Below are positions 1 to 64,000 of a stretch of DNA of 64,000 nucleotides, piece after piece. The notes below the pieces were generated by a model, which worked only from the letters and a program-made list of their open reading frames with translations, did no database searches and was not told where the DNA came from. The first letter of the stretch is position 1; every line of letters begins with the position of its first letter. This stretch comes from an uncultured Roseivirga sp. (lineage in GTDB: Bacteria > Bacteroidota > Bacteroidia > Cytophagales > Cyclobacteriaceae). Made by a program: the position numbers and the translations under genes. Where the stretch lies: NCBI GenBank assembly GCA_947493005.1, contig CANLOY010000003.1, forward strand, positions 248,001 through 312,000, given 5' to 3'.

Positions 1-13
1 AGGCAGGCTTCAA

Positions 14-541
14 ATGGAAAAATCGCAGATTTTAGATGAGCTACTGCTGCTCGAAAAGGTAATTTACTCTCCACTCAACCTTCCAATTACTCAACTTTCG
101 GTTGAAGAAGAAAGTCAGGAATACCATGCCTGTACATTCAAGCTCAATAGTTCTAAAGTGATCTATAGAAAGGCCAAAATCACCCCGACAAAGATTGGTC
201 AGTTTGTTACACTATGGAAAAGAATATCAGACGGCCCTATTCAACCTTTCAGTGAAGCGGATGAATTTGATTTGGTAATTATCAATGTAAACACAGGTAC
301 AAAATCAGGTCAATTCGTTTTTACAAAAAGTATTCTTTTAGAGAAAGGCATCATATCAAACTCGAAAAGAGAAGGAAAACGAGGTTTTAGGGCTTATCCT
401 CCTTGGGATAAACCTGAAAGCAAACAGGCATTGAATACCCAAAACTGGCAAAGCAATTTCTTTCTCAGACTAAACCAAGACTCATTACCAGACATAAAAA
501 AAGCTAAACGTCTCCACCTATTAGGCTCTGATGGTAGGTGA
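14..541 (+). CDS. MepB family protein
   Basis: A 175-residue cytosolic protein. The central and C-terminal parts carry the pattern of the MepB family: KIGQFVTLWKR, a GPIQPF stretch followed by acidic residues, SGQFVFTKSIL and a late GFRAYPPWD motif. MepB was named from the staphylococcal mepRAB locus, but its biochemical role is not established, and there is no MepA efflux pump or MarR regulator next to it here. No signal peptide or membrane segment is visible. The start ATG lies only 13 bases inside the window, so an upstream partner in the same transcript cannot be excluded. The family assignment is fairly sure; no function can be claimed. Confidence 0.8.
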   Translation: MEKSQILDELLLLEKVIYSPLNLPITQLSVEEESQEYHACTFKLNSSKVIYRKAKITPTKIGQFVTLWKRISDGPIQPFSEADEFDLVIINVNTGTKSGQFVFTKSILLEKGIISNSKREGKRGFRAYPPWDKPESKQALNTQNWQSNFFLRLNQDSLPDIKKAKRLHLLGSDGR

Positions 542-620
542 ATCAAGCTAGTCAAACTAAACCTTATTCACTTTGTCCCTTACGGCTCCAACATTTCGTT
601 CTTAACATAAAGTAGAAACC

Positions 621-1070
621 ATGGGTAAGCCAGTTTATTTAAAAGTTGAAAAGGTGTTTAAACACCCGGTTCATAAAGTTTGGGAAACCGTTGCACTAAA
701 ATTTGGTAACGTTGCAGATTACAGTCCAGCTGTAAAATCTTCTCGCCTCGACTCTGAGGTAACCTTCGGAATTGGAATGAGAAGGCATTGTGAGTTTGAA
801 GGTAAAAGTGGTTATATAAAGGAAGAAATCACCGATTGGAAAGACAATGAGTATTTTGAACTATCGTTTAAAGAATCTTCCATGCCTATGGCAGTGCTTA
901 GAAGCAAGTTTCATTTTAAGGAAGAAAACGGACAAACAAAGCTTGTTCAGGAGTTTTGGTACAGAATGAAAGCACCTATGGGTTGGATAAGCTTTCTCAT
1001 GAAAGGAAAAATGAAAAAAGTACTTGATGGTGGGCTTGAAGGGCTTGAAAAACTCCTTAATGAAAACTAA
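621..1070 (+). CDS. SRPBCC (START/Bet v1-like) family protein
   Basis: A 149-residue soluble protein. It opens with the KVEKVFKHPVHKVWETVA strand-helix typical of polyketide-cyclase/SRPBCC proteins. The middle has the TFGIGMRRHCEF and IKEEITDWKDN strands, and the C-terminal helix (KKVLDGGLEGLEKLL) would close the hydrophobic cavity. Members bind lipids or other hydrophobic ligands; the ligand here cannot be told. It is followed 30 bases later by a TfoX-domain gene on the same strand and may share its transcript. The fold call rests on the overall pattern and length. Confidence 0.8.
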   Translation: MGKPVYLKVEKVFKHPVHKVWETVALKFGNVADYSPAVKSSRLDSEVTFGIGMRRHCEFEGKSGYIKEEITDWKDNEYFELSFKESSMPMAVLRSKFHFKEENGQTKLVQEFWYRMKAPMGWISFLMKGKMKKVLDGGLEGLEKLLNEN

Positions 1071-1100
1071 CATAACTACACATTTCTATTAATTTGAGAC

Positions 1101-1439
1101 ATGGCATTTAGCGAATTTTTAGCAGACAGAGTCAGGCAGAGACTGGTAAGCGTGGGAGTTATTGAAGAAAAAAAGATGATGGGTGGCCTCATCTTTATGG
1201 TCAACCAAAAAATGTGTATTGGTATTGACATTGATAAGAAAACCAACACTGACAGACTTATGGTCAGAGTTGGTAAACTTCCTTATGAAGACCTCCTAAA
1301 CACCAAAGGAAGCCGAAAAATGGATTTTACGGGTACAGTTATGAGAGGCTTTCTCTTTATAGACCCAGAAGGCTTTGATTCAGAAGAAAATCTTGACTTC
1401 TGGATTGATAAAGCACTGGATTTCAATAAAATGCTCTAA
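1101..1439 (+). CDS. TfoX/Sxy family N-terminal domain protein
   Basis: A 112-residue single-domain protein. The family signature is the KKMMGGLIFMVNQKMCIGI region at about residues 24-42, followed by DRLMVRVGK and the GSRKMDFTGTVMRGFLFID block. In gamma-proteobacteria TfoX/Sxy induces competence, but stand-alone N-domains in Bacteroidota have no demonstrated role and the C-terminal domain is missing. It ends six bases before the convergent permease gene at 1446. Confidence 0.82.
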   Translation: MAFSEFLADRVRQRLVSVGVIEEKKMMGGLIFMVNQKMCIGIDIDKKTNTDRLMVRVGKLPYEDLLNTKGSRKMDFTGTVMRGFLFIDPEGFDSEENLDFWIDKALDFNKML

Positions 1440-1445
1440 TAAAAT

Positions 1446-3800
1446 CTATTCGTCTTTCAGGATTTCTACAGGGTTAATGAAGAAAGCCCTTATGCTGTGA
1501 AAAGATATAGTGGCAAAAACCACCATTGATGCTAAAAACACCGCTCCGGTTATTAGTGCGTAAGGCATTGCAACTCTATAAGCAAAGCCACTCAACCAGC
1601 CTTCCATCCAATAGATCACTATTGGAACAGCTATTAAAATGGCAAGTATCAAACGCGCCATATTTCCTCTGTTCAGACTATTCTGAATAGCCAAAAAACC
1701 AGCACCAAGCACTTTTCTAATCCCCATTTCCTTAACCCTTCTTTTAGCTGCATAACCTGATATGCCAAACAGCCCTATAAACGCAACAACACCTGCAATC
1801 AAAACAAAAGTGTTGATCATTTTAATCATTACATTTTCTTGCTTGTATTGAGAATCCAGTTGATCTTCCAAGAAGAAATAGTTAGCCTCATCACCTCCTG
1901 TAGCCTCTTTATAGGCTTCCTTAATTCTATCAACAGTTGAAACCATATTTTGTCCAGAGAGCTTCACAACCAACAAGCCGAAGTATCCATTTATAGGCTC
2001 AAAAATTGCTGCTTCAACAAGTTCCCTTTTGGATGCAAAATGGAAGTCTTCAACTACTCCTATAATTCTTAGGTCTTTGTCTCGTTTGATAGTTTTTCCA
2101 ACAGCGTCCCCTTCAAAACCTAGCTTTTTTGCAGCTGTAGCATTAATTATGACAAGGCCAGCTGAATCTGTATCTTCCGGCAAGAAACTTCTGCCTTCCA
2201 AGATGTTGATCCCAAGCGTTTGAAAATAGTTTTCATCCACTTCGAAATTATTCCATCTGAAATCATAGTCTCCAAAGCTACTAGATCCAGCCACTCTTGA
2301 GGGTACTGAACTGGCATAAGCTGTAGACAAAACTTCAGGTATTTGACGCAGTTGATCCTCTATCAGTACTTTTTTGCTTCTTGCTGATCTTGAAAATCGA
2401 TTAAGCACCAATTGAGCATCCTTGTCAAAGCCTAGGTTTTCATTTCGCATAAAAGCCATCTGATCATTAGCTGTAAAAGCGACAGAAATAAGCGTAACAA
2501 AAACTGCAATTTGTAAAACACTCAATGCAGCAATCAATCGTTTCTGAGAAAACCCTCCTTGAGCATTTCTGAAAATTTTGACTACCTGTAATCTGGTACT
2601 CAAAAATGCTGGATACAGGGCACAGAGTATTGCTACTAGTGCACTAAAAACACCTCCCTTAATTAACAGTACTGGTTGGCTCAACACTCCTTCTCCCAGT
2701 GTTCTTCCCAATAATTCCTCAAAGGCAGGTAGTGAAAATTCTACCAATATGACTGCCAACACAAAACTAAAAATTACATGCAGTAAAGATTCCGAAATAA
2801 ACTGCTTATAAAGTGCATTTCTATTAGCTCCAATTACTCTCCTTACCCCTATTTCTTTGGTTCTTTCTAACGATTGAGAAAGGGCAAGGCTCACATAATT
2901 AAAAACAGAACATATCAATATAAACGCTGCTACTAAACCAAAAATCAAAATGTATTGTCTATCCGTCTTCTCTCCAACTGGCCCCCTCACATCAATTGAA
3001 AAATGTACATCCGATAATTGTTGAAGTGTTATCTCCCTATTATCACTAATAGCGTTTTTAGAAAACAAAGCATCAAGTTTCTCTTCAACAGCATCCTTTG
3101 ATGCATCTTCTGTAAGCAAGAAGTAAGACTGATCAGAATAACTGCCATTCCATTGTTGAAGTCTGTTGGCAGCATTTTTCGCATAAAGCGTTTCCAGGGG
3201 TAAAATGATTTCCGATTTGATCGAAGACGTTCTAGGTAGATCTCTAAAGACGCTTTGGACAGTGAACTCGACTGCTCCTCTACCTACCTTAATAGTCTTC
3301 CCAATAGCTTTGTTTACGCTTCCGAATAAACTGATCGCCTTGGTTTCGCTTATCAAAAATGAATTAGGAGATTTAAAATCTGCCTCTGCATGACCAGTCA
3401 AAATCTCAAAATCGAATATTTTCAGAAACCCCGGGTCAACAGATACGCTTTTTACAACATGAGATGAATCTCTGATACCTTCAACCAAAATCCGTTTTGG
3501 CCAACTTTCTACTCTACTAAAAGCTTCTATTTCAGGAATCTCTTCAGCTGCAACCGGAGCAAGAGCAGCGGTTAATCCACCGTGCTTCTCAAAGCCCAAA
3601 TTCCCTTGGTTGACTTGAACGATTCTATAAATTCTATCTCTGTTTTCGTGAAACTGGTCGTAGGCCAATTCGTTTTCTATAAAGAGATAAATCACAAAAA
3701 AAGATGAAAGACCAACAGCTAAACCAAAAATATTTAAGCTGGCGTATAGTTTGTTTCTCCTAATGTTTCGAAGGGCAACGGTAAGATAGTTCTTTATCAT
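1446..3800 (-). CDS. FtsX/MacB-type ABC transporter permease (stand-alone unit)
   Basis: A 784-residue inner-membrane protein with the duplicated MacB-periplasmic-domain plus FtsX layout. There is one N-terminal membrane helix (about 20-42) and a periplasmic domain. The first FtsX block carries ERTKEIGVRRVIGA near residue 311. A second periplasmic domain with IIGVVEDFHFAS follows, then a second FtsX block with KRRVKEMGIRKVLGA near 685, ending NPVEILKDE. Such proteins work with a separate ATPase in mechanotransmission or export; no ATPase gene is adjacent. Unlike the six permeases upstream it has its own 154-bp leader, with a sigma-54-like promoter and paired palindromes, so it is a separate transcription unit under the same apparent control. 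Confidence 0.9.
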   Translation of the reverse strand: MIKNYLTVALRNIRRNKLYASLNIFGLAVGLSSFFVIYLFIENELAYDQFHENRDRIYRIVQVNQGNLGFEKHGGLTAALAPVAAEEIPEIEAFSRVESWPKRILVEGIRDSSHVVKSVSVDPGFLKIFDFEILTGHAEADFKSPNSFLISETKAISLFGSVNKAIGKTIKVGRGAVEFTVQSVFRDLPRTSSIKSEIILPLETLYAKNAANRLQQWNGSYSDQSYFLLTEDASKDAVEEKLDALFSKNAISDNREITLQQLSDVHFSIDVRGPVGEKTDRQYILIFGLVAAFILICSVFNYVSLALSQSLERTKEIGVRRVIGANRNALYKQFISESLLHVIFSFVLAVILVEFSLPAFEELLGRTLGEGVLSQPVLLIKGGVFSALVAILCALYPAFLSTRLQVVKIFRNAQGGFSQKRLIAALSVLQIAVFVTLISVAFTANDQMAFMRNENLGFDKDAQLVLNRFSRSARSKKVLIEDQLRQIPEVLSTAYASSVPSRVAGSSSFGDYDFRWNNFEVDENYFQTLGINILEGRSFLPEDTDSAGLVIINATAAKKLGFEGDAVGKTIKRDKDLRIIGVVEDFHFASKRELVEAAIFEPINGYFGLLVVKLSGQNMVSTVDRIKEAYKEATGGDEANYFFLEDQLDSQYKQENVMIKMINTFVLIAGVVAFIGLFGISGYAAKRRVKEMGIRKVLGAGFLAIQNSLNRGNMARLILAILIAVPIVIYWMEGWLSGFAYRVAMPYALITGAVFLASMVVFATISFHSIRAFFINPVEILKDE

Positions 3801-3837
3801 AGTTCTGGTATTTGAAACCTAATTATAAAGTTGACTT

Positions 3838-3854
3838 TCCAAACTCCATACCAT
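3838..3854 (-). promoter_or_regulatory. sigma-54-like -24/-12 promoter of the 1446-3800 permease
   Basis: The - strand reads ATGGTATGGAGTTTGGA. Against the RpoN consensus TGGCACG-N4-TTGCW it keeps the -24 GG, the exact spacing and the TTG of the -12 box, but has GG instead of GC. The same TGGTATG-N4-TTGGA pattern occurs before the other permease operon (18319-18335), with identical deviations. The predicted start is about 27 bases before the ATG. Inference from two matching sites, not from expression data. Confidence 0.6.
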
Positions 3855-3906
3855 AGTTAATCAATTGAATCACAGATAATTAGCATGACTTCAAGTTTAA
3901 ATAGTA

Positions 3907-3941
3907 TCCGAGCACGAACTCAATCGTCCGTCAGCGAACGG
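3907..3941 (-). promoter_or_regulatory. Tandem palindromic activator sites (UAS)
   Basis: There are two palindromes of the form TCCG-N4-CGRAC. One is TCCG-AGCA-CGAAC (3907-3919) and the other is GTCCG-TCAG-CGAAC (3926-3939). Their centres are 20 bp apart, two helical turns, and the nearer centre is 61 bp from the -24 GG. The arrangement is the same as at 18388-18422. It fits binding of two dimers of an enhancer-binding protein, most simply the NtrC-type regulator encoded at 18491. Confidence 0.65.
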
Positions 3942-3954
3942 TTTAAACACAATA

Positions 3955-6351
3955 CTAACTCTCCCTTAGTGTATCAACCGGATTTATTCTAATGAACTTA
4001 ATTGTACTTAAGTACAAGGTAATTATAGCAATGAACGACATCACCAATACCACAAACAAAGGTGTTGTCATGGATAGGTTAATTCGTTTGGCAAATTCGG
4101 ATAGCCACTGCTCCCCAAGGTACCAGGCCAAAGGAATACTGAGCACCGTAGCTACCAAGAAAGTATTTCTAAACTCGGTAGAAAGCGTTTTAAATATGGT
4201 CAGATAGTTCGCTCCCAGAATCTTCCTGATACCCAATTCTTTCAGCCTGGTTTGAACCCTAAGACTTGTCATTCCAAATAAGCCAAAGAATGAAATCACA
4301 GCACTCACAATAGTGAAGAAAAGAAGTGTATTACCTGAGGCTTTATCCTTAGCCAATATCTTTTTATACCCATCATTTAAGGAATTGTATTCAAATGGCT
4401 GGTCAGGAACTAAAGAATTCCATATAGTTCCAATAGATGCAATAGCAGTTGCCATATTTTTTTCAGTAACCTGAATATAGGCTCTGAAAAGTCTCCTTGG
4501 GTTTTGATAGAGGAGCATAGGTTTATCTTTCTCTCTTAAAGAGCCCGCTTGAAAATTTTTGACAATACCTATTACATTCAATTGCTTTTCGCGTTCATTC
4601 CTTCCCCTAGTTACTTTTGGTAAGTTCTCCAGTGATTCGATTCCCATTAACTTAGCAGCTGCCTCATTTAGAATTACCGCATCTTTATCGGTAGTTAAGT
4701 CTAAATCAAAGTTTCGCCCTTCTATCAGAGGAATGTTCATTGAGTTAATGAATTTATCATCGATACTCATGTGATAAATCCTTATATCTTCTCCTTCGGG
4801 CTTTCCGGGCCAGCTATAACCAAAGCTTGAATTGAAAATTTCAATCACATTACTATCAGTAAATGTGACCGTTTCAATAAGTGGGTTTTGATTCAATTGC
4901 TCTACAAAAGTCTTTTTTACGCTACTATCGAATATGTCTACTGAAACAACGGAATCTCTACGAAAGCCAGGATCTTTTTCTTCCATGAACTTAACCTGAC
5001 TGTATACCACTGCAGCAATTACACCAATAGTTAAAGTAACGGCAAACTGTATGGTTAAAAGGACTTTGCTTAGGTTTATTCTCGACCTACCAACATTAAC
5101 TTTGCCACTTAATGAGTCTATTGGCTTAAACTTGGAAATTACCAAAGAAGGATAAAACCCTGACCCCACTACTAGTATTGCCCAAAGAGAAAGAGCAAAA
5201 ACTACAAAATTCAAAGTGCCCAATGATTCAATCATTATGCCGGTGGTAAAGTGGAGACCAGTAAAACTTGCAAGCGCATCGCCAACAATTTCAAACAGTA
5301 TAATGCCCAAAACAAGTCCTAATGTGACCTGCAACGCAGATTCCGTCATGAACTGCGTCATCACATTTGCTCGGCTAGCACCTATTGATTTTCTAACACC
5401 TATTTCTTTGGCACGCTCTAAAGAACGCGCTATTGACATATTAAAAAAGTTGATGCATACCAGTAAGATTATTAAAAAACCGATTCCGGCTAGTGTCAGC
5501 ATATTTTGCTTGTTCACTTGTCCGGATACATCGCCAAAAGCGACAAAATTCTGCATATGAATATCTGTAACTGGTTGTAACTGTAGAGAATTGCCCGTCA
5601 TATCAAACTTACTATTCTCGACAACGATATTGGCAATTTTATTATTGACCTGATCGGCCTGTACTCCCTGAACTAACTTAACATAGGTAAAACAGTTAGA
5701 ATTACTCCATTCTTGATCTATTGGCTTATTCTGAAAACTTCTGATTACGTCAATACTTACTAAATAGTCTGGACGAAGATGCCTGTTTGCAGCAACATCT
5801 TTAAATACCCCACCAACTGTTAACTTCAATGGTTGGTCATCTATATACTCGTCAATTCCAATTTCTTTACCTATAGGGTTTTCATTAGGGAAATACTTCT
5901 GACTTAAGGTTTCAGATATTAGAATGCTCCGTTGTGACTTTAATGCATTTTCTAGAGAACCATTAATTAAGTCAAACGATAGAATATGAAGAATTTCAGG
6001 GTCAGCATAATACCCATTTCTTTCTCTTATTAAAATGTCATCGACCTGAAATACAAACGGTCCAGTACGCTGAACACGGGTTGACAATTCAACCTGGTCT
6101 ACCTGTGCATCTAAATAAGGTTTTATTGCTGTTTGCACTATAACACCTCTACTGCTACCCTTTCTTATATTATTAACTCTAAAGACTCTTTCAACATCTT
6201 CAATGTCTTTGTCATAGCTAAACTCATGAATCACGTATGTCCCAATAAACAAGGCACAGACTAAACCAAAAGTAAGACTGATAATATTGACAAAGGAGAA
6301 AAGTCTTCTTTTAACCAGATTACGATATGCACTTTTCAAATACTTATTCAT
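3955..6351 (-). CDS. FtsX/MacB-type ABC transporter permease (sixth in operon)
   Basis: A 798-residue permease and the last gene of the six-gene operon. Its start overlaps the end of the preceding permease by 8 bases, suggesting translational coupling. It has an N-terminal helix near residues 17-40. The first FtsX block carries ERAKEIGVRKSIGA near 309. The equivalent of the usual GVVKDFHF motif reads IGIVKNFQAGS. The second FtsX block carries TRLKELGIRKILGA near 698, and the C-terminus is RINPVDTLRES. The protein is complete with no frameshift. Both cytoplasmic coupling-helix motifs are intact, so a catalytic ATPase partner is expected from elsewhere in the genome. Confidence 0.9.
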   Translation of the reverse strand: MNKYLKSAYRNLVKRRLFSFVNIISLTFGLVCALFIGTYVIHEFSYDKDIEDVERVFRVNNIRKGSSRGVIVQTAIKPYLDAQVDQVELSTRVQRTGPFVFQVDDILIRERNGYYADPEILHILSFDLINGSLENALKSQRSILISETLSQKYFPNENPIGKEIGIDEYIDDQPLKLTVGGVFKDVAANRHLRPDYLVSIDVIRSFQNKPIDQEWSNSNCFTYVKLVQGVQADQVNNKIANIVVENSKFDMTGNSLQLQPVTDIHMQNFVAFGDVSGQVNKQNMLTLAGIGFLIILLVCINFFNMSIARSLERAKEIGVRKSIGASRANVMTQFMTESALQVTLGLVLGIILFEIVGDALASFTGLHFTTGIMIESLGTLNFVVFALSLWAILVVGSGFYPSLVISKFKPIDSLSGKVNVGRSRINLSKVLLTIQFAVTLTIGVIAAVVYSQVKFMEEKDPGFRRDSVVSVDIFDSSVKKTFVEQLNQNPLIETVTFTDSNVIEIFNSSFGYSWPGKPEGEDIRIYHMSIDDKFINSMNIPLIEGRNFDLDLTTDKDAVILNEAAAKLMGIESLENLPKVTRGRNEREKQLNVIGIVKNFQAGSLREKDKPMLLYQNPRRLFRAYIQVTEKNMATAIASIGTIWNSLVPDQPFEYNSLNDGYKKILAKDKASGNTLLFFTIVSAVISFFGLFGMTSLRVQTRLKELGIRKILGANYLTIFKTLSTEFRNTFLVATVLSIPLAWYLGEQWLSEFAKRINLSMTTPLFVVLVMSFIAIITLYLSTIKFIRINPVDTLRES

Positions 6352-8707
6352 TTCTAAGAGAGTTTACTGGGTTGATTCGCGCTGCCCTGAAAGCAATTAC
6401 CGATACCGTTAACCAAGCGATAATCAAAGATGCTATAACCACCACTGCCAGGTTAACTAAAGAAACTTCTATATGATACTGGAAACCTTGCAACCATTCA
6501 TTCATAAAATAGTATGACAAAGGCACCATGATGATTAAAGCTATGAATGGTAAAACCAGAGACCGTCTGGAGAAATCAAGTAAAATTTGACCTATGCTAG
6601 CTCCAAGCACCTTTCGGATTCCAATTTCCTTAATACTTCTTTGCGCATTAATTGAAGTGAGCCCAAATAAACCAAGACATGAAATCAATATGGCTATGCC
6701 TCCAAATATCTTTACCAGGTCTTTTATCAACAGTTCACTCTTATACATTTCTGCATGTTCGTCTTCCAGAAACTTGTAATCAAAAACGTAGCCCGGCATA
6801 AACTCTGCATATTTTTCCCGTAGCGTCTGGATAGCTCTTTGCTCCTTTCCAGGGGCTGTTCGAATAGTTACATAGTCACTGTTGTCTGGTACGTTAAGTA
6901 TAATTAATGGCTCTATTTGGGAATAAACCGATCCAATATGAAAGTCCTTAACTACTCCTCTGATCTTTGTTTCAAAGCCCCAGAATTTCACAGGTTTACC
7001 AACAGGGTTCTCCAGGTTCATTCCGCGAATAGCAGCCTCATTTAAAATAATGATACCTTTGTCAGATTCTTCCTCTGGAAAATTCTCTCCTGCAACCAAA
7101 TCAAGCTTCATGGTCGGAATAAAGTCCTCATCTGTAAAAAGTAGTTTAAAACTTGTCTTGTCTTTTTGAGGGTTCTTACCCTCCCATTTAAGATCACCTG
7201 TACTTGATCCAATATTTACCGGGGCATCACCTACAACTGTAACAGATTTTATTACCGGATCTTTGAGTAGCTCAGCTTTGAAACTGTCGTACTTTTTCAA
7301 AAGCTCGTCATCATTGTTCAACAAGATCACCCCCTCTTTATCTACATTATTTTGATTTTCAAAAATGAAATTGACCTGATTGTTGATGATGATAGTGGCA
7401 AAAATCAAAAAGCCCGCTAATACAAACTGAAATACTACCAATCCCTTTCTTAGCCACCCACCGGTTCGTGTAGTACCTTTTGAATCCACCTTACCTTTCA
7501 ATGCTTTTACAACATTGAAACCCGACAATACCAAAGCGGGGTATAAACCAGAAACCAGTATTGTAAATGCTATCAAAGCACCTAAGAGTAGCACAGTTTC
7601 CTGACTAAACCAGTCAAGATCAATATGTTTTCCAGTGAGTGTATTAAAAGGTGTGATGAACATTTCAACCACCACAATCGCTACAACTAAAGCAACAAGT
7701 ACAATAAGCCCTGACTCTACCAAAAACTGCTTAATTAGGGTAAGCTTTGTTGCTCCTGTTACTTTTCTAACACCTACTTCTTTTGCTCTTTTAAATGCAT
7801 CTGCAACTGATAGATTTATGAAATTGATACAGGCTATAAATACAATAAAGATTCCTATAATACTGAACAGACGTACATATTCAATTCTTCCTCCACTCTG
7901 TTTACCATTTTCATAGTTTCCGTATAGGTAAATATCTTCGAATGGCTTGAGAAACAACAATTTGCCATTCCCCTCTTGATTTTCACGGATCAGCCCCTCA
8001 ATCTTAGATTCCAGTTCTTCTTTAGATGCATTCTCTGTCAGCTGAACATATGTCCGCATAGCAGAATTACCCCACCTTTTTGCCCATTGGTTTCTCTTCA
8101 GCCAACCTTTAACAGAGATAACAAACTCAAAATCAAATCTAGAATTTTTAGGAGGATCCGCCACTACCCCCCTAACAATTGCCTCTCTTGAATTGTCTAT
8201 TCTAACCAGCTCTCCAACCACATTAGTTTTGTCAAAGAGCTTCCGAGCCATGGTTTCGGTAAGGATGATATCTCCATCGGTAGCCAAGCTATTTTCACTA
8301 AGTTCACCTTGAATAAATGGAAAGTTAAAGACCTGAAAAAACTCCTCATCTGTCATTAATCCCCAATTTTTGAATTGCTTATTACCTACAGATAGTTGGT
8401 GCTCACGGTTATTAACCCGAAGTGCCTTTTCAACTTCAGGAAAGTCTTTATCAAGTACTTCTTTTATAATTCCATTCTGATTGCTTTCAGTGGCTACTTC
8501 TCCATTTTCATAAAAGTCATTGGTCCAGACTCCATAAGTTCTTTCAGCATTATGATGAAAACGATCATAATTCAACTCATCGCTAACCCAAAGAAATATT
8601 AACAAACCGGTTATCAAACCGATCGCGAGACCGAATACATTGATAACCGTAAACTCTCTTTTCTTAACCAGCTTTCGAAAAGCAATCTTTAAATTTGTTT
8701 TGAGCAT
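6344..8707 (-). CDS. FtsX/MacB-type ABC transporter permease (fifth in operon)
   Basis: A 787-residue permease. The N-terminus KLVKKREFTVINVFGLAIG leads into a first membrane helix. The coupling motifs are KRAKEVGVRKVTGA (near 304) and RSIKEIGIRKVLGA (near 689), and the second periplasmic domain carries RGVVKDFHIGS. The end RINPVNSLRNE is the typical Bacteroidota terminus of this family. Its stop overlaps the start of the following permease and its start lies 9 bases after the preceding one. The periplasmic domains differ strongly from those of its neighbours while the membrane motifs are conserved, as expected if paralogues diverged in partner or substrate binding. Confidence 0.9.
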   Translation of the reverse strand: MLKTNLKIAFRKLVKKREFTVINVFGLAIGLITGLLIFLWVSDELNYDRFHHNAERTYGVWTNDFYENGEVATESNQNGIIKEVLDKDFPEVEKALRVNNREHQLSVGNKQFKNWGLMTDEEFFQVFNFPFIQGELSENSLATDGDIILTETMARKLFDKTNVVGELVRIDNSREAIVRGVVADPPKNSRFDFEFVISVKGWLKRNQWAKRWGNSAMRTYVQLTENASKEELESKIEGLIRENQEGNGKLLFLKPFEDIYLYGNYENGKQSGGRIEYVRLFSIIGIFIVFIACINFINLSVADAFKRAKEVGVRKVTGATKLTLIKQFLVESGLIVLVALVVAIVVVEMFITPFNTLTGKHIDLDWFSQETVLLLGALIAFTILVSGLYPALVLSGFNVVKALKGKVDSKGTTRTGGWLRKGLVVFQFVLAGFLIFATIIINNQVNFIFENQNNVDKEGVILLNNDDELLKKYDSFKAELLKDPVIKSVTVVGDAPVNIGSSTGDLKWEGKNPQKDKTSFKLLFTDEDFIPTMKLDLVAGENFPEEESDKGIIILNEAAIRGMNLENPVGKPVKFWGFETKIRGVVKDFHIGSVYSQIEPLIILNVPDNSDYVTIRTAPGKEQRAIQTLREKYAEFMPGYVFDYKFLEDEHAEMYKSELLIKDLVKIFGGIAILISCLGLFGLTSINAQRSIKEIGIRKVLGASIGQILLDFSRRSLVLPFIALIIMVPLSYYFMNEWLQGFQYHIEVSLVNLAVVVIASLIIAWLTVSVIAFRAARINPVNSLRNE

Positions 8708-8716
8708 AACCTTATT

Positions 8717-11116
8717 TTATTCATTTCTAAGAGATTCTATTGGGTTTGTCACTGCCGTTTTTAACGTATGGTAGGCGATGGTAACAAATGTGACTAACAA
8801 AATGACACCGCCCGTAATAGCGAAAGGAGTAGCTGAAATTTTGATTTGATAAGCAAAGTTCTCAAGCCATTTGTTCATCAGAAAATAACCAATCGGCCAG
8901 CCTAATAAGTTGGCTATTAACACCTGAATCAAAAATGTCTTTGATAAAATATTCAATAAAGAAGCCTGAGAAGCCCCGAGCACTTTTCTGATACCAATAT
9001 CTTTGACTTTCAATTTCATTATGAAACCAGTTAAGCCAAACAAACCTAAACATCCAATGAAAATTGCCAGTGTTGAAAATACTTTGAACACATCTAAAAA
9101 TTGATTTTCGGCACGGTATAATTCATCAACCTGTTCATCTAAGAAATTATATCTAAAAGGCCTTTCTGGCGAAAATTCGACCCATTTATCTCTTATAAAT
9201 GAGAGCGTCTCATTCATATTCTCCGGAGAAATTTTCACATTCATGTATGACACCCCCCTGGTAACCTCAGAAGCTAATGTGAACACGACAGGTCTAATTT
9301 CGGCATGTAGTGATGCAAAATGGAAGTCTTTTACGACACCTATGATTACAGCATTCTTTCTTGTCCACTCTTGTCCAGTATAAGCCATTCCTGGTAATGG
9401 AGTACCTATTGGATTTTCCAGATTAAAGAAATCAACTGCAGATTCATTAATTACATAGGCTTCCAGATAATCTGTTGCAAACTCTCTATCAAATGAGCGT
9501 CCTTGAATAATTTCGGTACCCATTGTTTCAAAGTAATCGTGACCAATAGTTACAGTAGGTGCATAAACCTGTTCTTCTTGATTGTCAGGCCAATACCCTC
9601 TCCATCCTCCTACTCTTGATGTCGGGTTATTGCTTGTTGCCGTTACTCCTAGTATCTGAGCGTTTCGTTTTAGTTCTTCGCTGAACAAATCGTATTGAGC
9701 AGCCATTGCATTAGTTTGTATTGGTATTACAAGGACTTGCTCCTTGTTTATTCCCAGATCACTGTTTTTGAGAAATTTCACCTGATCTAAAATCACAATG
9801 GTAGAGACAATAAGAACTACAGCAATGAAAAACTGAAAGGTGACAAGCCCATTTCTTACAGAAAACTTATTCGCGGATTTATTGAACACATTTCCTTTCA
9901 TTGCATCTGTGGTCTTCATTTTTAATAAAAACAATGCAGGAAAACTTCCAGAGACCAGCCCGATAATTAATCCCATTCCAAACAAGAGAAAGAGCAAAGA
10001 AGCATTGTCAACCAAACCAAAACTGAAGGTCTTGTTTGTTAGGTTATTGAAGGCAGGTAGTGTAATCTCGACTAAAACAATTGCTATTACACAAGCCAAA
10101 AGAGCGATGATGATTGATTCAAACTGAAACTGTGTTACCTGCGCACCATTTCTGGCTCCGAAAATCTTCTTTAATCCAACTTCTTTTCCTCTTTGAAAAG
10201 ATCCGGCAATTGACAGATTAATGTAATTGATAGCAGCCAATATCAAGATTACTACTGCAGTTGCAATAAAAATCAAGACAGTGGTGATATTACCATTTTC
10301 CTGAAGTTCATATGACAAATCAGAGTTCAAATGAATGTCTTCCAGTGCTTGCACGAAGTATTGATGTGGGTCATCTCTTTCGTAATTCTGATTAAGGAAT
10401 GTATTAATTCTCGTCTCCAGTACCTTCGGATCTGCCTCATTAGCTAGTTTGAAATAAAGCAGATGGCTAGTCCCACTAAATAGTATGTGTATGTAGTTCC
10501 CATACCATTGTAGCGTTGTGGATACAGGGATAAACATATCAGCATTAAAATGAGTATTGTCAGGAGTATTTTTTACGACTGCCGCCACACGAAAATCTAC
10601 CCCTCCGTACCTGAGTATCTGATCAATTGGATTCACATCCCCAAAATGAACTTCAGCTGCACTTTGAGTTATTACTATTGCCAACGGATCATCCAAAGCA
10701 TTGATATGATCTCCTAAAACCGATTGATAACTGAAAACATCAAAAAAAGTAGAGTCTACGTAAGCAACATCTTCTTGCCAAACATGCTGATCTCCATTAC
10801 TGACCACACCACTGAATATTGCTATTCTTGAGGCCTGTTCAACCTCTGGAAAATTATCTGTAATCACAGGCATTAAAGGATATGATACTGTTGCCGCATG
10901 GTTTCTACCATTTCCTCCTTGATTATAAGCTCCAGTGAGTCTGTATATCTGCTCTGAGTCTTCGAAATGTTTATCGTAACTCATCTCGTCATTGACAAAT
11001 AGTACAATCAACAAGCAAGCCGTTAGGCCAATGGCCAATCCGGCTACATTGATGGCAGAATAGAGTTTATTCTTCCAAAGGTTTCTAAGAGCAAGTTTTA
11101 GATATGTTTTGAACAT
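8717..11116 (-). CDS. FtsX/MacB-type ABC transporter permease (fourth in operon)
   Basis: A 799-residue permease with MFKTYLKLALRNLWKNKLYS at the N-terminus. The first coupling motif is atypical, QRGKEVGLKKIFGA (near 307). The second is canonical, LKVKDIGIRKVLGA (near 700). The second periplasmic domain has IIGVVKDFHFAS, and the C-terminus is TNPIESLRNE. It lies 11 bases downstream of the preceding permease and 9 bases upstream of the next. The full-length frame and intact FtsX repeats argue for a working gene. Confidence 0.9.
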   Translation of the reverse strand: MFKTYLKLALRNLWKNKLYSAINVAGLAIGLTACLLIVLFVNDEMSYDKHFEDSEQIYRLTGAYNQGGNGRNHAATVSYPLMPVITDNFPEVEQASRIAIFSGVVSNGDQHVWQEDVAYVDSTFFDVFSYQSVLGDHINALDDPLAIVITQSAAEVHFGDVNPIDQILRYGGVDFRVAAVVKNTPDNTHFNADMFIPVSTTLQWYGNYIHILFSGTSHLLYFKLANEADPKVLETRINTFLNQNYERDDPHQYFVQALEDIHLNSDLSYELQENGNITTVLIFIATAVVILILAAINYINLSIAGSFQRGKEVGLKKIFGARNGAQVTQFQFESIIIALLACVIAIVLVEITLPAFNNLTNKTFSFGLVDNASLLFLLFGMGLIIGLVSGSFPALFLLKMKTTDAMKGNVFNKSANKFSVRNGLVTFQFFIAVVLIVSTIVILDQVKFLKNSDLGINKEQVLVIPIQTNAMAAQYDLFSEELKRNAQILGVTATSNNPTSRVGGWRGYWPDNQEEQVYAPTVTIGHDYFETMGTEIIQGRSFDREFATDYLEAYVINESAVDFFNLENPIGTPLPGMAYTGQEWTRKNAVIIGVVKDFHFASLHAEIRPVVFTLASEVTRGVSYMNVKISPENMNETLSFIRDKWVEFSPERPFRYNFLDEQVDELYRAENQFLDVFKVFSTLAIFIGCLGLFGLTGFIMKLKVKDIGIRKVLGASQASLLNILSKTFLIQVLIANLLGWPIGYFLMNKWLENFAYQIKISATPFAITGGVILLVTFVTIAYHTLKTAVTNPIESLRNE

Positions 11117-11127
11117 GAGTGTTTTTA

Positions 11128-13527
11128 TTATTCGTTTCTAAGTGAGTCTACTGGGTTACTGTTAGCAGTTCTAAATGATTGAACCGAAACTGTCAGTGTA
11201 GCAATACCAAAAGTTATGGCGGCCGGAATAAGGAATAGAAGCACTCCTATTTCAATTTTCTCAGTGAAATTATCCAACCAATTGCTTATCAAATAGTAAG
11301 ACACCGGAATAGTCAGTGCAAAAGACAGCAATACCAGTTTAGAAAAGCTTGAATTAAGGAGAAAGACCAACTGTTGTACAGAAGCACCAAGTACCTTTCT
11401 TACTCCTATCTCTTTTTGACGTTGCTGCGCAGTTAAATGCGCTAGACCAAACAACCCTAAACAAGAAATGACTATTGCCAGAAAAGTAGAATAAGTAATG
11501 ACCTTCTTCCAACGTTTTTCTTCGGCAAAAGCGTTTTGATTGTCTTCAGCTTTAAAGGATAATGAAAGTGGTTGATAAGGGTCTACCTTTCTCCAGGCTT
11601 CTTCTATATCTTTCTTTATTTCTGTTACATAAGCAGGGTTGTACTTGATGTTAAGCTCTCTAAGTTGATGTCCGTAGTACTCAGGCGAAAAGAAAGCCAT
11701 GGCCATTGGACGACTATTTCCGCTGGCATGTTTATAGTCAGCTACAACACCTACAATTCTTGAACTTTCTGTACCTTCTCCATCTCCCAATACTTTACCA
11801 ATTGCATCGTCAATACCTACACTTATTTCTTTCAGAAAACTTTCATTAACGATGATATTGCTAAGGCTATCATTTGCACGGATGTAATACGCACCCGCCT
11901 CTTTTAGCTTCTTTCCTTCCAAAAGAGGCACTTCAATCATGTCTAAATAATTGCTTTCTGCGCTCGTAGTTAGTGCGAAAAAGCTCTCTCCCTCAATATC
12001 GAACTCTGAACCACTACCGTACCCCAGCATTAATGCCATTTCATTAATCTGAGGGTTTGACATCAGCTCATTTTTCAGCAATTGACCTGCAGATTCATTT
12101 CCATTCATATGAACAACAATCAGATCAGCATCATTATAACCTAAGTCCACCTCAAGCATATGTGTAATTTGACGGTTCATGGCTAGTGTACCTACGACCA
12201 AAATACCTGCAATTGTAAATTGAACTAATACCAAACCTTTTGAAACAAAACGTTTTCCAGATAATTTAACCTTACCATTCAGGCTTGAAATAGCCGAAAA
12301 ACGAGAAACTACAAATGATGGATAGGTACCTGCCAGCAGTGCTGTAAATACAACTAACAAGAAGCAGGAAACAATTAGAGAAGGATCGTTAATTACACTT
12401 CCCGTAAACTGTTTATTCATTAGTTCGCCAAACACGGGAAGGAAGAATTCTGCCATAATAAGACCTATAATGAATGAGAGAAAAGAAACATAAAAAGCCT
12501 CACTTAAAAACTGAAAAGCCAATTGCCTTTTAAGAGCTCCAAGCACCTTCCGTACTCCAATCTCCTTGGCTCTGGGCAATGAACGTGCGACTGTCAGATT
12601 AGCAAAGTTGATACATGCCAATACCAGAATAACCATGGCTATTACAGACAGTATGTAAGAAAATGTCGGATTACTCTCTCCCTTCAATCCACTTGAGCCA
12701 CCATTTATTTCAGTGTTTAAATGAATATCAGTCAATGGCTGAAGTTCATTTATAATGTTTCTGGTAAACTCTCCATCCTCTCCTGGATTAAGGGCTACTC
12801 TGATCTCTTTAATTTTTGTCTCTATTGCTAATGGATCAGTACCTGACTTTAGTTGTAAAAATGACGTTGAACCAATTCTTCCCCATGGTCTTGGAAGTAC
12901 ACCTTGTATAGCTTCATGCTTCTTCCAGGGTAAAATAAACTCCATATCAAGCGATGTATTTGAAGGGAGGTTTTCAATAACAGCATCAACAATGTATTGT
13001 TCGATATTGCCTTCTAAACGAATACTCAATTCTTTACCGACAACATCTGTATCTCCAAAATATTTGATGGCATTATCCTCAGTAATCACCACTCTGTTCA
13101 ACTCCGATAATGCTCCAGACAAAGCCCCAGAGACTACTTTAAAATCAAACATCTCGAATATCGCAGGGTCGCTAAAGGTAACGCCAAACTGTGTGATAAA
13201 ATCGTCACCTTTTTTGACTATGGCAGCGGTATTATCAAACCTTGTGAAATTGACTATCTCAGGCACCCTTTCAGCATATTCCTTGGCTTCAATCTCACTT
13301 GATGCTCCCATATACATGGTATTACCGCCAAACTCTATCTGCGAAGTAATCCGGTAAATGTCTTCTGAATTGGCATGATACTTATCAAAAGTCACTTCGT
13401 CTTTTACATACATAAATATCAGTAAGCAACAAGCAATACCTAAGGCCAGGCCAGTAATATTGATAAAGGAAAACCCCTTGTGCCTGGCAAGGTTTCTAAA
13501 GGCAATAGTTAAATAGTTCTTCAACAT
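11128..13527 (-). CDS. FtsX/MacB-type ABC transporter permease (third in operon)
   Basis: A 799-residue permease. The N-terminal helix follows LARHKGFSFINITGLALG. Both coupling motifs are canonical and nearly identical, PRAKEIGVRKVLGA (near 316) and QRQKEIGVRKVLGA (near 700), which shows the internal duplication clearly. The motif preceding the second membrane block is divergent (IVGVVADYKHAS). The C-terminus is NSNPVDSLRNE. Spacing to the neighbours is 12 and 11 bases. As in the other members, there is no Walker A or LSGGQ motif, so it is a membrane subunit only. Confidence 0.9.
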   Translation of the reverse strand: MLKNYLTIAFRNLARHKGFSFINITGLALGIACCLLIFMYVKDEVTFDKYHANSEDIYRITSQIEFGGNTMYMGASSEIEAKEYAERVPEIVNFTRFDNTAAIVKKGDDFITQFGVTFSDPAIFEMFDFKVVSGALSGALSELNRVVITEDNAIKYFGDTDVVGKELSIRLEGNIEQYIVDAVIENLPSNTSLDMEFILPWKKHEAIQGVLPRPWGRIGSTSFLQLKSGTDPLAIETKIKEIRVALNPGEDGEFTRNIINELQPLTDIHLNTEINGGSSGLKGESNPTFSYILSVIAMVILVLACINFANLTVARSLPRAKEIGVRKVLGALKRQLAFQFLSEAFYVSFLSFIIGLIMAEFFLPVFGELMNKQFTGSVINDPSLIVSCFLLVVFTALLAGTYPSFVVSRFSAISSLNGKVKLSGKRFVSKGLVLVQFTIAGILVVGTLAMNRQITHMLEVDLGYNDADLIVVHMNGNESAGQLLKNELMSNPQINEMALMLGYGSGSEFDIEGESFFALTTSAESNYLDMIEVPLLEGKKLKEAGAYYIRANDSLSNIIVNESFLKEISVGIDDAIGKVLGDGEGTESSRIVGVVADYKHASGNSRPMAMAFFSPEYYGHQLRELNIKYNPAYVTEIKKDIEEAWRKVDPYQPLSLSFKAEDNQNAFAEEKRWKKVITYSTFLAIVISCLGLFGLAHLTAQQRQKEIGVRKVLGASVQQLVFLLNSSFSKLVLLSFALTIPVSYYLISNWLDNFTEKIEIGVLLFLIPAAITFGIATLTVSVQSFRTANSNPVDSLRNE

Positions 13528-13539
13528 AGTTTTAGGCTT

Positions 13540-15906
13540 TTATTCATTCCTTAAAATGTCTACAGGGTTCTTTTTAGATGTATTATAGCCATGGATACCC
13601 AAGACCAAAACCGTGATGGAAACGATTATAATTACTGATGCAAAGAAGTATGGAACCGTACTTCCGATACGGTAAGGAAACTCATCCAACCATCCTTTGA
13701 TTAATAAATAGGTTACGGGAACGGAGGATATTAAAGAGAATAAGATCAATAATATGAATCGTTGATTCATAATTCTCATTAAAGATACTCTACCAGCCCC
13801 AAGTACTTTTCTGATGCTATATTCCTTTTCTCGAAGCTGATTCTCAAATGCAGTTAGTGCGAATAAACCAAGAAAAGCAACCAACACTAGCATACCAGTT
13901 AGTATGTTAAATATGTTCACCAAAGACTCTTCCTTTCGGTATGACTCTAAAAACACCCCATCTACATCCTTTAAGTCGACTGATTTCCCTGTATTAAAAT
14001 TTTCAAAGACTTCATTGACTTGAGCAACAACTGAAGCTCTATCACCCTCTCTGAACTTGAACTGCATATTCCGTATTTCAGACTTGACATTTGTAATTAG
14101 TAATGGCCTGATTTCACTCTTTCCCGATTGAAAATGGAAATCCTTTACAACTCCCTTAATTACCATACCGCCTGCCAATTTATGTCCAATTGGACTTTCG
14201 ATTTTTAACTGTTTAACTGCCATTTCATTGACAATAACGGCAGTTGCTCTCTCAGAATCTTCAATATCTTTAAATGAAGTGCCTTGAACCATATCCAGAT
14301 CAAACAGTTCAATAAAATCATTGTCAGCACTTCCCATCCATAGCATTTCTTGAGTTTTCTGACCATTCTCATCTATAGGAATCATCATGATAGACCCTAT
14401 CTCAGGTAATGGCGAACCGCTGACCATCTCGATCTGAGGTATGCGCTCTAACTCTGTTCTGAGTTCATCATACTTACCTCCAAAACCTCCTTCAAACACA
14501 TCAAAGCTGAGTACGTTTTTGGCATTATATCCAATATCTATGTTAATCAAATGATTGGCTTGTCCCCTAATGATTAATGCACTTGCCAAAAAGCCTGCAC
14601 AAATAAGGAATTGAAAGACTACAAGGGCTTTACGGAAAAAATTAGACTTTGACTTTGCGGTTCTGCCCTTTAACAAAGATGATAAGTCAAAAGTAGAAGC
14701 TACCATTGCAGGGTAAACCCCTGAGACTACTACCACTAAAAACAAAAGCCCCAGTAAAATAAAAGCTAAGTCAGGAGTTCCAAAAAAATCAAGTGCAAGT
14801 CGCTTCCCCAAAATTCCACTAATCTTGGGAAGGCATATTTCCACAGCAATTAATGATATGATCAAAGCAATGATGGCCAGAAACAAAGTCTCTCCTATTT
14901 TCATAAGAATCAACCTTGATCTCGAAGCTCCGATTACCTTCATTACTGCCATGTCCCTTGCTTTAGAAAATGACCTGGCGGTTGTTAAGTTTATATAGTT
15001 AAAACAAGCCACTAAAAGCAGCATTATTCCTACTAATGAAAAAATGTATAAGTATTGTTTATTACCACCAAAAGTACTGTTTGGATCACCTCTGAAAGTT
15101 GCATCTTGCATGTATAAGTCTCCAAAGGATTTAAAAACATACTGTTCTGCCCTTTCTTCATTTTCGGAGTGCTTTAAAACAACTGACTTAGCATCTGCTT
15201 TTAGAGACTCTATAGAATACCCCGGACTTAGTAAAAGGTAATCTAGCCCCATACCAAACTTCCAATTATCCTTCATCCCGATATAAGGTGTCATATCATA
15301 GTCTATTGGAGTAAGCATATCAAACTGTAAATGAGAATTGCCAGGTATAGGACTTAATACACCCGTAATTTTGAAAGTGCCTGAGTCTTTGAATTCAAGG
15401 TTTTGGCCAACAGGATTCTTGTTCTTGAAGTGCTTTTGTGCCAACTCGTGAGAAATAATCACAGATCTTGGCTCGTTCAGTGCTGTTTTCTCATATCCCA
15501 ATTCAAGTTTAAAATCAAAAATCTTGAATATGGAAGGTTGAGTATGATATAGGCCTTTTGTTTCAAACCACTCTCCTTCTACTTTGTATTTCTGAGCGGT
15601 AGCCATTCCTATCTTAACACCATTTTCCACTCCTGGAATTTCATCAACAAATGCATCCATTGCCGCAAATGGTGGTAACATAGAAACCGAACCTGCCCCA
15701 CCAACTTCAAATTGGATATTGGGCATATATATTCGCTCTACATTTGAGTGCCACTTATCATAGGTTAGTTCATCTTTTACATACAGGGATGTAATAATAA
15801 AACAGAACATCCCCAGGGCTAGCCCCAGAATATTAATACCGGCAAAAAAACGTTCTCTCTTGAGGCTTTTCATTCCCGATTTAAGGAACCTTAACACACT
15901 ATTCAT
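13540..15906 (-). CDS. FtsX/MacB-type ABC transporter permease (second in operon)
   Basis: A 788-residue permease and the most divergent of the set at its coupling motifs. The first reads SKARDMAVMKVIGAS (near 312) and the second QLREKEYSIRKVLGAG (near 688), instead of KEIGVRKVLGA. The second periplasmic domain retains IKGVVKDFHFQS and the C-terminus NPVDILRNE is standard. It starts 18 bases after the first permease and ends 12 bases before the third. The altered first motif may reflect a different ATPase contact or relaxed constraint; the reading frame is intact. Confidence 0.9.
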   Translation of the reverse strand: MNSVLRFLKSGMKSLKRERFFAGINILGLALGMFCFIITSLYVKDELTYDKWHSNVERIYMPNIQFEVGGAGSVSMLPPFAAMDAFVDEIPGVENGVKIGMATAQKYKVEGEWFETKGLYHTQPSIFKIFDFKLELGYEKTALNEPRSVIISHELAQKHFKNKNPVGQNLEFKDSGTFKITGVLSPIPGNSHLQFDMLTPIDYDMTPYIGMKDNWKFGMGLDYLLLSPGYSIESLKADAKSVVLKHSENEERAEQYVFKSFGDLYMQDATFRGDPNSTFGGNKQYLYIFSLVGIMLLLVACFNYINLTTARSFSKARDMAVMKVIGASRSRLILMKIGETLFLAIIALIISLIAVEICLPKISGILGKRLALDFFGTPDLAFILLGLLFLVVVVSGVYPAMVASTFDLSSLLKGRTAKSKSNFFRKALVVFQFLICAGFLASALIIRGQANHLINIDIGYNAKNVLSFDVFEGGFGGKYDELRTELERIPQIEMVSGSPLPEIGSIMMIPIDENGQKTQEMLWMGSADNDFIELFDLDMVQGTSFKDIEDSERATAVIVNEMAVKQLKIESPIGHKLAGGMVIKGVVKDFHFQSGKSEIRPLLITNVKSEIRNMQFKFREGDRASVVAQVNEVFENFNTGKSVDLKDVDGVFLESYRKEESLVNIFNILTGMLVLVAFLGLFALTAFENQLREKEYSIRKVLGAGRVSLMRIMNQRFILLILFSLISSVPVTYLLIKGWLDEFPYRIGSTVPYFFASVIIIVSITVLVLGIHGYNTSKKNPVDILRNE

Positions 15907-15924
15907 GATAACTTTGATTTTAAA

Positions 15925-18294
15925 CTATTCTGTTCTAAGAGATTTAACTGGGTTAATTGATGCAGCTCTAAATGACTGAAACACAAGAATACTCCATACA
16001 ATCCCTACCAGCATTAGAAGTGGCAGAACCAAAAGCGTTATGTTAAGTGGAATATGGAAAGCAAAACTGTTGAGCCAGTCTGACATAAAGTAGTAGAGTA
16101 ATGGTAATACCATTATAGCTACTACTCCAATTAGTTTGGTAATCCCACTGTTAAGCACCCAGGCTATATGCAACATATTAGCCCCCAAAACCTTTCGAAT
16201 ACCAATTTCTTTTGTCCTGTGCTCAGCAATAAAAATAGATAAACCAAGAATTCCTAAGCCTGCTACGAAAACAGCTAGTAAACTAAAAACAGTGAAGATA
16301 TCTGAGAGCTTTTTCTCCTGCTCATACTTTTGAGCAAACTGATCGTCAAGGAATTGATAATCGAATGGAAGGTCCCGAGAGAAGTTTTCAAAGCTAATTC
16401 TAATATGATCAATTGCTTTTTCCAGGTTTCTGGTATTAAGCTTAATATAAGCATAGCTAAACCCTTCCTTCTTAACCGCAATCATCAAAGGTAGCACTTC
16501 TTCTTTAGCCGAACCGTAGATAAAATCTGTGGTAATGCCACGAACTGGTTTATTGAAAAGTTTTTTCTCAAAAGGATTATTCCAAGAGAATTTTTCCTGT
16601 GCACTTTCATTGATAATCATAGCATTCTCTAGTAGACTTTCATTCATATCACCAAATGCTTCTCCTTCTTTGATACCAATCTCCATAGTACTTAGAAACC
16701 CTGGTTCTACCTCCATATATTTAATTGGTGTTCTATCTTCCATACCTTCTACTTCAACATAAAAGGTGATCATTCCTTGAAAGACAGATGCTGAACTACC
16801 TGAAACAGAATTGATAGCTGAGTTTGCAAGTAATTGTTCCTTAAAAACTTTATAGTTTTCCCGAAGATTAGAATCCTCCATTGGAACTCCAATAACTTGT
16901 TCATTATCAAAGCCCAAATCTAAACTCTGCATATAATTGAATTGACTATACACTACAGTAGTGATTCCTATAAGAGCCAGACAAATAAAAAACTGAAATC
17001 CAACGAGCATTTTTCTAAACATCCCTCCGTTCTTGCCACGGGTTAATTTCCCGGAGAGTATTTCAATCGGATTAAATCTGGATAAGTATAGTGAAGGATA
17101 TATTCCCGCTAAAAGACCAGACAAAACAATAAAGCCAATGAGCAATAGGTATGTTTTGATTGAAGTGTAATCAATAAATAGTTCTTTACCAACAAACTGA
17201 TTTAATGTGGGCATTGCCATTTCTGAAAGGCAAATTGCAATCAATAATGAAATACCAATCATCATAAAAGATTCCATGAAGAATTGTCTTGTAATATCAC
17301 CTCTATGTCCACCAACTGTTTTTCTAATACCTACTTCTTTTGCTCTTTTTGAGTAACGAGCAGTAGATAAATTCATATAATTAATGATAGCCACAGTCAA
17401 AATCACAAGTGAAATAATTAGAAAGAGCTGAGCATTTGACTTATTGCCTTTTTCTGCAAAGTAACCCTTGTTGAGATCTGAAAAATAAATCTCCGTAAGA
17501 GGTAGAAGTTTTGATACATCATTGGGTCTATGAGGAGAGATAGCCCTATTTATTTCGTTTTCAATGGAAGATAAATCTTCACTAACTTTATCAAGTTTAA
17601 TGTACAATTGAAAGGCAGATAGTGTAGTCCAATTAAAGACCGATGAAGAATTGTTTATATCACCATATTCAGTCCAAACAATGTCGGCATTATCAAAGGA
17701 AATCAAGTAGTCAAACTTAAGGTGAGTATTTGTCGGTAAGTCTTTAAAAACACCTGTTACTACAAGTTTTCCAAAATTGACTATTTCAATTGATTGAGAT
17801 ATAGCATTCTCTATACTGCCAAAAAGCCGATTCGCTTCTGATTCAGAAATAACAATATTGTCAATTTTGGAAATTGCCTCTTTAGTACCTGAAAGCATTT
17901 GAACCGAGAAGAAATCAAAAGCAGACTCATCCGTATAATGTAAGTCATTGATCTTATACTTCTTTCCATTACTCAGCTTTATTACTTTATCAGATACTTT
18001 TCCGAACCTGACTGCCGACTTAACTTGAGGTATTGATTCCACTAGCAATGGTCCCATGGGTGCCATTGTTTGGGGGTAAAAGCCATTCCTTTGACTCGAA
18101 GTGTCACTCAAAAAAACTTGATAGACAAGATCCTTATCCTTATGATATTCATCATAGCTGAATTCATTTTGGACAAATAAGGTTAGAAGAATAAAACAAG
18201 CCATTCCTACTGAAAGGCCCAGTACATTAATAAGGCTATAGGATTTGTTTTTAAGTAAAAACCTTAATGATGTTATTAAATAATTTTTGAGCAT
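15925..18294 (-). CDS. FtsX/MacB-type ABC transporter permease (first in operon)
   Basis: A 789-residue permease and the first gene of the six-gene run. The membrane helix follows LLKNKSYSLINVLGLSVG. The coupling motifs are KRAKEVGIRKTVGG (near 315) and HRTKEIGIRKVLGA (near 689). The GVVKDFHF equivalent is degenerate (RGITTDFIYGS). The end is INPVKSLRTE. The upstream 196 bp are shared with the divergent regulator gene and contain a sigma-54-like promoter and tandem palindromes. With a predicted 14-base leader, the gene is probably the entry point of a transcript of more than 14 kb. Confidence 0.9.
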   Translation of the reverse strand: MLKNYLITSLRFLLKNKSYSLINVLGLSVGMACFILLTLFVQNEFSYDEYHKDKDLVYQVFLSDTSSQRNGFYPQTMAPMGPLLVESIPQVKSAVRFGKVSDKVIKLSNGKKYKINDLHYTDESAFDFFSVQMLSGTKEAISKIDNIVISESEANRLFGSIENAISQSIEIVNFGKLVVTGVFKDLPTNTHLKFDYLISFDNADIVWTEYGDINNSSSVFNWTTLSAFQLYIKLDKVSEDLSSIENEINRAISPHRPNDVSKLLPLTEIYFSDLNKGYFAEKGNKSNAQLFLIISLVILTVAIINYMNLSTARYSKRAKEVGIRKTVGGHRGDITRQFFMESFMMIGISLLIAICLSEMAMPTLNQFVGKELFIDYTSIKTYLLLIGFIVLSGLLAGIYPSLYLSRFNPIEILSGKLTRGKNGGMFRKMLVGFQFFICLALIGITTVVYSQFNYMQSLDLGFDNEQVIGVPMEDSNLRENYKVFKEQLLANSAINSVSGSSASVFQGMITFYVEVEGMEDRTPIKYMEVEPGFLSTMEIGIKEGEAFGDMNESLLENAMIINESAQEKFSWNNPFEKKLFNKPVRGITTDFIYGSAKEEVLPLMIAVKKEGFSYAYIKLNTRNLEKAIDHIRISFENFSRDLPFDYQFLDDQFAQKYEQEKKLSDIFTVFSLLAVFVAGLGILGLSIFIAEHRTKEIGIRKVLGANMLHIAWVLNSGITKLIGVVAIMVLPLLYYFMSDWLNSFAFHIPLNITLLVLPLLMLVGIVWSILVFQSFRAASINPVKSLRTE

Positions 18295-18318
18295 GACCTA
18301 AATGTTTTGATGTATCTT

Positions 18319-18335
18319 TCCAAGCATCATACCAA
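18319..18335 (-). promoter_or_regulatory. sigma-54-like -24/-12 promoter of the six-permease operon
   Basis: The - strand reads TTGGTATGATGCTTGGA. It matches the RpoN consensus at the -24 GG, the N4 spacing and the TTG of the -12 box; the -12 GC is GG. The promoter at 3838-3854 shares the TGGTATG-N4-TTGGA core. Transcription would begin about 14 bases before the ATG at 18294. Confidence 0.6.
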
Positions 18336-18387
18336 TATTAACAATCAGATTATCAACTACTTAATATTATACAGGAGCAATACACCA

Positions 18388-18422
18388 TCCGCTCCCGAAC
18401 TTTAACGTCCGTTGGCGGACGG
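18388..18422 (-). promoter_or_regulatory. Tandem palindromic activator sites (UAS)
   Basis: TCCG-CTCC-CGAAC (18388-18400) and the perfect palindrome GTCCG-TTGG-CGGAC (18407-18420) have centres 20 bp apart. The nearer centre is 61 bp from the -24 GG, as at the second copy (3907-3941). The sites lie between the permease operon and the divergent response-regulator gene, so they could also act on the regulator's own expression. Binding by that regulator is an inference from position and symmetry. Confidence 0.65.
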
Positions 18423-18490
18423 CTACATTTGTTTGTATATTATGAGCTCATTTCATTTGTGAAGTAGCATAAGTAAGATACTTAAAACCT

Positions 18491-19867
18491 ATGAAGACAG
18501 GACGTATTCTAATAGTCGATGATAATGAAGACTTGCTGAAGGCAGCAAGAATTTTTCTTAAAAGACATTTTGGGCAGATTGATCTGGAAAAGGATCCAAC
18601 CCTACTCCCGGATTTACTTAAGAATGAATCGTATGATGTAATTCTACTTGACATGAACTTCACACAGGATGTTAATTCTGGTCAAGAGGGTTTTCACTGG
18701 TTGGATAAGATTCTTGAAATAGACCCATCAGCTGTTGTTGTTTTGATAACAGCTTTTGGTTCAGTAGATATGGCCGTCAAAGCCATAAAGGCTGGAGCGT
18801 CAGACTTTGTAATGAAGCCATGGGAAAACGAAAAGCTACTGGCCACACTCCTATCTGCTATTAAGTTAAAGTCATCTCAAGTGGAACTTCAACTGCTAAA
18901 AGATCAGCAACAAGTAATGAGAGCAGACCTTGACGACAAGTTTAAGGACATTATTGGTCAATCTCCAAGCATGATTCAGGTCTTTGATACTATAGATCGG
19001 GTGGCAGAGACAGATGCTAATGTGCTTGTTTTAGGTGAAAACGGAACCGGAAAAGAACTGATCGCTCGAGCATTGCATAGAAACTCTAAAAGAGCCGATC
19101 GACCATTTATAAGTGTCGACTTAGGTGCTATATCAGAGAATCTCTTCGAATCGGAGTTATTCGGACACGTAAAAGGTTCATTTACAGATGCTAAAACGGA
19201 TAGACCTGGGCGTTTTGAAATTGCGAATGGTGGTACACTTTTTCTCGATGAAATTGGAAACCTTTCCCTTCCCCTGCAAGCCAAACTCCTAACTGCTTTA
19301 CAAAACAAGCGCATTAGCAGAGTTGGCTCTAATCGAGTTGTTGAAGTAGACATTCGTCTTATTTGTGCCACCAATATGCCTCTGTATGAAATGGTGCAAA
19401 GAGGTGAGTTCAGGCAGGATTTACTTTACCGTATCAATACCATTGAGCTTCGTTTACCTTCTCTTAAAGATAGAATAGAAGATATTCCCTTACTGGCCGA
19501 TCACTATCTATCTCAATACACAAAGAAGTACAACAAAGACATTTACAAGTTTAGTGAAGCAGCACTCAAGCGGCTTGAGAAATATCACTGGCCTGGCAAT
19601 GTAAGGGAATTACAACACGCTGTAGAGCGGGCAGTAATCATGAGCAGAGATAATATTTTACAGCCAGAGGATTTCTTTTTCAACGCTACACATCAGCCCA
19701 AAGACAATGGAGACATTAGTCTTGAACAGTATAATCTGGAGGATGTTGAAAGGATTCTAATCAGAAAAGTACTGGCCAAACATAATGGTAATGTTACGCA
19801 TGCGGCTCAGGAGCTTGGATTGACACGTTCATCATTGTACAGAAGGTTGGAGAAGTATGGGCTTTAA
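18491..19867 (+). CDS. Sigma-54-dependent NtrC-family response regulator
   Basis: A 458-residue three-domain activator. The receiver domain (about 5-125) has acidic residues D10/D11, the phospho-acceptor D54 in VILLDMNF, and the late Lys in VMKPWE. The AAA+ domain follows, with Walker A GENGTGKE at 182-189 and Walker B GGTLFLDEIGN. The C-terminal Fis-type helix-turn-helix (NVTHAAQELGLTRSSLYRRL) ends the protein. The RpoN-contacting loop, usually GAFTGA, reads GSFTDA. The gene overlaps the histidine kinase gene by 11 bases and faces the permease operon. It most likely activates the two sigma-54-like promoters in this window when phosphorylated. Confidence 0.93.
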   Translation: MKTGRILIVDDNEDLLKAARIFLKRHFGQIDLEKDPTLLPDLLKNESYDVILLDMNFTQDVNSGQEGFHWLDKILEIDPSAVVVLITAFGSVDMAVKAIKAGASDFVMKPWENEKLLATLLSAIKLKSSQVELQLLKDQQQVMRADLDDKFKDIIGQSPSMIQVFDTIDRVAETDANVLVLGENGTGKELIARALHRNSKRADRPFISVDLGAISENLFESELFGHVKGSFTDAKTDRPGRFEIANGGTLFLDEIGNLSLPLQAKLLTALQNKRISRVGSNRVVEVDIRLICATNMPLYEMVQRGEFRQDLLYRINTIELRLPSLKDRIEDIPLLADHYLSQYTKKYNKDIYKFSEAALKRLEKYHWPGNVRELQHAVERAVIMSRDNILQPEDFFFNATHQPKDNGDISLEQYNLEDVERILIRKVLAKHNGNVTHAAQELGLTRSSLYRRLEKYGL

Positions 19868-21200
19868 CAGATTCAGGCTTTTTGTGCTTATCAGAGTAAT
19901 TATTCTGTTCCTAACAGTAGCAGCCTTTGTATACCTGATATTCTTTGATCAGAAATATGTTACTACCGTTGTCACAGGGTTCCTGATCGTATTTGAGGTC
20001 TTCGAACTGTTTAATTATATAGAAAGTACTAACAGAAAACTTAGTAGGTTCTTCGATGCCATTAAGTACAATGACTTTAACATGAGTTTTACTCATGACA
20101 ATAAACTAGGCAAGACCTTTAAAGAGCTTAATATTGCTTTTAAAGAGGTAATTGATGCCATATTATTAGAAAGACAAAAAAGAGAAGAGTTCTTTCAGGA
20201 ATTACAAGTTGTAGTAGAAAACATTGCTTCTGGAATTATATCCATAGATAGTCAAGGTAGAATAAAACTGATCAATCGTTCAGCACTAAACCTGCTTGGA
20301 CTTGGTCATTTACGGAATTCGGGGCAGCTAAATACAAGCATTAAAGAGATTGCAGATTTAGTAAACTCATTAGAGGGCAGTTCCAGAACGACTTACAAGA
20401 CTACGGCAGGGAAAGAACTGGCAATTTTTGAAAGTAATTACAAGCTGAGTCAGGAACCATACAGGTTATTTGCTATTCAGGATATCAAAGCAGAGTTACA
20501 AGCCAGAGAGCTCGAAGCATGGCAAAACCTGACAAAGGTTCTTCGCCATGAGATAATGAATTCTATTGCTCCTATTTCGTCATTGACATCAACACTAAGT
20601 CAGATAATTGAAGAAGATGTTGAAAAACAAGAAGAGCAAAACATGATTCCACAGGAGAGCTTGGAAGATATAGAAGAAGGCCTCAAAACCATCTCAGGAA
20701 GGTCTGATGGACTGATTAATTTTATTAATGCCTACCGTGATTATACCAATTTGCCTGAACCTAACCTTGAAGAAATCTCAATCAATGAAGTAGTTCAGAA
20801 TACTGTCAACCTAATGAAGAGTGATTTTGCTGAAGACCAGCTTCAACTGAAGCTTCTCAGAACATCTGAAAAACTCAATCTGGACGAGCAACTTATTCAA
20901 CAAGTACTTATTAATCTGGTCAAGAACGCTCGAGAGGCTATAGGAGATAAAAAAGGTGGCCTGGTTGGCATCGCGGTAAAATCTCGTAATCAAAGCATAT
21001 CAGTGGAAATTTCTGACAACGGTCCAGGGATCATTGATGAAGCCAAAGAGAAAATTTTTATGCCATTCTATTCAACCAAAAACAGAGGATCTGGTATTGG
21101 GCTAAGTCTTTCAAAACAAATAATGCAGCTACATGGCGGGGATATATTGCTTGAAAGTGAGCTTGGTAAAGGGGCTAAATTTACACTTAAGTTCAACTGA
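19857..21200 (+). CDS. Sensor histidine kinase (NtrY-like)
   Basis: A 447-residue membrane kinase, the partner of the preceding regulator. Two N-terminal membrane helices (about 9-30 and 36-58) enclose only a very short loop, so it probably senses within the membrane or through a partner rather than with a periplasmic domain. A PAS-like segment (about 110-205) follows. The HisKA helix carries the phospho-acceptor H231 in LRHEIMNSIAP. The HATPase domain has the N box QVLINLVKNAREAI, DNGPGI and GSGIGLSLSKQIM. The frame starts inside the end of the regulator gene, so the two are probably translationally coupled. Confidence 0.92.
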   Translation: MGFNRFRLFVLIRVIILFLTVAAFVYLIFFDQKYVTTVVTGFLIVFEVFELFNYIESTNRKLSRFFDAIKYNDFNMSFTHDNKLGKTFKELNIAFKEVIDAILLERQKREEFFQELQVVVENIASGIISIDSQGRIKLINRSALNLLGLGHLRNSGQLNTSIKEIADLVNSLEGSSRTTYKTTAGKELAIFESNYKLSQEPYRLFAIQDIKAELQARELEAWQNLTKVLRHEIMNSIAPISSLTSTLSQIIEEDVEKQEEQNMIPQESLEDIEEGLKTISGRSDGLINFINAYRDYTNLPEPNLEEISINEVVQNTVNLMKSDFAEDQLQLKLLRTSEKLNLDEQLIQQVLINLVKNAREAIGDKKGGLVGIAVKSRNQSISVEISDNGPGIIDEAKEKIFMPFYSTKNRGSGIGLSLSKQIMQLHGGDILLESELGKGAKFTLKFN

Positions 21201-21412
21201 TGCTGATTGTATGCTTTCCGTATAAATGAGACTCATCAGAACACTATAAATCACTAATTACCAATTAGTTAATCCCTTATTTTATTATGTTTTAATTTTT
21301 AGCAATAAAAATTATTTATTATATAAACAAATAATAATTGAATTAGTATATCAAAGAAAGGATGTTTTATATATTTAGAAATAATTTTAATTAAACATAT
21401 AAAAGCACAATT

Positions 21413-21631
21413 ATGAATTGTAAAAATTTAACCTTATCTCTTTTTTCATTAGCAATATTATCCATTGGTCTTACCAATCTAAAAGCAAATGAATCCGAAG
21501 TTGGACCCATATGTTGCTCCAAACCATTAAAAAAATGTATAATAGAATTTGCAAATGGAAACGTGATAAATAAACCTAACCACATAAAAATAGAGAATAC
21601 TGAAAGATCATGCGATGAAATTCCTACATGA
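21413..21631 (+). CDS. Small secreted Cys-containing peptide, NVEALA-like context
   Basis: A 72-residue peptide. It has an N-terminal signal sequence (LTLSLFSLAILSIGLTNLKA), then a short mature part with GPICCSKPLKKC and a further Cys near the end. It lacks the literal NVEALA motif. However, its size, its signal and its position just before a 6-bladed propeller lipoprotein match the small peptides found in that setting in Bacteroidota. A strong intrinsic terminator lies 13 bases after its stop. The function is unknown. Although short, it is supported by the signal peptide and the terminator. Confidence 0.6.
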   Translation: MNCKNLTLSLFSLAILSIGLTNLKANESEVGPICCSKPLKKCIIEFANGNVINKPNHIKIENTERSCDEIPT

Positions 21632-21644
21632 TAAACCTTTATTC

Positions 21645-21676
21645 AACCGCAGTATGTTTGAACATACTGCGGTTTT
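21645..21676 (+). terminator. Intrinsic terminator or attenuator between peptide and lipoprotein genes
   Basis: A perfect stem of 13 bp (AACCGCAGTATGT paired with ACATACTGCGGTT) with a 4-base loop is followed by TTTT. It sits after the small peptide gene and only four bases before the ATG of the propeller lipoprotein at 21681. Expression of the lipoprotein from the same transcript would therefore need readthrough. Confidence 0.8.
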
Positions 21677-21680
21677 AGTC

Positions 21681-22763
21681 ATGAAATATATTAGCACCAT
21701 TATTTTAATCGTCACTCTCAACTCTTGTTCCAAAGAATCTGAGCTTAAGGAGTTTCGTACATCCCATGAATCCAGAACTGAAGCATATAAGATAAAAGAA
21801 AGTACCACATTACCGGGTACTGAGATGGGCACTTCTACCTACATATCTATGCCCGGTGATTTAGTGATAGTTGATGATAAGCTGGTTGTCTTGGATATAT
21901 TAGGTGATACACCTGTGAGTATTTTCAAAATTGATGACTATAGCTTAGCTCAACAGTGGAAACACAAAGGCTACGGACCTGGAGAAATTATGGCGCCATT
22001 TGCACTGAGCATAAATACTAGTTTAGGTAAGTTATCAGTTTATGACCCTCAATTAAATCAAGTTAGTTTATTTGAGTTTAATGAATTACTAAACAACTCT
22101 AAATACCTTCCTGAACAGTTGAAAGTCGAAGTCATGTCAGGTCAATATGTTATTGATAACTACGAAGACATCATAGGTTTAAGTACCAATGGAAACAGTA
22201 GATTTATCAAGTACGACCAAGAAGGAAAAAAGGATGAATTTGGCCCATTACCTACAATAGAGGGGAAAAACATTCCAAATATGCTTCTCGCTAATGTTTT
22301 TAATGGCCATAATGCCATTAGTTTGGATAGTAAATGGCTAGTTGTTGGCTGTGAGCTAATGGACAAAATTCAGATATACGACCTCAATGGAAACATCGTT
22401 ACTGAAATCAACGGCCCAGAGTTCTTCGATCCAATATATTCATTCACTCAAACAAAATCGGGTAACTATTTTCTATCCGAACTAAAAGAAAGTCGTTATG
22501 GCTTTGTAGATATTTTTGCAGGTGACAAACTTTTTTATGCTCTTTTTTCGGGAAAAACAAATGAACTTGGAGGTAGTGCATCAAACCAAGGTAAAATAAT
22601 CTATGCCTTTAACTATCAAGGCACTTTTGTAAAACAGTTTAAATTAGATAGAGATGTACTTAGGTTCGCTGTTGATGAAAAAAATCGAAAAATATATGGA
22701 TCTTATGTTTCCGCTGAAAATCCAGATGTTGTTGTTTTTGATTATTCTGAGCAGCTGCAATAG
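21681..22763 (+). CDS. 6-bladed beta-propeller lipoprotein (BF3164-like)
   Basis: About 360 residues. The start at 21681 is chosen because it gives a clean lipoprotein signal (MKYISTIILIVTLNSCSKE). An earlier in-frame ATG at 21615 would run through the terminator stem. The mature part has repeated propeller strands such as GDLVIVDDKLVVLD, KHKGYGPGEIMAPF, KIQIYDLNGNIVTEI and FNYQGTFVKQFKLD. The GYGPGE turn is typical of the BF3164/6-bladed propeller lipoproteins of Bacteroidota. It probably faces the periplasm from a membrane. The ligand is unknown. It overlaps the next gene. Confidence 0.8.
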   Translation: MKYISTIILIVTLNSCSKESELKEFRTSHESRTEAYKIKESTTLPGTEMGTSTYISMPGDLVIVDDKLVVLDILGDTPVSIFKIDDYSLAQQWKHKGYGPGEIMAPFALSINTSLGKLSVYDPQLNQVSLFEFNELLNNSKYLPEQLKVEVMSGQYVIDNYEDIIGLSTNGNSRFIKYDQEGKKDEFGPLPTIEGKNIPNMLLANVFNGHNAISLDSKWLVVGCELMDKIQIYDLNGNIVTEINGPEFFDPIYSFTQTKSGNYFLSELKESRYGFVDIFAGDKLFYALFSGKTNELGGSASNQGKIIYAFNYQGTFVKQFKLDRDVLRFAVDEKNRKIYGSYVSAENPDVVVFDYSEQLQ

Positions 22764-23190
22764 TGAATCAAATTCATATTCTATAATTATTAACGATGAG
22801 TTTAATAATTATTTAAAAGAGGAGTCTATTCATATTGACTTTAATCAAAACCTGCTGATTCACTATGTTGACGTAGGTTGTGGTAATTGTTTAAATGACT
22901 TAACAAATTGGGAGAAATTTGCTAAGTCTAACGGAATGAATGGCAATCAATTTCTATTCATTGCAACCTCTTTTAATGGGATAAAAGATTTTGAGTATAT
23001 GATAGAAAATAAAATTCTAGAGTTTTCTTTGCCTATTATCTATGATAAGGAGAATCTTTTTTACTCGGAGAACAAGAATGTCATGAGCCAATTTGACAAT
23101 TCAGTAATAGTCAATAAAGGCAATGTTATCATTGGTGGTGACCCTTTTTCCAATCGGAAACTGAAAGAAGATTACTTAAGTTCATTTTAA
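22705..23190 (+). CDS. Thioredoxin-like CxxC lipoprotein
   Basis: About 161 residues. The lipobox ILSSC follows a hydrophobic stretch. The start is uncertain: 22705 gives a Lys-containing n-region, while ATGs at 22675 and 22726 are also in frame. The mature part has HYVDVGCGNCLNDL, a redoxin-like strand with a CGNC active site, then a LFIATSF strand and IIYDKENLFY, compatible with a minimal TlpA/redoxin fold. It overlaps the propeller lipoprotein gene by 59 bases, so the two are co-translated. It probably acts on thiols in the periplasm. Confidence 0.65.
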   Translation: MFPLKIQMLLFLIILSSCNSESNSYSIIINDEFNNYLKEESIHIDFNQNLLIHYVDVGCGNCLNDLTNWEKFAKSNGMNGNQFLFIATSFNGIKDFEYMIENKILEFSLPIIYDKENLFYSENKNVMSQFDNSVIVNKGNVIIGGDPFSNRKLKEDYLSSF

Positions 23191-23268
23191 ATTTACAAAG
23201 CTCTCTAGAAGCAACTTCTTAAGTTCAAGATTTCCAGAATCGGTGCTTTCCTCCTATTTTGCCAATCC

Positions 23269-26187
23269 ATGAATTTGACAAGTCTCAAGCACTCTTTGGA
23301 GGGTGATTTTTTTACGGATAACACGACCCGAAAACTGTATGCCACAGATGCATCGGCATATCGCGAATTACCTTTAGCCGTTGCTGTACCTGCAAACAAA
23401 GAAGACCTTATAAAGCTTGTTAAGTTTGCCAACGAAAATCAGACATCTCTTATTCCAAGAACAGCAGGCACTAGCCTTGCAGGACAGGTTGTAGGCAAAG
23501 GAATTGTGGTAGACATTTCAAAGCACTTCAACAAAGTGATTGAAGTCAATGAAGAAGAAGGTTATGCATGGGTTGAGCCGGGTATTATAAGAGATGACTT
23601 AAACAAGCATTTAGCACCATTCGGTTATTTCTTTGCTCCCGAAACCTCTACAGCAAACAGGGCCATGATTGGCGGAATGATTGGCAATAACTCATGCGGC
23701 TCTAATTCAGTAGTTTATGGCAGTACAAGAGAACATTTACTTGAAGTAAATACAATACTCTCAGATGGTACAGAATCTTGGTTTGGCAGTATGGATTCAG
23801 AGCCGTTTCTCGATCGCTGCAATGGGCTTTCTGTGAGTGGTGAACTGCACAATAATATTTACTTCGAAACAAGAGAGATACTTAGCGATAATATCAACCA
23901 AAAAGAGATTATTGAAGGCTTTCCAAAGGCAAATATTCCAAGGAGGAACACTGGCTATGCTTTGGATATGCTTCTCAGACACAAGCCATTTACTGAAGAT
24001 GGTGAAGACTTCAACTTCTGTAGCTTAATAGCCGGCTCAGAGGGTACTTTGTGTTTGGTAACTGAAGCTAAAATTAAACTAACCCCCCTTCCACCTGATA
24101 ATAAGCGACTGGTATGTATTCATTCAGAAACAATTGATGACAGTCTTAAAGCCAATTTAGTAGCGCTGAAGTATGAACCATCCGCCTGTGAGCTAATGGA
24201 TCATTACATTTTGGAAGCTACCAAACGGAATGCTATGTACAACGCACTCCGTTTCTTTGTAGAAGGTGACCCTCAAGCTATTCTGGTAGTAGAACTGAAT
24301 GGAGATTCACCTGAAGAGGCTGATCAAAAAGTTGCAGACCTTGTTAACGAACTGAAATCTGCTGGCAGAGGATATGCCTATCCGATAGTCAAAGGACAAA
24401 AAATCAAATCCGTCTGGAGCCTTCGTAAAGCTGGTTTGGGGCTTTTATCGAATGTTCCGGGAGATGCTAAAGCAGCCCCTGTAATAGAAGATACAGCTGT
24501 TGATGTGGAAGACCTTCCGGCCTATATTGCCGATTTTAACGAGATTCTTGAGAAGCATGGTATGTATTCAGTACACTATGCCCATGCGGGATCCGGAGAA
24601 CTTCATTTACGTCCAATCATCAACCTGAAGACTGCCGAGGGCCAAAAGCAATTCAGAATAATTGCTGAAGAAATCGCTGAATTGGTCAAAAAATACAAAG
24701 GCTCGCTTTCTGGAGAACATGGTGATGGCCGCTTGAGAGGCGAATTTCTTCCTCAAATGATTGGTGAGCATAACTATCAGCTTGTCAAACGAGTAAAGCA
24801 AATATGGGATCCTAATAACATCTTTAACCCTAACAAAATTGTAGAAACTCCCCCTATGGACACCTCATTGAGGTATGAAAAGGATCAGAAGACCAAAGAA
24901 TTTGAAACGCAATTCGATTTTTCGGAAAACCAAGGCATCCTTAGAGCGACAGAGCTATGTAATGGCTCAGGAGACTGTCGTAAGTCAGAATTGAGTGGTG
25001 GCACCATGTGCCCTAGTTATATGGCCACACGTGACGAAAAAGATACTACAAGAGCCAGGGCCAATATTTTAAGGGAAATATTAACTAGATCATCTGATGA
25101 TAACCCTTTTGCTAATGACGAGATAAAGGAAGTAATGGATCTTTGTCTGTCTTGTAAAGGTTGTAGTTCAGAATGCCCTTCAAATGTGGATATGGCTAAA
25201 CTGAAAGCAGAATGGCAATATCAGTATTATCAGAAAAATGGTGTGCCCTCTAGAGCCAAAAGAATTGGTAACTTCTCTAAAAGCATGAAAATGGCCGGTA
25301 AAGCACCTTGGGCCTATAATTTGATTTTCGGAAATTCTTTTACAGGCAACCTGGCTAAATCATTCGTAGGTTTTGCCAAAGAAAGAAGCATGCCTGAGTT
25401 AGCCAGGAAACCTCTTGTTCATTGGTTAAATCATGAATTTAAACCTTCAGTTTCAGATAAGAAAGTATACTTCTTTTGTGATGAATTCACTAATTATAAT
25501 GATGCTGAAATTGGGAAGAAAGCGGTTCAGCTTTTAGGTAAACTTGGTTATCAGGTACTGTTTGTTGAACATGCTGATTCCGGAAGGCCACAGCTTTCTA
25601 AAGGATTATTAGATGAAGCCAAGAAACTGGCTGAGTCTAATATCAATGTTTTCCGTGATTTACTATCCGCCAGCACCCCCTTGGTTGGTATAGAACCTTC
25701 AGCCATCTTAACTTTCAGAGATGAATATAAAAGCCTGACGAGAGGGGAAGTACAAGAAAACGCCAAATGCATTGCGAAGCATGTATTTACAATTGAAGAG
25801 TTTCTGGCCAACGAAATCGATGCTAAGCGTATCAAATCAGAACAGTTCACTCAAGAATCAAAATTGATCAAAGTACATGGTCATTGTCACCAGAAGGCAC
25901 TTTCGTCAATGGTTCCTACCAAAAAACTACTTTCCTTACCTGAGAATTTTGAAGTACACATGATCCCATCAGGCTGTTGCGGCATGGCGGGCTCATTCGG
26001 TTATGAAGCTGAACATTATGACGTATCCATGAAAATTGGAGAATTGGTACTATTTCCAACAGTGCGCAAACAACCTGAAGATGTAATCATTGCTGCAGCC
26101 GGTACCAGTTGCAGACATCAAATCAAGGATGGAACAAACAGAAGATCTTATCATCCCGTAGAAATCTTGTGGAATAGTCTTAAATAG
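23269..26187 (+). CDS. FAD-linked oxidase / Fe-S fusion, D-2-hydroxyacid (lactate/glycolate) dehydrogenase type
   Basis: A 972-residue fusion. The N-terminal half is a GlcD-like flavoprotein: an FAD_binding_4 domain (IPRTAGTSLAGQVVG, MIGNNSCGSNS) and an FAD-oxidase C domain (HAGSGELHLRPI, GSLSGEHGDGRLRGEF). The C-terminal half is GlcF-like, with cysteine clusters at ELCNGSGDCRKS...MCPSYMATRDE and CLSCKGCSSECPSNVDMAKLK, then a cysteine-rich CCG domain (HGHCHQKAL, SGCCGMAGSFGYE). Such enzymes oxidise D-lactate or related 2-hydroxyacids and pass electrons to the respiratory chain. The substrate cannot be fixed from sequence alone. modA begins one base after its stop. Confidence 0.88.
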   Translation: MNLTSLKHSLEGDFFTDNTTRKLYATDASAYRELPLAVAVPANKEDLIKLVKFANENQTSLIPRTAGTSLAGQVVGKGIVVDISKHFNKVIEVNEEEGYAWVEPGIIRDDLNKHLAPFGYFFAPETSTANRAMIGGMIGNNSCGSNSVVYGSTREHLLEVNTILSDGTESWFGSMDSEPFLDRCNGLSVSGELHNNIYFETREILSDNINQKEIIEGFPKANIPRRNTGYALDMLLRHKPFTEDGEDFNFCSLIAGSEGTLCLVTEAKIKLTPLPPDNKRLVCIHSETIDDSLKANLVALKYEPSACELMDHYILEATKRNAMYNALRFFVEGDPQAILVVELNGDSPEEADQKVADLVNELKSAGRGYAYPIVKGQKIKSVWSLRKAGLGLLSNVPGDAKAAPVIEDTAVDVEDLPAYIADFNEILEKHGMYSVHYAHAGSGELHLRPIINLKTAEGQKQFRIIAEEIAELVKKYKGSLSGEHGDGRLRGEFLPQMIGEHNYQLVKRVKQIWDPNNIFNPNKIVETPPMDTSLRYEKDQKTKEFETQFDFSENQGILRATELCNGSGDCRKSELSGGTMCPSYMATRDEKDTTRARANILREILTRSSDDNPFANDEIKEVMDLCLSCKGCSSECPSNVDMAKLKAEWQYQYYQKNGVPSRAKRIGNFSKSMKMAGKAPWAYNLIFGNSFTGNLAKSFVGFAKERSMPELARKPLVHWLNHEFKPSVSDKKVYFFCDEFTNYNDAEIGKKAVQLLGKLGYQVLFVEHADSGRPQLSKGLLDEAKKLAESNINVFRDLLSASTPLVGIEPSAILTFRDEYKSLTRGEVQENAKCIAKHVFTIEEFLANEIDAKRIKSEQFTQESKLIKVHGHCHQKALSSMVPTKKLLSLPENFEVHMIPSGCCGMAGSFGYEAEHYDVSMKIGELVLFPTVRKQPEDVIIAAAGTSCRHQIKDGTNRRSYHPVEILWNSLK

Positions 26188-26188
26188 C

Positions 26189-26941
26189 ATGAGTCATAAA
26201 TATCTCATTGTTGTACTCATTATCTCAACCTTATCTTGTAGTAATAATGGTTCTCAGAAACTTGTTATTGCAGCATCTGCAAATACGCAGTTTGCCATGT
26301 TAGAGCTGGAAAAAGCTTATGAACTAAAAAGTGGAAAGAGAGTAGATGTAATCCTGGGCTCATCAGGCAAACTCACAGCTCAAATCATAGCAGGAGCGCC
26401 TTATGATATCTTTCTCTCTGCTGATGACAAATATCCTGAGAGGCTAAATAAAGAAGGTTTAAGCTCTTCAAAGCCCCGGACTTATGCTCTCGGTAAACTT
26501 GTTATTTGGACATCGTTAGACTCTACCTTCATACACTCGGATAACATTAAAACTGAAGATTTTAAAGTGGCACTTGCCAACCCTAAAATCGCTCCATATG
26601 GTATGGCAGCTCAGCAGTTTCTAAAGTCTACAGGTGATTGGATGGCTATTCAGAATTCATTAGTCTTTGGAGAAAATATTTCACAAGTCAATCAGTTTCT
26701 ATTAAGCGGAGCCGTTCAAGTGGGTTTCACTTCCAAGTCATCCATGTACTCAGATGCATTTAAAAACAAAGGAATTTGGAAAGATCTCCCCTATGAGGAT
26801 TATGAACCAATAAAGCAGACAATGGTTATTCTTAACAATCGGCCGCTGATGCAAAAAGAAGCCCAGGCATTTTATGATTTCATACTTTCTGACCAAGGCC
26901 AGGAAATTTTAAAAAAATATGGATATGACTCCATCGATTAA
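26189..26941 (+). CDS. modA: Molybdate ABC transporter substrate-binding lipoprotein ModA
   Basis: A 250-residue type-II periplasmic binding protein with a lipoprotein signal (VVLIISTLSCSNN). It has the ModA pattern: LVIAASANTQFAMLELEKAY, ILGSSGKLTAQIIAGAPYDIFLSAD, the hinge strands and SDQGQEILKKYGY at the end. It binds molybdate or tungstate in the periplasm for the ModBC pump encoded further on. Between modA and the rest of the operon lie a REP cluster and a Y1 transposase gene, which may lower co-transcription. Confidence 0.88.
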   Translation: MSHKYLIVVLIISTLSCSNNGSQKLVIAASANTQFAMLELEKAYELKSGKRVDVILGSSGKLTAQIIAGAPYDIFLSADDKYPERLNKEGLSSSKPRTYALGKLVIWTSLDSTFIHSDNIKTEDFKVALANPKIAPYGMAAQQFLKSTGDWMAIQNSLVFGENISQVNQFLLSGAVQVGFTSKSSMYSDAFKNKGIWKDLPYEDYEPIKQTMVILNNRPLMQKEAQAFYDFILSDQGQEILKKYGYDSID

Positions 26942-26943
26942 TG

Positions 26944-27129
26944 ATTTCGCTCCTATGGAGCTTCGTATTTACTGAGATTCTAACTATTACATTTGACTCC
27001 TAATGGAGTCAATGATGACTTCGATTTGATTGAGAACAAGGCAGACTCACTTCATGATAGCCTCGTAGAGGCTTAATATTTATAGAATTGTTAAATTACA
27101 AAAGCACACAAGCTCCATAGGAGCGAAAT
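26944..27129. repeat. REP-like hairpin cluster with perfect 20-bp inverted repeat
   Basis: There are four short palindromes in 186 bp: GCTCC-TAT-GGAGC (26949-26961), GACTCC-TAAT-GGAGTC (26995-27010), GCCTC-GTA-GAGGC (27060-27072) and GCTCC-ATA-GGAGC (27112-27124). The outer two are part of a perfect 20-bp inverted repeat (26944-26963 and 27110-27129). The right copy ends one base before the transposase ATG. This is the layout of REP sequences beside a RAYT-type transposase. Confidence 0.8.
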
Positions 27130-27130
27130 T

Positions 27131-27592
27131 ATGGCGAACACATATACTCAGCTATATATCCAACTAGTTTTCTCAGTAAAATTCAGAGATAATCTAATAG
27201 AGGAATCTATCAGGGAAGAAGTACAAAAGTACATTTCAGGCATAATATCCAATCATGGTCATAAATCGCTGGCAATTTATTGCATGCCGGATCATTCTCA
27301 CATCCTCATTGGTTTAAGCCCAAAACAATCTCTATCTGACTTAGTGAGAGATATTAAAGCAAGTTCATCCAAATGGATAAACGAAAAGAAGTTAACCAAG
27401 ACTCATTTTCAATGGCAAAATGGGTATGGTGCTTTTACATATGGGAAAACTCAATTACCCACAATAACTGATTATATTCTTAACCAAAAGGAACATCACC
27501 GCAAACGTACTTTCAAGGAAGAATACATAGGCTTTCTAAAAAGGTTTGGAGTTGAGTATAATCAAGATTATTTATTTGATTGGCTAACATGA
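27131..27592 (+). CDS. REP-associated / IS200-like Y1 transposase
   Basis: A 153-residue HUH single-strand transposase. The HUH motif is H55-S-H57 in CMPDHSHILIGL. The likely catalytic Tyr is Y115 in TDYILNQKEHH. WQNGYGAFTYG is the usual IS200/Y1 signature between them. The right half of a 20-bp inverted repeat abuts the start codon, and no matching repeat is seen after the stop. It therefore resembles a domesticated RAYT acting on REP hairpins more than a complete IS with two ends. It sits inside the molybdate operon in the same orientation. Confidence 0.85.
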   Translation: MANTYTQLYIQLVFSVKFRDNLIEESIREEVQKYISGIISNHGHKSLAIYCMPDHSHILIGLSPKQSLSDLVRDIKASSSKWINEKKLTKTHFQWQNGYGAFTYGKTQLPTITDYILNQKEHHRKRTFKEEYIGFLKRFGVEYNQDYLFDWLT

Positions 27593-27663
27593 TTTTCATC
27601 TGACGCTAAGTAATTCGGTAAAGACTATTAGTTTTATTACCAAATAGAAATAGCTCAATCCTC

Positions 27664-28062
27664 TTGAATACGCTAACTGGTAACATAACATCTGTAGAGA
27701 CAAACGGGAGTCTTAGTCTTGTCAAGGTGACAGTAGGAACTAATGAAGTCATAGCCATAGTGATTGACACGCCCGAAACAGCTCCGTTTCTTACTACTGA
27801 AAATAATGTTAAGGTAATTTTTAAAGAAACAGAGGTAGTCTTAGCAACAAGTGAGTATGATGGAATTAGCATGCAAAATCAGCTTTCAGGAGTGATAGAA
27901 GCCATTGAACAAGGCGTGCTTCTTTCTAAAGTTGTGGTTCAAACTGATACAACATCCATTTCATCCATCATCACTACCAAAGCGCTCAAGAAACTGAACC
28001 TTAAGGTTGGTTCCCAGGCAACAGCTCTAATTAAAACCAATGAAATCATGCTTTCAGAATGA
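27664..28062 (+). CDS. Double Mop/TOBE-domain molybdate-binding protein
   Basis: A 132-residue protein made of two TOBE (Mop) repeats, about 2-65 (NTLTGNITSVETNGSLSLVKV) and about 71-131 (NQLSGVIEAIEQGVLLSKVVV). The start is TTG at 27664: no in-frame ATG precedes the second repeat, and the first repeat begins directly at this codon. Stand-alone di-Mop proteins (molbindins) bind molybdate and may store it in the cytosol. Its stop overlaps the start of modB by four bases, tying it to the transporter. Confidence 0.8.
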   Translation: MNTLTGNITSVETNGSLSLVKVTVGTNEVIAIVIDTPETAPFLTTENNVKVIFKETEVVLATSEYDGISMQNQLSGVIEAIEQGVLLSKVVVQTDTTSISSIITTKALKKLNLKVGSQATALIKTNEIMLSE

Positions 28063-28733
28063 TAGACTGGGCACCGATCATATTAACCCTAAAGCTAGCT
28101 TTTGTTACAACACTTATTTTGGTAGTTGTTTCAATTCCAATTGCCAACTGGCTATCGCAAACGAGAACAAGGGTAAAACCAATTGTTGAAGCATTTATTA
28201 GCATGCCCCTTGTGCTTCCTCCTACGGTGCTCGGTTTTTACCTACTAATAGCCTTCAGTCCTAACAATGCATTTGGAACCTGGCTTGACGAATGGCTTGG
28301 TTTAAGACTGATTTTTTCATTCGAAGGTCTGGTGCTTGCATCAGTAATCTATAGCCTCCCGTTTATGGTTCACCCAATTCAATCAGGCCTATCAGGTTTA
28401 CCCGATTCCTTGAAAGAGGCATCATACATACTTGGGAAGTCAAAACTTCAAACTCTCACCCATGTTTTATTGCCGAATATCAAGAAACCTTTACTCACTG
28501 GAGTAATTCTTTCATTCGCACATACTATGGGGGAATTTGGAGTTGTTTTAATGATTGGTGGCAATATACCTGGACAAACCAAGGTAGCTTCAATTGCGAT
28601 TTACGATGAAGTTGAGTCTCTAAATTACAGCAATGCTAATACATATTCATTAGTGTTACTTGCTATAACTTTTACAATTCTTCTGATAGTATATTCAATT
28701 AATAGCGGTCACTTTAAACGTTTTTGGAGATGA
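28059..28733 (+). CDS. modB: Molybdate ABC transporter permease ModB
   Basis: A 224-residue inner-membrane protein with about five membrane helices. It has the ModB pattern: WLSQTRTRVKP, MPLVLPPTVLGFYLL, the EAA-type loop LKEASYILGKSKLQTLTHVLLP and AHTMGEFGVVLMIGGNIPG. It forms the channel for molybdate with ModC. The start overlaps the Mop gene (ATGA) and the stop overlaps modC (ATGA), so all three are translationally coupled. Confidence 0.92.
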   Translation: MIDWAPIILTLKLAFVTTLILVVVSIPIANWLSQTRTRVKPIVEAFISMPLVLPPTVLGFYLLIAFSPNNAFGTWLDEWLGLRLIFSFEGLVLASVIYSLPFMVHPIQSGLSGLPDSLKEASYILGKSKLQTLTHVLLPNIKKPLLTGVILSFAHTMGEFGVVLMIGGNIPGQTKVASIAIYDEVESLNYSNANTYSLVLLAITFTILLIVYSINSGHFKRFWR

Positions 28734-29602
28734 TTGCTATATCTGTGCAAAAGCAATTGCTGTCTGGTGGTGGTGAAATGTCACTTGATGTTTCTTTAAA
28801 TTTTAAGAGAGGTTCTTTTACAGCTGTAAAAGGGAAATCAGGAGTAGGAAAAACTTCGTTATTGAGAATGATAGCTGGTTTGATGACACCAGATAAGGGT
28901 AAAATCAAGGTGTTTAATGAAACATGGTTTAATAGCTGGTCTAAAGAGAACCTCAGCATTCAAAAAAGGTCATTGGGTTATGTATTTCAAGACTATGCTC
29001 TGTTCCCAAACATGTCGGTGTTTGAAAACCTGAAATTCGCTTTGCACAAAACTGATGACAAACAAATAGTGAATGATATTCTGGAAGTAATGGAACTTGG
29101 CAGCCTTCAACATGTAAAGCCAGACAAACTTTCAGGTGGACAAAAGCAACGCGTGGCTCTAGCAAGAGCGCTTGTTAGAAAACCAGAAATACTATTGTTA
29201 GACGAACCGTTGGCCGCCCTTGATGTAGAAATAAGACAAAAGCTACAAGATTATATTGTTGACGCCCATAAAGAATTTGACTTGACAACAGTCATGGTTA
29301 CACATGACACAGGGGAAATTCTTAGAATGGCAGATAAATTGGTAATTATCGAAAATGGAAAGGTTATCAAGCAAGGCTCTCCTTCAACAATACTAGCTCA
29401 GAGAAGCATTAGCGGCAAATTTCAATTTACTGGAGAAGTTATTTCAATTGAAACAGAAGATGTAGTAAACATTGTTTCGGTGTTAGTTGGAAATGAGCTG
29501 ATTAAAGTGGTAGTGGATCAAAATGAAACCAGTACCCTATCCATTGGAGATAAAGTACTGGTAGCTTCAAAAGCCTTCAACCCGATAATTCAAAAAATAT
29601 AA
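28730..29602 (+). CDS. modC: Molybdate ABC transporter ATPase ModC
   Basis: About 290 residues. The start at 28730 (ATG overlapping the modB stop) is preferred over a TTG six bases earlier. The ATPase domain has Walker A GKSGVGKTS, the signature LSGGQKQRVALARAL, Walker B ILLLDEPLAALD and the switch His in VTHDTGE. A C-terminal TOBE/Mop segment (GKFQFTGEVISIETEDVV) binds molybdate and is expected to give feedback control. It ends the operon, one base from a convergent gene. Confidence 0.92.
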   Translation: MIAISVQKQLLSGGGEMSLDVSLNFKRGSFTAVKGKSGVGKTSLLRMIAGLMTPDKGKIKVFNETWFNSWSKENLSIQKRSLGYVFQDYALFPNMSVFENLKFALHKTDDKQIVNDILEVMELGSLQHVKPDKLSGGQKQRVALARALVRKPEILLLDEPLAALDVEIRQKLQDYIVDAHKEFDLTTVMVTHDTGEILRMADKLVIIENGKVIKQGSPSTILAQRSISGKFQFTGEVISIETEDVVNIVSVLVGNELIKVVVDQNETSTLSIGDKVLVASKAFNPIIQKI

Positions 29603-29603
29603 G

Positions 29604-29993
29604 TTAATCAGCTGCTTGACCTGCACAAGGCTCAACTATCCTAACATTGTAGCGTTCTTCTGGCATATTTGCTGGTAAAGCAAGGCAAACTCCACAACTT
29701 CCAGTATCAAGGGAATCTGTTAGAGCTATGAAAAAAGTATCGCCAACCTTATCAGGGTAATTATCATCACATGGAATTAAAAATGTACTGAATACATTTC
29801 TATGCTCTTTACCATCCGTATCTGTCCATGAGCCCAGCTCCTTATTGAACGAATCATCAACTACCTGTAAAACAGCATTCCCACATATCTCCGTCATTAA
29901 TTTGACCTCTATACAGTTAGGATCAATCTCACTATCACAACTATTGAATAAAAAAAGGCTAAGCCCGGCTAAACAAAAAATAAGTCTCTTCAT
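29604..29993 (-). CDS. Hypothetical cysteine-rich lipoprotein
   Basis: A 129-residue protein with a lipoprotein signal ending FLFNSCDSE. The mature part has about seven further Cys residues (PNCIE, EICGN, IPCDDN, GSCGVC, EPCAG), suggesting disulfides in the periplasm or outside the cell. No family is recognised. It converges with modC, with one base between the stops. Confidence 0.6.
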   Translation of the reverse strand: MKRLIFCLAGLSLFLFNSCDSEIDPNCIEVKLMTEICGNAVLQVVDDSFNKELGSWTDTDGKEHRNVFSTFLIPCDDNYPDKVGDTFFIALTDSLDTGSCGVCLALPANMPEERYNVRIVEPCAGQAAD

Positions 29994-30061
29994 GATTTAA
30001 AAATTAATTTCTGCCTATACTGACCCAGCCCTAATTAAAAAGGTTGGAATGTTAGCGGGTA

Positions 30062-30418
30062 TTATTCTTCTTTTCGGATTTCCTTCTTCATAAACATAAA
30101 GTATATCAAGAAACCCAATGAGGCAGCAGTAATCACAATACCATAAGCGGCTGTAGAGTCGTAATAAAAATCCATGGTATTAATAATAATAAGCCCAATA
30201 CCACTAAAGAATAAAATCAACCCCCATTTTAAAGAACTATAATAGCTTTCCTTACCTCCTTCTTTCAAAAGCTCCATAGCTTCCTCATTGATCAAGCCCG
30301 ACTCAATCATTCTTCTTCTTAATCTATAATTAGTAATCCCTTTAATAATGCCAATAGTGGTAAAACCTGTAAAAGCAAAAGTGATTAGTACGGTCAACAC
30401 AATATCAAATCCTTCCAT
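30062..30418 (-). CDS. DUF6249-like small membrane protein
   Basis: A 118-residue protein. It has an N-terminal membrane helix (IVLTVLITFAFTGFTTIGII), a basic/acidic cytoplasmic stretch with RRRMIESGLINEEAMELL, and two more helices (WGLILFFSGIGLIIINTM, YGIVITAASLGFLIYFMF). The helix, RxRMIEsGl and two-helix layout resembles DUF6249 proteins, which often sit near ECF sigma factor genes. It is divergent from such a gene here, with a symmetric intergenic region between them. The function is unknown. Confidence 0.65.
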   Translation of the reverse strand: MEGFDIVLTVLITFAFTGFTTIGIIKGITNYRLRRRMIESGLINEEAMELLKEGGKESYYSSLKWGLILFFSGIGLIIINTMDFYYDSTAAYGIVITAASLGFLIYFMFMKKEIRKEE

Positions 30419-30469
30419 GATTCATTTTTTAATTTTCATTTGCCTCATCAGACAGCAAGGTATTTTCTA

Positions 30470-30536
30470 ATGTTGCAGTTTCTTTAAAAAAATATAACGA
30501 TCTTTTTTTACAGTCTTTCAGACTGTGCTGCAACAT
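30470..30536. promoter_or_regulatory. Nested inverted repeats before the ECF sigma gene
   Basis: ATGTTGCAG (30470-30478) and its exact reverse complement CTGCAACAT (30528-30536) flank a second hairpin, ACAGTC-TTTCA-GACTGT (30510-30526). They lie in the 148-bp divergent space between the DUF6249-like gene and the sigma factor gene. They could be operator half-sites or a leader RNA structure; the sequence alone does not say which. Confidence 0.45.
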
Positions 30537-30566
30537 ATTTAATTAATTACTTGTCTCATCACTCAA

Positions 30567-31127
30567 ATGGATGATCGGTCGCTGGTTAAGAGCGTTTTAA
30601 AGGGAAACCAACAAGCATTTGAGTTTCTGATTCGTAAATATGAAAAACTTGTTTTCCATATGGTTCAGAAGCTAACCAATGATCAGGTTATAGTGGAAGA
30701 GTTGGCTCAAGACATTTTTATGAGAGTTTATGAGAAACTTCCTGGATTCAGGTTCGATAGTAAGCTATCCACATGGATAGCTACGATTGCCTACAGGCAA
30801 ACGATCAATACTCTGAGAAAAACAGGAAAGATAAGTTTTCAAACGTTGGAGGATGCTAACGAAGATCGATTCTTTGTAGAAACGCAAACTCCTCAGAAAA
30901 TACTGGAGTCATCAGGTGTTTCAACATTTATAAGAGAGCACATCAATATGCTACCAGCGCATTATCAAAACATACTTCACTTGTATCATATTGAAGAAAT
31001 GACTTATCCAGAAATAGTTGAAATTACAGGAATGCCAGAAGGAACTGTAAAAAACTATTTGTTCAGAGCTAGAAAATTGCTCAAAGAAGCGTTATCCAAA
31101 CACATGCAAAAAGAAGAGCTATTATGA
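30567..31127 (+). CDS. ECF-type RNA polymerase sigma factor
   Basis: A 186-residue sigma-70 family protein. Region 2 spans about 8-80 (FEFLIRKYEKLVFHMVQ, VEELAQDIFMRVYEKL, STWIATIAYRQTINTL). Region 4 spans about 125-178 (MLPAHYQNILHLYHIEEMTYPEIVEITGMPEGTVKNYLFRARK, quoted here only as its span). Regions 1 and 3 are lacking, as in ECF factors. It overlaps the next gene by four bases (ATGA), the usual arrangement with a membrane anti-sigma partner. Confidence 0.92.
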   Translation: MDDRSLVKSVLKGNQQAFEFLIRKYEKLVFHMVQKLTNDQVIVEELAQDIFMRVYEKLPGFRFDSKLSTWIATIAYRQTINTLRKTGKISFQTLEDANEDRFFVETQTPQKILESSGVSTFIREHINMLPAHYQNILHLYHIEEMTYPEIVEITGMPEGTVKNYLFRARKLLKEALSKHMQKEELL

Positions 31128-31522
31128 AGAAACATAAAGATATCAAAGATCAGTTAGGCTTTGAGCAAACTGTATCAGAAACCGACAAACAGCTCTATGA
31201 ATTACTCTTCAAAGAACTGGCAGAAGAAGACACTGTATCCATCAAGTCTGGTTTTTCTCTGAACGTTATTCAACGAATCAGGATAAAGCAAAGAAAAGAA
31301 GCTAAAAGAGAAAACCTCATGTTTGGACTAGCCATAACTGGTGTGTTACTTTTCAGTTTTCTAGCTATCAAAGCTGTTACCTCCTTTTTTGAGGGCTCTT
31401 CATTTATCTCATTTAAAATACTGTTGCCGGCCTTAAGCTTCGGAATGTTGATTCTTGTTTTTCAGTTAACTGACAACCAGTTACTGAAAAAGAAAAGAAT
31501 AAACAGACAATTGAAACTTTAA
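31124..31522 (+). CDS. Membrane protein, candidate anti-sigma partner
   Basis: A 132-residue protein with a charged N-terminal cytoplasmic part of about 65 residues, then two predicted membrane helices (LMFGLAITGVLLFSFLAI and FKILLPALSFGMLILVFQL) and a basic tail. No zinc-binding anti-sigma (HxxxCxxC) motif is present. Translational coupling to the ECF sigma gene suggests that it controls that factor, but this is inferred from position only. Confidence 0.65.
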   Translation: MKKHKDIKDQLGFEQTVSETDKQLYELLFKELAEEDTVSIKSGFSLNVIQRIRIKQRKEAKRENLMFGLAITGVLLFSFLAIKAVTSFFEGSSFISFKILLPALSFGMLILVFQLTDNQLLKKKRINRQLKL

Positions 31523-31534
31523 GTTAATATGGCA

Positions 31535-32560
31535 TTAATCAGTTTTAAACCTTGAATATGCCTTGGGGAATGAATTCTGACCTTCAAAGAAATAAGTTCT
31601 ATACTTTACAAATAGCTCATATGGTTTAAAAACCAGCCTATCGTAATTATCAATTTTTAAACCGACTTGTCTCGCTATTTTATCACCAAGCAAGTAGATC
31701 ATAAATGTCTTAGTAAAGCCTTCCAATTGAGAATCTTCAGTCGCTTTTTCATAATATCTATATAATGCGTCTGCAAGCTTTATACCTGTTTGAGTTGGTT
31801 CAAAGTGTCTTGCCCTAATAGCTTTTTCAAGATTAAAAGCTTTTCTGTTATCATCCGGAATCAAACTAGCTTCAACTCCCATCAATAAACCAACTTTATT
31901 CCAATAACCGATATAGCGAAACGCCCTTTCCGGATCTAAAAAACTACCAAGCTTTCTAAGCCCTCTCACCGTAATCAGCGAAAAAGATAAGTTAATATTA
32001 ACCAAGTCTTCCTGATTTAACGGTTTTCCGAATGCCTCAGTATCCCAATCACCCGACTGATGAATGTTCCAGCGGATTATAGCATTCTTTAGCCTAGCCT
32101 TCAATATGCTGACAATAGCTTTCCCCTTTGGTTGGAAAGCTCCTTCGCTCATAACATCTACTACAAACGATGCATTCTCTTCCACCCAGGTTTCTGGAGC
32201 GTCTAAAACTCCATCAGTTCTTGTCAAAACCTGAGCACCAATAGTTGAAGCGTAACAGTAAGGCACAGACATGAAACCTAACAACAACATGATATCTGAC
32301 GAATAATGATCGAAAAAATCCTGTCCTTTATCCAGCTCTTCTTGTGAAAAGCCTTCAGCCGTTTTCTTTAAGTCTTCGAAAAGTTCCTTCAGTTCAGGGC
32401 TCGCGCCAGATGGTAAAACAGACTTGTTTTCTGTTAGCTTATCCAGATGCTCAATAAGTAATTCTTTGTTATCAGGGTAATAACTATCAATAATCTTATC
32501 TGCAGCAGGATCCTGCTTATCTCTGTATGAGTCGAGATGTTCGTTCGAGTAAATTTCCAT
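31535..32560 (-). CDS. MpaB/rubber-oxygenase-like (DUF2236) protein
   Basis: A 341-residue all-alpha protein. The family pattern is in the middle: SVPYCYASTIGAQVLTRT, the ARLKNAIIRWNIH helix, DWDTEAFGKPLNQEDLV and LSFSLITVRGLRKLG. Relatives are b-type haem oxygenases such as latex-clearing protein, and MpaB of mycophenolic acid synthesis. A His in the RWNIH segment is a plausible haem or partner residue. No signal peptide is seen. It converges with the sigma-factor unit (12 bases) and has no obvious pathway neighbours, so the substrate is unknown. Confidence 0.75.
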   Translation of the reverse strand: MEIYSNEHLDSYRDKQDPAADKIIDSYYPDNKELLIEHLDKLTENKSVLPSGASPELKELFEDLKKTAEGFSQEELDKGQDFFDHYSSDIMLLLGFMSVPYCYASTIGAQVLTRTDGVLDAPETWVEENASFVVDVMSEGAFQPKGKAIVSILKARLKNAIIRWNIHQSGDWDTEAFGKPLNQEDLVNINLSFSLITVRGLRKLGSFLDPERAFRYIGYWNKVGLLMGVEASLIPDDNRKAFNLEKAIRARHFEPTQTGIKLADALYRYYEKATEDSQLEGFTKTFMIYLLGDKIARQVGLKIDNYDRLVFKPYELFVKYRTYFFEGQNSFPKAYSRFKTD

Positions 32561-32802
32561 GTTGTAAGTGCGTAATAGAATCTAAATAATAAGGTTTCAG
32601 GCAAAAACTTGTAAAATTTCAGAGAAAATATCTTGCTCAAAAAATTAGCAATCGATTTTTTTCACCTCATAAATATTTATTAATCAGATATTTAAAAACA
32701 AAAATAAGAAGTAATAGTTAAATACCAAGAAACCGCTTCTATAAAGGTGCTTTAAACATCAAATCCTGTTTCTTATCTTTCCTTTTCCAATTTTTAGAGC
32801 AA

Positions 32803-33675
32803 ATGAAACTAGCTACTTTAGGTACTTTATTACTCCTGTGTATCATTCAACTTAATGCACAAAACTCCCCTCCCGATACAGACATTTTTGTGTTTGATCT
32901 TTCAGAGAATTCAAATGATATTTCGATCTCTAATGGTAGAAACATCACCAAACGAAAGGGGTATGATAACCAACCATCATTTTTCAGTAACGACCTATTG
33001 ATGTACTCATCATTCATCGATACACAAAATGATATTATGATGATTGACCTAAGGACTGGTGAACAAACAAACCTTACCAAAACAAAAGAAAGCGAATACT
33101 CTCCTTATAGAATCCCTTCTACTAACAGCTTTGCAACTGTAAGAGTTGAAGAAGATGGTACGCAAAGGCTCTGGAAGTTTCATCTTAAGAGTCAAACAAC
33201 TCCCAGTCTTGTTTTCGATGATATTGCCCCTGTTGGTTATTTTGCATGGAACAAAAAAGAGGTATTAATGTTTGTACTTGGCAGACCTGCGAGCCTTGTG
33301 ATTTCAAAAGCCAAACGCTCGAAACCTGATACAATCATCAACAATATTGGAAGAACTATCAAACTAATACCAGGAACTCAAAACTTTGCTTTTGAACGTA
33401 GGGAAGAAAACGGAACTATATTCATTTACAAGCTGAACCGTTCCGATAAAAGTTTTACAAAAATCGTTGAAAAACCTGCCAATTCCAGCGATTGGGGAAT
33501 TACTCAGCAAGGAACATACATTACAAGCGTAGGGTCTAAACTCTTGAAATTCAACCCAAAAACAGATAAAGAGTGGCACTTGTTGACTGACCTCGAACAA
33601 ATTGCTACAGGAGCAATCAGTAGAATGGCAGTGAGCAAGGATAATAAGCGTCTGGCACTTGTTATTAATCAATGA
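32803..33675 (+). CDS. Secreted TolB/PD40-like propeller protein
   Basis: A 290-residue protein with a Sec signal peptide (LATLGTLLLLCIIQLNAQ). It has repeated blades resembling WD40-like/PD40 units: NQPSFFSNDLLMYSSF, DIMMIDLRTGEQTNLTKTKESEYSPY and GAISRMAVSKDNKRLALV. It is probably periplasmic and has no catalytic motif. A TATCTTTC box 22-29 bases before the start is close to the Bacteroidota -7 consensus. Confidence 0.65.
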   Translation: MKLATLGTLLLLCIIQLNAQNSPPDTDIFVFDLSENSNDISISNGRNITKRKGYDNQPSFFSNDLLMYSSFIDTQNDIMMIDLRTGEQTNLTKTKESEYSPYRIPSTNSFATVRVEEDGTQRLWKFHLKSQTTPSLVFDDIAPVGYFAWNKKEVLMFVLGRPASLVISKAKRSKPDTIINNIGRTIKLIPGTQNFAFERREENGTIFIYKLNRSDKSFTKIVEKPANSSDWGITQQGTYITSVGSKLLKFNPKTDKEWHLLTDLEQIATGAISRMAVSKDNKRLALVINQ

Positions 33676-33815
33676 TTGATGTTCGAATTTTTTATCTCGA
33701 AACTATTTCGGAAATTCAGGCTGATTTTTATGCGAAATATGGATTGTCAATAGTGATTTAATCGTATTATTGTTATTATTTAATAGTTTTCAATTTCATT
33801 ACAACAAAGCAAATA

Positions 33816-34871
33816 ATGTTCAAAACCTACACCTTCCCCAGTGTATTTGAAGGAAACAATACAGATTTAAGAAACGTATCTCCAGACCTTATAAATGGTC
33901 TTAAACTATATCATAACGGAGATGGATATGTTATTGGCAACCTTGCATTAACAGAAGGTGTGTCTCCTCATAGAAATATCAATAGTGCTCCAGATGAACT
34001 GGATTACCACCTTTTATTGAAGTCAGGAATGTTAGTAGCCAATCAGAAACTTGGCAACCCTTTAACCGTTTCTACTGGTTTTCCATTCTCCACTTTTCAA
34101 TTGTATAAGGAAACAGCAGCCAACCTGATCAATACACAACACATAGTTGAATATGATGCTGCTACTTACGGTGGAGGCGCAAGAAAGAATGTTCAAATAG
34201 ATATTGACAATGTTCAGGTAATCCCGGAAGTTATTGGCTGTGCAATTGCCTTAAGAAAAGGCATTCAAAATGCTAGTGGAAATTTCTTTGTTATGTCTTT
34301 GGGCTATGGAACACTTGAGGGTTTATTGAGCACAGAAGGTGGTATAGTCCAAAGAACATCACTTTCAACTTATGGCTTACGTTATGCTGTTAATCTTTTA
34401 GAAAAAGAGCTGGCCAAAACTTATTATCTGGAATTAAAAACTGAACATCAAATTGATGCAGCTTTTCAAAAGGGTGTTATTTTCTTGAACAGAAAACGAA
34501 TTGATATTAAGGGAATTAGAGACAAGGTATTAAAGCAATACTATGAAGATGTTATCTCCCCTGCTATGAGAAAAGCTTTCAATGATAATGACTTCACAAT
34601 CTCTCATAACATGTATCTTGCTGGAGGTGGAGCCATGTATCCTGAATTGATCGATTGTTTCAAAAGAGAATTTCAGGATGTACTTGAACTTGAAGTAGCA
34701 CATGAGCCTCAAAGCTTAGCAAGTAGAGGATATTGCATCAACTCCGCTCAGTTAAACGGTGGTGTAAAATCTAATGCTGTAGGCTTGGATATTGGTAATG
34801 CGACAACTATTGTTTCGGTTTATGACGAAAACAATCTAAGTTCTGAATCTTCAATTCCTGCTGAGTATTAA
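33816..34871 (+). CDS. Actin/ParM-like ATPase with circularly permuted motif order
   Basis: A 351-residue actin-fold protein. Motifs occur in the order connect-1 (IPEVIGCAIAL, from 136), phosphate-2 (FFVMSLGYGT, 157-166), adenosine (YLAGGGAMYPEL, 267-278), connect-2 (PQSLASRGY, 298-306) and then phosphate-1 (VGLDIGNATT, 322-331) near the C-terminus. In ParM, MreB and actin, phosphate-1 is at the N-terminus. Here the protein begins with YTFPSVFEG, the segment that normally follows phosphate-1, and no such motif is encoded upstream in frame. The phosphate-2 Asp is Ser161. The stop codon shares one base with the ATG of a bactofilin gene, suggesting a cytoskeletal role. The fold call is fairly sure; the permutation is read directly from the motif order. 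Confidence 0.8.
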   Translation: MFKTYTFPSVFEGNNTDLRNVSPDLINGLKLYHNGDGYVIGNLALTEGVSPHRNINSAPDELDYHLLLKSGMLVANQKLGNPLTVSTGFPFSTFQLYKETAANLINTQHIVEYDAATYGGGARKNVQIDIDNVQVIPEVIGCAIALRKGIQNASGNFFVMSLGYGTLEGLLSTEGGIVQRTSLSTYGLRYAVNLLEKELAKTYYLELKTEHQIDAAFQKGVIFLNRKRIDIKGIRDKVLKQYYEDVISPAMRKAFNDNDFTISHNMYLAGGGAMYPELIDCFKREFQDVLELEVAHEPQSLASRGYCINSAQLNGGVKSNAVGLDIGNATTIVSVYDENNLSSESSIPAEY

Positions 34872-35332
34872 TGAGTAGAAAAGAATCTGGATCTGTCAAC
34901 CCATCAACTTACATTACACAAGTAAGGCATGGGAGTGTGATTTCCGGTAACATGAAGTCGGAACACAGTATTCGTGTTGATGGCTTTGTTACGGGTGATT
35001 TAATCTCTAAGGAAAAGATCATTATTGGCGGTCATGGAGAAATTGGGGGCAACCTAAGCGGAACAGACATTACTATTGATGGTTATGTAAATGGTGATGT
35101 CATTGCCAATGGTCTAATCCATATCTCAAAGAGCGCCAAGATTTTTGGTAAAATCTATGCTAAGCGCATTTCCGTGGAGAATGGTGCAGAGATGAATGGA
35201 AAGGTGAATGTAGGTGAGACAATGGAGATTCCAGAGTTAAACACCAGTTCGCCATCACGCTCAACCAAGAATGCTGTACTTTCCCCAAACAAGGAAGATA
35301 AAAACGATAATTATGGAAATGTAGCCTGGTAA
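34871..35332 (+). CDS. Bactofilin (polymer-forming cytoskeletal protein)
   Basis: A 153-residue protein with the bactofilin beta-helix core, about residues 17-115. It has successive short beta turns (GSVISGNMKSEHSIRVDG, GDLISKEKIIIGGHGEIGG, GTDITIDGYVNGDV, AKIFGKIYAKRISVENGAEM) flanked by flexible, Ser/Asn-rich ends. Bactofilins polymerise without nucleotide and act as scaffolds for envelope enzymes. It is translationally coupled to the actin-like gene (TAATG). The last codons form part of a terminator stem, so the operon ends here. Confidence 0.93.
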   Translation: MSRKESGSVNPSTYITQVRHGSVISGNMKSEHSIRVDGFVTGDLISKEKIIIGGHGEIGGNLSGTDITIDGYVNGDVIANGLIHISKSAKIFGKIYAKRISVENGAEMNGKVNVGETMEIPELNTSSPSRSTKNAVLSPNKEDKNDNYGNVAW

Positions 35333-35350
35333 GTCCAGGCTTTTCTTTTC
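35323..35350 (+). terminator. Intrinsic terminator of the actin-bactofilin operon
   Basis: AGCCTGG (35323-35329), loop TAAGT, CCAGGCT (35335-35341), then TTTCTTTTC. The upstream arm includes the last bactofilin codons and the loop includes part of its stop codon. Confidence 0.75.
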
Positions 35351-35368
35351 CACTCCCCTTTCATATTC

Positions 35369-35376
35369 TATATTTG
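35369..35376 (+). promoter_or_regulatory. -7 box of the tyrS promoter
   Basis: TATATTTG matches the Bacteroidota housekeeping -7 consensus TAnnTTTG. It lies 21 bases before the tyrS ATG and directly after the bactofilin terminator. No clear -33 TTTG was found. Confidence 0.5.
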
Positions 35377-35397
35377 CCCTCCAAATCTTAATAGCAC

Positions 35398-36684
35398 ATG
35401 AGTAACCCATTGGTTGAGGAATTAAAATGGCGAGGTATGATACACGATATCATGCCAGGTACTGAAGAACAGTTATCAAAAGAAATGACGGCCAGCTATA
35501 TTGGTTTTGACCCTACAGCTGACTCCCTTCATATTGGTAATCTTGTGCCTGTTATGCTTTTAGTTCATTTGCAACGAGCTGGGCATAAGCCTTTGGCTTT
35601 GGTTGGCGGTGCTACTGGAATGGTGGGTGATCCATCGGGAAAATCAGCTGAGCGTCCTCTCCTTGATGAGAAAGTACTTAATCACAACCTCAACAGTCAA
35701 AGAGCCCAGTTAGAGAAATTTCTTGACTTTCATTGTGGTGAAAATTCTGCCGAGATTGTCAACAATTACGATTGGTTCAAGGACATGAGCTTTCTTGAGT
35801 TCATACGTGATGTAGGTAAGCATATTACTGTTAACTACATGATGTCTAAAGACTCTGTTAAAAATCGACTTGAGGGAGGTATGTCTTTTACAGAGTTTAC
35901 CTACCAATTGGTTCAGGGGTACGATTTCTACCATTTGTACCAGCACAATAACTGTAAGATACAAATGGGTGGCTCTGATCAGTGGGGCAATATCGTAACG
36001 GGAACTGAATTAATCAGAAGAAAAGCAAAAGGTGAAGCTTTTGCACTTACCGCTCCTTTGATTAAAAAAGCTGATGGGTCTAAATTTGGAAAGTCAGAAG
36101 GAGGAAACATCTGGCTAGACAAGGAAAAAACCTCTCCTTACAAATTCTATCAATATTGGCTGAACACTTCGGATGAAGATGCTTCTAACTTTATCAGGAT
36201 TTTTACCCTTCTGAATAAGGAAGAAATCGAAGTATTAGAGTCAACACATGCCGAAGCTCCGCATATGAGGGTTTTGCAAAAGGCACTTGCCGAAGATGTC
36301 ACCAGGCGCATTCACTCACAGGAAGACCTGGATATGGCTATCAAAGCATCCAATATCCTTTTTGGCAAGTCCACCAGCGAAGATCTTCAATCGCTTGATG
36401 AAGCCACCTTACTGGCCGTTTTTGAAGGTGTACCACAGGCCACCATTGAAAAAGCAGCTTTGGAAAGCACAGAGAATTATATAGAACTTTTATCTTCTAC
36501 CACAGAAGGTCTGATCTTTAACTCGAAAGGAGAAGCACGCAGAATGTTACAAGGTGGTGGGGTTTCTATAAACAAAAACAAGATTGCAGATATGAACGCC
36601 AAGCCTGAGTTTGATCTTCTTCAGGACAAATACTTTCTTGCACAGAAAGGAAAGAAAAACTATTACTTGATTACGGTTAGATAA
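35398..36684 (+). CDS. tyrS: Tyrosyl-tRNA synthetase
   Basis: A 428-residue class I synthetase that charges tRNA-Tyr. The HIGH motif is HIGN (about 42-45) after the [11 protein letters not shown] strand. Tyr-pocket residues lie in [10 protein letters not shown]. The second signature is KFGKS in [15 protein letters not shown]. The C-terminal S4-like RNA-binding domain contains [17 protein letters not shown]. Its length is that of the bacterial TyrS type. It has its own promoter box and is not part of an obvious operon. Confidence 0.97.
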
Positions 36685-36818
36685 CCTGGCAAGGTCAAAA
36701 CCTAATTGAACGGACTATAGATACCTGCTTAGTCTATATATTTGTATGTGCAACCTAACCGGCTGGCAAGCCTCCGCACATTCACATCACCTTTACTTCC
36801 TAGGTGATAATAGTTTTT

Positions 36819-37553
36819 ATGAAATTTTATTCAATTCTCAAGATTGGATGTTTTCACACCAACAATTGTGAAGACTTTCTAATCAATGAGCCGATCAGTA
36901 GCAATGAAAGAGTTATAGCTGTTTTTGATGGCTGTACTATGGGTAAAGAATCCGTATTCTCATCCATTCTTCATGGAAAGGTTTTAAGAAAAATCGCTAA
37001 AGAAATGTTCTATCTGGACTTCTTTAAAAGTAATGAGGCAGAGTTGAGATTAAAGTTAAAAGAGGTGGTAAAGGCCTTATTCAATGAAATCAGATTCCTT
37101 AAGAACCAGCTTGGACTTAACACCAATGAATTACTTTCCACTCTCCTACTTGGTATTATTAATACTCAAGAGTATAAGTCCGAGTTATTGACAATTGGCG
37201 ATGGACTAATCTGCCATGATGGTAAGTTGATTGAATTTGAACAGGGAAACACCCCAGATTATCTCGCCTACCATTTAAGCAAACCTTTTGAAAGCTGGTA
37301 CAAGTCTCAAAAGCAATTTTATAGTATAGATCGCTTCGAGGATCTATCCATTAGTACCGATGGCATTTTCACCTTCAAAAACTTATCTAACAAAGAAAAA
37401 CAGAAGGATGAAAACGATATTATCAATTATCTCCTAGTAGACTCCCAATATGAAGAGTATGAAAATAACCTTCATAGAAAAGTCAGATTCTTAGAGGAGA
37501 ATTTGAATCATTCTGTAACGGATGACTTAGCAATTATAAGAGTAAGGACTTAA
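36819..37553 (+). CDS. PP2C-like protein phosphatase
   Basis: About 244 residues. The start at 36819 (MKFYSILKIG) is preferred over an in-frame GTG at 36804. The metal-site pattern of PP2C is visible: NCEDFLI (early Asp), AVFDGCTMG (the DG motif), LLTIGDGLI, SISTDGIF and the C-terminal TDDLAIIRV. It is a compact stand-alone catalytic domain without a sensor. The substrate is unknown and there is no adjacent kinase. A strong bidirectional terminator follows. Confidence 0.78.
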   Translation: MKFYSILKIGCFHTNNCEDFLINEPISSNERVIAVFDGCTMGKESVFSSILHGKVLRKIAKEMFYLDFFKSNEAELRLKLKEVVKALFNEIRFLKNQLGLNTNELLSTLLLGIINTQEYKSELLTIGDGLICHDGKLIEFEQGNTPDYLAYHLSKPFESWYKSQKQFYSIDRFEDLSISTDGIFTFKNLSNKEKQKDENDIINYLLVDSQYEEYENNLHRKVRFLEENLNHSVTDDLAIIRVRT

Positions 37554-37638
37554 GTCTTCAGCATAGTGGAAGTGAGTTCTGTTTACCCAATATAACACTA
37601 GTAACACTGAAAGCTAATTGGTAGCAGACCATAAACGA

Positions 37639-37668
37639 AAAGTGAGAACCTTAACGGGTTCTCACTTT
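37639..37668. terminator. Bidirectional intrinsic terminator
   Basis: A perfect 12-bp stem, AAAGTGAGAACC / GGTTCTCACTTT, with loop TTAACG lies between the PP2C gene (+) and the DUF4249 gene (-). It has A-rich and T-rich flanks on both strands. Confidence 0.8.
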
Positions 37669-37691
37669 ATCTTCAGACACAAACCGTTGTT

Positions 37692-38555
37692 TTAGTCCCC
37701 GTCAGGTTCAGTAACAACTATTGTTTCTCTATCAACTGCACTCACTTGAAAATAGCCTAGTGCGTTGTTGCTAAGATTATTTCTAGGATTCGCTGGTGGA
37801 GGACTGAACATACCGCCATCACTGTTCAAAAGATTAACCAGATCTGAATAGAATATAAAGGCTTCTTGTGTAAGGCTATACATCTCAACTCCTGCCACCT
37901 CTCCTAACTGATAGAACCCAGCAGTTTCAACATCGTCAATTGTTTCTCCCAGCAATACATCGTCAGTTACATAAATGTCCGTCTCAGAATCTTTCAAAAT
38001 CTCACCGTTTTTATAAAACTTAAACAGATACTGATCCTTTCTATCCTGAGGCTCTTTTGCATAAAACAAGATTTCATAAAAACTACCCGCATCTTCAGGA
38101 TCCGCTTTCTCATCTTCATCTATACTAACAACAAGAGAATCTATTGATGTCACTGGCAGCATCTTCTCACTTGCATTATATCGCTCTCCATCAACTTCTA
38201 CATCCAATGAGTATGTAGTACCAACCTTACCATGAAAATTGACTACAGGGTAGTAAAACCCTGTTTTCTCTGGATCATTATCAGGGTTGTGAGCAAACTG
38301 GAAAGTATTTCCCTCATCATCACTAACTGATACTACAGCATTCTGAATTCTATCTGCTGGCCCTTTACCATAGAAAGATCGGGTTCTGGTCAGCTTAACA
38401 TAGTGGTTCTGCTCATTTGTAACCATACCCTCTATAACCACACGCTCAGCTAAATCACCCGTATCAATTGGAATAGTCTCTTCACAAGCAAAGAAGAAAA
38501 CACTACTTACTAAAGCTATTGCGGCAATAAATATATTTTTGAATTGCTTAGTCAT
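37692..38555 (-). CDS. DUF4249 lipoprotein, partner of TonB receptor
   Basis: A 287-residue lipoprotein (signal AIALVSSVFFFACEE). After the lipobox it has the DUF4249 pattern: AERVVIEGMVTNEQNHYVKLTRTRSFYG, VSVSDDEGNTFQF, YSLDVEVDGERYNASEKMLP and the late FSPPPANPRNNLSNNALGYF. DUF4249 proteins are regularly encoded directly after CarboxypepD_reg TonB receptors, as here (4-base gap), and are thought to be surface partners in uptake. The transported ligand is unknown. Confidence 0.88.
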   Translation of the reverse strand: MTKQFKNIFIAAIALVSSVFFFACEETIPIDTGDLAERVVIEGMVTNEQNHYVKLTRTRSFYGKGPADRIQNAVVSVSDDEGNTFQFAHNPDNDPEKTGFYYPVVNFHGKVGTTYSLDVEVDGERYNASEKMLPVTSIDSLVVSIDEDEKADPEDAGSFYEILFYAKEPQDRKDQYLFKFYKNGEILKDSETDIYVTDDVLLGETIDDVETAGFYQLGEVAGVEMYSLTQEAFIFYSDLVNLLNSDGGMFSPPPANPRNNLSNNALGYFQVSAVDRETIVVTEPDGD

Positions 38556-38559
38556 GATC

Positions 38560-40911
38560 TTAGAATTTGATATTGTATGTTACGGATGGAAGAAGTGGAA
38601 ACAGATAAATCAGGCGAGCCTCTTTCTGAGTACCATCGCCAATAATATTACCATCGTTATCTTGTGTTATTCTTGTATAAATTGAGAATGGGTTTTTACG
38701 GCTATACACATTGTATAAAGAGAATACCCATGAAGTTTCAAACTTCTTGCCCTTGTTTTTTTGTGGCGTCAATGTTGCGCTCAGGTCTACTCTATGGAAG
38801 TCCGATAGCCTATAGCCATTTCTTTCGGTGATTATATCTGCGTAGTAACCATCACCATACTCATACGATCCGGAAGGCAGTGTGATAGGCCTTCCTGTAC
38901 CATAGGTGAAATTCCCACCAAAAGTCCATTTGTCATTGTAGTCATAAGTAGCAACTACATTCAGGTTATGTCTTCGGTCGTAGTTTGCCACGAAAGATTT
39001 CCCTTGGTTAACCCCGGGAATTGTTCGATCCACTTTGGAAAGAGTATATGATACGAACCCGCTAAAGTCTCCTTTTTTCTTCTGAAACATTAGTTCCAAA
39101 CCATAAGCTTCAGAGCTTCCTTGTCTGAATTCTGTAGCTAGATCTTCATTGAAGAATATTCTCGCATTATCAGCAAAATCTGTAACGTTGCTAATATCTT
39201 TATAGAAAGCCTCTGCCGAAAACTCATACGTATTGTTCCCAAAATTCTTAAAGTAACCTAAAGCAAACTGATCTGCGATTTGTGGCTTTAAATAGGTAGA
39301 ACTTGGTGCCCAGGTATTAAATGGTAAAGGAACAGTTCCTGCTGAAATCAAATGTGTATTCTGAACCATTCTGTTGTAACTAGCCTTCAAACTGCTACTT
39401 TCATTCAAAATGTACCTAGCCGAAAACCTTGGCTCAAGGTTCACATAGGTTTTAATATTTTCTAAGCTTCCATACTCTTTAGAACCTGTTCTTATGGGAT
39501 TAATATTGTCTTGCTGATTCAGATAAGTGTATACCGTATTCTTTCCTACATTCTGAAAGATTGAAAGCCTTGCACCATACTGAAATGTAAGCTTATCAGA
39601 AACTTGGTGCTGCAAACCTGCATAAATACCATGATCAAGGGCAAACTCTTCCTGAAGAGACACTTCTTTAAATATTGAGCCTTCTACCGGAGTAATTTTA
39701 CCAGGGGCAAAATTTCTATAGGTCAGGTGATACCCGAAATCCAGTGTAAGATCAGGATTGATGAAATAATTTAAATCCTGTTTTAAGCTATACTCAGCTA
39801 GGCTTGAATCCCACTGAAAGCCATCTGTTTTATCATCCGAACCCAGTCCATAATTGAAGTTACTTGCGATAAGTGATGTGTTCGAAAAGAGTTTATCATT
39901 AAATAAGTGGTTCCAACGAAAGGTGGCTGTTTTGTTACCCCAATCGAAACCAAAGTTTCCATCAAAGTTGAAATCATCTCTACCTCCGTATACAGATAAA
40001 AAGAATCTGTTCTTGTTATTAGCTCTCCAGTTTACTTTGGCGTTGATGTCATAGAAGTAAACTAAGTTTTTCTGGTTGGCCAATCGTAGAAATAAGTCAA
40101 TATAAGACCTTCTAGCAGACACTATAAATGAGCTTTTATCCTTTTTAATTGGCCCTTCCAGCATCAAATTACTTGCTAAAAGGCCTATTCCTGCCTTCCC
40201 CTTTAACTCTTTATTATTTCCATCTTTTGTTCTAACCTCAAGAATAGAGGAAAGTCGTCCTCCAAACCTAGCAGGGATTCCACCTTTGTACAATTCAGAG
40301 TCTTTAATCACATCGGCATTGAAGACTGAAAACAGACCAAACAAATGTGAAGGATCATATACCGGAGCTTCATCAATAAGAATAAGGTTTTGATCAGCAC
40401 TCCCACCTCTTACAAAAAAACTGGAAGTCCCCTCTCCTGCAGACACCACTCCAGGTAACATCTGAATAGTCTTAATGATATCCGGTTCGCCAAACAACGC
40501 TGGAAGCTTCTTTATTTGTTGAATGTTAAGTTCATTCTTGCTCATTTGAATGTTAGTAACGTTTTCATCTTCCTTTTCAGCCGTTACTACCACTTCATTC
40601 AATTCGATAGATTCCTCTTCAAGATCTATGTTCAGTGAAATATCCTTGTCAAGCGTAATCTTTTGTCTTTTGGTCTTAAAACCAACGTACCTGAATTCAA
40701 TTGTATACTCGCCTTTAGGAAGGGTAAGTGAGTAAAAACCATAAGGGTTAGTGTTAGCCCCTCCTCCAGTTTCTCTTATCAAGACAGTAACTCCAATAAG
40801 TTCCTCCCCTGAGCCTGCTTCACGTACATATCCGTTAAACGTGAATTTCTCTTGTGCCATAGAGATATTAAAAATCATAAAGGCACACATGGTAAAAAAT
40901 AGTGTTCGCAT
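38560..40911 (-). CDS. TonB-dependent outer-membrane receptor with CarboxypepD_reg domain
   Basis: A 783-residue outer-membrane receptor with a signal peptide (MRTLFFTMCAFMIFNISMAQ). The CarboxypepD_reg-like domain spans about 24-105 (FNGYVREAGSGEELIGVTV). A plug domain follows (about 118-230: KLPALFGEPDIIKTIQMLPG, FFVRGGSADQNLILIDEAPV, GGIPARFGGRLSSILEV). The rest is a beta-barrel ending YLFPLLPSVTYNIKF. It imports an unknown ligand across the outer membrane using TonB energy. Its 5' leader contains several hairpins (40932-40987). It is smaller than SusC-type receptors and has no SusD partner. Confidence 0.9.
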   Translation of the reverse strand: MRTLFFTMCAFMIFNISMAQEKFTFNGYVREAGSGEELIGVTVLIRETGGGANTNPYGFYSLTLPKGEYTIEFRYVGFKTKRQKITLDKDISLNIDLEEESIELNEVVVTAEKEDENVTNIQMSKNELNIQQIKKLPALFGEPDIIKTIQMLPGVVSAGEGTSSFFVRGGSADQNLILIDEAPVYDPSHLFGLFSVFNADVIKDSELYKGGIPARFGGRLSSILEVRTKDGNNKELKGKAGIGLLASNLMLEGPIKKDKSSFIVSARRSYIDLFLRLANQKNLVYFYDINAKVNWRANNKNRFFLSVYGGRDDFNFDGNFGFDWGNKTATFRWNHLFNDKLFSNTSLIASNFNYGLGSDDKTDGFQWDSSLAEYSLKQDLNYFINPDLTLDFGYHLTYRNFAPGKITPVEGSIFKEVSLQEEFALDHGIYAGLQHQVSDKLTFQYGARLSIFQNVGKNTVYTYLNQQDNINPIRTGSKEYGSLENIKTYVNLEPRFSARYILNESSSLKASYNRMVQNTHLISAGTVPLPFNTWAPSSTYLKPQIADQFALGYFKNFGNNTYEFSAEAFYKDISNVTDFADNARIFFNEDLATEFRQGSSEAYGLELMFQKKKGDFSGFVSYTLSKVDRTIPGVNQGKSFVANYDRRHNLNVVATYDYNDKWTFGGNFTYGTGRPITLPSGSYEYGDGYYADIITERNGYRLSDFHRVDLSATLTPQKNKGKKFETSWVFSLYNVYSRKNPFSIYTRITQDNDGNIIGDGTQKEARLIYLFPLLPSVTYNIKF

Positions 40912-41305
40912 AAAGTGTTTCGATTGAGTTAACCGACCTGAATCGGTGACCTTTTCACCTTAGACGTGTGCCTTAAAAAACACACGTATACTTTTTTGAA
41001 AAAAATCTAATTATAAGTCGAGTGAAACAAATAAAAGGTTTGGTAAAAGCCTATTTTTTATGGTGAAGGCCTCAAGATTCTCTATTAACAGACTGTTTTT
41101 GAAACAATTGGAGAACTGATACTCATTTCACATAATTATGGGAGAAACCTCAAAAAAATATTACGTTAAAACAATGTACGGTTATAAGTATACCCCGTAC
41201 TAGTTTATCAAAATCATGATAACAGAGGTTAGTTGACCTAGTCAGTCAAATGCAGACCATCTCATTGAGATGGTCTATTTTTTTAAAGCCATCAAAAGGA
41301 ATTGG
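40912..41305. other. 394-bp intergenic region with hairpins, no protein gene seen
   Basis: No convincing coding frame. Near the receptor start there are hairpins ACCGA-N6-TCGGT (40932-40947) and ACGTGTG-N10-CACACGT (40964-40987), probably in the receptor leader. Further on, GTACGG and CCGTAC pair (41176-41200), and a + strand terminator occurs at 41254-41284. These structures are consistent with a regulatory leader plus a possible small RNA on the + strand. Confidence 0.5.
41254..41284 (+). terminator. Orphan + strand intrinsic terminator
   Basis: The stem AGACCATCTC / GAGATGGTCT (10 bp, loop ATT) is followed by ATTTTTTT on the + strand. The neighbouring genes on both sides lie on the - strand, and the - strand has no comparable T-run after the stem. 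Confidence 0.7.
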
Positions 41306-42076
41306 TTAATCCAACAGTTGTTTCAATGTTTCGTTCTGTCTCTTAAAAGCTGCATGCGTTGCTTCATAACCAATTTGAAAAATTTGATTGGCCATTTTAA
41401 TATCAAAAGTACCAAAGGAACGTAAGTCACCAGGCTCTATAAGCAAATCACATTGTTTGGAGCTTTGAGCTACATTAGCACTCAAACTTACCATTGATAT
41501 CCGTTCTATCATTTTCTTTGTTCCCCCAATCTTACCTTCCTGAAGTACTGGTGATACATTAACTCCGATTAAGACATCGCACATATCTCTAATGGACTCT
41601 ACGGGCAGATTATTAGTCAGTCCTCCATCAACATAGATCTGACCGTTGATATTAACAGGAGCAAAAACAAAGGGTATGCAACATGAGGCCATCATTGGCT
41701 TGACCAAAGGACCTTCTGTAAAAACATGTGGTCTGCCAGAATTCAGGTTAGTTGCTACAATGTGCAGGGGAATTCTAGCTTCAGAAAAATTATCTTTAAC
41801 AAATTGTTTTCTAAATACCTCTTCACTCCGGTTCATGCTAAATAACCCTCTCCAGCTAAATGCAGGCCATACTAGCTTGAATAGGTTTGTCTTCGACACA
41901 ACTGCTTTAGCTTCCTCAACAGAGTAGCCACAAGCATAAAAAGAAGCAACAATAGCACCCGCACTCGTACCAGAAATCACATTCACTTCAATTTCCAGCT
42001 CTTCTAATGCTTTAAGTACTCCAAAATGAGCAAAACCTCTCGCCCCTCCGCCTGATAATGCAAGTCCTACTTTCAT
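41306..42076 (-). CDS. Patatin-like phospholipase family protein (RssA type)
   Basis: A 256-residue Ser/Asp-dyad lipid acyl hydrolase. The oxyanion loop is GGGARGF (9-15), the nucleophile is S38 in GTSAG, and the Asp is D150 in VDGGLTNNLP. It has the size and motif spacing of RssA-type bacterial patatins and no signal peptide, so it is probably cytosolic. It is the last gene of a five-gene - strand run and starts 20 bases after the MBL hydrolase gene. Confidence 0.92.
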   Translation of the reverse strand: MKVGLALSGGGARGFAHFGVLKALEELEIEVNVISGTSAGAIVASFYACGYSVEEAKAVVSKTNLFKLVWPAFSWRGLFSMNRSEEVFRKQFVKDNFSEARIPLHIVATNLNSGRPHVFTEGPLVKPMMASCCIPFVFAPVNINGQIYVDGGLTNNLPVESIRDMCDVLIGVNVSPVLQEGKIGGTKKMIERISMVSLSANVAQSSKQCDLLIEPGDLRSFGTFDIKMANQIFQIGYEATHAAFKRQNETLKQLLD

Positions 42077-42096
42077 GCTAAGAATTGATAAACTGT

Positions 42097-42945
42097 TTAA
42101 AGGATTTCACTTAAAGAAAAAGCTCTATCCAATCTCACTCCCTTTTCTGTTCTCTTCACTGTACAACATTCATTCACAGGGTCATGTTCCAGAAAAAGTA
42201 TGTAATTGTTATCAGCTGCTTCTTCCAGAAAATCTCCTTTTTCTTTGAGTGTGATTAAAGGTCTGGTATCGTACCCCATAACATATGGTAAAGGAATATG
42301 CCCAACAGATGGCAACAAATCAGCCATAAAGACTATAGTCTTGTCCTTATACCTGATTTTTGGAAGCATTTGTTTTTCAGTATGTCCATCTACTGAAATA
42401 ATATCAAATTGATCAAAAGGGGGTGGCTGTTTAAAATCCACGAACTTGAGCTGTCCACTTTCCTGTATAGGAAGAATATTTTCCTTTAAAAAGGAAGCCT
42501 TTTCTCTGGCATTGGGCTCATTAGCCCAGTTCCAATGGGCTTTATTAGACCAGTAGTTTGCATTCTGAAAGTGTAAACTGAATTTATCTCTGTTGTTTCC
42601 AGCATAGTCTACACCTCCTCCGCAGTGATCAAAGTGTAAATGAGTTAAAAACATATCAGAGATATCAGAGGAATGAAACCCTGCTGATTTAAGTGACCCA
42701 TCCAATGAATCATCTCCATGCAGGTAATGGTGGCTAAAAAACTTCGCGTCTTGTTTATTGCCAATACCATTATCTATTAATATCAATTGGTCTCCATCTT
42801 CAATAAGCAAGCATCTCATTGCCCAGGTACACATGTTTTTCTCATCAGCTGGGTTTGTCCTTTGCCACAAAGACTTTGGAACCACCCCAAACATTGCCCC
42901 ACCATCCAGTTTAAAAAAACCAGTGTTAATTACGTGTAAGTTCAT
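42097..42945 (-). CDS. MBL-fold metallo-hydrolase
   Basis: A 282-residue metallo-beta-lactamase-fold protein. The metal motif HLHFDH occurs in FLTHLHFDHCGG, with a later Asp in VFMADLLPS and a His in LFLEHDP. It resembles the broad AHL-lactonase/YcbC-like group; the substrate is not predictable. It begins immediately after the stop codon of the preceding DUF6090 gene with no spacer, so it is probably co-translated. Confidence 0.85.
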   Translation of the reverse strand: MNLHVINTGFFKLDGGAMFGVVPKSLWQRTNPADEKNMCTWAMRCLLIEDGDQLILIDNGIGNKQDAKFFSHHYLHGDDSLDGSLKSAGFHSSDISDMFLTHLHFDHCGGGVDYAGNNRDKFSLHFQNANYWSNKAHWNWANEPNAREKASFLKENILPIQESGQLKFVDFKQPPPFDQFDIISVDGHTEKQMLPKIRYKDKTIVFMADLLPSVGHIPLPYVMGYDTRPLITLKEKGDFLEEAADNNYILFLEHDPVNECCTVKRTEKGVRLDRAFSLSEIL

Positions 42946-43614
42946 CTACTTTGATTTCAGATATGCCTCTAATTTAGGTATGAGTGCATTAATATCTTTG
43001 TATGTATCCCTATAAATGGAGAGTTTTTCTTCTTTCAGGTCTCTCCATCTTCCCACAAGGTTTTGGAACTCTCTATCTTGAGTAAAACTATTGTCTGGAC
43101 TATTGCTTATAAAGAAATCCGAATTCCTGGTCAGATAGTCATCCATCTTGTTGTAAAGAAACTCTTGACTGAGGTTTAAAACCTCTATTGTTTGAAAGGT
43201 TCTTATGTTATAAAAAAAGCTGATGTCGTTTCTGATTTTAAAGTCTTCAATAACATCTAGTTTACCTCCACTCTTAAGAATATCAAAAGTGTTTGAATTG
43301 ATGATCCAGTTATTTCGATTCAAAAAATTACCAACAAACCACTGTAAAGAATCATTCTTAAAATCTTTCCTGATGAGTAAATCAATAAATGAATTAAGGT
43401 TTTCAATATTAGCAGCTACGTTTTCGATTTGATAATGGAAAGAAGCGCTATCTGTTCTAAGGTCGCTAACCAAAGTTTCAATAAATGCTATTTCCTGACG
43501 ATTCTCTTTTTGCTTTTCCCCCCAATTGTTTACCCAAAAAGCAATGGAAATACCAATTATCACAATCGCTATTTCTAATAGTACCTGGGAGACAGTGGTT
43601 CTTTTCCTGTTCAT
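42946..43614 (-). CDS. DUF6090 family membrane protein (third copy)
   Basis: A 222-residue protein with one N-terminal membrane helix (VLLEIAIVIIGISIAFWVNNWG). A long, mostly helical part follows, with EIAFIETLVSDLRTDSASFHYQIE, the LKSGGKLDVIEDFKIRND motif and the FQNLVGRWRDL motif near the end. This is the DUF6090 plan. It lies 5 bases after a paralogue and abuts the MBL gene. The function is unknown; it is probably an inner-membrane protein with an extracytoplasmic helical domain. Confidence 0.78.
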   Translation of the reverse strand: MNRKRTTVSQVLLEIAIVIIGISIAFWVNNWGEKQKENRQEIAFIETLVSDLRTDSASFHYQIENVAANIENLNSFIDLLIRKDFKNDSLQWFVGNFLNRNNWIINSNTFDILKSGGKLDVIEDFKIRNDISFFYNIRTFQTIEVLNLSQEFLYNKMDDYLTRNSDFFISNSPDNSFTQDREFQNLVGRWRDLKEEKLSIYRDTYKDINALIPKLEAYLKSK

Positions 43615-43619
43615 GGAAT

Positions 43620-44285
43620 CTATTCTAACTCATCCAGTAAACTCTTTACTTCATTACAATGCGCCAAAACATCTTCAATTATTTCAATCCTTTCAGTCAA
43701 AAAGTTAAAATAGCTACCAAAGAGATTCATGGCCTTGTTATTCTTCAACGGGTTGGCGTCTACAATACCACCTCTTCCAGGAGAAAAAGTAACTTCTGAT
43801 AGAACGTAGGGATATATTAAATCAGTAACCAGATTCTGAATAAAAGAATCCATTCGCTCGATTTCTCCATATTGAACACTATAAAGGTCGGTAATAGCCG
43901 ATCGTAGCTTAAAATCAGATAATATTTTTAAATCCCCTGAATTGATCAAAGAGATATAAGTACCATTGTTACTGTTGAAATAAGGAGCTGTGTAAGTACT
44001 CACAATATGGTTTATCGTATATTTTTCTGATGGAGCATTGGAATAAACAAACTGAAAAATTTCTCCCGTGTACTTGATTAAAACATGGGATGAATCTACA
44101 ATGGATTGCAAATGCTTAATATCTTCACTGATATCTTCTTTCAATGCCTCAGCATATAGCTTCTCCTCATTTTCACTCTTTATTCCCTTAGAATAGTTCT
44201 CAAGAGCAAAAGCAACAGATATACCAATAATAACAACCAATAACTCTATGACATAGCTGCTCCAGGATATTTTATTCTTGGCCAT
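43620..44285 (-). CDS. DUF6090 family membrane protein (second copy)
   Basis: A 221-residue paralogue. The N-terminal helix is VIELLVVIIGISVAFALENY. The conserved middle reads ISLINSGDLKILSDFKLRSAITDLY, and the C-terminal helices end NEVKSLLDELE. The FRNLVGRW-type motif of the third copy is not kept in this one. It is transcribed 57 bases after the first copy and 5 bases before the third. Confidence 0.75.
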   Translation of the reverse strand: MAKNKISWSSYVIELLVVIIGISVAFALENYSKGIKSENEEKLYAEALKEDISEDIKHLQSIVDSSHVLIKYTGEIFQFVYSNAPSEKYTINHIVSTYTAPYFNSNNGTYISLINSGDLKILSDFKLRSAITDLYSVQYGEIERMDSFIQNLVTDLIYPYVLSEVTFSPGRGGIVDANPLKNNKAMNLFGSYFNFLTERIEIIEDVLAHCNEVKSLLDELE

Positions 44286-44342
44286 TTGATTTCAAGCATG
44301 TTGTTTTCTACTGCCCAAAATAATAGAATCTGCTCGCAATGG

Positions 44343-45032
44343 CTAATGTTCAGCTTGTATTGGTGTTATGTCTACTTCAGCTTCTATGGCTTCAAGTAAA
44401 GACTCCGAAGACTCTGCCATCCTTTCATACTCACTTACCTTAAACCTTATAATGCCACGCCACCTGGAAACCATATTTCTAAAACCAGCGTCTCTCAATA
44501 AATTCTTATCTGAGTAGTCTTTGGTAAAAGGTGCGTTTGAATGTTCCGATACATAGGTATAGAGCCTATCGCTAAACACAATGTTAAATTCTGATAGATA
44601 TTCTGATTGCGAAACGTTGCGTTCATAATGATTAACAATCTGCTTTCTCAGAACTTCATTGGAGATATTCTCCAGCTTACCAGAAGACTTAACAGACTCG
44701 TAAGTAGCATTTGTGATTTTGCTGTTTGCCGACCCGAACATTCTTCTGATATTGGTATGTAAGCTGTCATCTAGAAGCATTTCTGACCTTAGCTGCTTAA
44801 GTACATAGTCTAGTTCTTCAACTCTTCTTTGATTGTTAGGAATCTGACTATTTCTATAGGTATTAATATCCCTCTTCAAGTCATCTGCAAATGATCGAAG
44901 TATTGATTTAATCTCTTTTCTTTCTTTTAACTGCTCTGAATACTTTTCAATGGTGAATGCTATAGTAATTCCAATGATCACTACAATCAATTCAACAAAA
45001 TGCAGTTTCCATGATAGCTTAGTCTTTGACAT
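44343..45032 (-). CDS. DUF6090 family membrane protein (first copy)
   Basis: A 229-residue paralogue and the first gene of the five-gene run. The membrane helix is FVELIVVIIGITIAFTIEKY. Then come SFADDLKRDINTYRNSQIPNN, YESVKSSGKLENISNEVLRKQIVNHY and FRNMVSRWRGI. Shared spacing of these motifs in all three copies points to local gene duplication followed by divergence. Confidence 0.78.
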   Translation of the reverse strand: MSKTKLSWKLHFVELIVVIIGITIAFTIEKYSEQLKERKEIKSILRSFADDLKRDINTYRNSQIPNNQRRVEELDYVLKQLRSEMLLDDSLHTNIRRMFGSANSKITNATYESVKSSGKLENISNEVLRKQIVNHYERNVSQSEYLSEFNIVFSDRLYTYVSEHSNAPFTKDYSDKNLLRDAGFRNMVSRWRGIIRFKVSEYERMAESSESLLEAIEAEVDITPIQAEH

Positions 45033-45138
45033 ACCAGTACTTAGTGAACATAAGGTAGATCAGTGAATTCAGAAAACAAACAACATTAACGTCAATTCTA
45101 CCTTATAGCATTTGAAATGGAATAGATTAGAAATAAAA

Positions 45139-45165
45139 AAACCGCTCTCTTTCAGAAAGCGGTTT
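45139..45165 (-). terminator. Intrinsic terminator of accA
   Basis: On the - strand, AAACCGCT pairs with AGCGGTTT (8 bp) and is followed by TTTTATTT. It lies 21 bases after the accA stop codon. Confidence 0.75.
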
Positions 45166-45185
45166 CAAAAATCAATGCTTACACG

Positions 45186-46133
45186 CTATTCAACAACTTC
45201 TCCCATATCGGAGAACTTCTCGATTCTCATGTTAATTCGTTCTCCCGAAGATATTTCATCCAAGGCCTTCAGTTCCTTCTTAATTCTTGACTTCAATGTT
45301 TCATACATCCAGCTAGGGTCTCTGTGTGCTCCACCAAGTGGTTCTTCAATAATCCCATCTATTAAACCAAAGCCTTTCATATCATCGGCAGTAAGCTTCA
45401 AAGCTTCTGCTGCCTGTTCTTTATAATCCCAACTCCTCCAAAGAATCGAAGAACAAGATTCAGGTGATATTACCGAATACCAGGTATTCTCCAGCATCAA
45501 CACTTTATCTCCTATAGCGATACCCAATGCACCACCAGAAGCACCTTCTCCAATAATGATACAAATCACAGGTACTTTGAGCATAAACATCTCTTTAATG
45601 TTTCTGGCAATTGCCTCACCTTGCCCTCGTTCTTCAGCTTCAAAACCGGGGTAAGCACCTGGAGTATCAATAAATACCACTATGGGTTTTTCAAACTTTT
45701 CGGCCATTCTAAAAAGTCTCAATGCTTTACGATATCCTTCCGGATTAGCCATTCCAAAGTTCCTCATTTGACGCTGTTTGGTATTTCTACCCTTTTGTTG
45801 GCCTACAAACATCATAGTTTGTCCGTCAATCGTGCCAAACCCACCTACCATCGCTTTATCATCCTTCACAGTACGGTCTCCGTGAATTTCAATAAAGTCA
45901 TCAGTAATATTGTAAATGTAGTCCAGTGTATATGGCCTCTCTGGGTGTCTGGATAGTTGAACCCGCTGCCAGCGCGTTAGGTTCTTATATGTATCTTCTC
46001 TGAGTTTCTGTATCTTTTTCTCAAGTGACTTAACAGCATCAGAAACATCTACCTGACTGCTTTCAGCCAATTGTTTCATTTCAACGAGTTTACCTTCTAA
46101 TTCTACTATTGGTTGTTCAAATTCTAAAGACAT
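45186..46133 (-). CDS. accA: Acetyl-CoA carboxylase carboxyltransferase subunit alpha
   Basis: A 315-residue enzyme of fatty-acid synthesis. With AccD it transfers the carboxyl group from biotin to acetyl-CoA. Family features are the helical N-terminus ([15 protein letters not shown]), [12 protein letters not shown], the core [18 protein letters not shown] and [19 protein letters not shown], the oxyanion segment [15 protein letters not shown], and [11 protein letters not shown]. The length and motifs are complete. It has its own TAnnTTTG box and terminator. accD is not nearby, which is common. Confidence 0.97.
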
Positions 46134-46154
46134 GCGTTATCAATTGATAAGACA

Positions 46155-46162
46155 CAAAACTA
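46155..46162 (-). promoter_or_regulatory. -7 box of the accA promoter
   Basis: On the - strand, TAGTTTTG matches TAnnTTTG, 21 bases before the accA ATG. A TTGG lies 15 bases further upstream, slightly closer than usual for a -33 element. Confidence 0.45.
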
Positions 46163-46268
46163 AATATTAAACTGCTATCCAACTTAATTTTTTAACATAA
46201 ATGCCAAACCTTCTTTTTTTAGTTATTTTCAAGCTGATTTAATCAAGGTTAACCTTTACATTTTCAGT

Positions 46269-47348
46269 ATGCCATTAGGAGTAGATTCTAACATTCGTAC
46301 CATAAAGAACATTTTGATATTGTTTGCAGCCATTCTGTTAATCATCATTATCAAAACACTTGCAGGTTTATTAATCCCACTGGCATTCGCTCTTTTTGTA
46401 GGCATACTTTTATCTCCAATTATAGAGTTTCTGGAAAGGAAAAAGTGGCCTTATACGGTAAGTATTACCTTGATTACTATTTTAACACTCGGAATAATTT
46501 TCCTTATAGGCCTGCTTGTTGTAGATACGGGTACACAGATAGTTGGCCAAAAAGACAAGCTATTAAGTCAGATCAATGTAAGGTTTGATGAAATACTCTC
46601 GCAACTTGAATTTATTCCTGGTGTTGCTCAAATGGAAGCAGACGGGTTTACAAACACTATCAGTAAGGTTATTTCATCTGATTTTCTTCTAAGCACATCA
46701 GGTGCAGTAGCTAGCCAATTGGGTACGTTTACCTTCAATTTTATTCTTAGTGCTGTTTATCTGGTTGCAGTCCTGGGCAGTATTGTTCGGTATGAAAACT
46801 ATATACACTATCTAGAAGGAGATGACCCTGTGGGAAGAGAGAGGATGATTAAATCTTTTATTGAGGTAAAAAGCTCTATTGTGTCCTATATGAAAGTTAA
46901 GTTCTTTACTAGTTTCTGCACAGGCTTGTTCTTTGGCATTCTTAGCTGGATATTCGGGATTGACTTTGCCATGTTTTGGGGCTTTCTTGCCTTCTTACTA
47001 AACTTTATTCCTACAGTAGGATCAATTGCCGCCACAATTCCTCCGGTTTTGTTGGGGCTAATCCAAATAGACTCAAGTGGTACCTTCGTACTTTTTATTG
47101 CATTACTAATTGCTACACAGTTTGTATGGGGAAATGTGATTGAACCTTTAATGATGGGCTCTTCTGTTGCTCTGAATACAGTAACAGTAATATTAGGGCT
47201 CGTTATCTGGGGCTACATCTGGGGTGTATCTGGTATGTTATTATCTGTACCTCTAATTGTTATGGCAAGGGTAATTCTTGCTCAAATACCCGATGCAGAA
47301 ATGCTTGTAAAACTTATGGGAAGAAGTAAACTAGAGGAAAAGAGCTAA
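46269..47348 (+). CDS. AI-2E family (PerM-like) transporter
   Basis: A 359-residue polytopic membrane protein with about seven helices. Family features are the paired N-terminal helices (ILILFAAILLIIIIKTLAGL, IPLAFALFVGILLSPIIEFL), the SIVSYMKVKFFTSFCTGLFFG segment, WGFLAFLLNFIPTVGSIAATIPPV, and the conserved NVIEPLMMGSSVALNTVTV and SGMLLSVPL. Members export or exchange varied small solutes; AI-2 itself is not implied. No partner gene is adjacent. Confidence 0.9.
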   Translation: MPLGVDSNIRTIKNILILFAAILLIIIIKTLAGLLIPLAFALFVGILLSPIIEFLERKKWPYTVSITLITILTLGIIFLIGLLVVDTGTQIVGQKDKLLSQINVRFDEILSQLEFIPGVAQMEADGFTNTISKVISSDFLLSTSGAVASQLGTFTFNFILSAVYLVAVLGSIVRYENYIHYLEGDDPVGRERMIKSFIEVKSSIVSYMKVKFFTSFCTGLFFGILSWIFGIDFAMFWGFLAFLLNFIPTVGSIAATIPPVLLGLIQIDSSGTFVLFIALLIATQFVWGNVIEPLMMGSSVALNTVTVILGLVIWGYIWGVSGMLLSVPLIVMARVILAQIPDAEMLVKLMGRSKLEEKS

Positions 47349-47406
47349 AGAACACTAATTGATTACAAATACGAATCCGTAACAAATAACTATTAATAAA
47401 CACAAA

Positions 47407-47628
47407 ATGATTGCAATTGGAATGCCCGGAGGAGCAGAACTCCTTGTGATATTTATCTTTTTCGGATTGCCTTTCCTTATCGTGCTGGCTGCCCTTATAG
47501 ATATTCTGAAAAATGAGTTTGAGCCCAATCAGAATAAGTTGATTTGGTTATTGGTAACTATTCTGGTTCCAGTTATTGGATCAATACTATACTTTGCAAT
47601 TGGAAGATCGCAAAGGGTAAGAAGCTAA
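47407..47628 (+). CDS. PLDc_N-domain small membrane protein
   Basis: A 73-residue protein with two membrane helices (LLVIFIFFGLPFLIVLAALI and LIWLLVTILVPVIGSILYFAIG). The LVPVIGSILYFAIGR ending is diagnostic of the PLDc_N family, the helical hairpin found before some phospholipase-D-like synthases and often alone. It has no catalytic part. Confidence 0.8.
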   Translation: MIAIGMPGGAELLVIFIFFGLPFLIVLAALIDILKNEFEPNQNKLIWLLVTILVPVIGSILYFAIGRSQRVRS

Positions 47629-47643
47629 ATTAAGGTTGATACC

Positions 47644-47748
47644 TTAGGCTTCCCAATCTTTCTCGTGAGAGCTCACTTTCTTGTTTGGAAGAACATAAGG
47701 TGCTGCAATAGCTGCAATAAAAAGTGCGAAAACAATTAGAATAAACAT
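47644..47748 (-). CDS. 34-residue single-span membrane peptide
   Basis: The - strand frame begins ATG at 47748 and encodes one membrane helix (MFILIVFALFIAAIAAPYVL) and a short polar tail ending SHEKDWEA, with a stop at 47644. The helix-tail layout and the conserved-looking polar tail suggest a real small membrane protein, although no family is recognised. It lies in an otherwise empty 295-bp gap and converges with the PLDc_N gene. Confidence 0.45.
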   Translation of the reverse strand: MFILIVFALFIAAIAAPYVLPNKKVSSHEKDWEA

Positions 47749-47923
47749 AGCCTTTTTTCTTTGTCGCGAAGATGCGAATTAAAGTCTGAGCAGAAAAGAA
47801 ATTAACTGATAAAATTCCATCAATCCTTAATCCCTTTTGAAAGGAATTGAGACCCTTCACCAGAATTAATAAAACAGTAGAGCCTGATACCACTTTAAGT
47901 AAATAACTTGTGTCAGTTAAGTT

Positions 47924-49639
47924 ATGCGCAAATTCACTACCCTGCTTTTAACTCTGTTCTTGTCTGTGCTGCTTTTTGCTCAGAACCAGACAATACTGCT
48001 TCAGGGTCAGATAAAAGATAAACAATCCAATGAACCTGTTCCTTTCGTAAATATTCGACTTAACGATTATTATTATGGAACATCGACTAATCTGGATGGA
48101 CGCTTTGAACTCAAGCTACAAACCAATCGTTTTAATGCTAAAAATGAGCTCCGCATTTCCTGTATTGGCTATCAATCCATCACAATCAAACTATCTGAGG
48201 TTAACCATGAGCAATATCAAAGCATATTATTGACTCCTCAACTTAATAGTCTCGATGATGTGATAGTGAAGACTTCAAGAGCCAGGAGGAAAGAAAACAA
48301 TCAGGCAAAAACTTTATTAATGGATGCTATCGATAGAATTCCATCCAACAGGGCTAAATCTAATTATCTGGCTAAAACATTTTACCGGCACTATTGTAAG
48401 GAAGACACTACTTATGTTAGACTAACAGAGGCAGCCATAGATATTTTTCAATTCAAAAAGAGTGGCGCCTTTGTTCAGGTACCAGAACAAAGGTTGAAGT
48501 TTGGTTTGAGTCAAATGAGAAGAAGCTTTGATTACACTTCTTTTGCCAAGTTATCGCACCCTCCTATTTCATTGAATTTCTTACTATCCAATGACTTGAC
48601 GAATTATGAATTTCATAACCCTATAAGAAGAAAACTGGACAGTTATGAATTTACAATAAGCGATACTACCTCTCTAGATAATGAGCCTGTAATTGTTATC
48701 GAATTCCAACCTAAAAATCCTAAGAAGCTTAATTTGAACTTCAGTGGTAAGCTATTCATCAATTTAGTAGACAAAGGATTTGTCAGAGCAGATATACTGG
48801 AAAAACAAACCTATTCTAACTCTCTGGACAGTATCAGTTCAGAGGTGAATAAACAGGTCTTTTTTCAGAAGATAGGAAAACGATATTTTCCTCAAAGACT
48901 TCTTTCAGATGTAAATGCCACACATTTCTCACTTTCAAACTCATCCGAAAAACAAACAGCAGTCAAACACAAATCGCATGTTGAATTGATGGTGAATCAA
49001 ATACTTCCAAAAAGCAAAGTCAAACTTAACCATGGTGAACCATCCGAAGAGCAGTTGAGAAACGTTCGTTACGACTCTAACTTTTGGAATAGTTATACCA
49101 TATTAAAAGCTACTCCTCTTGAAGAAAAAATCATTCAGGACTTATCTAAAAAAGTAAGTCTGAGCAAACAGTTTGAAGCTATAAACAGGTTAAAGGAAGG
49201 TGTTCAATCTGTTGTTGAAGAAAATGAATTTCAAAAACTGCTCACTTCGTTTGAAGAAAAGCCTGTTTATACTATTCTATGGGCCAAATGGAGTGTTCCG
49301 AACTTCTATGAGCTGATACCATCTCCCTACCTAAGAAAGCTTGTTAAAAAAGGAAAGATTAAGCTTTTGATGGTCTCATTAGATGAAAGTGAGAACGACT
49401 GGTTAACTAATAGAGAAATATACGGGTTCGATAAACCCTACATTAGTCATAAAAGATTGTCACTAGGTTTTGGGGACGATATTACACAGAAATTCTTCAG
49501 AGAATTAATGCCTGATTTCTTTCTACTTAAATCTGGAAAAATCATCGATCACTCTCCGCCAATGCTAAATGAGATTGAAGTAAAGAGCTACTACCAACAC
49601 TTAATTAAAAAAGGATCAGTTCAGCCTTTTTCCAGATAG
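47924..49639 (+). CDS. CarboxypepD_reg-like protein with degenerate C-terminal thioredoxin fold
   Basis: A 571-residue secreted protein with a signal peptide (LLLTLFLSVLLFAQ). A CarboxypepD_reg-like domain (about 25-110) has GQIKDKQSNEPVPFVNIRL and DGRFELKL. The large middle part has no recognised family beyond general likeness to CarboxypepD_reg/DUF5686-type outer-membrane proteins. The last about 125 residues look thioredoxin-like (PVYTILWAKWSVPNF, then KIKLLMVSLDESENDW, PDFFLLKSGKIID), but the CxxC is lost. The 3' end overlaps the convergent gene by 24 bases. Confidence 0.7.
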   Translation: MRKFTTLLLTLFLSVLLFAQNQTILLQGQIKDKQSNEPVPFVNIRLNDYYYGTSTNLDGRFELKLQTNRFNAKNELRISCIGYQSITIKLSEVNHEQYQSILLTPQLNSLDDVIVKTSRARRKENNQAKTLLMDAIDRIPSNRAKSNYLAKTFYRHYCKEDTTYVRLTEAAIDIFQFKKSGAFVQVPEQRLKFGLSQMRRSFDYTSFAKLSHPPISLNFLLSNDLTNYEFHNPIRRKLDSYEFTISDTTSLDNEPVIVIEFQPKNPKKLNLNFSGKLFINLVDKGFVRADILEKQTYSNSLDSISSEVNKQVFFQKIGKRYFPQRLLSDVNATHFSLSNSSEKQTAVKHKSHVELMVNQILPKSKVKLNHGEPSEEQLRNVRYDSNFWNSYTILKATPLEEKIIQDLSKKVSLSKQFEAINRLKEGVQSVVEENEFQKLLTSFEEKPVYTILWAKWSVPNFYELIPSPYLRKLVKKGKIKLLMVSLDESENDWLTNREIYGFDKPYISHKRLSLGFGDDITQKFFRELMPDFFLLKSGKIIDHSPPMLNEIEVKSYYQHLIKKGSVQPFSR

Positions 49640-51115
49640 TCTCAGTTGATTGTTAGCATTATCATAAGCCACTTCAAGTAATAAATCTTCGGTCCAGTTC
49701 AGCAAAAAACTCCCCTCATTAACAGTAAATTCCTTTGCCCTTCGCGTCTCCAAAGAGAAAGATTTAAATTGATTATTAAATGGATATCTTAATCCGTTTC
49801 CTTTTAAATGGCTTGATTTAGCAAGGTTTCCAAAGTCGGTAAAACCAAAGGATAAGCCATATGAATCTAAGATATTCATACTACTATCTAAGTTGATAAT
49901 GGCAGTATGATTATAAGAAACCCCTTGATTCACAGCCTTACCTAAACTTTGACCCATAAAACGATACTGTAGCTGATCAGTAGCTGAATAGCGATCCATT
50001 CGCCCTTCTAAATCCAGAGTTCCTGAATCGCCAAAAAAGGCATCTCGCCTACCATAAACATTCTGATCTAGCTGAGCCGTTCTGTCTCTTTCTATAAACT
50101 CCTTTTCCAAAGCTCCTCTGCTTCTGTACTCTGGTTTAAATACTTCCACCACTACCGAAAAATCACCATTTTTATTAGCGACCAAATTATCTATAAAAAC
50201 TGATTTGTTGTTGGTCCTGAACTTTGACTGACCTGCCGTTTCAAACCCTTTGGCTATTACATCATCTATCTTCTTAAATCTGTTCAAAGCATTTACAGAT
50301 TTATACGAATTAAGTTTAAGCTCATTAGCACTGCCACCAATTTTTGCAAAAAACAGTCCTTCTGCCTTATTTCTTCCATTAAAACCATAAGTACCAGCCA
50401 CAAATGCCTTTTCTGACTTATATGTGGCCTTTAAGCTTCTAACATTGCTTTTACTAAACCCTTTTAACATTTCATTCTTCAACATGCTGCCAGAAAGTGA
50501 AAGTGATCTCCAAATCAAAGCATCCGACTTATTCACTTCTGCTAACAAGAGAAAATTCAATGTCTTTTTCTCTACATCAAAACTCAATTCACCCGCATAA
50601 TTGAGTTTTCCAGGCAAGCCTGTTGGAACAATCTCAAACGTATTGTCCGTTTTTAGTTTTAGAATGCTTGGATAGTCACCAATGGATCCAGCTACCCACA
50701 GGTGATCATAGTAATATGTAACCTCTCCTATCTGAACCGGTTCAGAAAACTGGTATTTAAATCGCTCATAATCTCCATAATCTGTGCTTGCCTTTAAAAC
50801 CTCAAAATTTTTCCTACTCTTGTCAGTAAAAATCAAAATGATTCCTTTAGCAGATATGTCTTGAAACACCGGTGAAAATCCATTTGTGAAGGGGAAAAGA
50901 TTCTTCCACTTCCTTTCCAATGAAACGTCAAGGCCCGAAAACTCAAATGCTAACTCTCCATTGCTCAATTGCCTCAGGTTTCTGTCCAAAAGTACCACCC
51001 CAAGAGAATCAACAGGATACACATTGAATTTGCCCTTAAAGGAACTTTCAGGTAGCTGAGCTTTTAGCGAAATAGTCCCAATAAAAACAAGTATCGAAAG
51101 GAAGAAGTGTTTCAT
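49616..51115 (-). CDS. Hypothetical secreted protein
   Basis: About 499 residues from the ATG at 51115, which gives a clean signal peptide (MKHFFLSILVFIGTISLKAQ). A 5-residue longer start at 51130 is possible. The mature protein is rich in beta strands (for example VTYYYDHLWVAGSIG, NLVANKNGDFSVVVEVF, HTAIINLDSSMNILDSYGLSF), suggesting a propeller-like fold, but no family is recognised. The - strand neighbour at 51251 may precede it in one transcript. Confidence 0.65.
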   Translation of the reverse strand: MKHFFLSILVFIGTISLKAQLPESSFKGKFNVYPVDSLGVVLLDRNLRQLSNGELAFEFSGLDVSLERKWKNLFPFTNGFSPVFQDISAKGIILIFTDKSRKNFEVLKASTDYGDYERFKYQFSEPVQIGEVTYYYDHLWVAGSIGDYPSILKLKTDNTFEIVPTGLPGKLNYAGELSFDVEKKTLNFLLLAEVNKSDALIWRSLSLSGSMLKNEMLKGFSKSNVRSLKATYKSEKAFVAGTYGFNGRNKAEGLFFAKIGGSANELKLNSYKSVNALNRFKKIDDVIAKGFETAGQSKFRTNNKSVFIDNLVANKNGDFSVVVEVFKPEYRSRGALEKEFIERDRTAQLDQNVYGRRDAFFGDSGTLDLEGRMDRYSATDQLQYRFMGQSLGKAVNQGVSYNHTAIINLDSSMNILDSYGLSFGFTDFGNLAKSSHLKGNGLRYPFNNQFKSFSLETRRAKEFTVNEGSFLLNWTEDLLLEVAYDNANNQLRLSGKRLN

Positions 51116-51250
51116 AGTTTCAAGCTTCAAAACTTTATACGCATTCCAGATAGAAAAGTCATTGCATTTAAAAAGAAATACACTTGTATTGACACGCTAA
51201 AGCAGCATCAAGTTGTTCTGGTTAACCAAAGATTTGGTTGCCACTTAATT

Positions 51251-51988
51251 TCATTTTCTAAACCAGTACTTATTTGGTTTTTTAGGGTCAAAAATAGATC
51301 GATCCAGAGTTTTAGAGGCGTCAATATCCAGATAACGCTCCACCTGTATTAACCGCTCTCCAATATAGAAAGTAACCGTTTGTTCAACCCAACCGCCTAA
51401 AACCTTCTTATGGTCACTGTATTGTACATCTAAAGTACGCCCCCTACTAATTCCGCTAATTCGCCTGATTGTGTAGAAATGATGAGCATCTATCCAGAAC
51501 TGTTTGCTAGACAAATCTCCTTTTTTCGCTCCAACAACGTAAGCCCTTCTACCATTCATTCGATCTTCTCTGAAAATGGATGTGTCATAACCATAAGCCT
51601 TGAGCTTGTCCATTACTTTAGCGGGAGACATAAAGTACATTCCACCTTTAAACAGCAGGAATTCCTGAGGCTCCAGTCGATCTGATTGAAATTCATAATC
51701 TTTAAACCGATAGGATGAATCGTTTCTAAAAATGACAAACTGTCCCTTATCGTTGTAGTCAATTCTGAAATGATCGGGATAACTCACCGCCTCATACCAT
51801 ATGGCAGTATCTCTCACCGCTCCACTTTGATCGTAAGTAATGGTTTCTTGCGTAAATGTAAATTCCTTAAACCAGGAAGTTCGATTTTTCACTTGCATGG
51901 CATCAAGCAGTTGACCTGTACTGGTGATTTGTGCCATACTAATTTGAACCGTAAACAAAAAAATCAGAGTTTTTAATACCTTATTCAT
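51251..51988 (-). CDS. Hypothetical secreted protein, LolA-like beta fold possible
   Basis: A 245-residue protein with a signal peptide (LKTLIFLFTVQISMAQ). The mature part has FKEFTFTQETITYDQSGAVRDTAIWYEAVSYPDHFRIDYND (span cited, about 40-80) and the late KQFWIDAHHFYTIRRIS and GGWVEQTVTFYIGERLI strands. This alternation resembles LolA-like outer-membrane lipoprotein-carrier folds, but no diagnostic motif is present. It is followed by another secreted protein gene on the same strand. Confidence 0.6.
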   Translation of the reverse strand: MNKVLKTLIFLFTVQISMAQITSTGQLLDAMQVKNRTSWFKEFTFTQETITYDQSGAVRDTAIWYEAVSYPDHFRIDYNDKGQFVIFRNDSSYRFKDYEFQSDRLEPQEFLLFKGGMYFMSPAKVMDKLKAYGYDTSIFREDRMNGRRAYVVGAKKGDLSSKQFWIDAHHFYTIRRISGISRGRTLDVQYSDHKKVLGGWVEQTVTFYIGERLIQVERYLDIDASKTLDRSIFDPKKPNKYWFRK

Positions 51989-52092
51989 ACTATGAAGTTA
52001 ATGATATCTGAGTATATATTGGTACAAGAATAATCACTTGATAATCACAGTACTTTTTAGCAATTTCAAGGCATATCGAAAATGGTACTTGA

Positions 52093-53106
52093 GTGAAAAG
52101 AATCTTATGCTTAATTGTTCTTCTTCAAGCCCTTTGGATACCTGTCTCCTTTGCTCAAAAGACCTCTAAAACCGTTATTGCGGTTGCCGGTGATGGCATA
52201 CATCGCATATTGATGAAAAATGGTTTTGATCCTGTAAAATATTATAAGGCTTTTGTCGAACTGAATCGAAAGAACATCAGTAGAACCAATGGCCTTTTTG
52301 TAGGAAGAAAATATCGGCTTCCAGAAAAGGTTAAAGAAATTCCTATTTCAGTATCAGAAGATGGCAAATCAATTAACTACCCTCTCTTTGGTAAAAAATA
52401 TGAAAACGTCAATATTGAAAGCCAGCACCTAAAAGGAGCTATATACTACCTGATATCCGGCCATGGTGGTCCAGACCCTGGAGCTGTTGCAAAGCGAAAT
52501 GGAAGGACAATTTCTGAAGATGAATATGCCTATGATGTCACTTTACGATTAGCGCGTAGACTGATGGCTAATGGCGCTGAAGTATACCTGATCATCAAAG
52601 ATAAAAATGACGGAATCAGAGATGAAAGTGTTCTGAAAGTTGATTATGACGAAGTCAATTACCCTAATAAGAAAATACCCAGAAGCCCCAGACTGAGGCT
52701 AAGACAACGTACCGAATCTGTAAATCGACTCTTTAAAAAACATGGCAAACGCTATCAGCGGTTAGTTGTAACGCATGTAGATAGTCGTAGCAAGGGTGAG
52801 AAAATAGATGTTTTCTTTTACCATCATAAAAACAGCAAAAAGGGAAAAGAACTGGCCAACACACTTCAAGACACCTTTAGAAAGAAGTATAAGCAGTATC
52901 AACCCAATAGAAAATATACAGGCACTGTGGAAAGCCGCAGCAACTTGTACGTTGTAAGAAACACCTTACCTGCCATGGTTTACATAGAACTTGGCAACCT
53001 CAAAAACATCAAGGATCAAAGACGCATTTTAAGTGCAGAAAACCGAGATGCTCTCGCTAAATGGATTTTTGAAGGACTGTCCGTAGATTTTTCAAAATCG
53101 AAATAG
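52093..53106 (+). CDS. N-acetylmuramoyl-L-alanine amidase (Amidase_3) with N-terminal LysM-like region
   Basis: A 337-residue secreted cell-wall hydrolase with a signal peptide (LCLIVLLQALWIPVSFAQ). Residues 25-78 look like a divergent LysM wall-binding unit (GDGIHRILMKNGFD, NGLFVGRKYRLP). The Amidase_3 domain has zinc and catalytic residues H124 (ISGHGGPDPGA), E144 (SEDEYAYDV), H228 (VVTHVDSRS) and E299 (VYIELGNLKN). It cleaves the bond between MurNAc and the stem peptide during wall remodelling. The canonical SIHAN motif is altered to VTHVDS. Confidence 0.88.
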   Translation: MKRILCLIVLLQALWIPVSFAQKTSKTVIAVAGDGIHRILMKNGFDPVKYYKAFVELNRKNISRTNGLFVGRKYRLPEKVKEIPISVSEDGKSINYPLFGKKYENVNIESQHLKGAIYYLISGHGGPDPGAVAKRNGRTISEDEYAYDVTLRLARRLMANGAEVYLIIKDKNDGIRDESVLKVDYDEVNYPNKKIPRSPRLRLRQRTESVNRLFKKHGKRYQRLVVTHVDSRSKGEKIDVFFYHHKNSKKGKELANTLQDTFRKKYKQYQPNRKYTGTVESRSNLYVVRNTLPAMVYIELGNLKNIKDQRRILSAENRDALAKWIFEGLSVDFSKSK

Positions 53107-53197
53107 CAAAAATAAATTAATCATCGTTTTTCTAAACATAACGAAAAACCAGCCCTGACATAGAATATCAAAGCAGGCTTCTAACTTATTAGACTCC

Positions 53198-54439
53198 CTA
53201 ATAAGCTCCTTTCGAATCTAAGAACTCAACAATATCCCTGTGTCCGTTTCTAAAAGCCGCAGACCTTGCCGTACCCTGACCATCGCTTCGCAAATTGACT
53301 CTAGCCCCTTTCGCAACCAATAATTTGACAACCTCAAGGTTTCCATTTCTGGCAGCTGCATTTAAGGCGGAACCCTGGCCATCATTTTGTCTATTAATAT
53401 CGGCTCCTTTTAAAAGCAATAATTCAACCATTTTGATATCACCATTTCGTGCAGCAGCATTCAAGGCTGACCCTTGACCGTCAGTTTGCCTATTTATATC
53501 AGCCCCTTTCGATAACAACAGCTCAACTACTTTATAGTGTCCATTTCGAGCAGCTGCATTTAGTGCTGATCCCTGACCGTCATTATGTCTATCAATATCA
53601 GCCCCGTTGGAAATCAACAGTTCAACCATTTCAATCTGACCATTTCTGGCAGCAGCATTCAAAGCAGACCCTTGTCCATCGGTTTGTGCATCTATTTTAG
53701 CTCCGTTAGATAGTAACAACTCGGCCATTTCCACATATCCATTTCTGGCAGCAGCGTTCAGAGCAGAACCTTGACCATCACACTGCCTGTTCACATCTGC
53801 TCCTTCTTTGATCAAATAGGCAGCTACTTTTGCATAACCATTTCTAGCAGCTCCATTTAGGGCCGTGCCCTGACCATCGTTTTGTTTATCTAAAGACACT
53901 CCATTACTCACCAGATACTTCACTACATCAAGATGTCCATTTCTGGCAGCACTGTGTAGTGCTGTCCCCTGCCCTTGAGACATGTGGTTTGGATCAGCAC
54001 CCTTATCAACTAAAAAGGTCACAAAACTAAGGTACCCATTGGAAGCAGCCTCTGTAATTGGTGAACCATGATCTCCTCTGTCAAAGTCTACCTGAGCACC
54101 AACTTCAACCAAAAGTTTTGCAAGTTCCAGATCGCCATTCCTAGCTGCTGCCGCCAAAGGTGTTCGGGCATGAGTTCTTCTTATGGTAAAGCCTTTTTCT
54201 TGATCAATAATAGTCTCATAACCAGGATTGTAATCAACACAGTTTGGGTTTGTTGATTTTAATAATTCTTTCACTTCATCAGTCTTTTGAAGCCTTACTG
54301 CTTTCGTAAGCGCTTTGCATTTCTTTTCTCGTTGCGCAAAACTTCCGAATGGAGAGAGTACTGTAAGTGCTAATATAATAGTAAAAAGTACCGACCATGA
54401 ATACCTTTTCTTCAGTGGGTAATTAAATTCGTTGTTCAT
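53198..54439 (-). CDS. Secreted ankyrin-repeat protein with near-identical repeats
   Basis: A 413-residue protein with a signal sequence (WSVLFTIILALTVLSPFGSFA), then about ten 33-residue ankyrin repeats from about residue 92 to the end. Eight consecutive units start with GQGSALN or GQGTA; in five the loop and first helix are identical (GQGSALNAAARNG). The usual TPLH of ankyrins is SALN here. It is probably periplasmic and protein-binding; the partner is unknown. Repeat uniformity suggests recent unit duplication or gene conversion. Confidence 0.88.
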   Translation of the reverse strand: MNNEFNYPLKKRYSWSVLFTIILALTVLSPFGSFAQREKKCKALTKAVRLQKTDEVKELLKSTNPNCVDYNPGYETIIDQEKGFTIRRTHARTPLAAAARNGDLELAKLLVEVGAQVDFDRGDHGSPITEAASNGYLSFVTFLVDKGADPNHMSQGQGTALHSAARNGHLDVVKYLVSNGVSLDKQNDGQGTALNGAARNGYAKVAAYLIKEGADVNRQCDGQGSALNAAARNGYVEMAELLLSNGAKIDAQTDGQGSALNAAARNGQIEMVELLISNGADIDRHNDGQGSALNAAARNGHYKVVELLLSKGADINRQTDGQGSALNAAARNGDIKMVELLLLKGADINRQNDGQGSALNAAARNGNLEVVKLLVAKGARVNLRSDGQGTARSAAFRNGHRDIVEFLDSKGAY

Positions 54440-54627
54440 TTTGAGTTGTTTAAAGTGATGAGTTTCTACCTAATTCGATTTTCATTTAACAGACGACACT
54501 AGTTATGTTTCATTACAGCTATATGCTGAACTCCCATCAGAATTGATCGATTAAAATTTAAAACTGACGCACTTCTTGGCTTCTTTGATGGTTTAACTAA
54601 GTTTGCAGGTATACACTTAATTACTCT

Positions 54628-55782
54628 ATGAAAAGACTGACTATCCTCCCAATCTCGATACTAGCACTATGTTTTGTTGCCTGCTCAAACCCTGATAAAT
54701 CACCTGAAAACGCAGGAAAATCGAGTATGGATAAATTCAAGTCTTATAGTGTTGATGTGCTGAGTCCTACGTCTGATATTTTCGAATCCATTGAAAATGT
54801 TGAGGTTATGATGCTCGAGCAAACTGATGAATCTCTACTCACATTTGTATCTAAGAGCTTGAGCGTTGAAGATCACTTTGTAATTAAGAATGGCAATAAG
54901 AGTGAACTTTTGATTTATAGTGAGCAGGGCAAGTTTATTCGAAAGATCAATAACCAGGGTGATGGTCCTCAGGAATACAGATCTATCTGGGATTTGTGGA
55001 TTGAGGGTAACCTAATCGGTATTTATGATAACCTAAGCAAGAGAATAGTAAAATACGATCTGGAAGGCAATTTTATTGAAGCCCAAAGAATAAGCACACC
55101 CGCTACACATGTACATTATTATAATGGCGGATATGCCCTGGATGTAAGCAATTCACTGGTTGATGACTCCCTCAAGTATAATGTTATGTTGATTGATGAA
55201 AAAATGTCCAGAAAGGCACTAATAGCACCTTATGAAAACAGAAAGAACGGTGGCATAGTTTGGTACCTCAATAATTTCACCGATTACGGAAGTAAGCTGC
55301 TATACCAAAACACCTTTGGAGATACTATTTATACATTGAAAGAAAACAATGCCATTCCACTCCTTTCAATAGATTTTGGGAATGAATGGGTATGGAAAGA
55401 CACTGAAATCTATACCGATCCGCAAAAACAAAGGCAGCTTATGTCTGAAAAAGGAATGGTTAAGATGTTTTTTATGCTGGTGTCTGAAAAGCAAGTATTC
55501 TTTACAACGCTCAAGAATAACGGACTCTTTGTTCTGGATAGAGCAACAGGAAACTATCGAAGGTTCGATATGAAGAAAAAGACACCAGGGAAGTTCATGC
55601 TAAATGGTCTAAAATGGGAAGAAAACCGAATGCTATTTGGTACTGACTCTGGAGACATTGGCGAATTTCTAAGCCAACTCAATCCAAATCAGGTAAAGTT
55701 TAGAACTGGCTCTACACTCGAAGAAATAGAGTCGTCAGAAAACCCATTGTTAATCTGGATTAAGTTTAAAGATCAGCTATAA
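54628..55782 (+). CDS. 6-bladed beta-propeller lipoprotein
   Basis: A 384-residue lipoprotein (signal LPISILALCFVACSN). Propeller blades are visible: KSLSVEDHFVIKNGNKSELLIYSEQ, GKFIRKINNQGDGPQEY, LIGIYDNLSKRIVKYDLEGNF and ENRMLFGTDSGD. The GDGPQEY turn is characteristic of the 6-bladed propeller lipoproteins of Bacteroidota and also occurs, as GYGPGE, in the gene at 21681. No small peptide gene is found before this copy. Confidence 0.8.
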   Translation: MKRLTILPISILALCFVACSNPDKSPENAGKSSMDKFKSYSVDVLSPTSDIFESIENVEVMMLEQTDESLLTFVSKSLSVEDHFVIKNGNKSELLIYSEQGKFIRKINNQGDGPQEYRSIWDLWIEGNLIGIYDNLSKRIVKYDLEGNFIEAQRISTPATHVHYYNGGYALDVSNSLVDDSLKYNVMLIDEKMSRKALIAPYENRKNGGIVWYLNNFTDYGSKLLYQNTFGDTIYTLKENNAIPLLSIDFGNEWVWKDTEIYTDPQKQRQLMSEKGMVKMFFMLVSEKQVFFTTLKNNGLFVLDRATGNYRRFDMKKKTPGKFMLNGLKWEENRMLFGTDSGDIGEFLSQLNPNQVKFRTGSTLEEIESSENPLLIWIKFKDQL

Positions 55783-55840
55783 TAGAGGTAAATGAGTTCT
55801 GAGAAAGCCGCCTGAATACAATGTTGAGACTAGCTTTAGG

Positions 55841-56848
55841 TTATCTTGAAGAATCTCGTATAATGACCCTTGAATCGAACTTTCGGTTCTTCATTTGTGG
55901 TGATATGTGCTTGTTCTGAATTACTTTAAACAATAATTCTGCAGCCGCCTCTCCCATTTCAATAGGCTCATGGGTTACACTCGTCAGATTGGGTTCTACT
56001 ATCTCACATAAGTTGCTGTTACCAAAGCCAACTACGGAAACATCTCTAGGCACGTTTAACCCCATTTTCTTAAGCTTAAGAATAGCTTCTACTGCCAGTT
56101 CATCATTGAATGTAAATAAGGCATCTGGTCCATGCTTAGGGTCGGCAAACATTTCCTCAATTATTTCACTATGATCTTCATCTGGGTCAGTGAAGACAAC
56201 AAAATCATCGCTAATTTGGTAATTGTAGCTCTTCAGGGCTTCCAGATAGCCTTCATACCTTCTTTTACTTATTCCTAAAAGTCCCGGCCCTCCTAAGTGA
56301 GCAATTCTCTTTCGCCCCCTTTTGATGAGGTGCTCCACTGCCTGATAACCTCCTGTAAAGTCATTCGCCTCAACAGTTGGCATATCAAAGCCTGGTGCCA
56401 CTCTGTCAAACAACACAAAAGGCGTATCATAAGCCTCTAGCGTTTCAAGGTGTTCGTACTCTCTGGTCTCGCTGGAAATAGAAAGTATTACCCCTTCTAC
56501 TTTACAGGATAGCAACGAGCGAATCTGATCCACCTCATTGTGGTAATCCTCATTGGATTGGCAAATAATGGTAAAATACCCTTGATCACTTACTACCTTT
56601 TGTATTCCATCAATGGCCGATGCAAAAAATGAACTAGTAATATGAGGCACAAGAATACCAATAGAATTTGACTTTCTTGTACGTAAGCCTGCAGCAATGA
56701 AGTTGGTTTGATACTTCATTGCTTTGGCCTTTTCAGACACTATCCTCTTCGTTTCTGCACTAATATTCGGGTGATCGTTCAACGCTCTCGATACAGTAGA
56801 AGGAGATATTTGAAGCTCGCTTGCAATATCTTTAATAGTTACAGCCAT
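55841..56848 (-). CDS. LacI-family transcriptional regulator
   Basis: A 335-residue regulator. The N-terminal HTH is canonical (IKDIASELQISPSTVSRALN) with the hinge helix IAAGLRTRKSNSIG. The periplasmic-binding-like domain (about 62-335) has VPHITSSFFASAIDGIQ, the GVILSISSE strand, a VEANDFTGGYQAVEHLI motif and the C-terminal TSVTHEPIEMGEAAAELL. Such proteins normally sense a sugar. No sugar-use genes are adjacent; the gene follows the CDGSH protein gene by two bases. Confidence 0.92.
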   Translation of the reverse strand: MAVTIKDIASELQISPSTVSRALNDHPNISAETKRIVSEKAKAMKYQTNFIAAGLRTRKSNSIGILVPHITSSFFASAIDGIQKVVSDQGYFTIICQSNEDYHNEVDQIRSLLSCKVEGVILSISSETREYEHLETLEAYDTPFVLFDRVAPGFDMPTVEANDFTGGYQAVEHLIKRGRKRIAHLGGPGLLGISKRRYEGYLEALKSYNYQISDDFVVFTDPDEDHSEIIEEMFADPKHGPDALFTFNDELAVEAILKLKKMGLNVPRDVSVVGFGNSNLCEIVEPNLTSVTHEPIEMGEAAAELLFKVIQNKHISPQMKNRKFDSRVIIRDSSR

Positions 56849-56850
56849 AG

Positions 56851-57264
56851 TTAAACATCTTTAGGACGTGCATGAGTACCATCACAATAAGGGAACTTGC
56901 CAGAACGTCCACAACGACAGAAAGCCACCGTTTCTTCAAAGTTTTCAGTTTGATTCCTGTCTTTCACAATGGCTCCTCCCTTTACAATCACTGGCCCTCC
57001 GGGAATTAGGGTAACATCTGCTCGCTCCCCAGACTCTTCCTTAAACCTTACTCCCTTAATAGATAGTGCCTTGGAAGGACATGCTCTAACAGCTTTAACT
57101 ATCTCTTCTGAAGTAGCTCCATCCATATTAACCCAAGGCCTTTTCTTGAGGTTAAATACTTTTGGCAATCCTTTTAAACAGATACCAGAATGAATGCACA
57201 TATCGGGCTTCCAAACAACCGTTACAGTTCCGTTGGTATATGTTTTGGTAATAGCTTTATCCAT
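56851..57264 (-). CDS. Fer4_19 plus CDGSH double Fe-S protein
   Basis: About 137 residues from the ATG at 57264 (MDKAITKTYTNG, the usual family start); an ATG 24 bases earlier is also in frame. The N-terminal half is a YjdI-like mono-cluster ferredoxin (CIHSGICLKGLPKVF, ACPSKAL). The C-terminal half has a perfect CDGSH motif (CRCGRSGKFPYCDGTH), which ligates a [2Fe-2S] cluster with three Cys and one His. It is a small cytosolic redox or Fe-S protein. It is co-transcribed with a LacI regulator, an unusual partner. Confidence 0.88.
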   Translation of the reverse strand: MDKAITKTYTNGTVTVVWKPDMCIHSGICLKGLPKVFNLKKRPWVNMDGATSEEIVKAVRACPSKALSIKGVRFKEESGERADVTLIPGGPVIVKGGAIVKDRNQTENFEETVAFCRCGRSGKFPYCDGTHARPKDV

Positions 57265-57379
57265 CGTATTGCTAAAAGGAATCTTCAAATTAAGTGAAAT
57301 TCGTTACTTCAAGAGTCATTGAGTCGTATAATTATTTTTAAGAAGTATTATAAATTAATAAAACAACATTTATTAATAT

Positions 57380-57967
57380 TCACATGTATTCATTTAATCT
57401 TAGGAGTTCATGATTAACAAATTCTACCCATTCTTTCTGCTTCTCACTATCAGTACCATGTCTTGTCTCCTCATCATAGTCAAGTGATTTTCTGTTAAAC
57501 TCTCTAAGTAGTAGTTTGATCTTTCTTTTATAAACAGAAAGGTTGGTTTCCCCATTCTCTCCCATTGTGGCAATCTGCTTTCTCAACTTTCTACCGTAAA
57601 GTTCCGCAATATCAAAGTGCAACCTCTCATGCAGAAACAAAGCTGTATCAGATCGGTTAGATGTCCATGAATCTTTAATCTTGAAAAGTACATACACCTG
57701 AAAATTGGGCTTTCCACCTTCTATCCCCCCTCTAATGGAATGAGTAACAGCAGTTAGTGCATAACTATCACCTTCAGAACTATCTTCCAACAGTTTATAA
57801 TCGTCCCAAGTCAAGGGCCTACCCTCATTCCAGGCTATGTATTTAGTGGTATCCACATCCAGAAACCTTTTATCCTGAGCAAAAAGCTCAGAACTTAAAC
57901 AAGCCAGCAACATTAGTCCGATTCCTTTTCTTAAAGAACCCTTAATAGGTGAATGAAGAATCCTCAT
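57380..57967 (-). CDS. DUF922-like secreted protein with HExxH motif
   Basis: About 195 residues from the ATG at 57967 (MRILHSPIKGSLRKGIG..., signal ending SSELFAQ). Features are WNEGRPLTWDDYKL, the AVTHSIRGG strand, KIKDSWTS and HERLHFDIAELYGRKLRKQI, which contains a zinc-protease-like HExxH (HERLH). These match DUF922 proteins of Bacteroidota. Protease activity is plausible but unproven. It is divergent from the helicase gene. Confidence 0.78.
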   Translation of the reverse strand: MRILHSPIKGSLRKGIGLMLLACLSSELFAQDKRFLDVDTTKYIAWNEGRPLTWDDYKLLEDSSEGDSYALTAVTHSIRGGIEGGKPNFQVYVLFKIKDSWTSNRSDTALFLHERLHFDIAELYGRKLRKQIATMGENGETNLSVYKRKIKLLLREFNRKSLDYDEETRHGTDSEKQKEWVEFVNHELLRLNEYM

Positions 57968-58052
57968 TGGATCAAAAGTTAAAAACATCGGGCATTTACC
58001 TTTTATCATGTAAACAAAAACAAGCTTTCGATCAATCGCTTAAGATATCAAG

Positions 58053-58060
58053 TATCTTTG
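58053..58060 (+). promoter_or_regulatory. -7 box of the helicase promoter
   Basis: TATCTTTG matches TAnnTTTG, 17 bases before the ATG at 58078. A TTTC lies at 58026-58029 in the -33 area. This supports the internal ATG over an upstream in-frame ATG at 57949. Confidence 0.5.
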
Positions 58061-58077
58061 CAAATTATATTACACTC

Positions 58078-59316
58078 ATGAAGTTTGAAGAATACCGTAT
58101 AGCAGATGGCATTAAAACGAGCATAGGAAAACTCGGTTACAAAAAACCCACTGATATTCAATATAAGTCTATCCCTGCCATATTAAAAGGTGAAGACGTT
58201 TTAGCAATTGCTCAAACCGGAACCGGCAAAACAGCGGCCTTTACAATTCCTATTCTTCATGTTCTTCAGGAAAGAAAGTCTGCAAAACTACGTCCCGATG
58301 GAGTGAAATGTCTTGTAATGGCTCCTACCCATGAGTTGGCTCTTCAGATCGAAGATGTGTTTAAAACACTTGGAAAGCACACCAAAGTCAATACGCTTTG
58401 CATTCATGGTGGAGTCGATCAGGAGCCACAAATCGCTCAACTGAAAAAAGGTGTAGACGTGCTTGTAGCCACCCCAGGACGGATGTTTGATTTAGTGAGT
58501 CAAGGGGCATTAAAGTTATCCAGGGTTGAAGTATTGGTTTTGGATGAAGCAGATCACATGCTGGACTTAGGTTTTATTAAAGACATCAGAGATTTGATGT
58601 ACCATTTACCCAAAAGACGACAGACGCTTTTCTTTTCGGCAACCATTAACGATGAAATTAAGAAACTCGCTTACTCTCTCGTTAACAATGCAATTCGTAT
58701 ACAGATTTCGCCTAAAAACCCTGTAGCTAAAAACATAGAGCATGCTGTGGCATTTGTAGAAATGGACCACAAACGCTTCTTTTTAGAGAATATGATCAAC
58801 AATCACCCCGAAAAGAAAATGCTGGTTTTTGTGAGAACAAAAGTCAGAGCAGAAAGGGTGAAAAAAGCCATGGAAAGGGTCAATCTTGAATCCGACACCA
58901 TCCACAGTGACAAGCTTCAGGCTGAACGTGAGTCCACCATGAGGCGGTTTAGGAAAGGAGACTTAAATATATTGATAGCCACAGATATAAGTGCCAGAGG
59001 AATAGATATTCCAAATGTTGAATATGTAATCAACTATGATTTACCTGACACATCGGAAACCTACGTACACCGTGTAGGACGTACTGGCCGAGGCAGAGAA
59101 AAAGGACAAGCCGTTTCTTTCTGTAGTACTGAGGAAAAAGAAGTACTCGCTGAAATAGAAGCAAATCTGGGCAAGCCTATTCAAAGACTTGAACTATCCA
59201 AAACAGACTATCAGGTAATTGTTGATACCACTGAAGACACCACTGACAACTGGAAACTTTTGATTAAAGAAGCAGAGGCTTCAAAAGATAATAGAAGAAA
59301 GAAGAAGAAAAAGTAG
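58078..59316 (+). CDS. DEAD-box RNA helicase
   Basis: About 412 residues. The start at 58078 (MKFEEYRIADGIKTSIGKLG) gives the normal N-terminus. Motifs in order are Q-motif KPTDIQYKSIP, I AQTGTGKT, Ia PTHELALQ, Ib TPGR, II VLDEADHML, III SAT, IV LVFVRT, V ATDISARGID and VI HRVGRTGRG. The tail is short and ends in a Lys-rich KKKKK. It belongs to the RhlE-like group and unwinds RNA, probably for ribosome assembly or decay. A heptanucleotide tandem repeat begins 4 bases after the stop. Confidence 0.95.
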   Translation: MKFEEYRIADGIKTSIGKLGYKKPTDIQYKSIPAILKGEDVLAIAQTGTGKTAAFTIPILHVLQERKSAKLRPDGVKCLVMAPTHELALQIEDVFKTLGKHTKVNTLCIHGGVDQEPQIAQLKKGVDVLVATPGRMFDLVSQGALKLSRVEVLVLDEADHMLDLGFIKDIRDLMYHLPKRRQTLFFSATINDEIKKLAYSLVNNAIRIQISPKNPVAKNIEHAVAFVEMDHKRFFLENMINNHPEKKMLVFVRTKVRAERVKKAMERVNLESDTIHSDKLQAERESTMRRFRKGDLNILIATDISARGIDIPNVEYVINYDLPDTSETYVHRVGRTGRGREKGQAVSFCSTEEKEVLAEIEANLGKPIQRLELSKTDYQVIVDTTEDTTDNWKLLIKEAEASKDNRRKKKKK

Positions 59317-59320
59317 CCTC

Positions 59321-59400
59321 CTCCTAGCTCCTAGCTCCTAGCTCCTAGCTCCTAGCTCCTAGCTCCTAGCTCCTAGCTCCTAGCTCCTAGCTCCTAGCTC
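59321..59400. repeat. Heptanucleotide tandem repeat (CTCCTAG)n
   Basis: Eleven uninterrupted perfect copies of the 7-mer CTCCTAG plus a final CTC cover 80 bases between the helicase stop and the PadR promoter. The unit contains CTAG, normally a rare tetramer in bacteria. The copy number is likely to vary between isolates by slippage. Confidence 0.95.
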
Positions 59401-59422
59401 AAAAAATTATTTTTTTATTAAA

Positions 59423-59477
59423 ACTGCAATTACGAATAATATATTTCTTTATATTTACTGCAATTACGAATAATATA
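59423..59477 (+). promoter_or_regulatory. Duplicated 21-bp element before padR
   Basis: ACTGCAATTACGAATAATATA occurs at 59423-59443 and again, identically, at 59457-59477, 34 bp apart. The second copy ends 3 bases before the PadR ATG. The position suggests operator sites for the encoded PadR repressor or duplicated promoter elements; this is inference. Confidence 0.65.
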
Positions 59478-59480
59478 CTT

Positions 59481-59807
59481 ATGAAGAAGACAAAACTAGG
59501 CGAATTTGAAGAGCTGGTATTAATGACTGTGGTAGTTCTGCAAGCTGATGCTTATGGTGTTGAAATCAAAAGAGAGTTGGAAGATCGACTCAATGAGACT
59601 CTAAGTGTAGGCTCCATTCAGTCAGCTCTTAAGCGCATGGAAGAGAAAGGTTTCCTTACTTCAGAATTTGGTGAAGCAAGTCAAAAACGTGGTGGCAAGC
59701 GCAAAAGAATATATCAGGCCACACCTCACGCACGCAAAGTGTTACAGGAAATGAAAGATGTAAGATCACAATTATGGGCTGCAATGCCTGGTATAGCAAC
59801 TAACTAA
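59481..59807 (+). CDS. PadR-family transcriptional regulator
   Basis: A 108-residue winged-helix protein. It has the PadR pattern: GEFEELVLMTVVVLQADAYG, VEIKRELEDRLNETLSVGSI, QSALKRMEEKGFLTSEFG, the wing KRGGKRKRIYQATPHA and a C-terminal dimerisation helix. PadR proteins usually repress the neighbouring operon. Its stop is two bases from the permease start, and pairs of PadR with prefix-domain FtsX permeases are common in this phylum. Confidence 0.93.
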   Translation: MKKTKLGEFEELVLMTVVVLQADAYGVEIKRELEDRLNETLSVGSIQSALKRMEEKGFLTSEFGEASQKRGGKRKRIYQATPHARKVLQEMKDVRSQLWAAMPGIATN

Positions 59808-59808
59808 C

Positions 59809-62421
59809 TTGGAAACTACTAAAGACAATATTCAACCACCTCGCTGGTCACTTCGGTTACTCAGATTCTTTTTGAAGAAGGATTATCTGGAAGAAATTGA
59901 AGGCGATATGGAAGAAGTCTTTGAAGACAATATAGCACAGCACTCATTAAGAAAAGCCCGAAGAATATACAATCGGGAGGTCATAAAATTAATACGCCCA
60001 AACCTTGTCAGAGGTATTACCGGGTATCACAAACTCAATTATATCGGTATGTTACAACACTATTTACTCATTACACTCAGAGGATTCAAACGCCACAAAA
60101 CAACATTCTTCATCAACCTCATAGGACTTTCAACAGGCCTTGCAGCCTCGCTCCTAATTTTTCTTTGGGTAAATGATGAAAAGTCTGTTGATACATTTCA
60201 CGAAAAGAACGATCAACTTTATTGGGTATTCGCCAACTTCCAACTTCCCAACAGCACCCTCACTTGGGATTATACCTCAGGGCTTATGGCTGAATCTTTG
60301 AAAGAAGAATTCCCTGAAGTTGAAGATGCAGTAAGAATTGGGAACTCTCATTTTTTTAAACCCGAAGGCGTCATCTCATTTAAAGAGACTAATTTTGAAA
60401 TAGACGGACTATTTGCAAGCCAGAACTTCTTTGAAATTCTTACCTACCCTGTTGTTATAGGCGATAAAAGTGAAATTCTTAAAGGCAAGGAGTCCATAGC
60501 AATTTCCGAAGAAATGGCTATCAGTGTTTTTGGTAGCATTGAAAACGCATTAGGAAAGCTTATTGATTGGGAAAATCAGTTCTTCAATAAAACATTTGTT
60601 GTAAAAGGTGTTTTTCAGGCTCCTCCTTCCAATGCATCTAATCAATTTGATGTAGTTGTAAACTATGATCAGTTAGTAGAAAGCGATAAGTGGGCTGCAG
60701 CATGGAATGGTGGCTATGCGCAAACTTTCTTACTACTTAAAGAAGGGACTAACATTGATCAATTCAATGCTAAAATTGAGAACTTCATGGACAACAAAGT
60801 AAACAATGATCGGTTTTCTCTTTTTGTACAACCTTATGCAAAAAACTACCTTTTTGGAAAGTACGACAACGGAATTCAAGTCGGAGGTAGAATCGAGAAT
60901 GTAAGGTTATTTACCATTGTAGCACTTTTTATCCTACTGATTGCCTGCATCAATTTCATGAACCTTTCTACAGCACAGGCTTCAAAAAAGATGAAAGAAG
61001 TTGGTGTTAAAAAAGCTATAGGAGCCAATCGAAAAGCATTGATTTTTCAATTCTTAAGCGAGTCAATTTTACTATCTCTTTTTGCACTTACCCTGGCCAT
61101 TGTTTTAGTAAACCTTTTCCTCCCTCAATTCAATGAAATCACTTCAAAACAGCTCGAAATAAACATTTTTCAATTTATCAAACCAATCATTGGAGTTGCA
61201 TTAATTACCGGGGTTTTAGCTGGAAGTTACCCAGCATTTTACTTATCCGGCTTTAATCCAGTTGCTGTATTAAAAGGAAAGGTATCAAATCTTAAAGGAG
61301 AAGAATGGATCCGAAAAGGTTTGGTAGTAGTACAGTTTGTACTTTCCATTGTATTTATTATTGGAGTAATTACGATTAACCGCCAGATTGAATTCACCCA
61401 AAGCAAAGATCTTGGCTATGATCGGGAAAACATAGTAACGTTCACGAGAAAAGGGCAATTCGATCGTGACCCACAAATCATACTGTCTGAACTCAATAAA
61501 ATTCCTGGCGTCATCAGTGCGGGAAATATGGCAGGTGAATTCCTCTGGGGAGATGATAATGGCAGTGGTTTTTCCTGGGACCCATCCACAGATGAAGACA
61601 ATAAATACCTATTCAAATCACCTAAAATAGGATACAATGTTATTGAAACACTTGGGCTGGAAATAATAGAAGGAAGATCATTCTCTAAAGCGTTGAATGA
61701 CGATAATTCCAAAGTTATCATTAACGAATCAGCTGTAAAATTAATGGGATTGAAGAATCCAATAGGTAAAGTATTGGACTATGGAAAAGAAGAAACAAGA
61801 GAGATTATTGGAGTCGTTAAAGATTTCCAATATGGCTCAATGCATCAGAAAATAGAACCATTAATATTCCGTTTCAGAAACTCTGGTGCCAATTACGTTG
61901 TCAAACTTCAAGCTGGAACTGAAACCATTTCACTTCAAAAATTAGAAGACATCTATCAGGAGTTTCATCCTAAATACAACTTTACCCCTAGCTATCTTCA
62001 AGATGATTATCTGGCTTTGTATAGCACAGAAAGCAAGGTAGCAAGCATTTCTAATTACATGGCAGGAATAGCTATTATCATCTCCTGCCTCGGGCTATTT
62101 GGTTTGGCTGCATTTACCGCTGAAAGAAGGACAAAAGAAATTGGCATTCGCAAAATCCTTGGTGCCAGTCAGGTTGTTATTGTTCGATTATTGACCGGCA
62201 ACTTTACCAAAACAGTACTAATTTCAATTGTCATAGCCTTGCCATTAGGCTACTTCATAGTAGACAACTGGCTCCATAACTTCGCTTATTCGGTAGGTTT
62301 GAAATGGTGGTTCTTTGCTTTTGCTGGTATAGCAGCTTTACTTATAGCATGGTTAACCGTTGGTTTCCAAACATTTAAAGCTGCTATGATTAACCCCGCA
62401 CAATGCCTTAGGAATGAGTAA
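59809..62421 (+). CDS. FtsX/MacB-type permease with N-terminal prefix domain
   Basis: An 870-residue permease that starts with TTG one base after the padR stop. It has an extra cytoplasmic prefix of about 75 residues (PRWSLRLLRFFLKKDYLEEI, EGDMEEVFEDN) before the first membrane helix near 100-120; the 1.4-18.3 kb permeases lack this. Then follow a periplasmic domain, FtsX block 1 with KKMKEVGVKKAIGA near 392, a second periplasmic domain with IIGVVKDFQYGS, FtsX block 2 with RRTKEIGIRKILGA near 771, and the end NPAQCLRNE. It overlaps the next permease by 8 bases. There is no ATPase gene in the visible part. Confidence 0.9.
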   Translation: METTKDNIQPPRWSLRLLRFFLKKDYLEEIEGDMEEVFEDNIAQHSLRKARRIYNREVIKLIRPNLVRGITGYHKLNYIGMLQHYLLITLRGFKRHKTTFFINLIGLSTGLAASLLIFLWVNDEKSVDTFHEKNDQLYWVFANFQLPNSTLTWDYTSGLMAESLKEEFPEVEDAVRIGNSHFFKPEGVISFKETNFEIDGLFASQNFFEILTYPVVIGDKSEILKGKESIAISEEMAISVFGSIENALGKLIDWENQFFNKTFVVKGVFQAPPSNASNQFDVVVNYDQLVESDKWAAAWNGGYAQTFLLLKEGTNIDQFNAKIENFMDNKVNNDRFSLFVQPYAKNYLFGKYDNGIQVGGRIENVRLFTIVALFILLIACINFMNLSTAQASKKMKEVGVKKAIGANRKALIFQFLSESILLSLFALTLAIVLVNLFLPQFNEITSKQLEINIFQFIKPIIGVALITGVLAGSYPAFYLSGFNPVAVLKGKVSNLKGEEWIRKGLVVVQFVLSIVFIIGVITINRQIEFTQSKDLGYDRENIVTFTRKGQFDRDPQIILSELNKIPGVISAGNMAGEFLWGDDNGSGFSWDPSTDEDNKYLFKSPKIGYNVIETLGLEIIEGRSFSKALNDDNSKVIINESAVKLMGLKNPIGKVLDYGKEETREIIGVVKDFQYGSMHQKIEPLIFRFRNSGANYVVKLQAGTETISLQKLEDIYQEFHPKYNFTPSYLQDDYLALYSTESKVASISNYMAGIAIIISCLGLFGLAAFTAERRTKEIGIRKILGASQVVIVRLLTGNFTKTVLISIVIALPLGYFIVDNWLHNFAYSVGLKWWFFAFAGIAALLIAWLTVGFQTFKAAMINPAQCLRNE

Positions 62422-64000
62422 AACAAATAAAGGCACCTCTCCCCCAAGTTGGTCACTTAAGTTCCTTCGTTTTTTTCTAAAGTCAAATTACTTGGAAGAG
62501 ATTGAAGGAGATTTGGAAGAGATTTATGATGATAATCTCAATCAATACTCGATAAAAAAAGCTCGAAAGCTATATAATCGAGAGGTCATTAAACTACTCC
62601 GCCCTATTCTGATTAGGAAAATGAGCGGAAACAAACAACTCAATTATATCGGTATGTTTCAACACAATATTTTGGTCGCTTTCAGAAGTTATATGCGTTA
62701 TAAAAGTGCATTCCTTATCAATTTGATTGGCCTTTCTACAGGCCTTACCTGTACGCTGCTTGTCTTTCTATGGGTAAATAGTGAATTTCAAGTTGATCAG
62801 TTTCATGAAAATAGTGACCGTATTTATCAGGTGGTCGCAAATAATGAGACCTCTAACGGAATCAGCACCAACTTTGCAACTCCTGCTCTTTTACCACAAA
62901 CCCTAGCTGAACAGTTTCCAGAAGTCGAGTATGCTACAACCCAATCCTGGACCGCAGAGTATACACTCTCATTTAAGGAAACGAACATCAAAGCAATAGG
63001 TCAATATGCAGGAGCAGATTATTTCAAAATATTCTCCTATGAGCTACTTCAAGGGGATAAAAACCAAGTATTAAAGGATAAAAATGCTGTAGTTATCTCT
63101 GATAATCTAGCTATCAAACTTTTTGGTTCTACTACAGATATAGTGGGTAAAACTGTCGACTTCATGCATCTCAAATCATTTCAGGTGTCAGGGGTATTTA
63201 AAAGTCCGCCTTCAACGTCATCTCATCAATTCGACTTCATCATGACATTCGAAGAATTCAAAGAATCCCGATCATGGATTCTTGATTGGAAAAACAATGC
63301 ACCTTCTTCTTTTGTCATGCTTGCAAAAGGCATTGATTTAGAAGCATTTAATGTTAAAATAAAAGATGTGATAAGGGCTAACAATGGAGAACCTAATATA
63401 ACTCCTTATGCCACGCGCTATAGTGATTTATACCTGAGAGGTAAGTTTAAAAATGGAAAACCTGGTGCTGGTAAGATCACTTACGTAAGGCTTTTTTCAG
63501 CAATTGCTTTTTTTACTCTTGCCATCGCATGTATCAATTTTATGAACCTATCAACAGCAAGAGTATCCAGAAGATTAAAAGAGATTGGTATTAAAAAAGC
63601 AATTGGGGCCAGTAGAAAATCATTGATTATTCAGTTCCTAAGTGAGTCCGTTATAATATCTTTGCTCTCACTAGTTCTTGCACTTGCTACTGTATCAATC
63701 ATTTTACCAGCATTCAACAACATTGTTGGAAAACAGCTCGTATTGCAGTTTTCTCAAGAGTTTGGATTAACCTTGCTAGCCATACTATTAATCACTGGCA
63801 TACTATCTGGTAGCTACCCTGCTTTATACTTATCTAGCCTTAAACCTGTCAAAACACTTAAAGGCCAATCCCCTACTTCATGGCGAGATCTTTTTATGCG
63901 CAAAGGTCTGGTTGTTTTCCAATTCATTCTTTCAATTATTCTTATTGTTTCGGTTCTGGTTGTTTACAAGCAAATTGAGTTCACTCAAAAGGAGAACATT
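62414..64000 (+). CDS. FtsX/MacB-type permease with prefix domain, cut by window end
   Basis: An open frame of 529 codons from the ATG at 62414 to the last base, with no stop, so the 3' part lies outside the window. It repeats the layout of its neighbour: prefix domain (PPSWSLKFLRFFLKSNYLEE, EGDLEEIYDDN), membrane helix (FLINLIGLSTGLTCTLLVFL), first periplasmic domain, and FtsX block with RRLKEIGIKKAIGA near 382. The ATG overlaps the previous gene's end by 8 bases, suggesting translational coupling. The close likeness indicates tandem duplication. Confidence 0.88.
   Translation, partial: MSKTNKGTSPPSWSLKFLRFFLKSNYLEEIEGDLEEIYDDNLNQYSIKKARKLYNREVIKLLRPILIRKMSGNKQLNYIGMFQHNILVAFRSYMRYKSAFLINLIGLSTGLTCTLLVFLWVNSEFQVDQFHENSDRIYQVVANNETSNGISTNFATPALLPQTLAEQFPEVEYATTQSWTAEYTLSFKETNIKAIGQYAGADYFKIFSYELLQGDKNQVLKDKNAVVISDNLAIKLFGSTTDIVGKTVDFMHLKSFQVSGVFKSPPSTSSHQFDFIMTFEEFKESRSWILDWKNNAPSSFVMLAKGIDLEAFNVKIKDVIRANNGEPNITPYATRYSDLYLRGKFKNGKPGAGKITYVRLFSAIAFFTLAIACINFMNLSTARVSRRLKEIGIKKAIGASRKSLIIQFLSESVIISLLSLVLALATVSIILPAFNNIVGKQLVLQFSQEFGLTLLAILLITGILSGSYPALYLSSLKPVKTLKGQSPTSWRDLFMRKGLVVFQFILSIILIVSVLVVYKQIEFTQKENI

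Follow-up and report, generated by a model that had tools for sequence, protein, structure and literature searches.

A probable circularly permuted ParM/Alp-related actin and its neighbouring aromatic-tailed bactofilin in Roseivirga and relatives

A gene in an uncultured Roseivirga genome encodes a protein that is very probably a ParM/Alp-related actin whose chain has been circularly permuted, with the cut in the beta2-beta3 loop. It lies on the plus strand at 33816..34871 of the window, by which we mean the whole 64,000-nucleotide stretch of DNA analysed here, itself part of a 796-kb contig, and it begins with ATG and encodes 351 amino acids plus a stop. By computation we describe the fold of this protein, its permuted order, the conservation of both, its linkage to a bactofilin gene and the tail of that bactofilin. 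Circular permutation had been the central claim of the original prediction, and we uphold it because profile matches, rotation with its shuffled-tail control, two structure models and the order of the pieces in homologues of seven family codes agree. To our knowledge, known actins all share one chain order, and we know of no description of a natural actin of such build. Literature searches of open-licence papers found no permuted actin, ParM, MreB, FtsA or Hsp70, and titles and abstract beginnings yielded neither a natural permuted actin nor such an actin-bactofilin gene pair.

The phosphate-1 (P1) motif of the protein, VGLDIGNATT, occupies residues 322-331 of the 351, within a hairpin (residues 321-336; 34776..34823, plus strand) that profiles, homologues and a model delimit, with strands at 321-326 and 330-336. 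At the other end, the N-terminus reads MFKTYTFPSVFEG, as originally stated, and residues 2-8 (33819..33839, plus strand) form a strand in the model, at which the Pfam ALP_N profile begins at its position 17; presumably this is beta3 of subdomain IA, whose normal place is after P1. Upstream of the ATG the reading frame is open for 18 codons only (SYYCYYLIVFNFITTKQI), and no P1-like motif was found in them, in agreement with the earlier claim. A missed upstream start with a second P1 was found neither in this frame nor in the N-terminal extensions of homologues, none of which carries P1 in the 68 full-length rows inspected by eye. The RNA fold of the leader gave no signal (z-score 0.59), and a promoter scan returned 11 candidates against 6.4 expected.

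The profile evidence concerns where each match begins. In native order, ALP_N covers residues 3-141 of the window protein at profile positions 17-148, with a score of 38.1 bits against a Pfam cut-off of 26.3, and 34 of 43 family members match it at E 0.01. The native match is not full length, position 1 being reached by rotation only. When the C-terminal piece is put in front, the ALP_N match starts from position 1 and four of five proteins gain 4.3 to 7.0 bits, while L024 has no match in either order; such gains are modest because P1 is short. When a shuffled tail is put in front instead, the match starts from 16-19 in all four proteins, and its score falls 3.9 to 8.1 bits below that with the real tail. 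With PHROG 691, annotated as a partition protein, the native match starts from position 25 or 47 and the rotated one from 6 of 329, with a gain of 2.1 to 7.9 bits in four of four proteins. In addition, residues 322-348 give a weak match to positions 1-27 of the FtsA profile (E 0.019). Against two phage proteins with a normal-order ALP_N match, a rotation scan was nearly flat, its best domain scoring 59.6 (start 320) versus 58.2 native for the first and 29.2 (start 328-332) versus 29.0 native for the second, and against the host's MreB it gave no gain; it is too flat to place the cut point by itself. In a BiP alignment, the out-of-order P1 stretch scores 1.7 bits only.

Two AlphaFold models have the actin fold of the ASKHA group (pTM 0.89 and 0.90) in an order other than the canonical one, which has P1 in the first strands. 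In both models residue 1 falls opposite a point some 20 residues into the canonical actin-like chains, and alignment to solved chains places filament-forming ParMs, namely Dh-cParM1, pCBH ParM and CorM, among the closest folds. Both models also hold helices and strands at sites that we take to be those of subdomains IB and IIB in actins. The original prediction assigned residues 320-340 to strands 1-2 of subdomain IA: both models do have strands there, with ten-residue block pLDDT values of 83-93, and from them we infer that residues 321-336 would be these very strands, forming a hairpin in the protein's own sheet.

We collected 60 distinct loci, after dropping eight duplicates and a contig-end fragment of 53 amino acids (L067), and these gave 59 distinct full-length proteins, or 43 non-redundant ones at 93% identity. 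Among the 43, no variation occurs at residues P8, S9 and E12 or at G323, D325, G327, N328 and T331, the last five forming a C-terminal GxDxGNxxT, so the C-terminal motif is real and beyond chance, and a C-terminal P1 is common to the homologues. By eye, D-[ILMV]-G-N stands near the C-terminus of all 68 full-length rows (69 rows less L067, with duplicate loci counted), and an additional normal P1 at the N-terminus is absent from every homologue examined. A normal actin that lost P1, with an unrelated or chance GLDIGN near its C-terminus, would account for the short P1 segment, the weak separate profile scores and the nearly flat rotation scan, but it is hardly credible, given that D, G, N and T are invariant at one place in 43 of 43 proteins, that the contiguous profile coverage is gone on shuffling, and that two models give two well-predicted strands. 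Conservation and the shuffled-tail control thus led us to set aside both a chance motif and a lost P1.

The family is patchy, across seven family codes of the phylum, which the Roseivirga-like character of the genome implies is Bacteroidota. A contig scan with six peptide patterns of the window protein found close relatives only, with 15 named loci from Roseivirga and Cytophagales records at 81-92% identity, and a single-sequence search of 291 genomes of the order was positive in 10. With an 11-member profile, 26 of 196 own-family genomes were positive (13 of 84 genera), as were 24 of 395 phylum genomes, one of them (G776) by a contig-end fragment. Two of these 24 are own-family genomes, and the other 22 are spread over six families that belong to other classes (f36, f38, f41, f43, f54 and f55); the remaining genomes sampled in the order and class gave no match. 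A quick tree built from the 43 proteins largely tracks the family codes (seven changes for a minimum of six, f36 and f43 being split), as would be expected of an old family that was inherited mainly vertically and lost in places. The phylum samples showed no unpermuted relative: the 19 of 296 genomes matched by a rotated profile were matched at permuted loci only, and all nine ALP_N matches, found in 8 of 247 genomes, begin at profile positions 16-21, although this second search is weak evidence of absence because it missed the window's own gene, along with other known carriers. Two genomes of f55 (G594 and G638) have two permuted actins each (L055, L056, L068, L069), every copy followed by its own Trp-ended bactofilin. 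At E 0.01 the window protein matches nothing in plasmids or phages, one relative (L061) has no plasmid match and three weak phage matches, a scan of IMG/VR with two peptide patterns found none, and PADLOC gave no match. A phage, plasmid or defence gene was set aside on the plasmid, phage and PADLOC results for the window protein.

The nucleotide site is conserved in part. The P1 Asp is invariant in the 43 homologues, and so are Glu138, in a stretch that we take to be connect-1 (residues 133-146; 34212..34253, plus strand), and the GGG at 270-272, in what is presumably the adenosine stretch (residues 264-279; 34605..34652, plus strand). The phosphate-2 (P2) motif of the original prediction is present as a P2-like stretch (residues 157-173; 34284..34334, plus strand) containing SLGYGTLE, but not in its normal form, as the first Asp is Ser161. 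At this place 41 of the 43 proteins have Ser, one Asn and one Gly, opposite the Asp of FDLGGGTFD in BiP alignments. In ASKHA proteins a P2 Asp (D-x-G), with a role in metal binding, is expected; the family lacks it, and the host's MreB and FtsA keep it. With this Asp replaced, hydrolysis and turnover should, by analogy, slow, and we predict from sequence that the permuted actin binds ATP, with slow hydrolysis or none.

Directly downstream, on the same strand at 34871..35332, lies a gene whose product carries the bactofilin domain (PF04519, E 8e-22, 77.7 bits against a cut-off of 27.9). The stop of the actin gene and the start of the bactofilin gene overlap by one base (TAATG), and both would be read from one transcript. 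The suggested check of whether all homologues share this neighbour came out positive for most of them and not for all, since a same-strand downstream bactofilin is found at 49 of the 60 loci: 36 of 37 in the window's own family, five of five in f55, three of three in f41 (one past a 1-kb gap), one of one in f54, three of seven in f43, one of four in f36 and none of three in f38. In f36, the other three loci are followed only some 1.2 kb further downstream by a bactofilin, which is of the ordinary kind; in G785 a TPR gene lies in the interval. At the remaining 8 of 60 loci, no bactofilin occurs within the locus sequence examined; their genomes (G394, G465, G486, G579, G646, G617, G567 and G808) have one bactofilin each, which lacks the aromatic tail, and the actin can thus exist without a tailed partner. 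The window's genome has three bactofilins in all, and flanking genes otherwise vary between most lineages. With so few bactofilins in the window's genome and linkage in several deep lineages, chance can hardly explain the adjacency, even allowing for the relatedness of the loci, and a partnership of the two proteins is likely.

Other genes near the actin can be mentioned. M23 peptidase genes (PF01551) occur near it in two distant lineages, G259 and G785 (L080:6231-7208 and L088:9156-10007). In the window, a PP2C-like phosphatase (PF13672) is encoded at 36804-37553, two genes downstream of the bactofilin, the gene between them presumably resembling tyrS, and an MPAB_Lcp_cat protein (PF09995) is encoded upstream on the minus strand, at 31535-32560.

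A comparison of tails draws attention to the C-terminal end of the partner bactofilin, NYGNVAW (35309..35329, plus strand). Among 49 partner bactofilins (the tail for L063 being taken from L096), Trp is last in 42 and penultimate in three, and Phe is last in four. Among the 37 other bactofilins of 28 actin-bearing genomes (the window's own, 13 and 14 more), three from f36 included, Trp is absent from the last two places throughout and Phe is last in two; eight bactofilins from 15 genomes without an actin match do not end aromatically in this way. For Trp, 45 of 49 versus 0 of 37 gives a Fisher p of 3e-20, with relatedness ignored. A quick tree built from 21 partner and 33 other bactofilins has partner end branches of up to 5.0 changes per site, and one non-partner reaches 3.5. 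The retention of the aromatic end while partner bactofilins diverge so greatly seems to us, judging from these sequences, a stronger argument than the Fisher p.

The terminal codon could also be kept for the sake of RNA. A terminator-like hairpin at the end of the gene pair (35323..35341, plus strand; one found against 1.1 expected in shuffles) overlaps the last codon and the stop of the bactofilin gene, and among 25 loci compared, four of the Roseivirga group, the window's included, have the terminal TGG inside a strong stem (-15.7 to -24.5 kcal/mol). That the Trp is kept only since its codon sits in a transcription terminator is nevertheless highly improbable: at the other 21 loci the best fold of 48 bases is -14.5 kcal/mol or weaker, with a few weak stems touching the codon, and the end is still aromatic, while Roseivirga ehrenbergii (L012) keeps the Trp with a fold of only -2.8.

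Taken together, we lean towards an explanation in which a permuted ParM/Alp actin acts as an ATP switch that docks on the bactofilin tail and joins or regulates the bactofilin scaffold. About seven linker residues would separate the last helix of subdomain IA from the P1 hairpin, and strand 3 would form the new N-terminus. In this way a single chain, with the hairpin docked in cis, could supply the whole ATP site. We consider it very unlikely that the hairpin is instead swapped between protomers, completing sheet and ATP site in trans and building filaments through donor-strand exchange, with the aromatic tails of a bactofilin polymer as seeds; the monomer models favour the hairpin in cis. The actin would then bind ATP, hydrolysing it slowly or not at all for want of the P2 Asp, and docking on the aromatic end of the tail is a step that we propose tentatively, as somewhat short of an even chance. 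Docked actin may join or regulate the scaffold in cell-shape or cell-wall work, in which bactofilins take part according to the portion of PMC10945521 consulted. A precedent for tail binding comes from M. xanthus, where PadC is reported to bind BacP through the latter's long C-terminal tail (PMC12448750), although the same source describes bactofilin tails as mostly short and poorly conserved; among open-licence papers we found no bactofilin work joining the C-terminal tail and tryptophan.

Two other ways of uniting these observations are rather unlikely, and to a similar degree. The actin might form ParM-like dynamic filaments that move or position bactofilin or other cargo, with bactofilin as anchor or cargo in a role like that of ParR towards ParM. 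The filament-forming ParMs among the closest folds, the partition annotation of PHROG 691 and the presumed subdomains IB and IIB would agree with such filaments, but the Ser at the P2 position suggests slower hydrolysis and turnover, and no member is found in plasmids, phages or IMG/VR apart from the three weak phage matches already mentioned. Alternatively, the protein might be a nucleotide-binding adaptor without catalysis or polymerisation, with the bactofilin tail as its peptide ligand, for which PilM with PilN is the model. Loss of the P2 Asp and a terminal aromatic residue kept in fast-evolving bactofilins point that way, but the invariance of Glu138 and of the GGG suggests that the site is intact.

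A permutant that occurs in nature and has been retained through deep divergence inside a single phylum would mean that the actin fold tolerates its nucleotide loop at the far end, and it would offer a natural experiment on actin folding, filament contacts and partner attachment sites. Given that permutation weakens ordinary profile matches, such proteins may be under-annotated. The conserved aromatic end of the linked bactofilin could provide a handle on a direct link between two cytoskeletal families. What is new here is the bactofilin linkage of the permuted actin and the aromatic end of the partner bactofilins.

Among known systems, MreB and FtsA share the actin fold, and the host has both, with the pieces in normal order. 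The permuted actin scores 20.0 bits against MreB_Mbl, below the cut-off of 27, and its NCBIfam match to FcmB, the cyanobacterial morphology actin, is weak and partial (20.2 bits against a cut-off of 300, residues 26-144 only); with scores below the cut-offs, membership of MreB, FtsA or FcmB was rejected. The same genome, in addition to its canonical MreB and FtsA, encodes a divergent 320-residue MreB paralogue (L071, G000:C2:68840-69733; MreB_Mbl 114.9 bits) with an N-terminal P1 and an altered phosphate-2 (MDFGASKLE). Neither permutation nor bactofilin is mentioned in the main text of PMC12645912 or in the part of PMC12270681 consulted; the latter part describes Dh-cParM1 as chromosomal. ParM/Alp proteins such as Dh-cParM1, pCBH ParM, PHROG 691 and Bacillus phage G gp506 have the P1 hairpin at the N-terminus, and they usually reside on plasmids or phages, where the window protein is without a match; here, in contrast, the hairpin is C-terminal, the P2 Asp is replaced by Ser and a bactofilin gene adjoins. 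In the bactofilin-M23 peptidase module, as far as the consulted portion of PMC10945521 describes it, a bactofilin likewise has a genomic partner, whereas in the family described here the usual neighbour is an actin.
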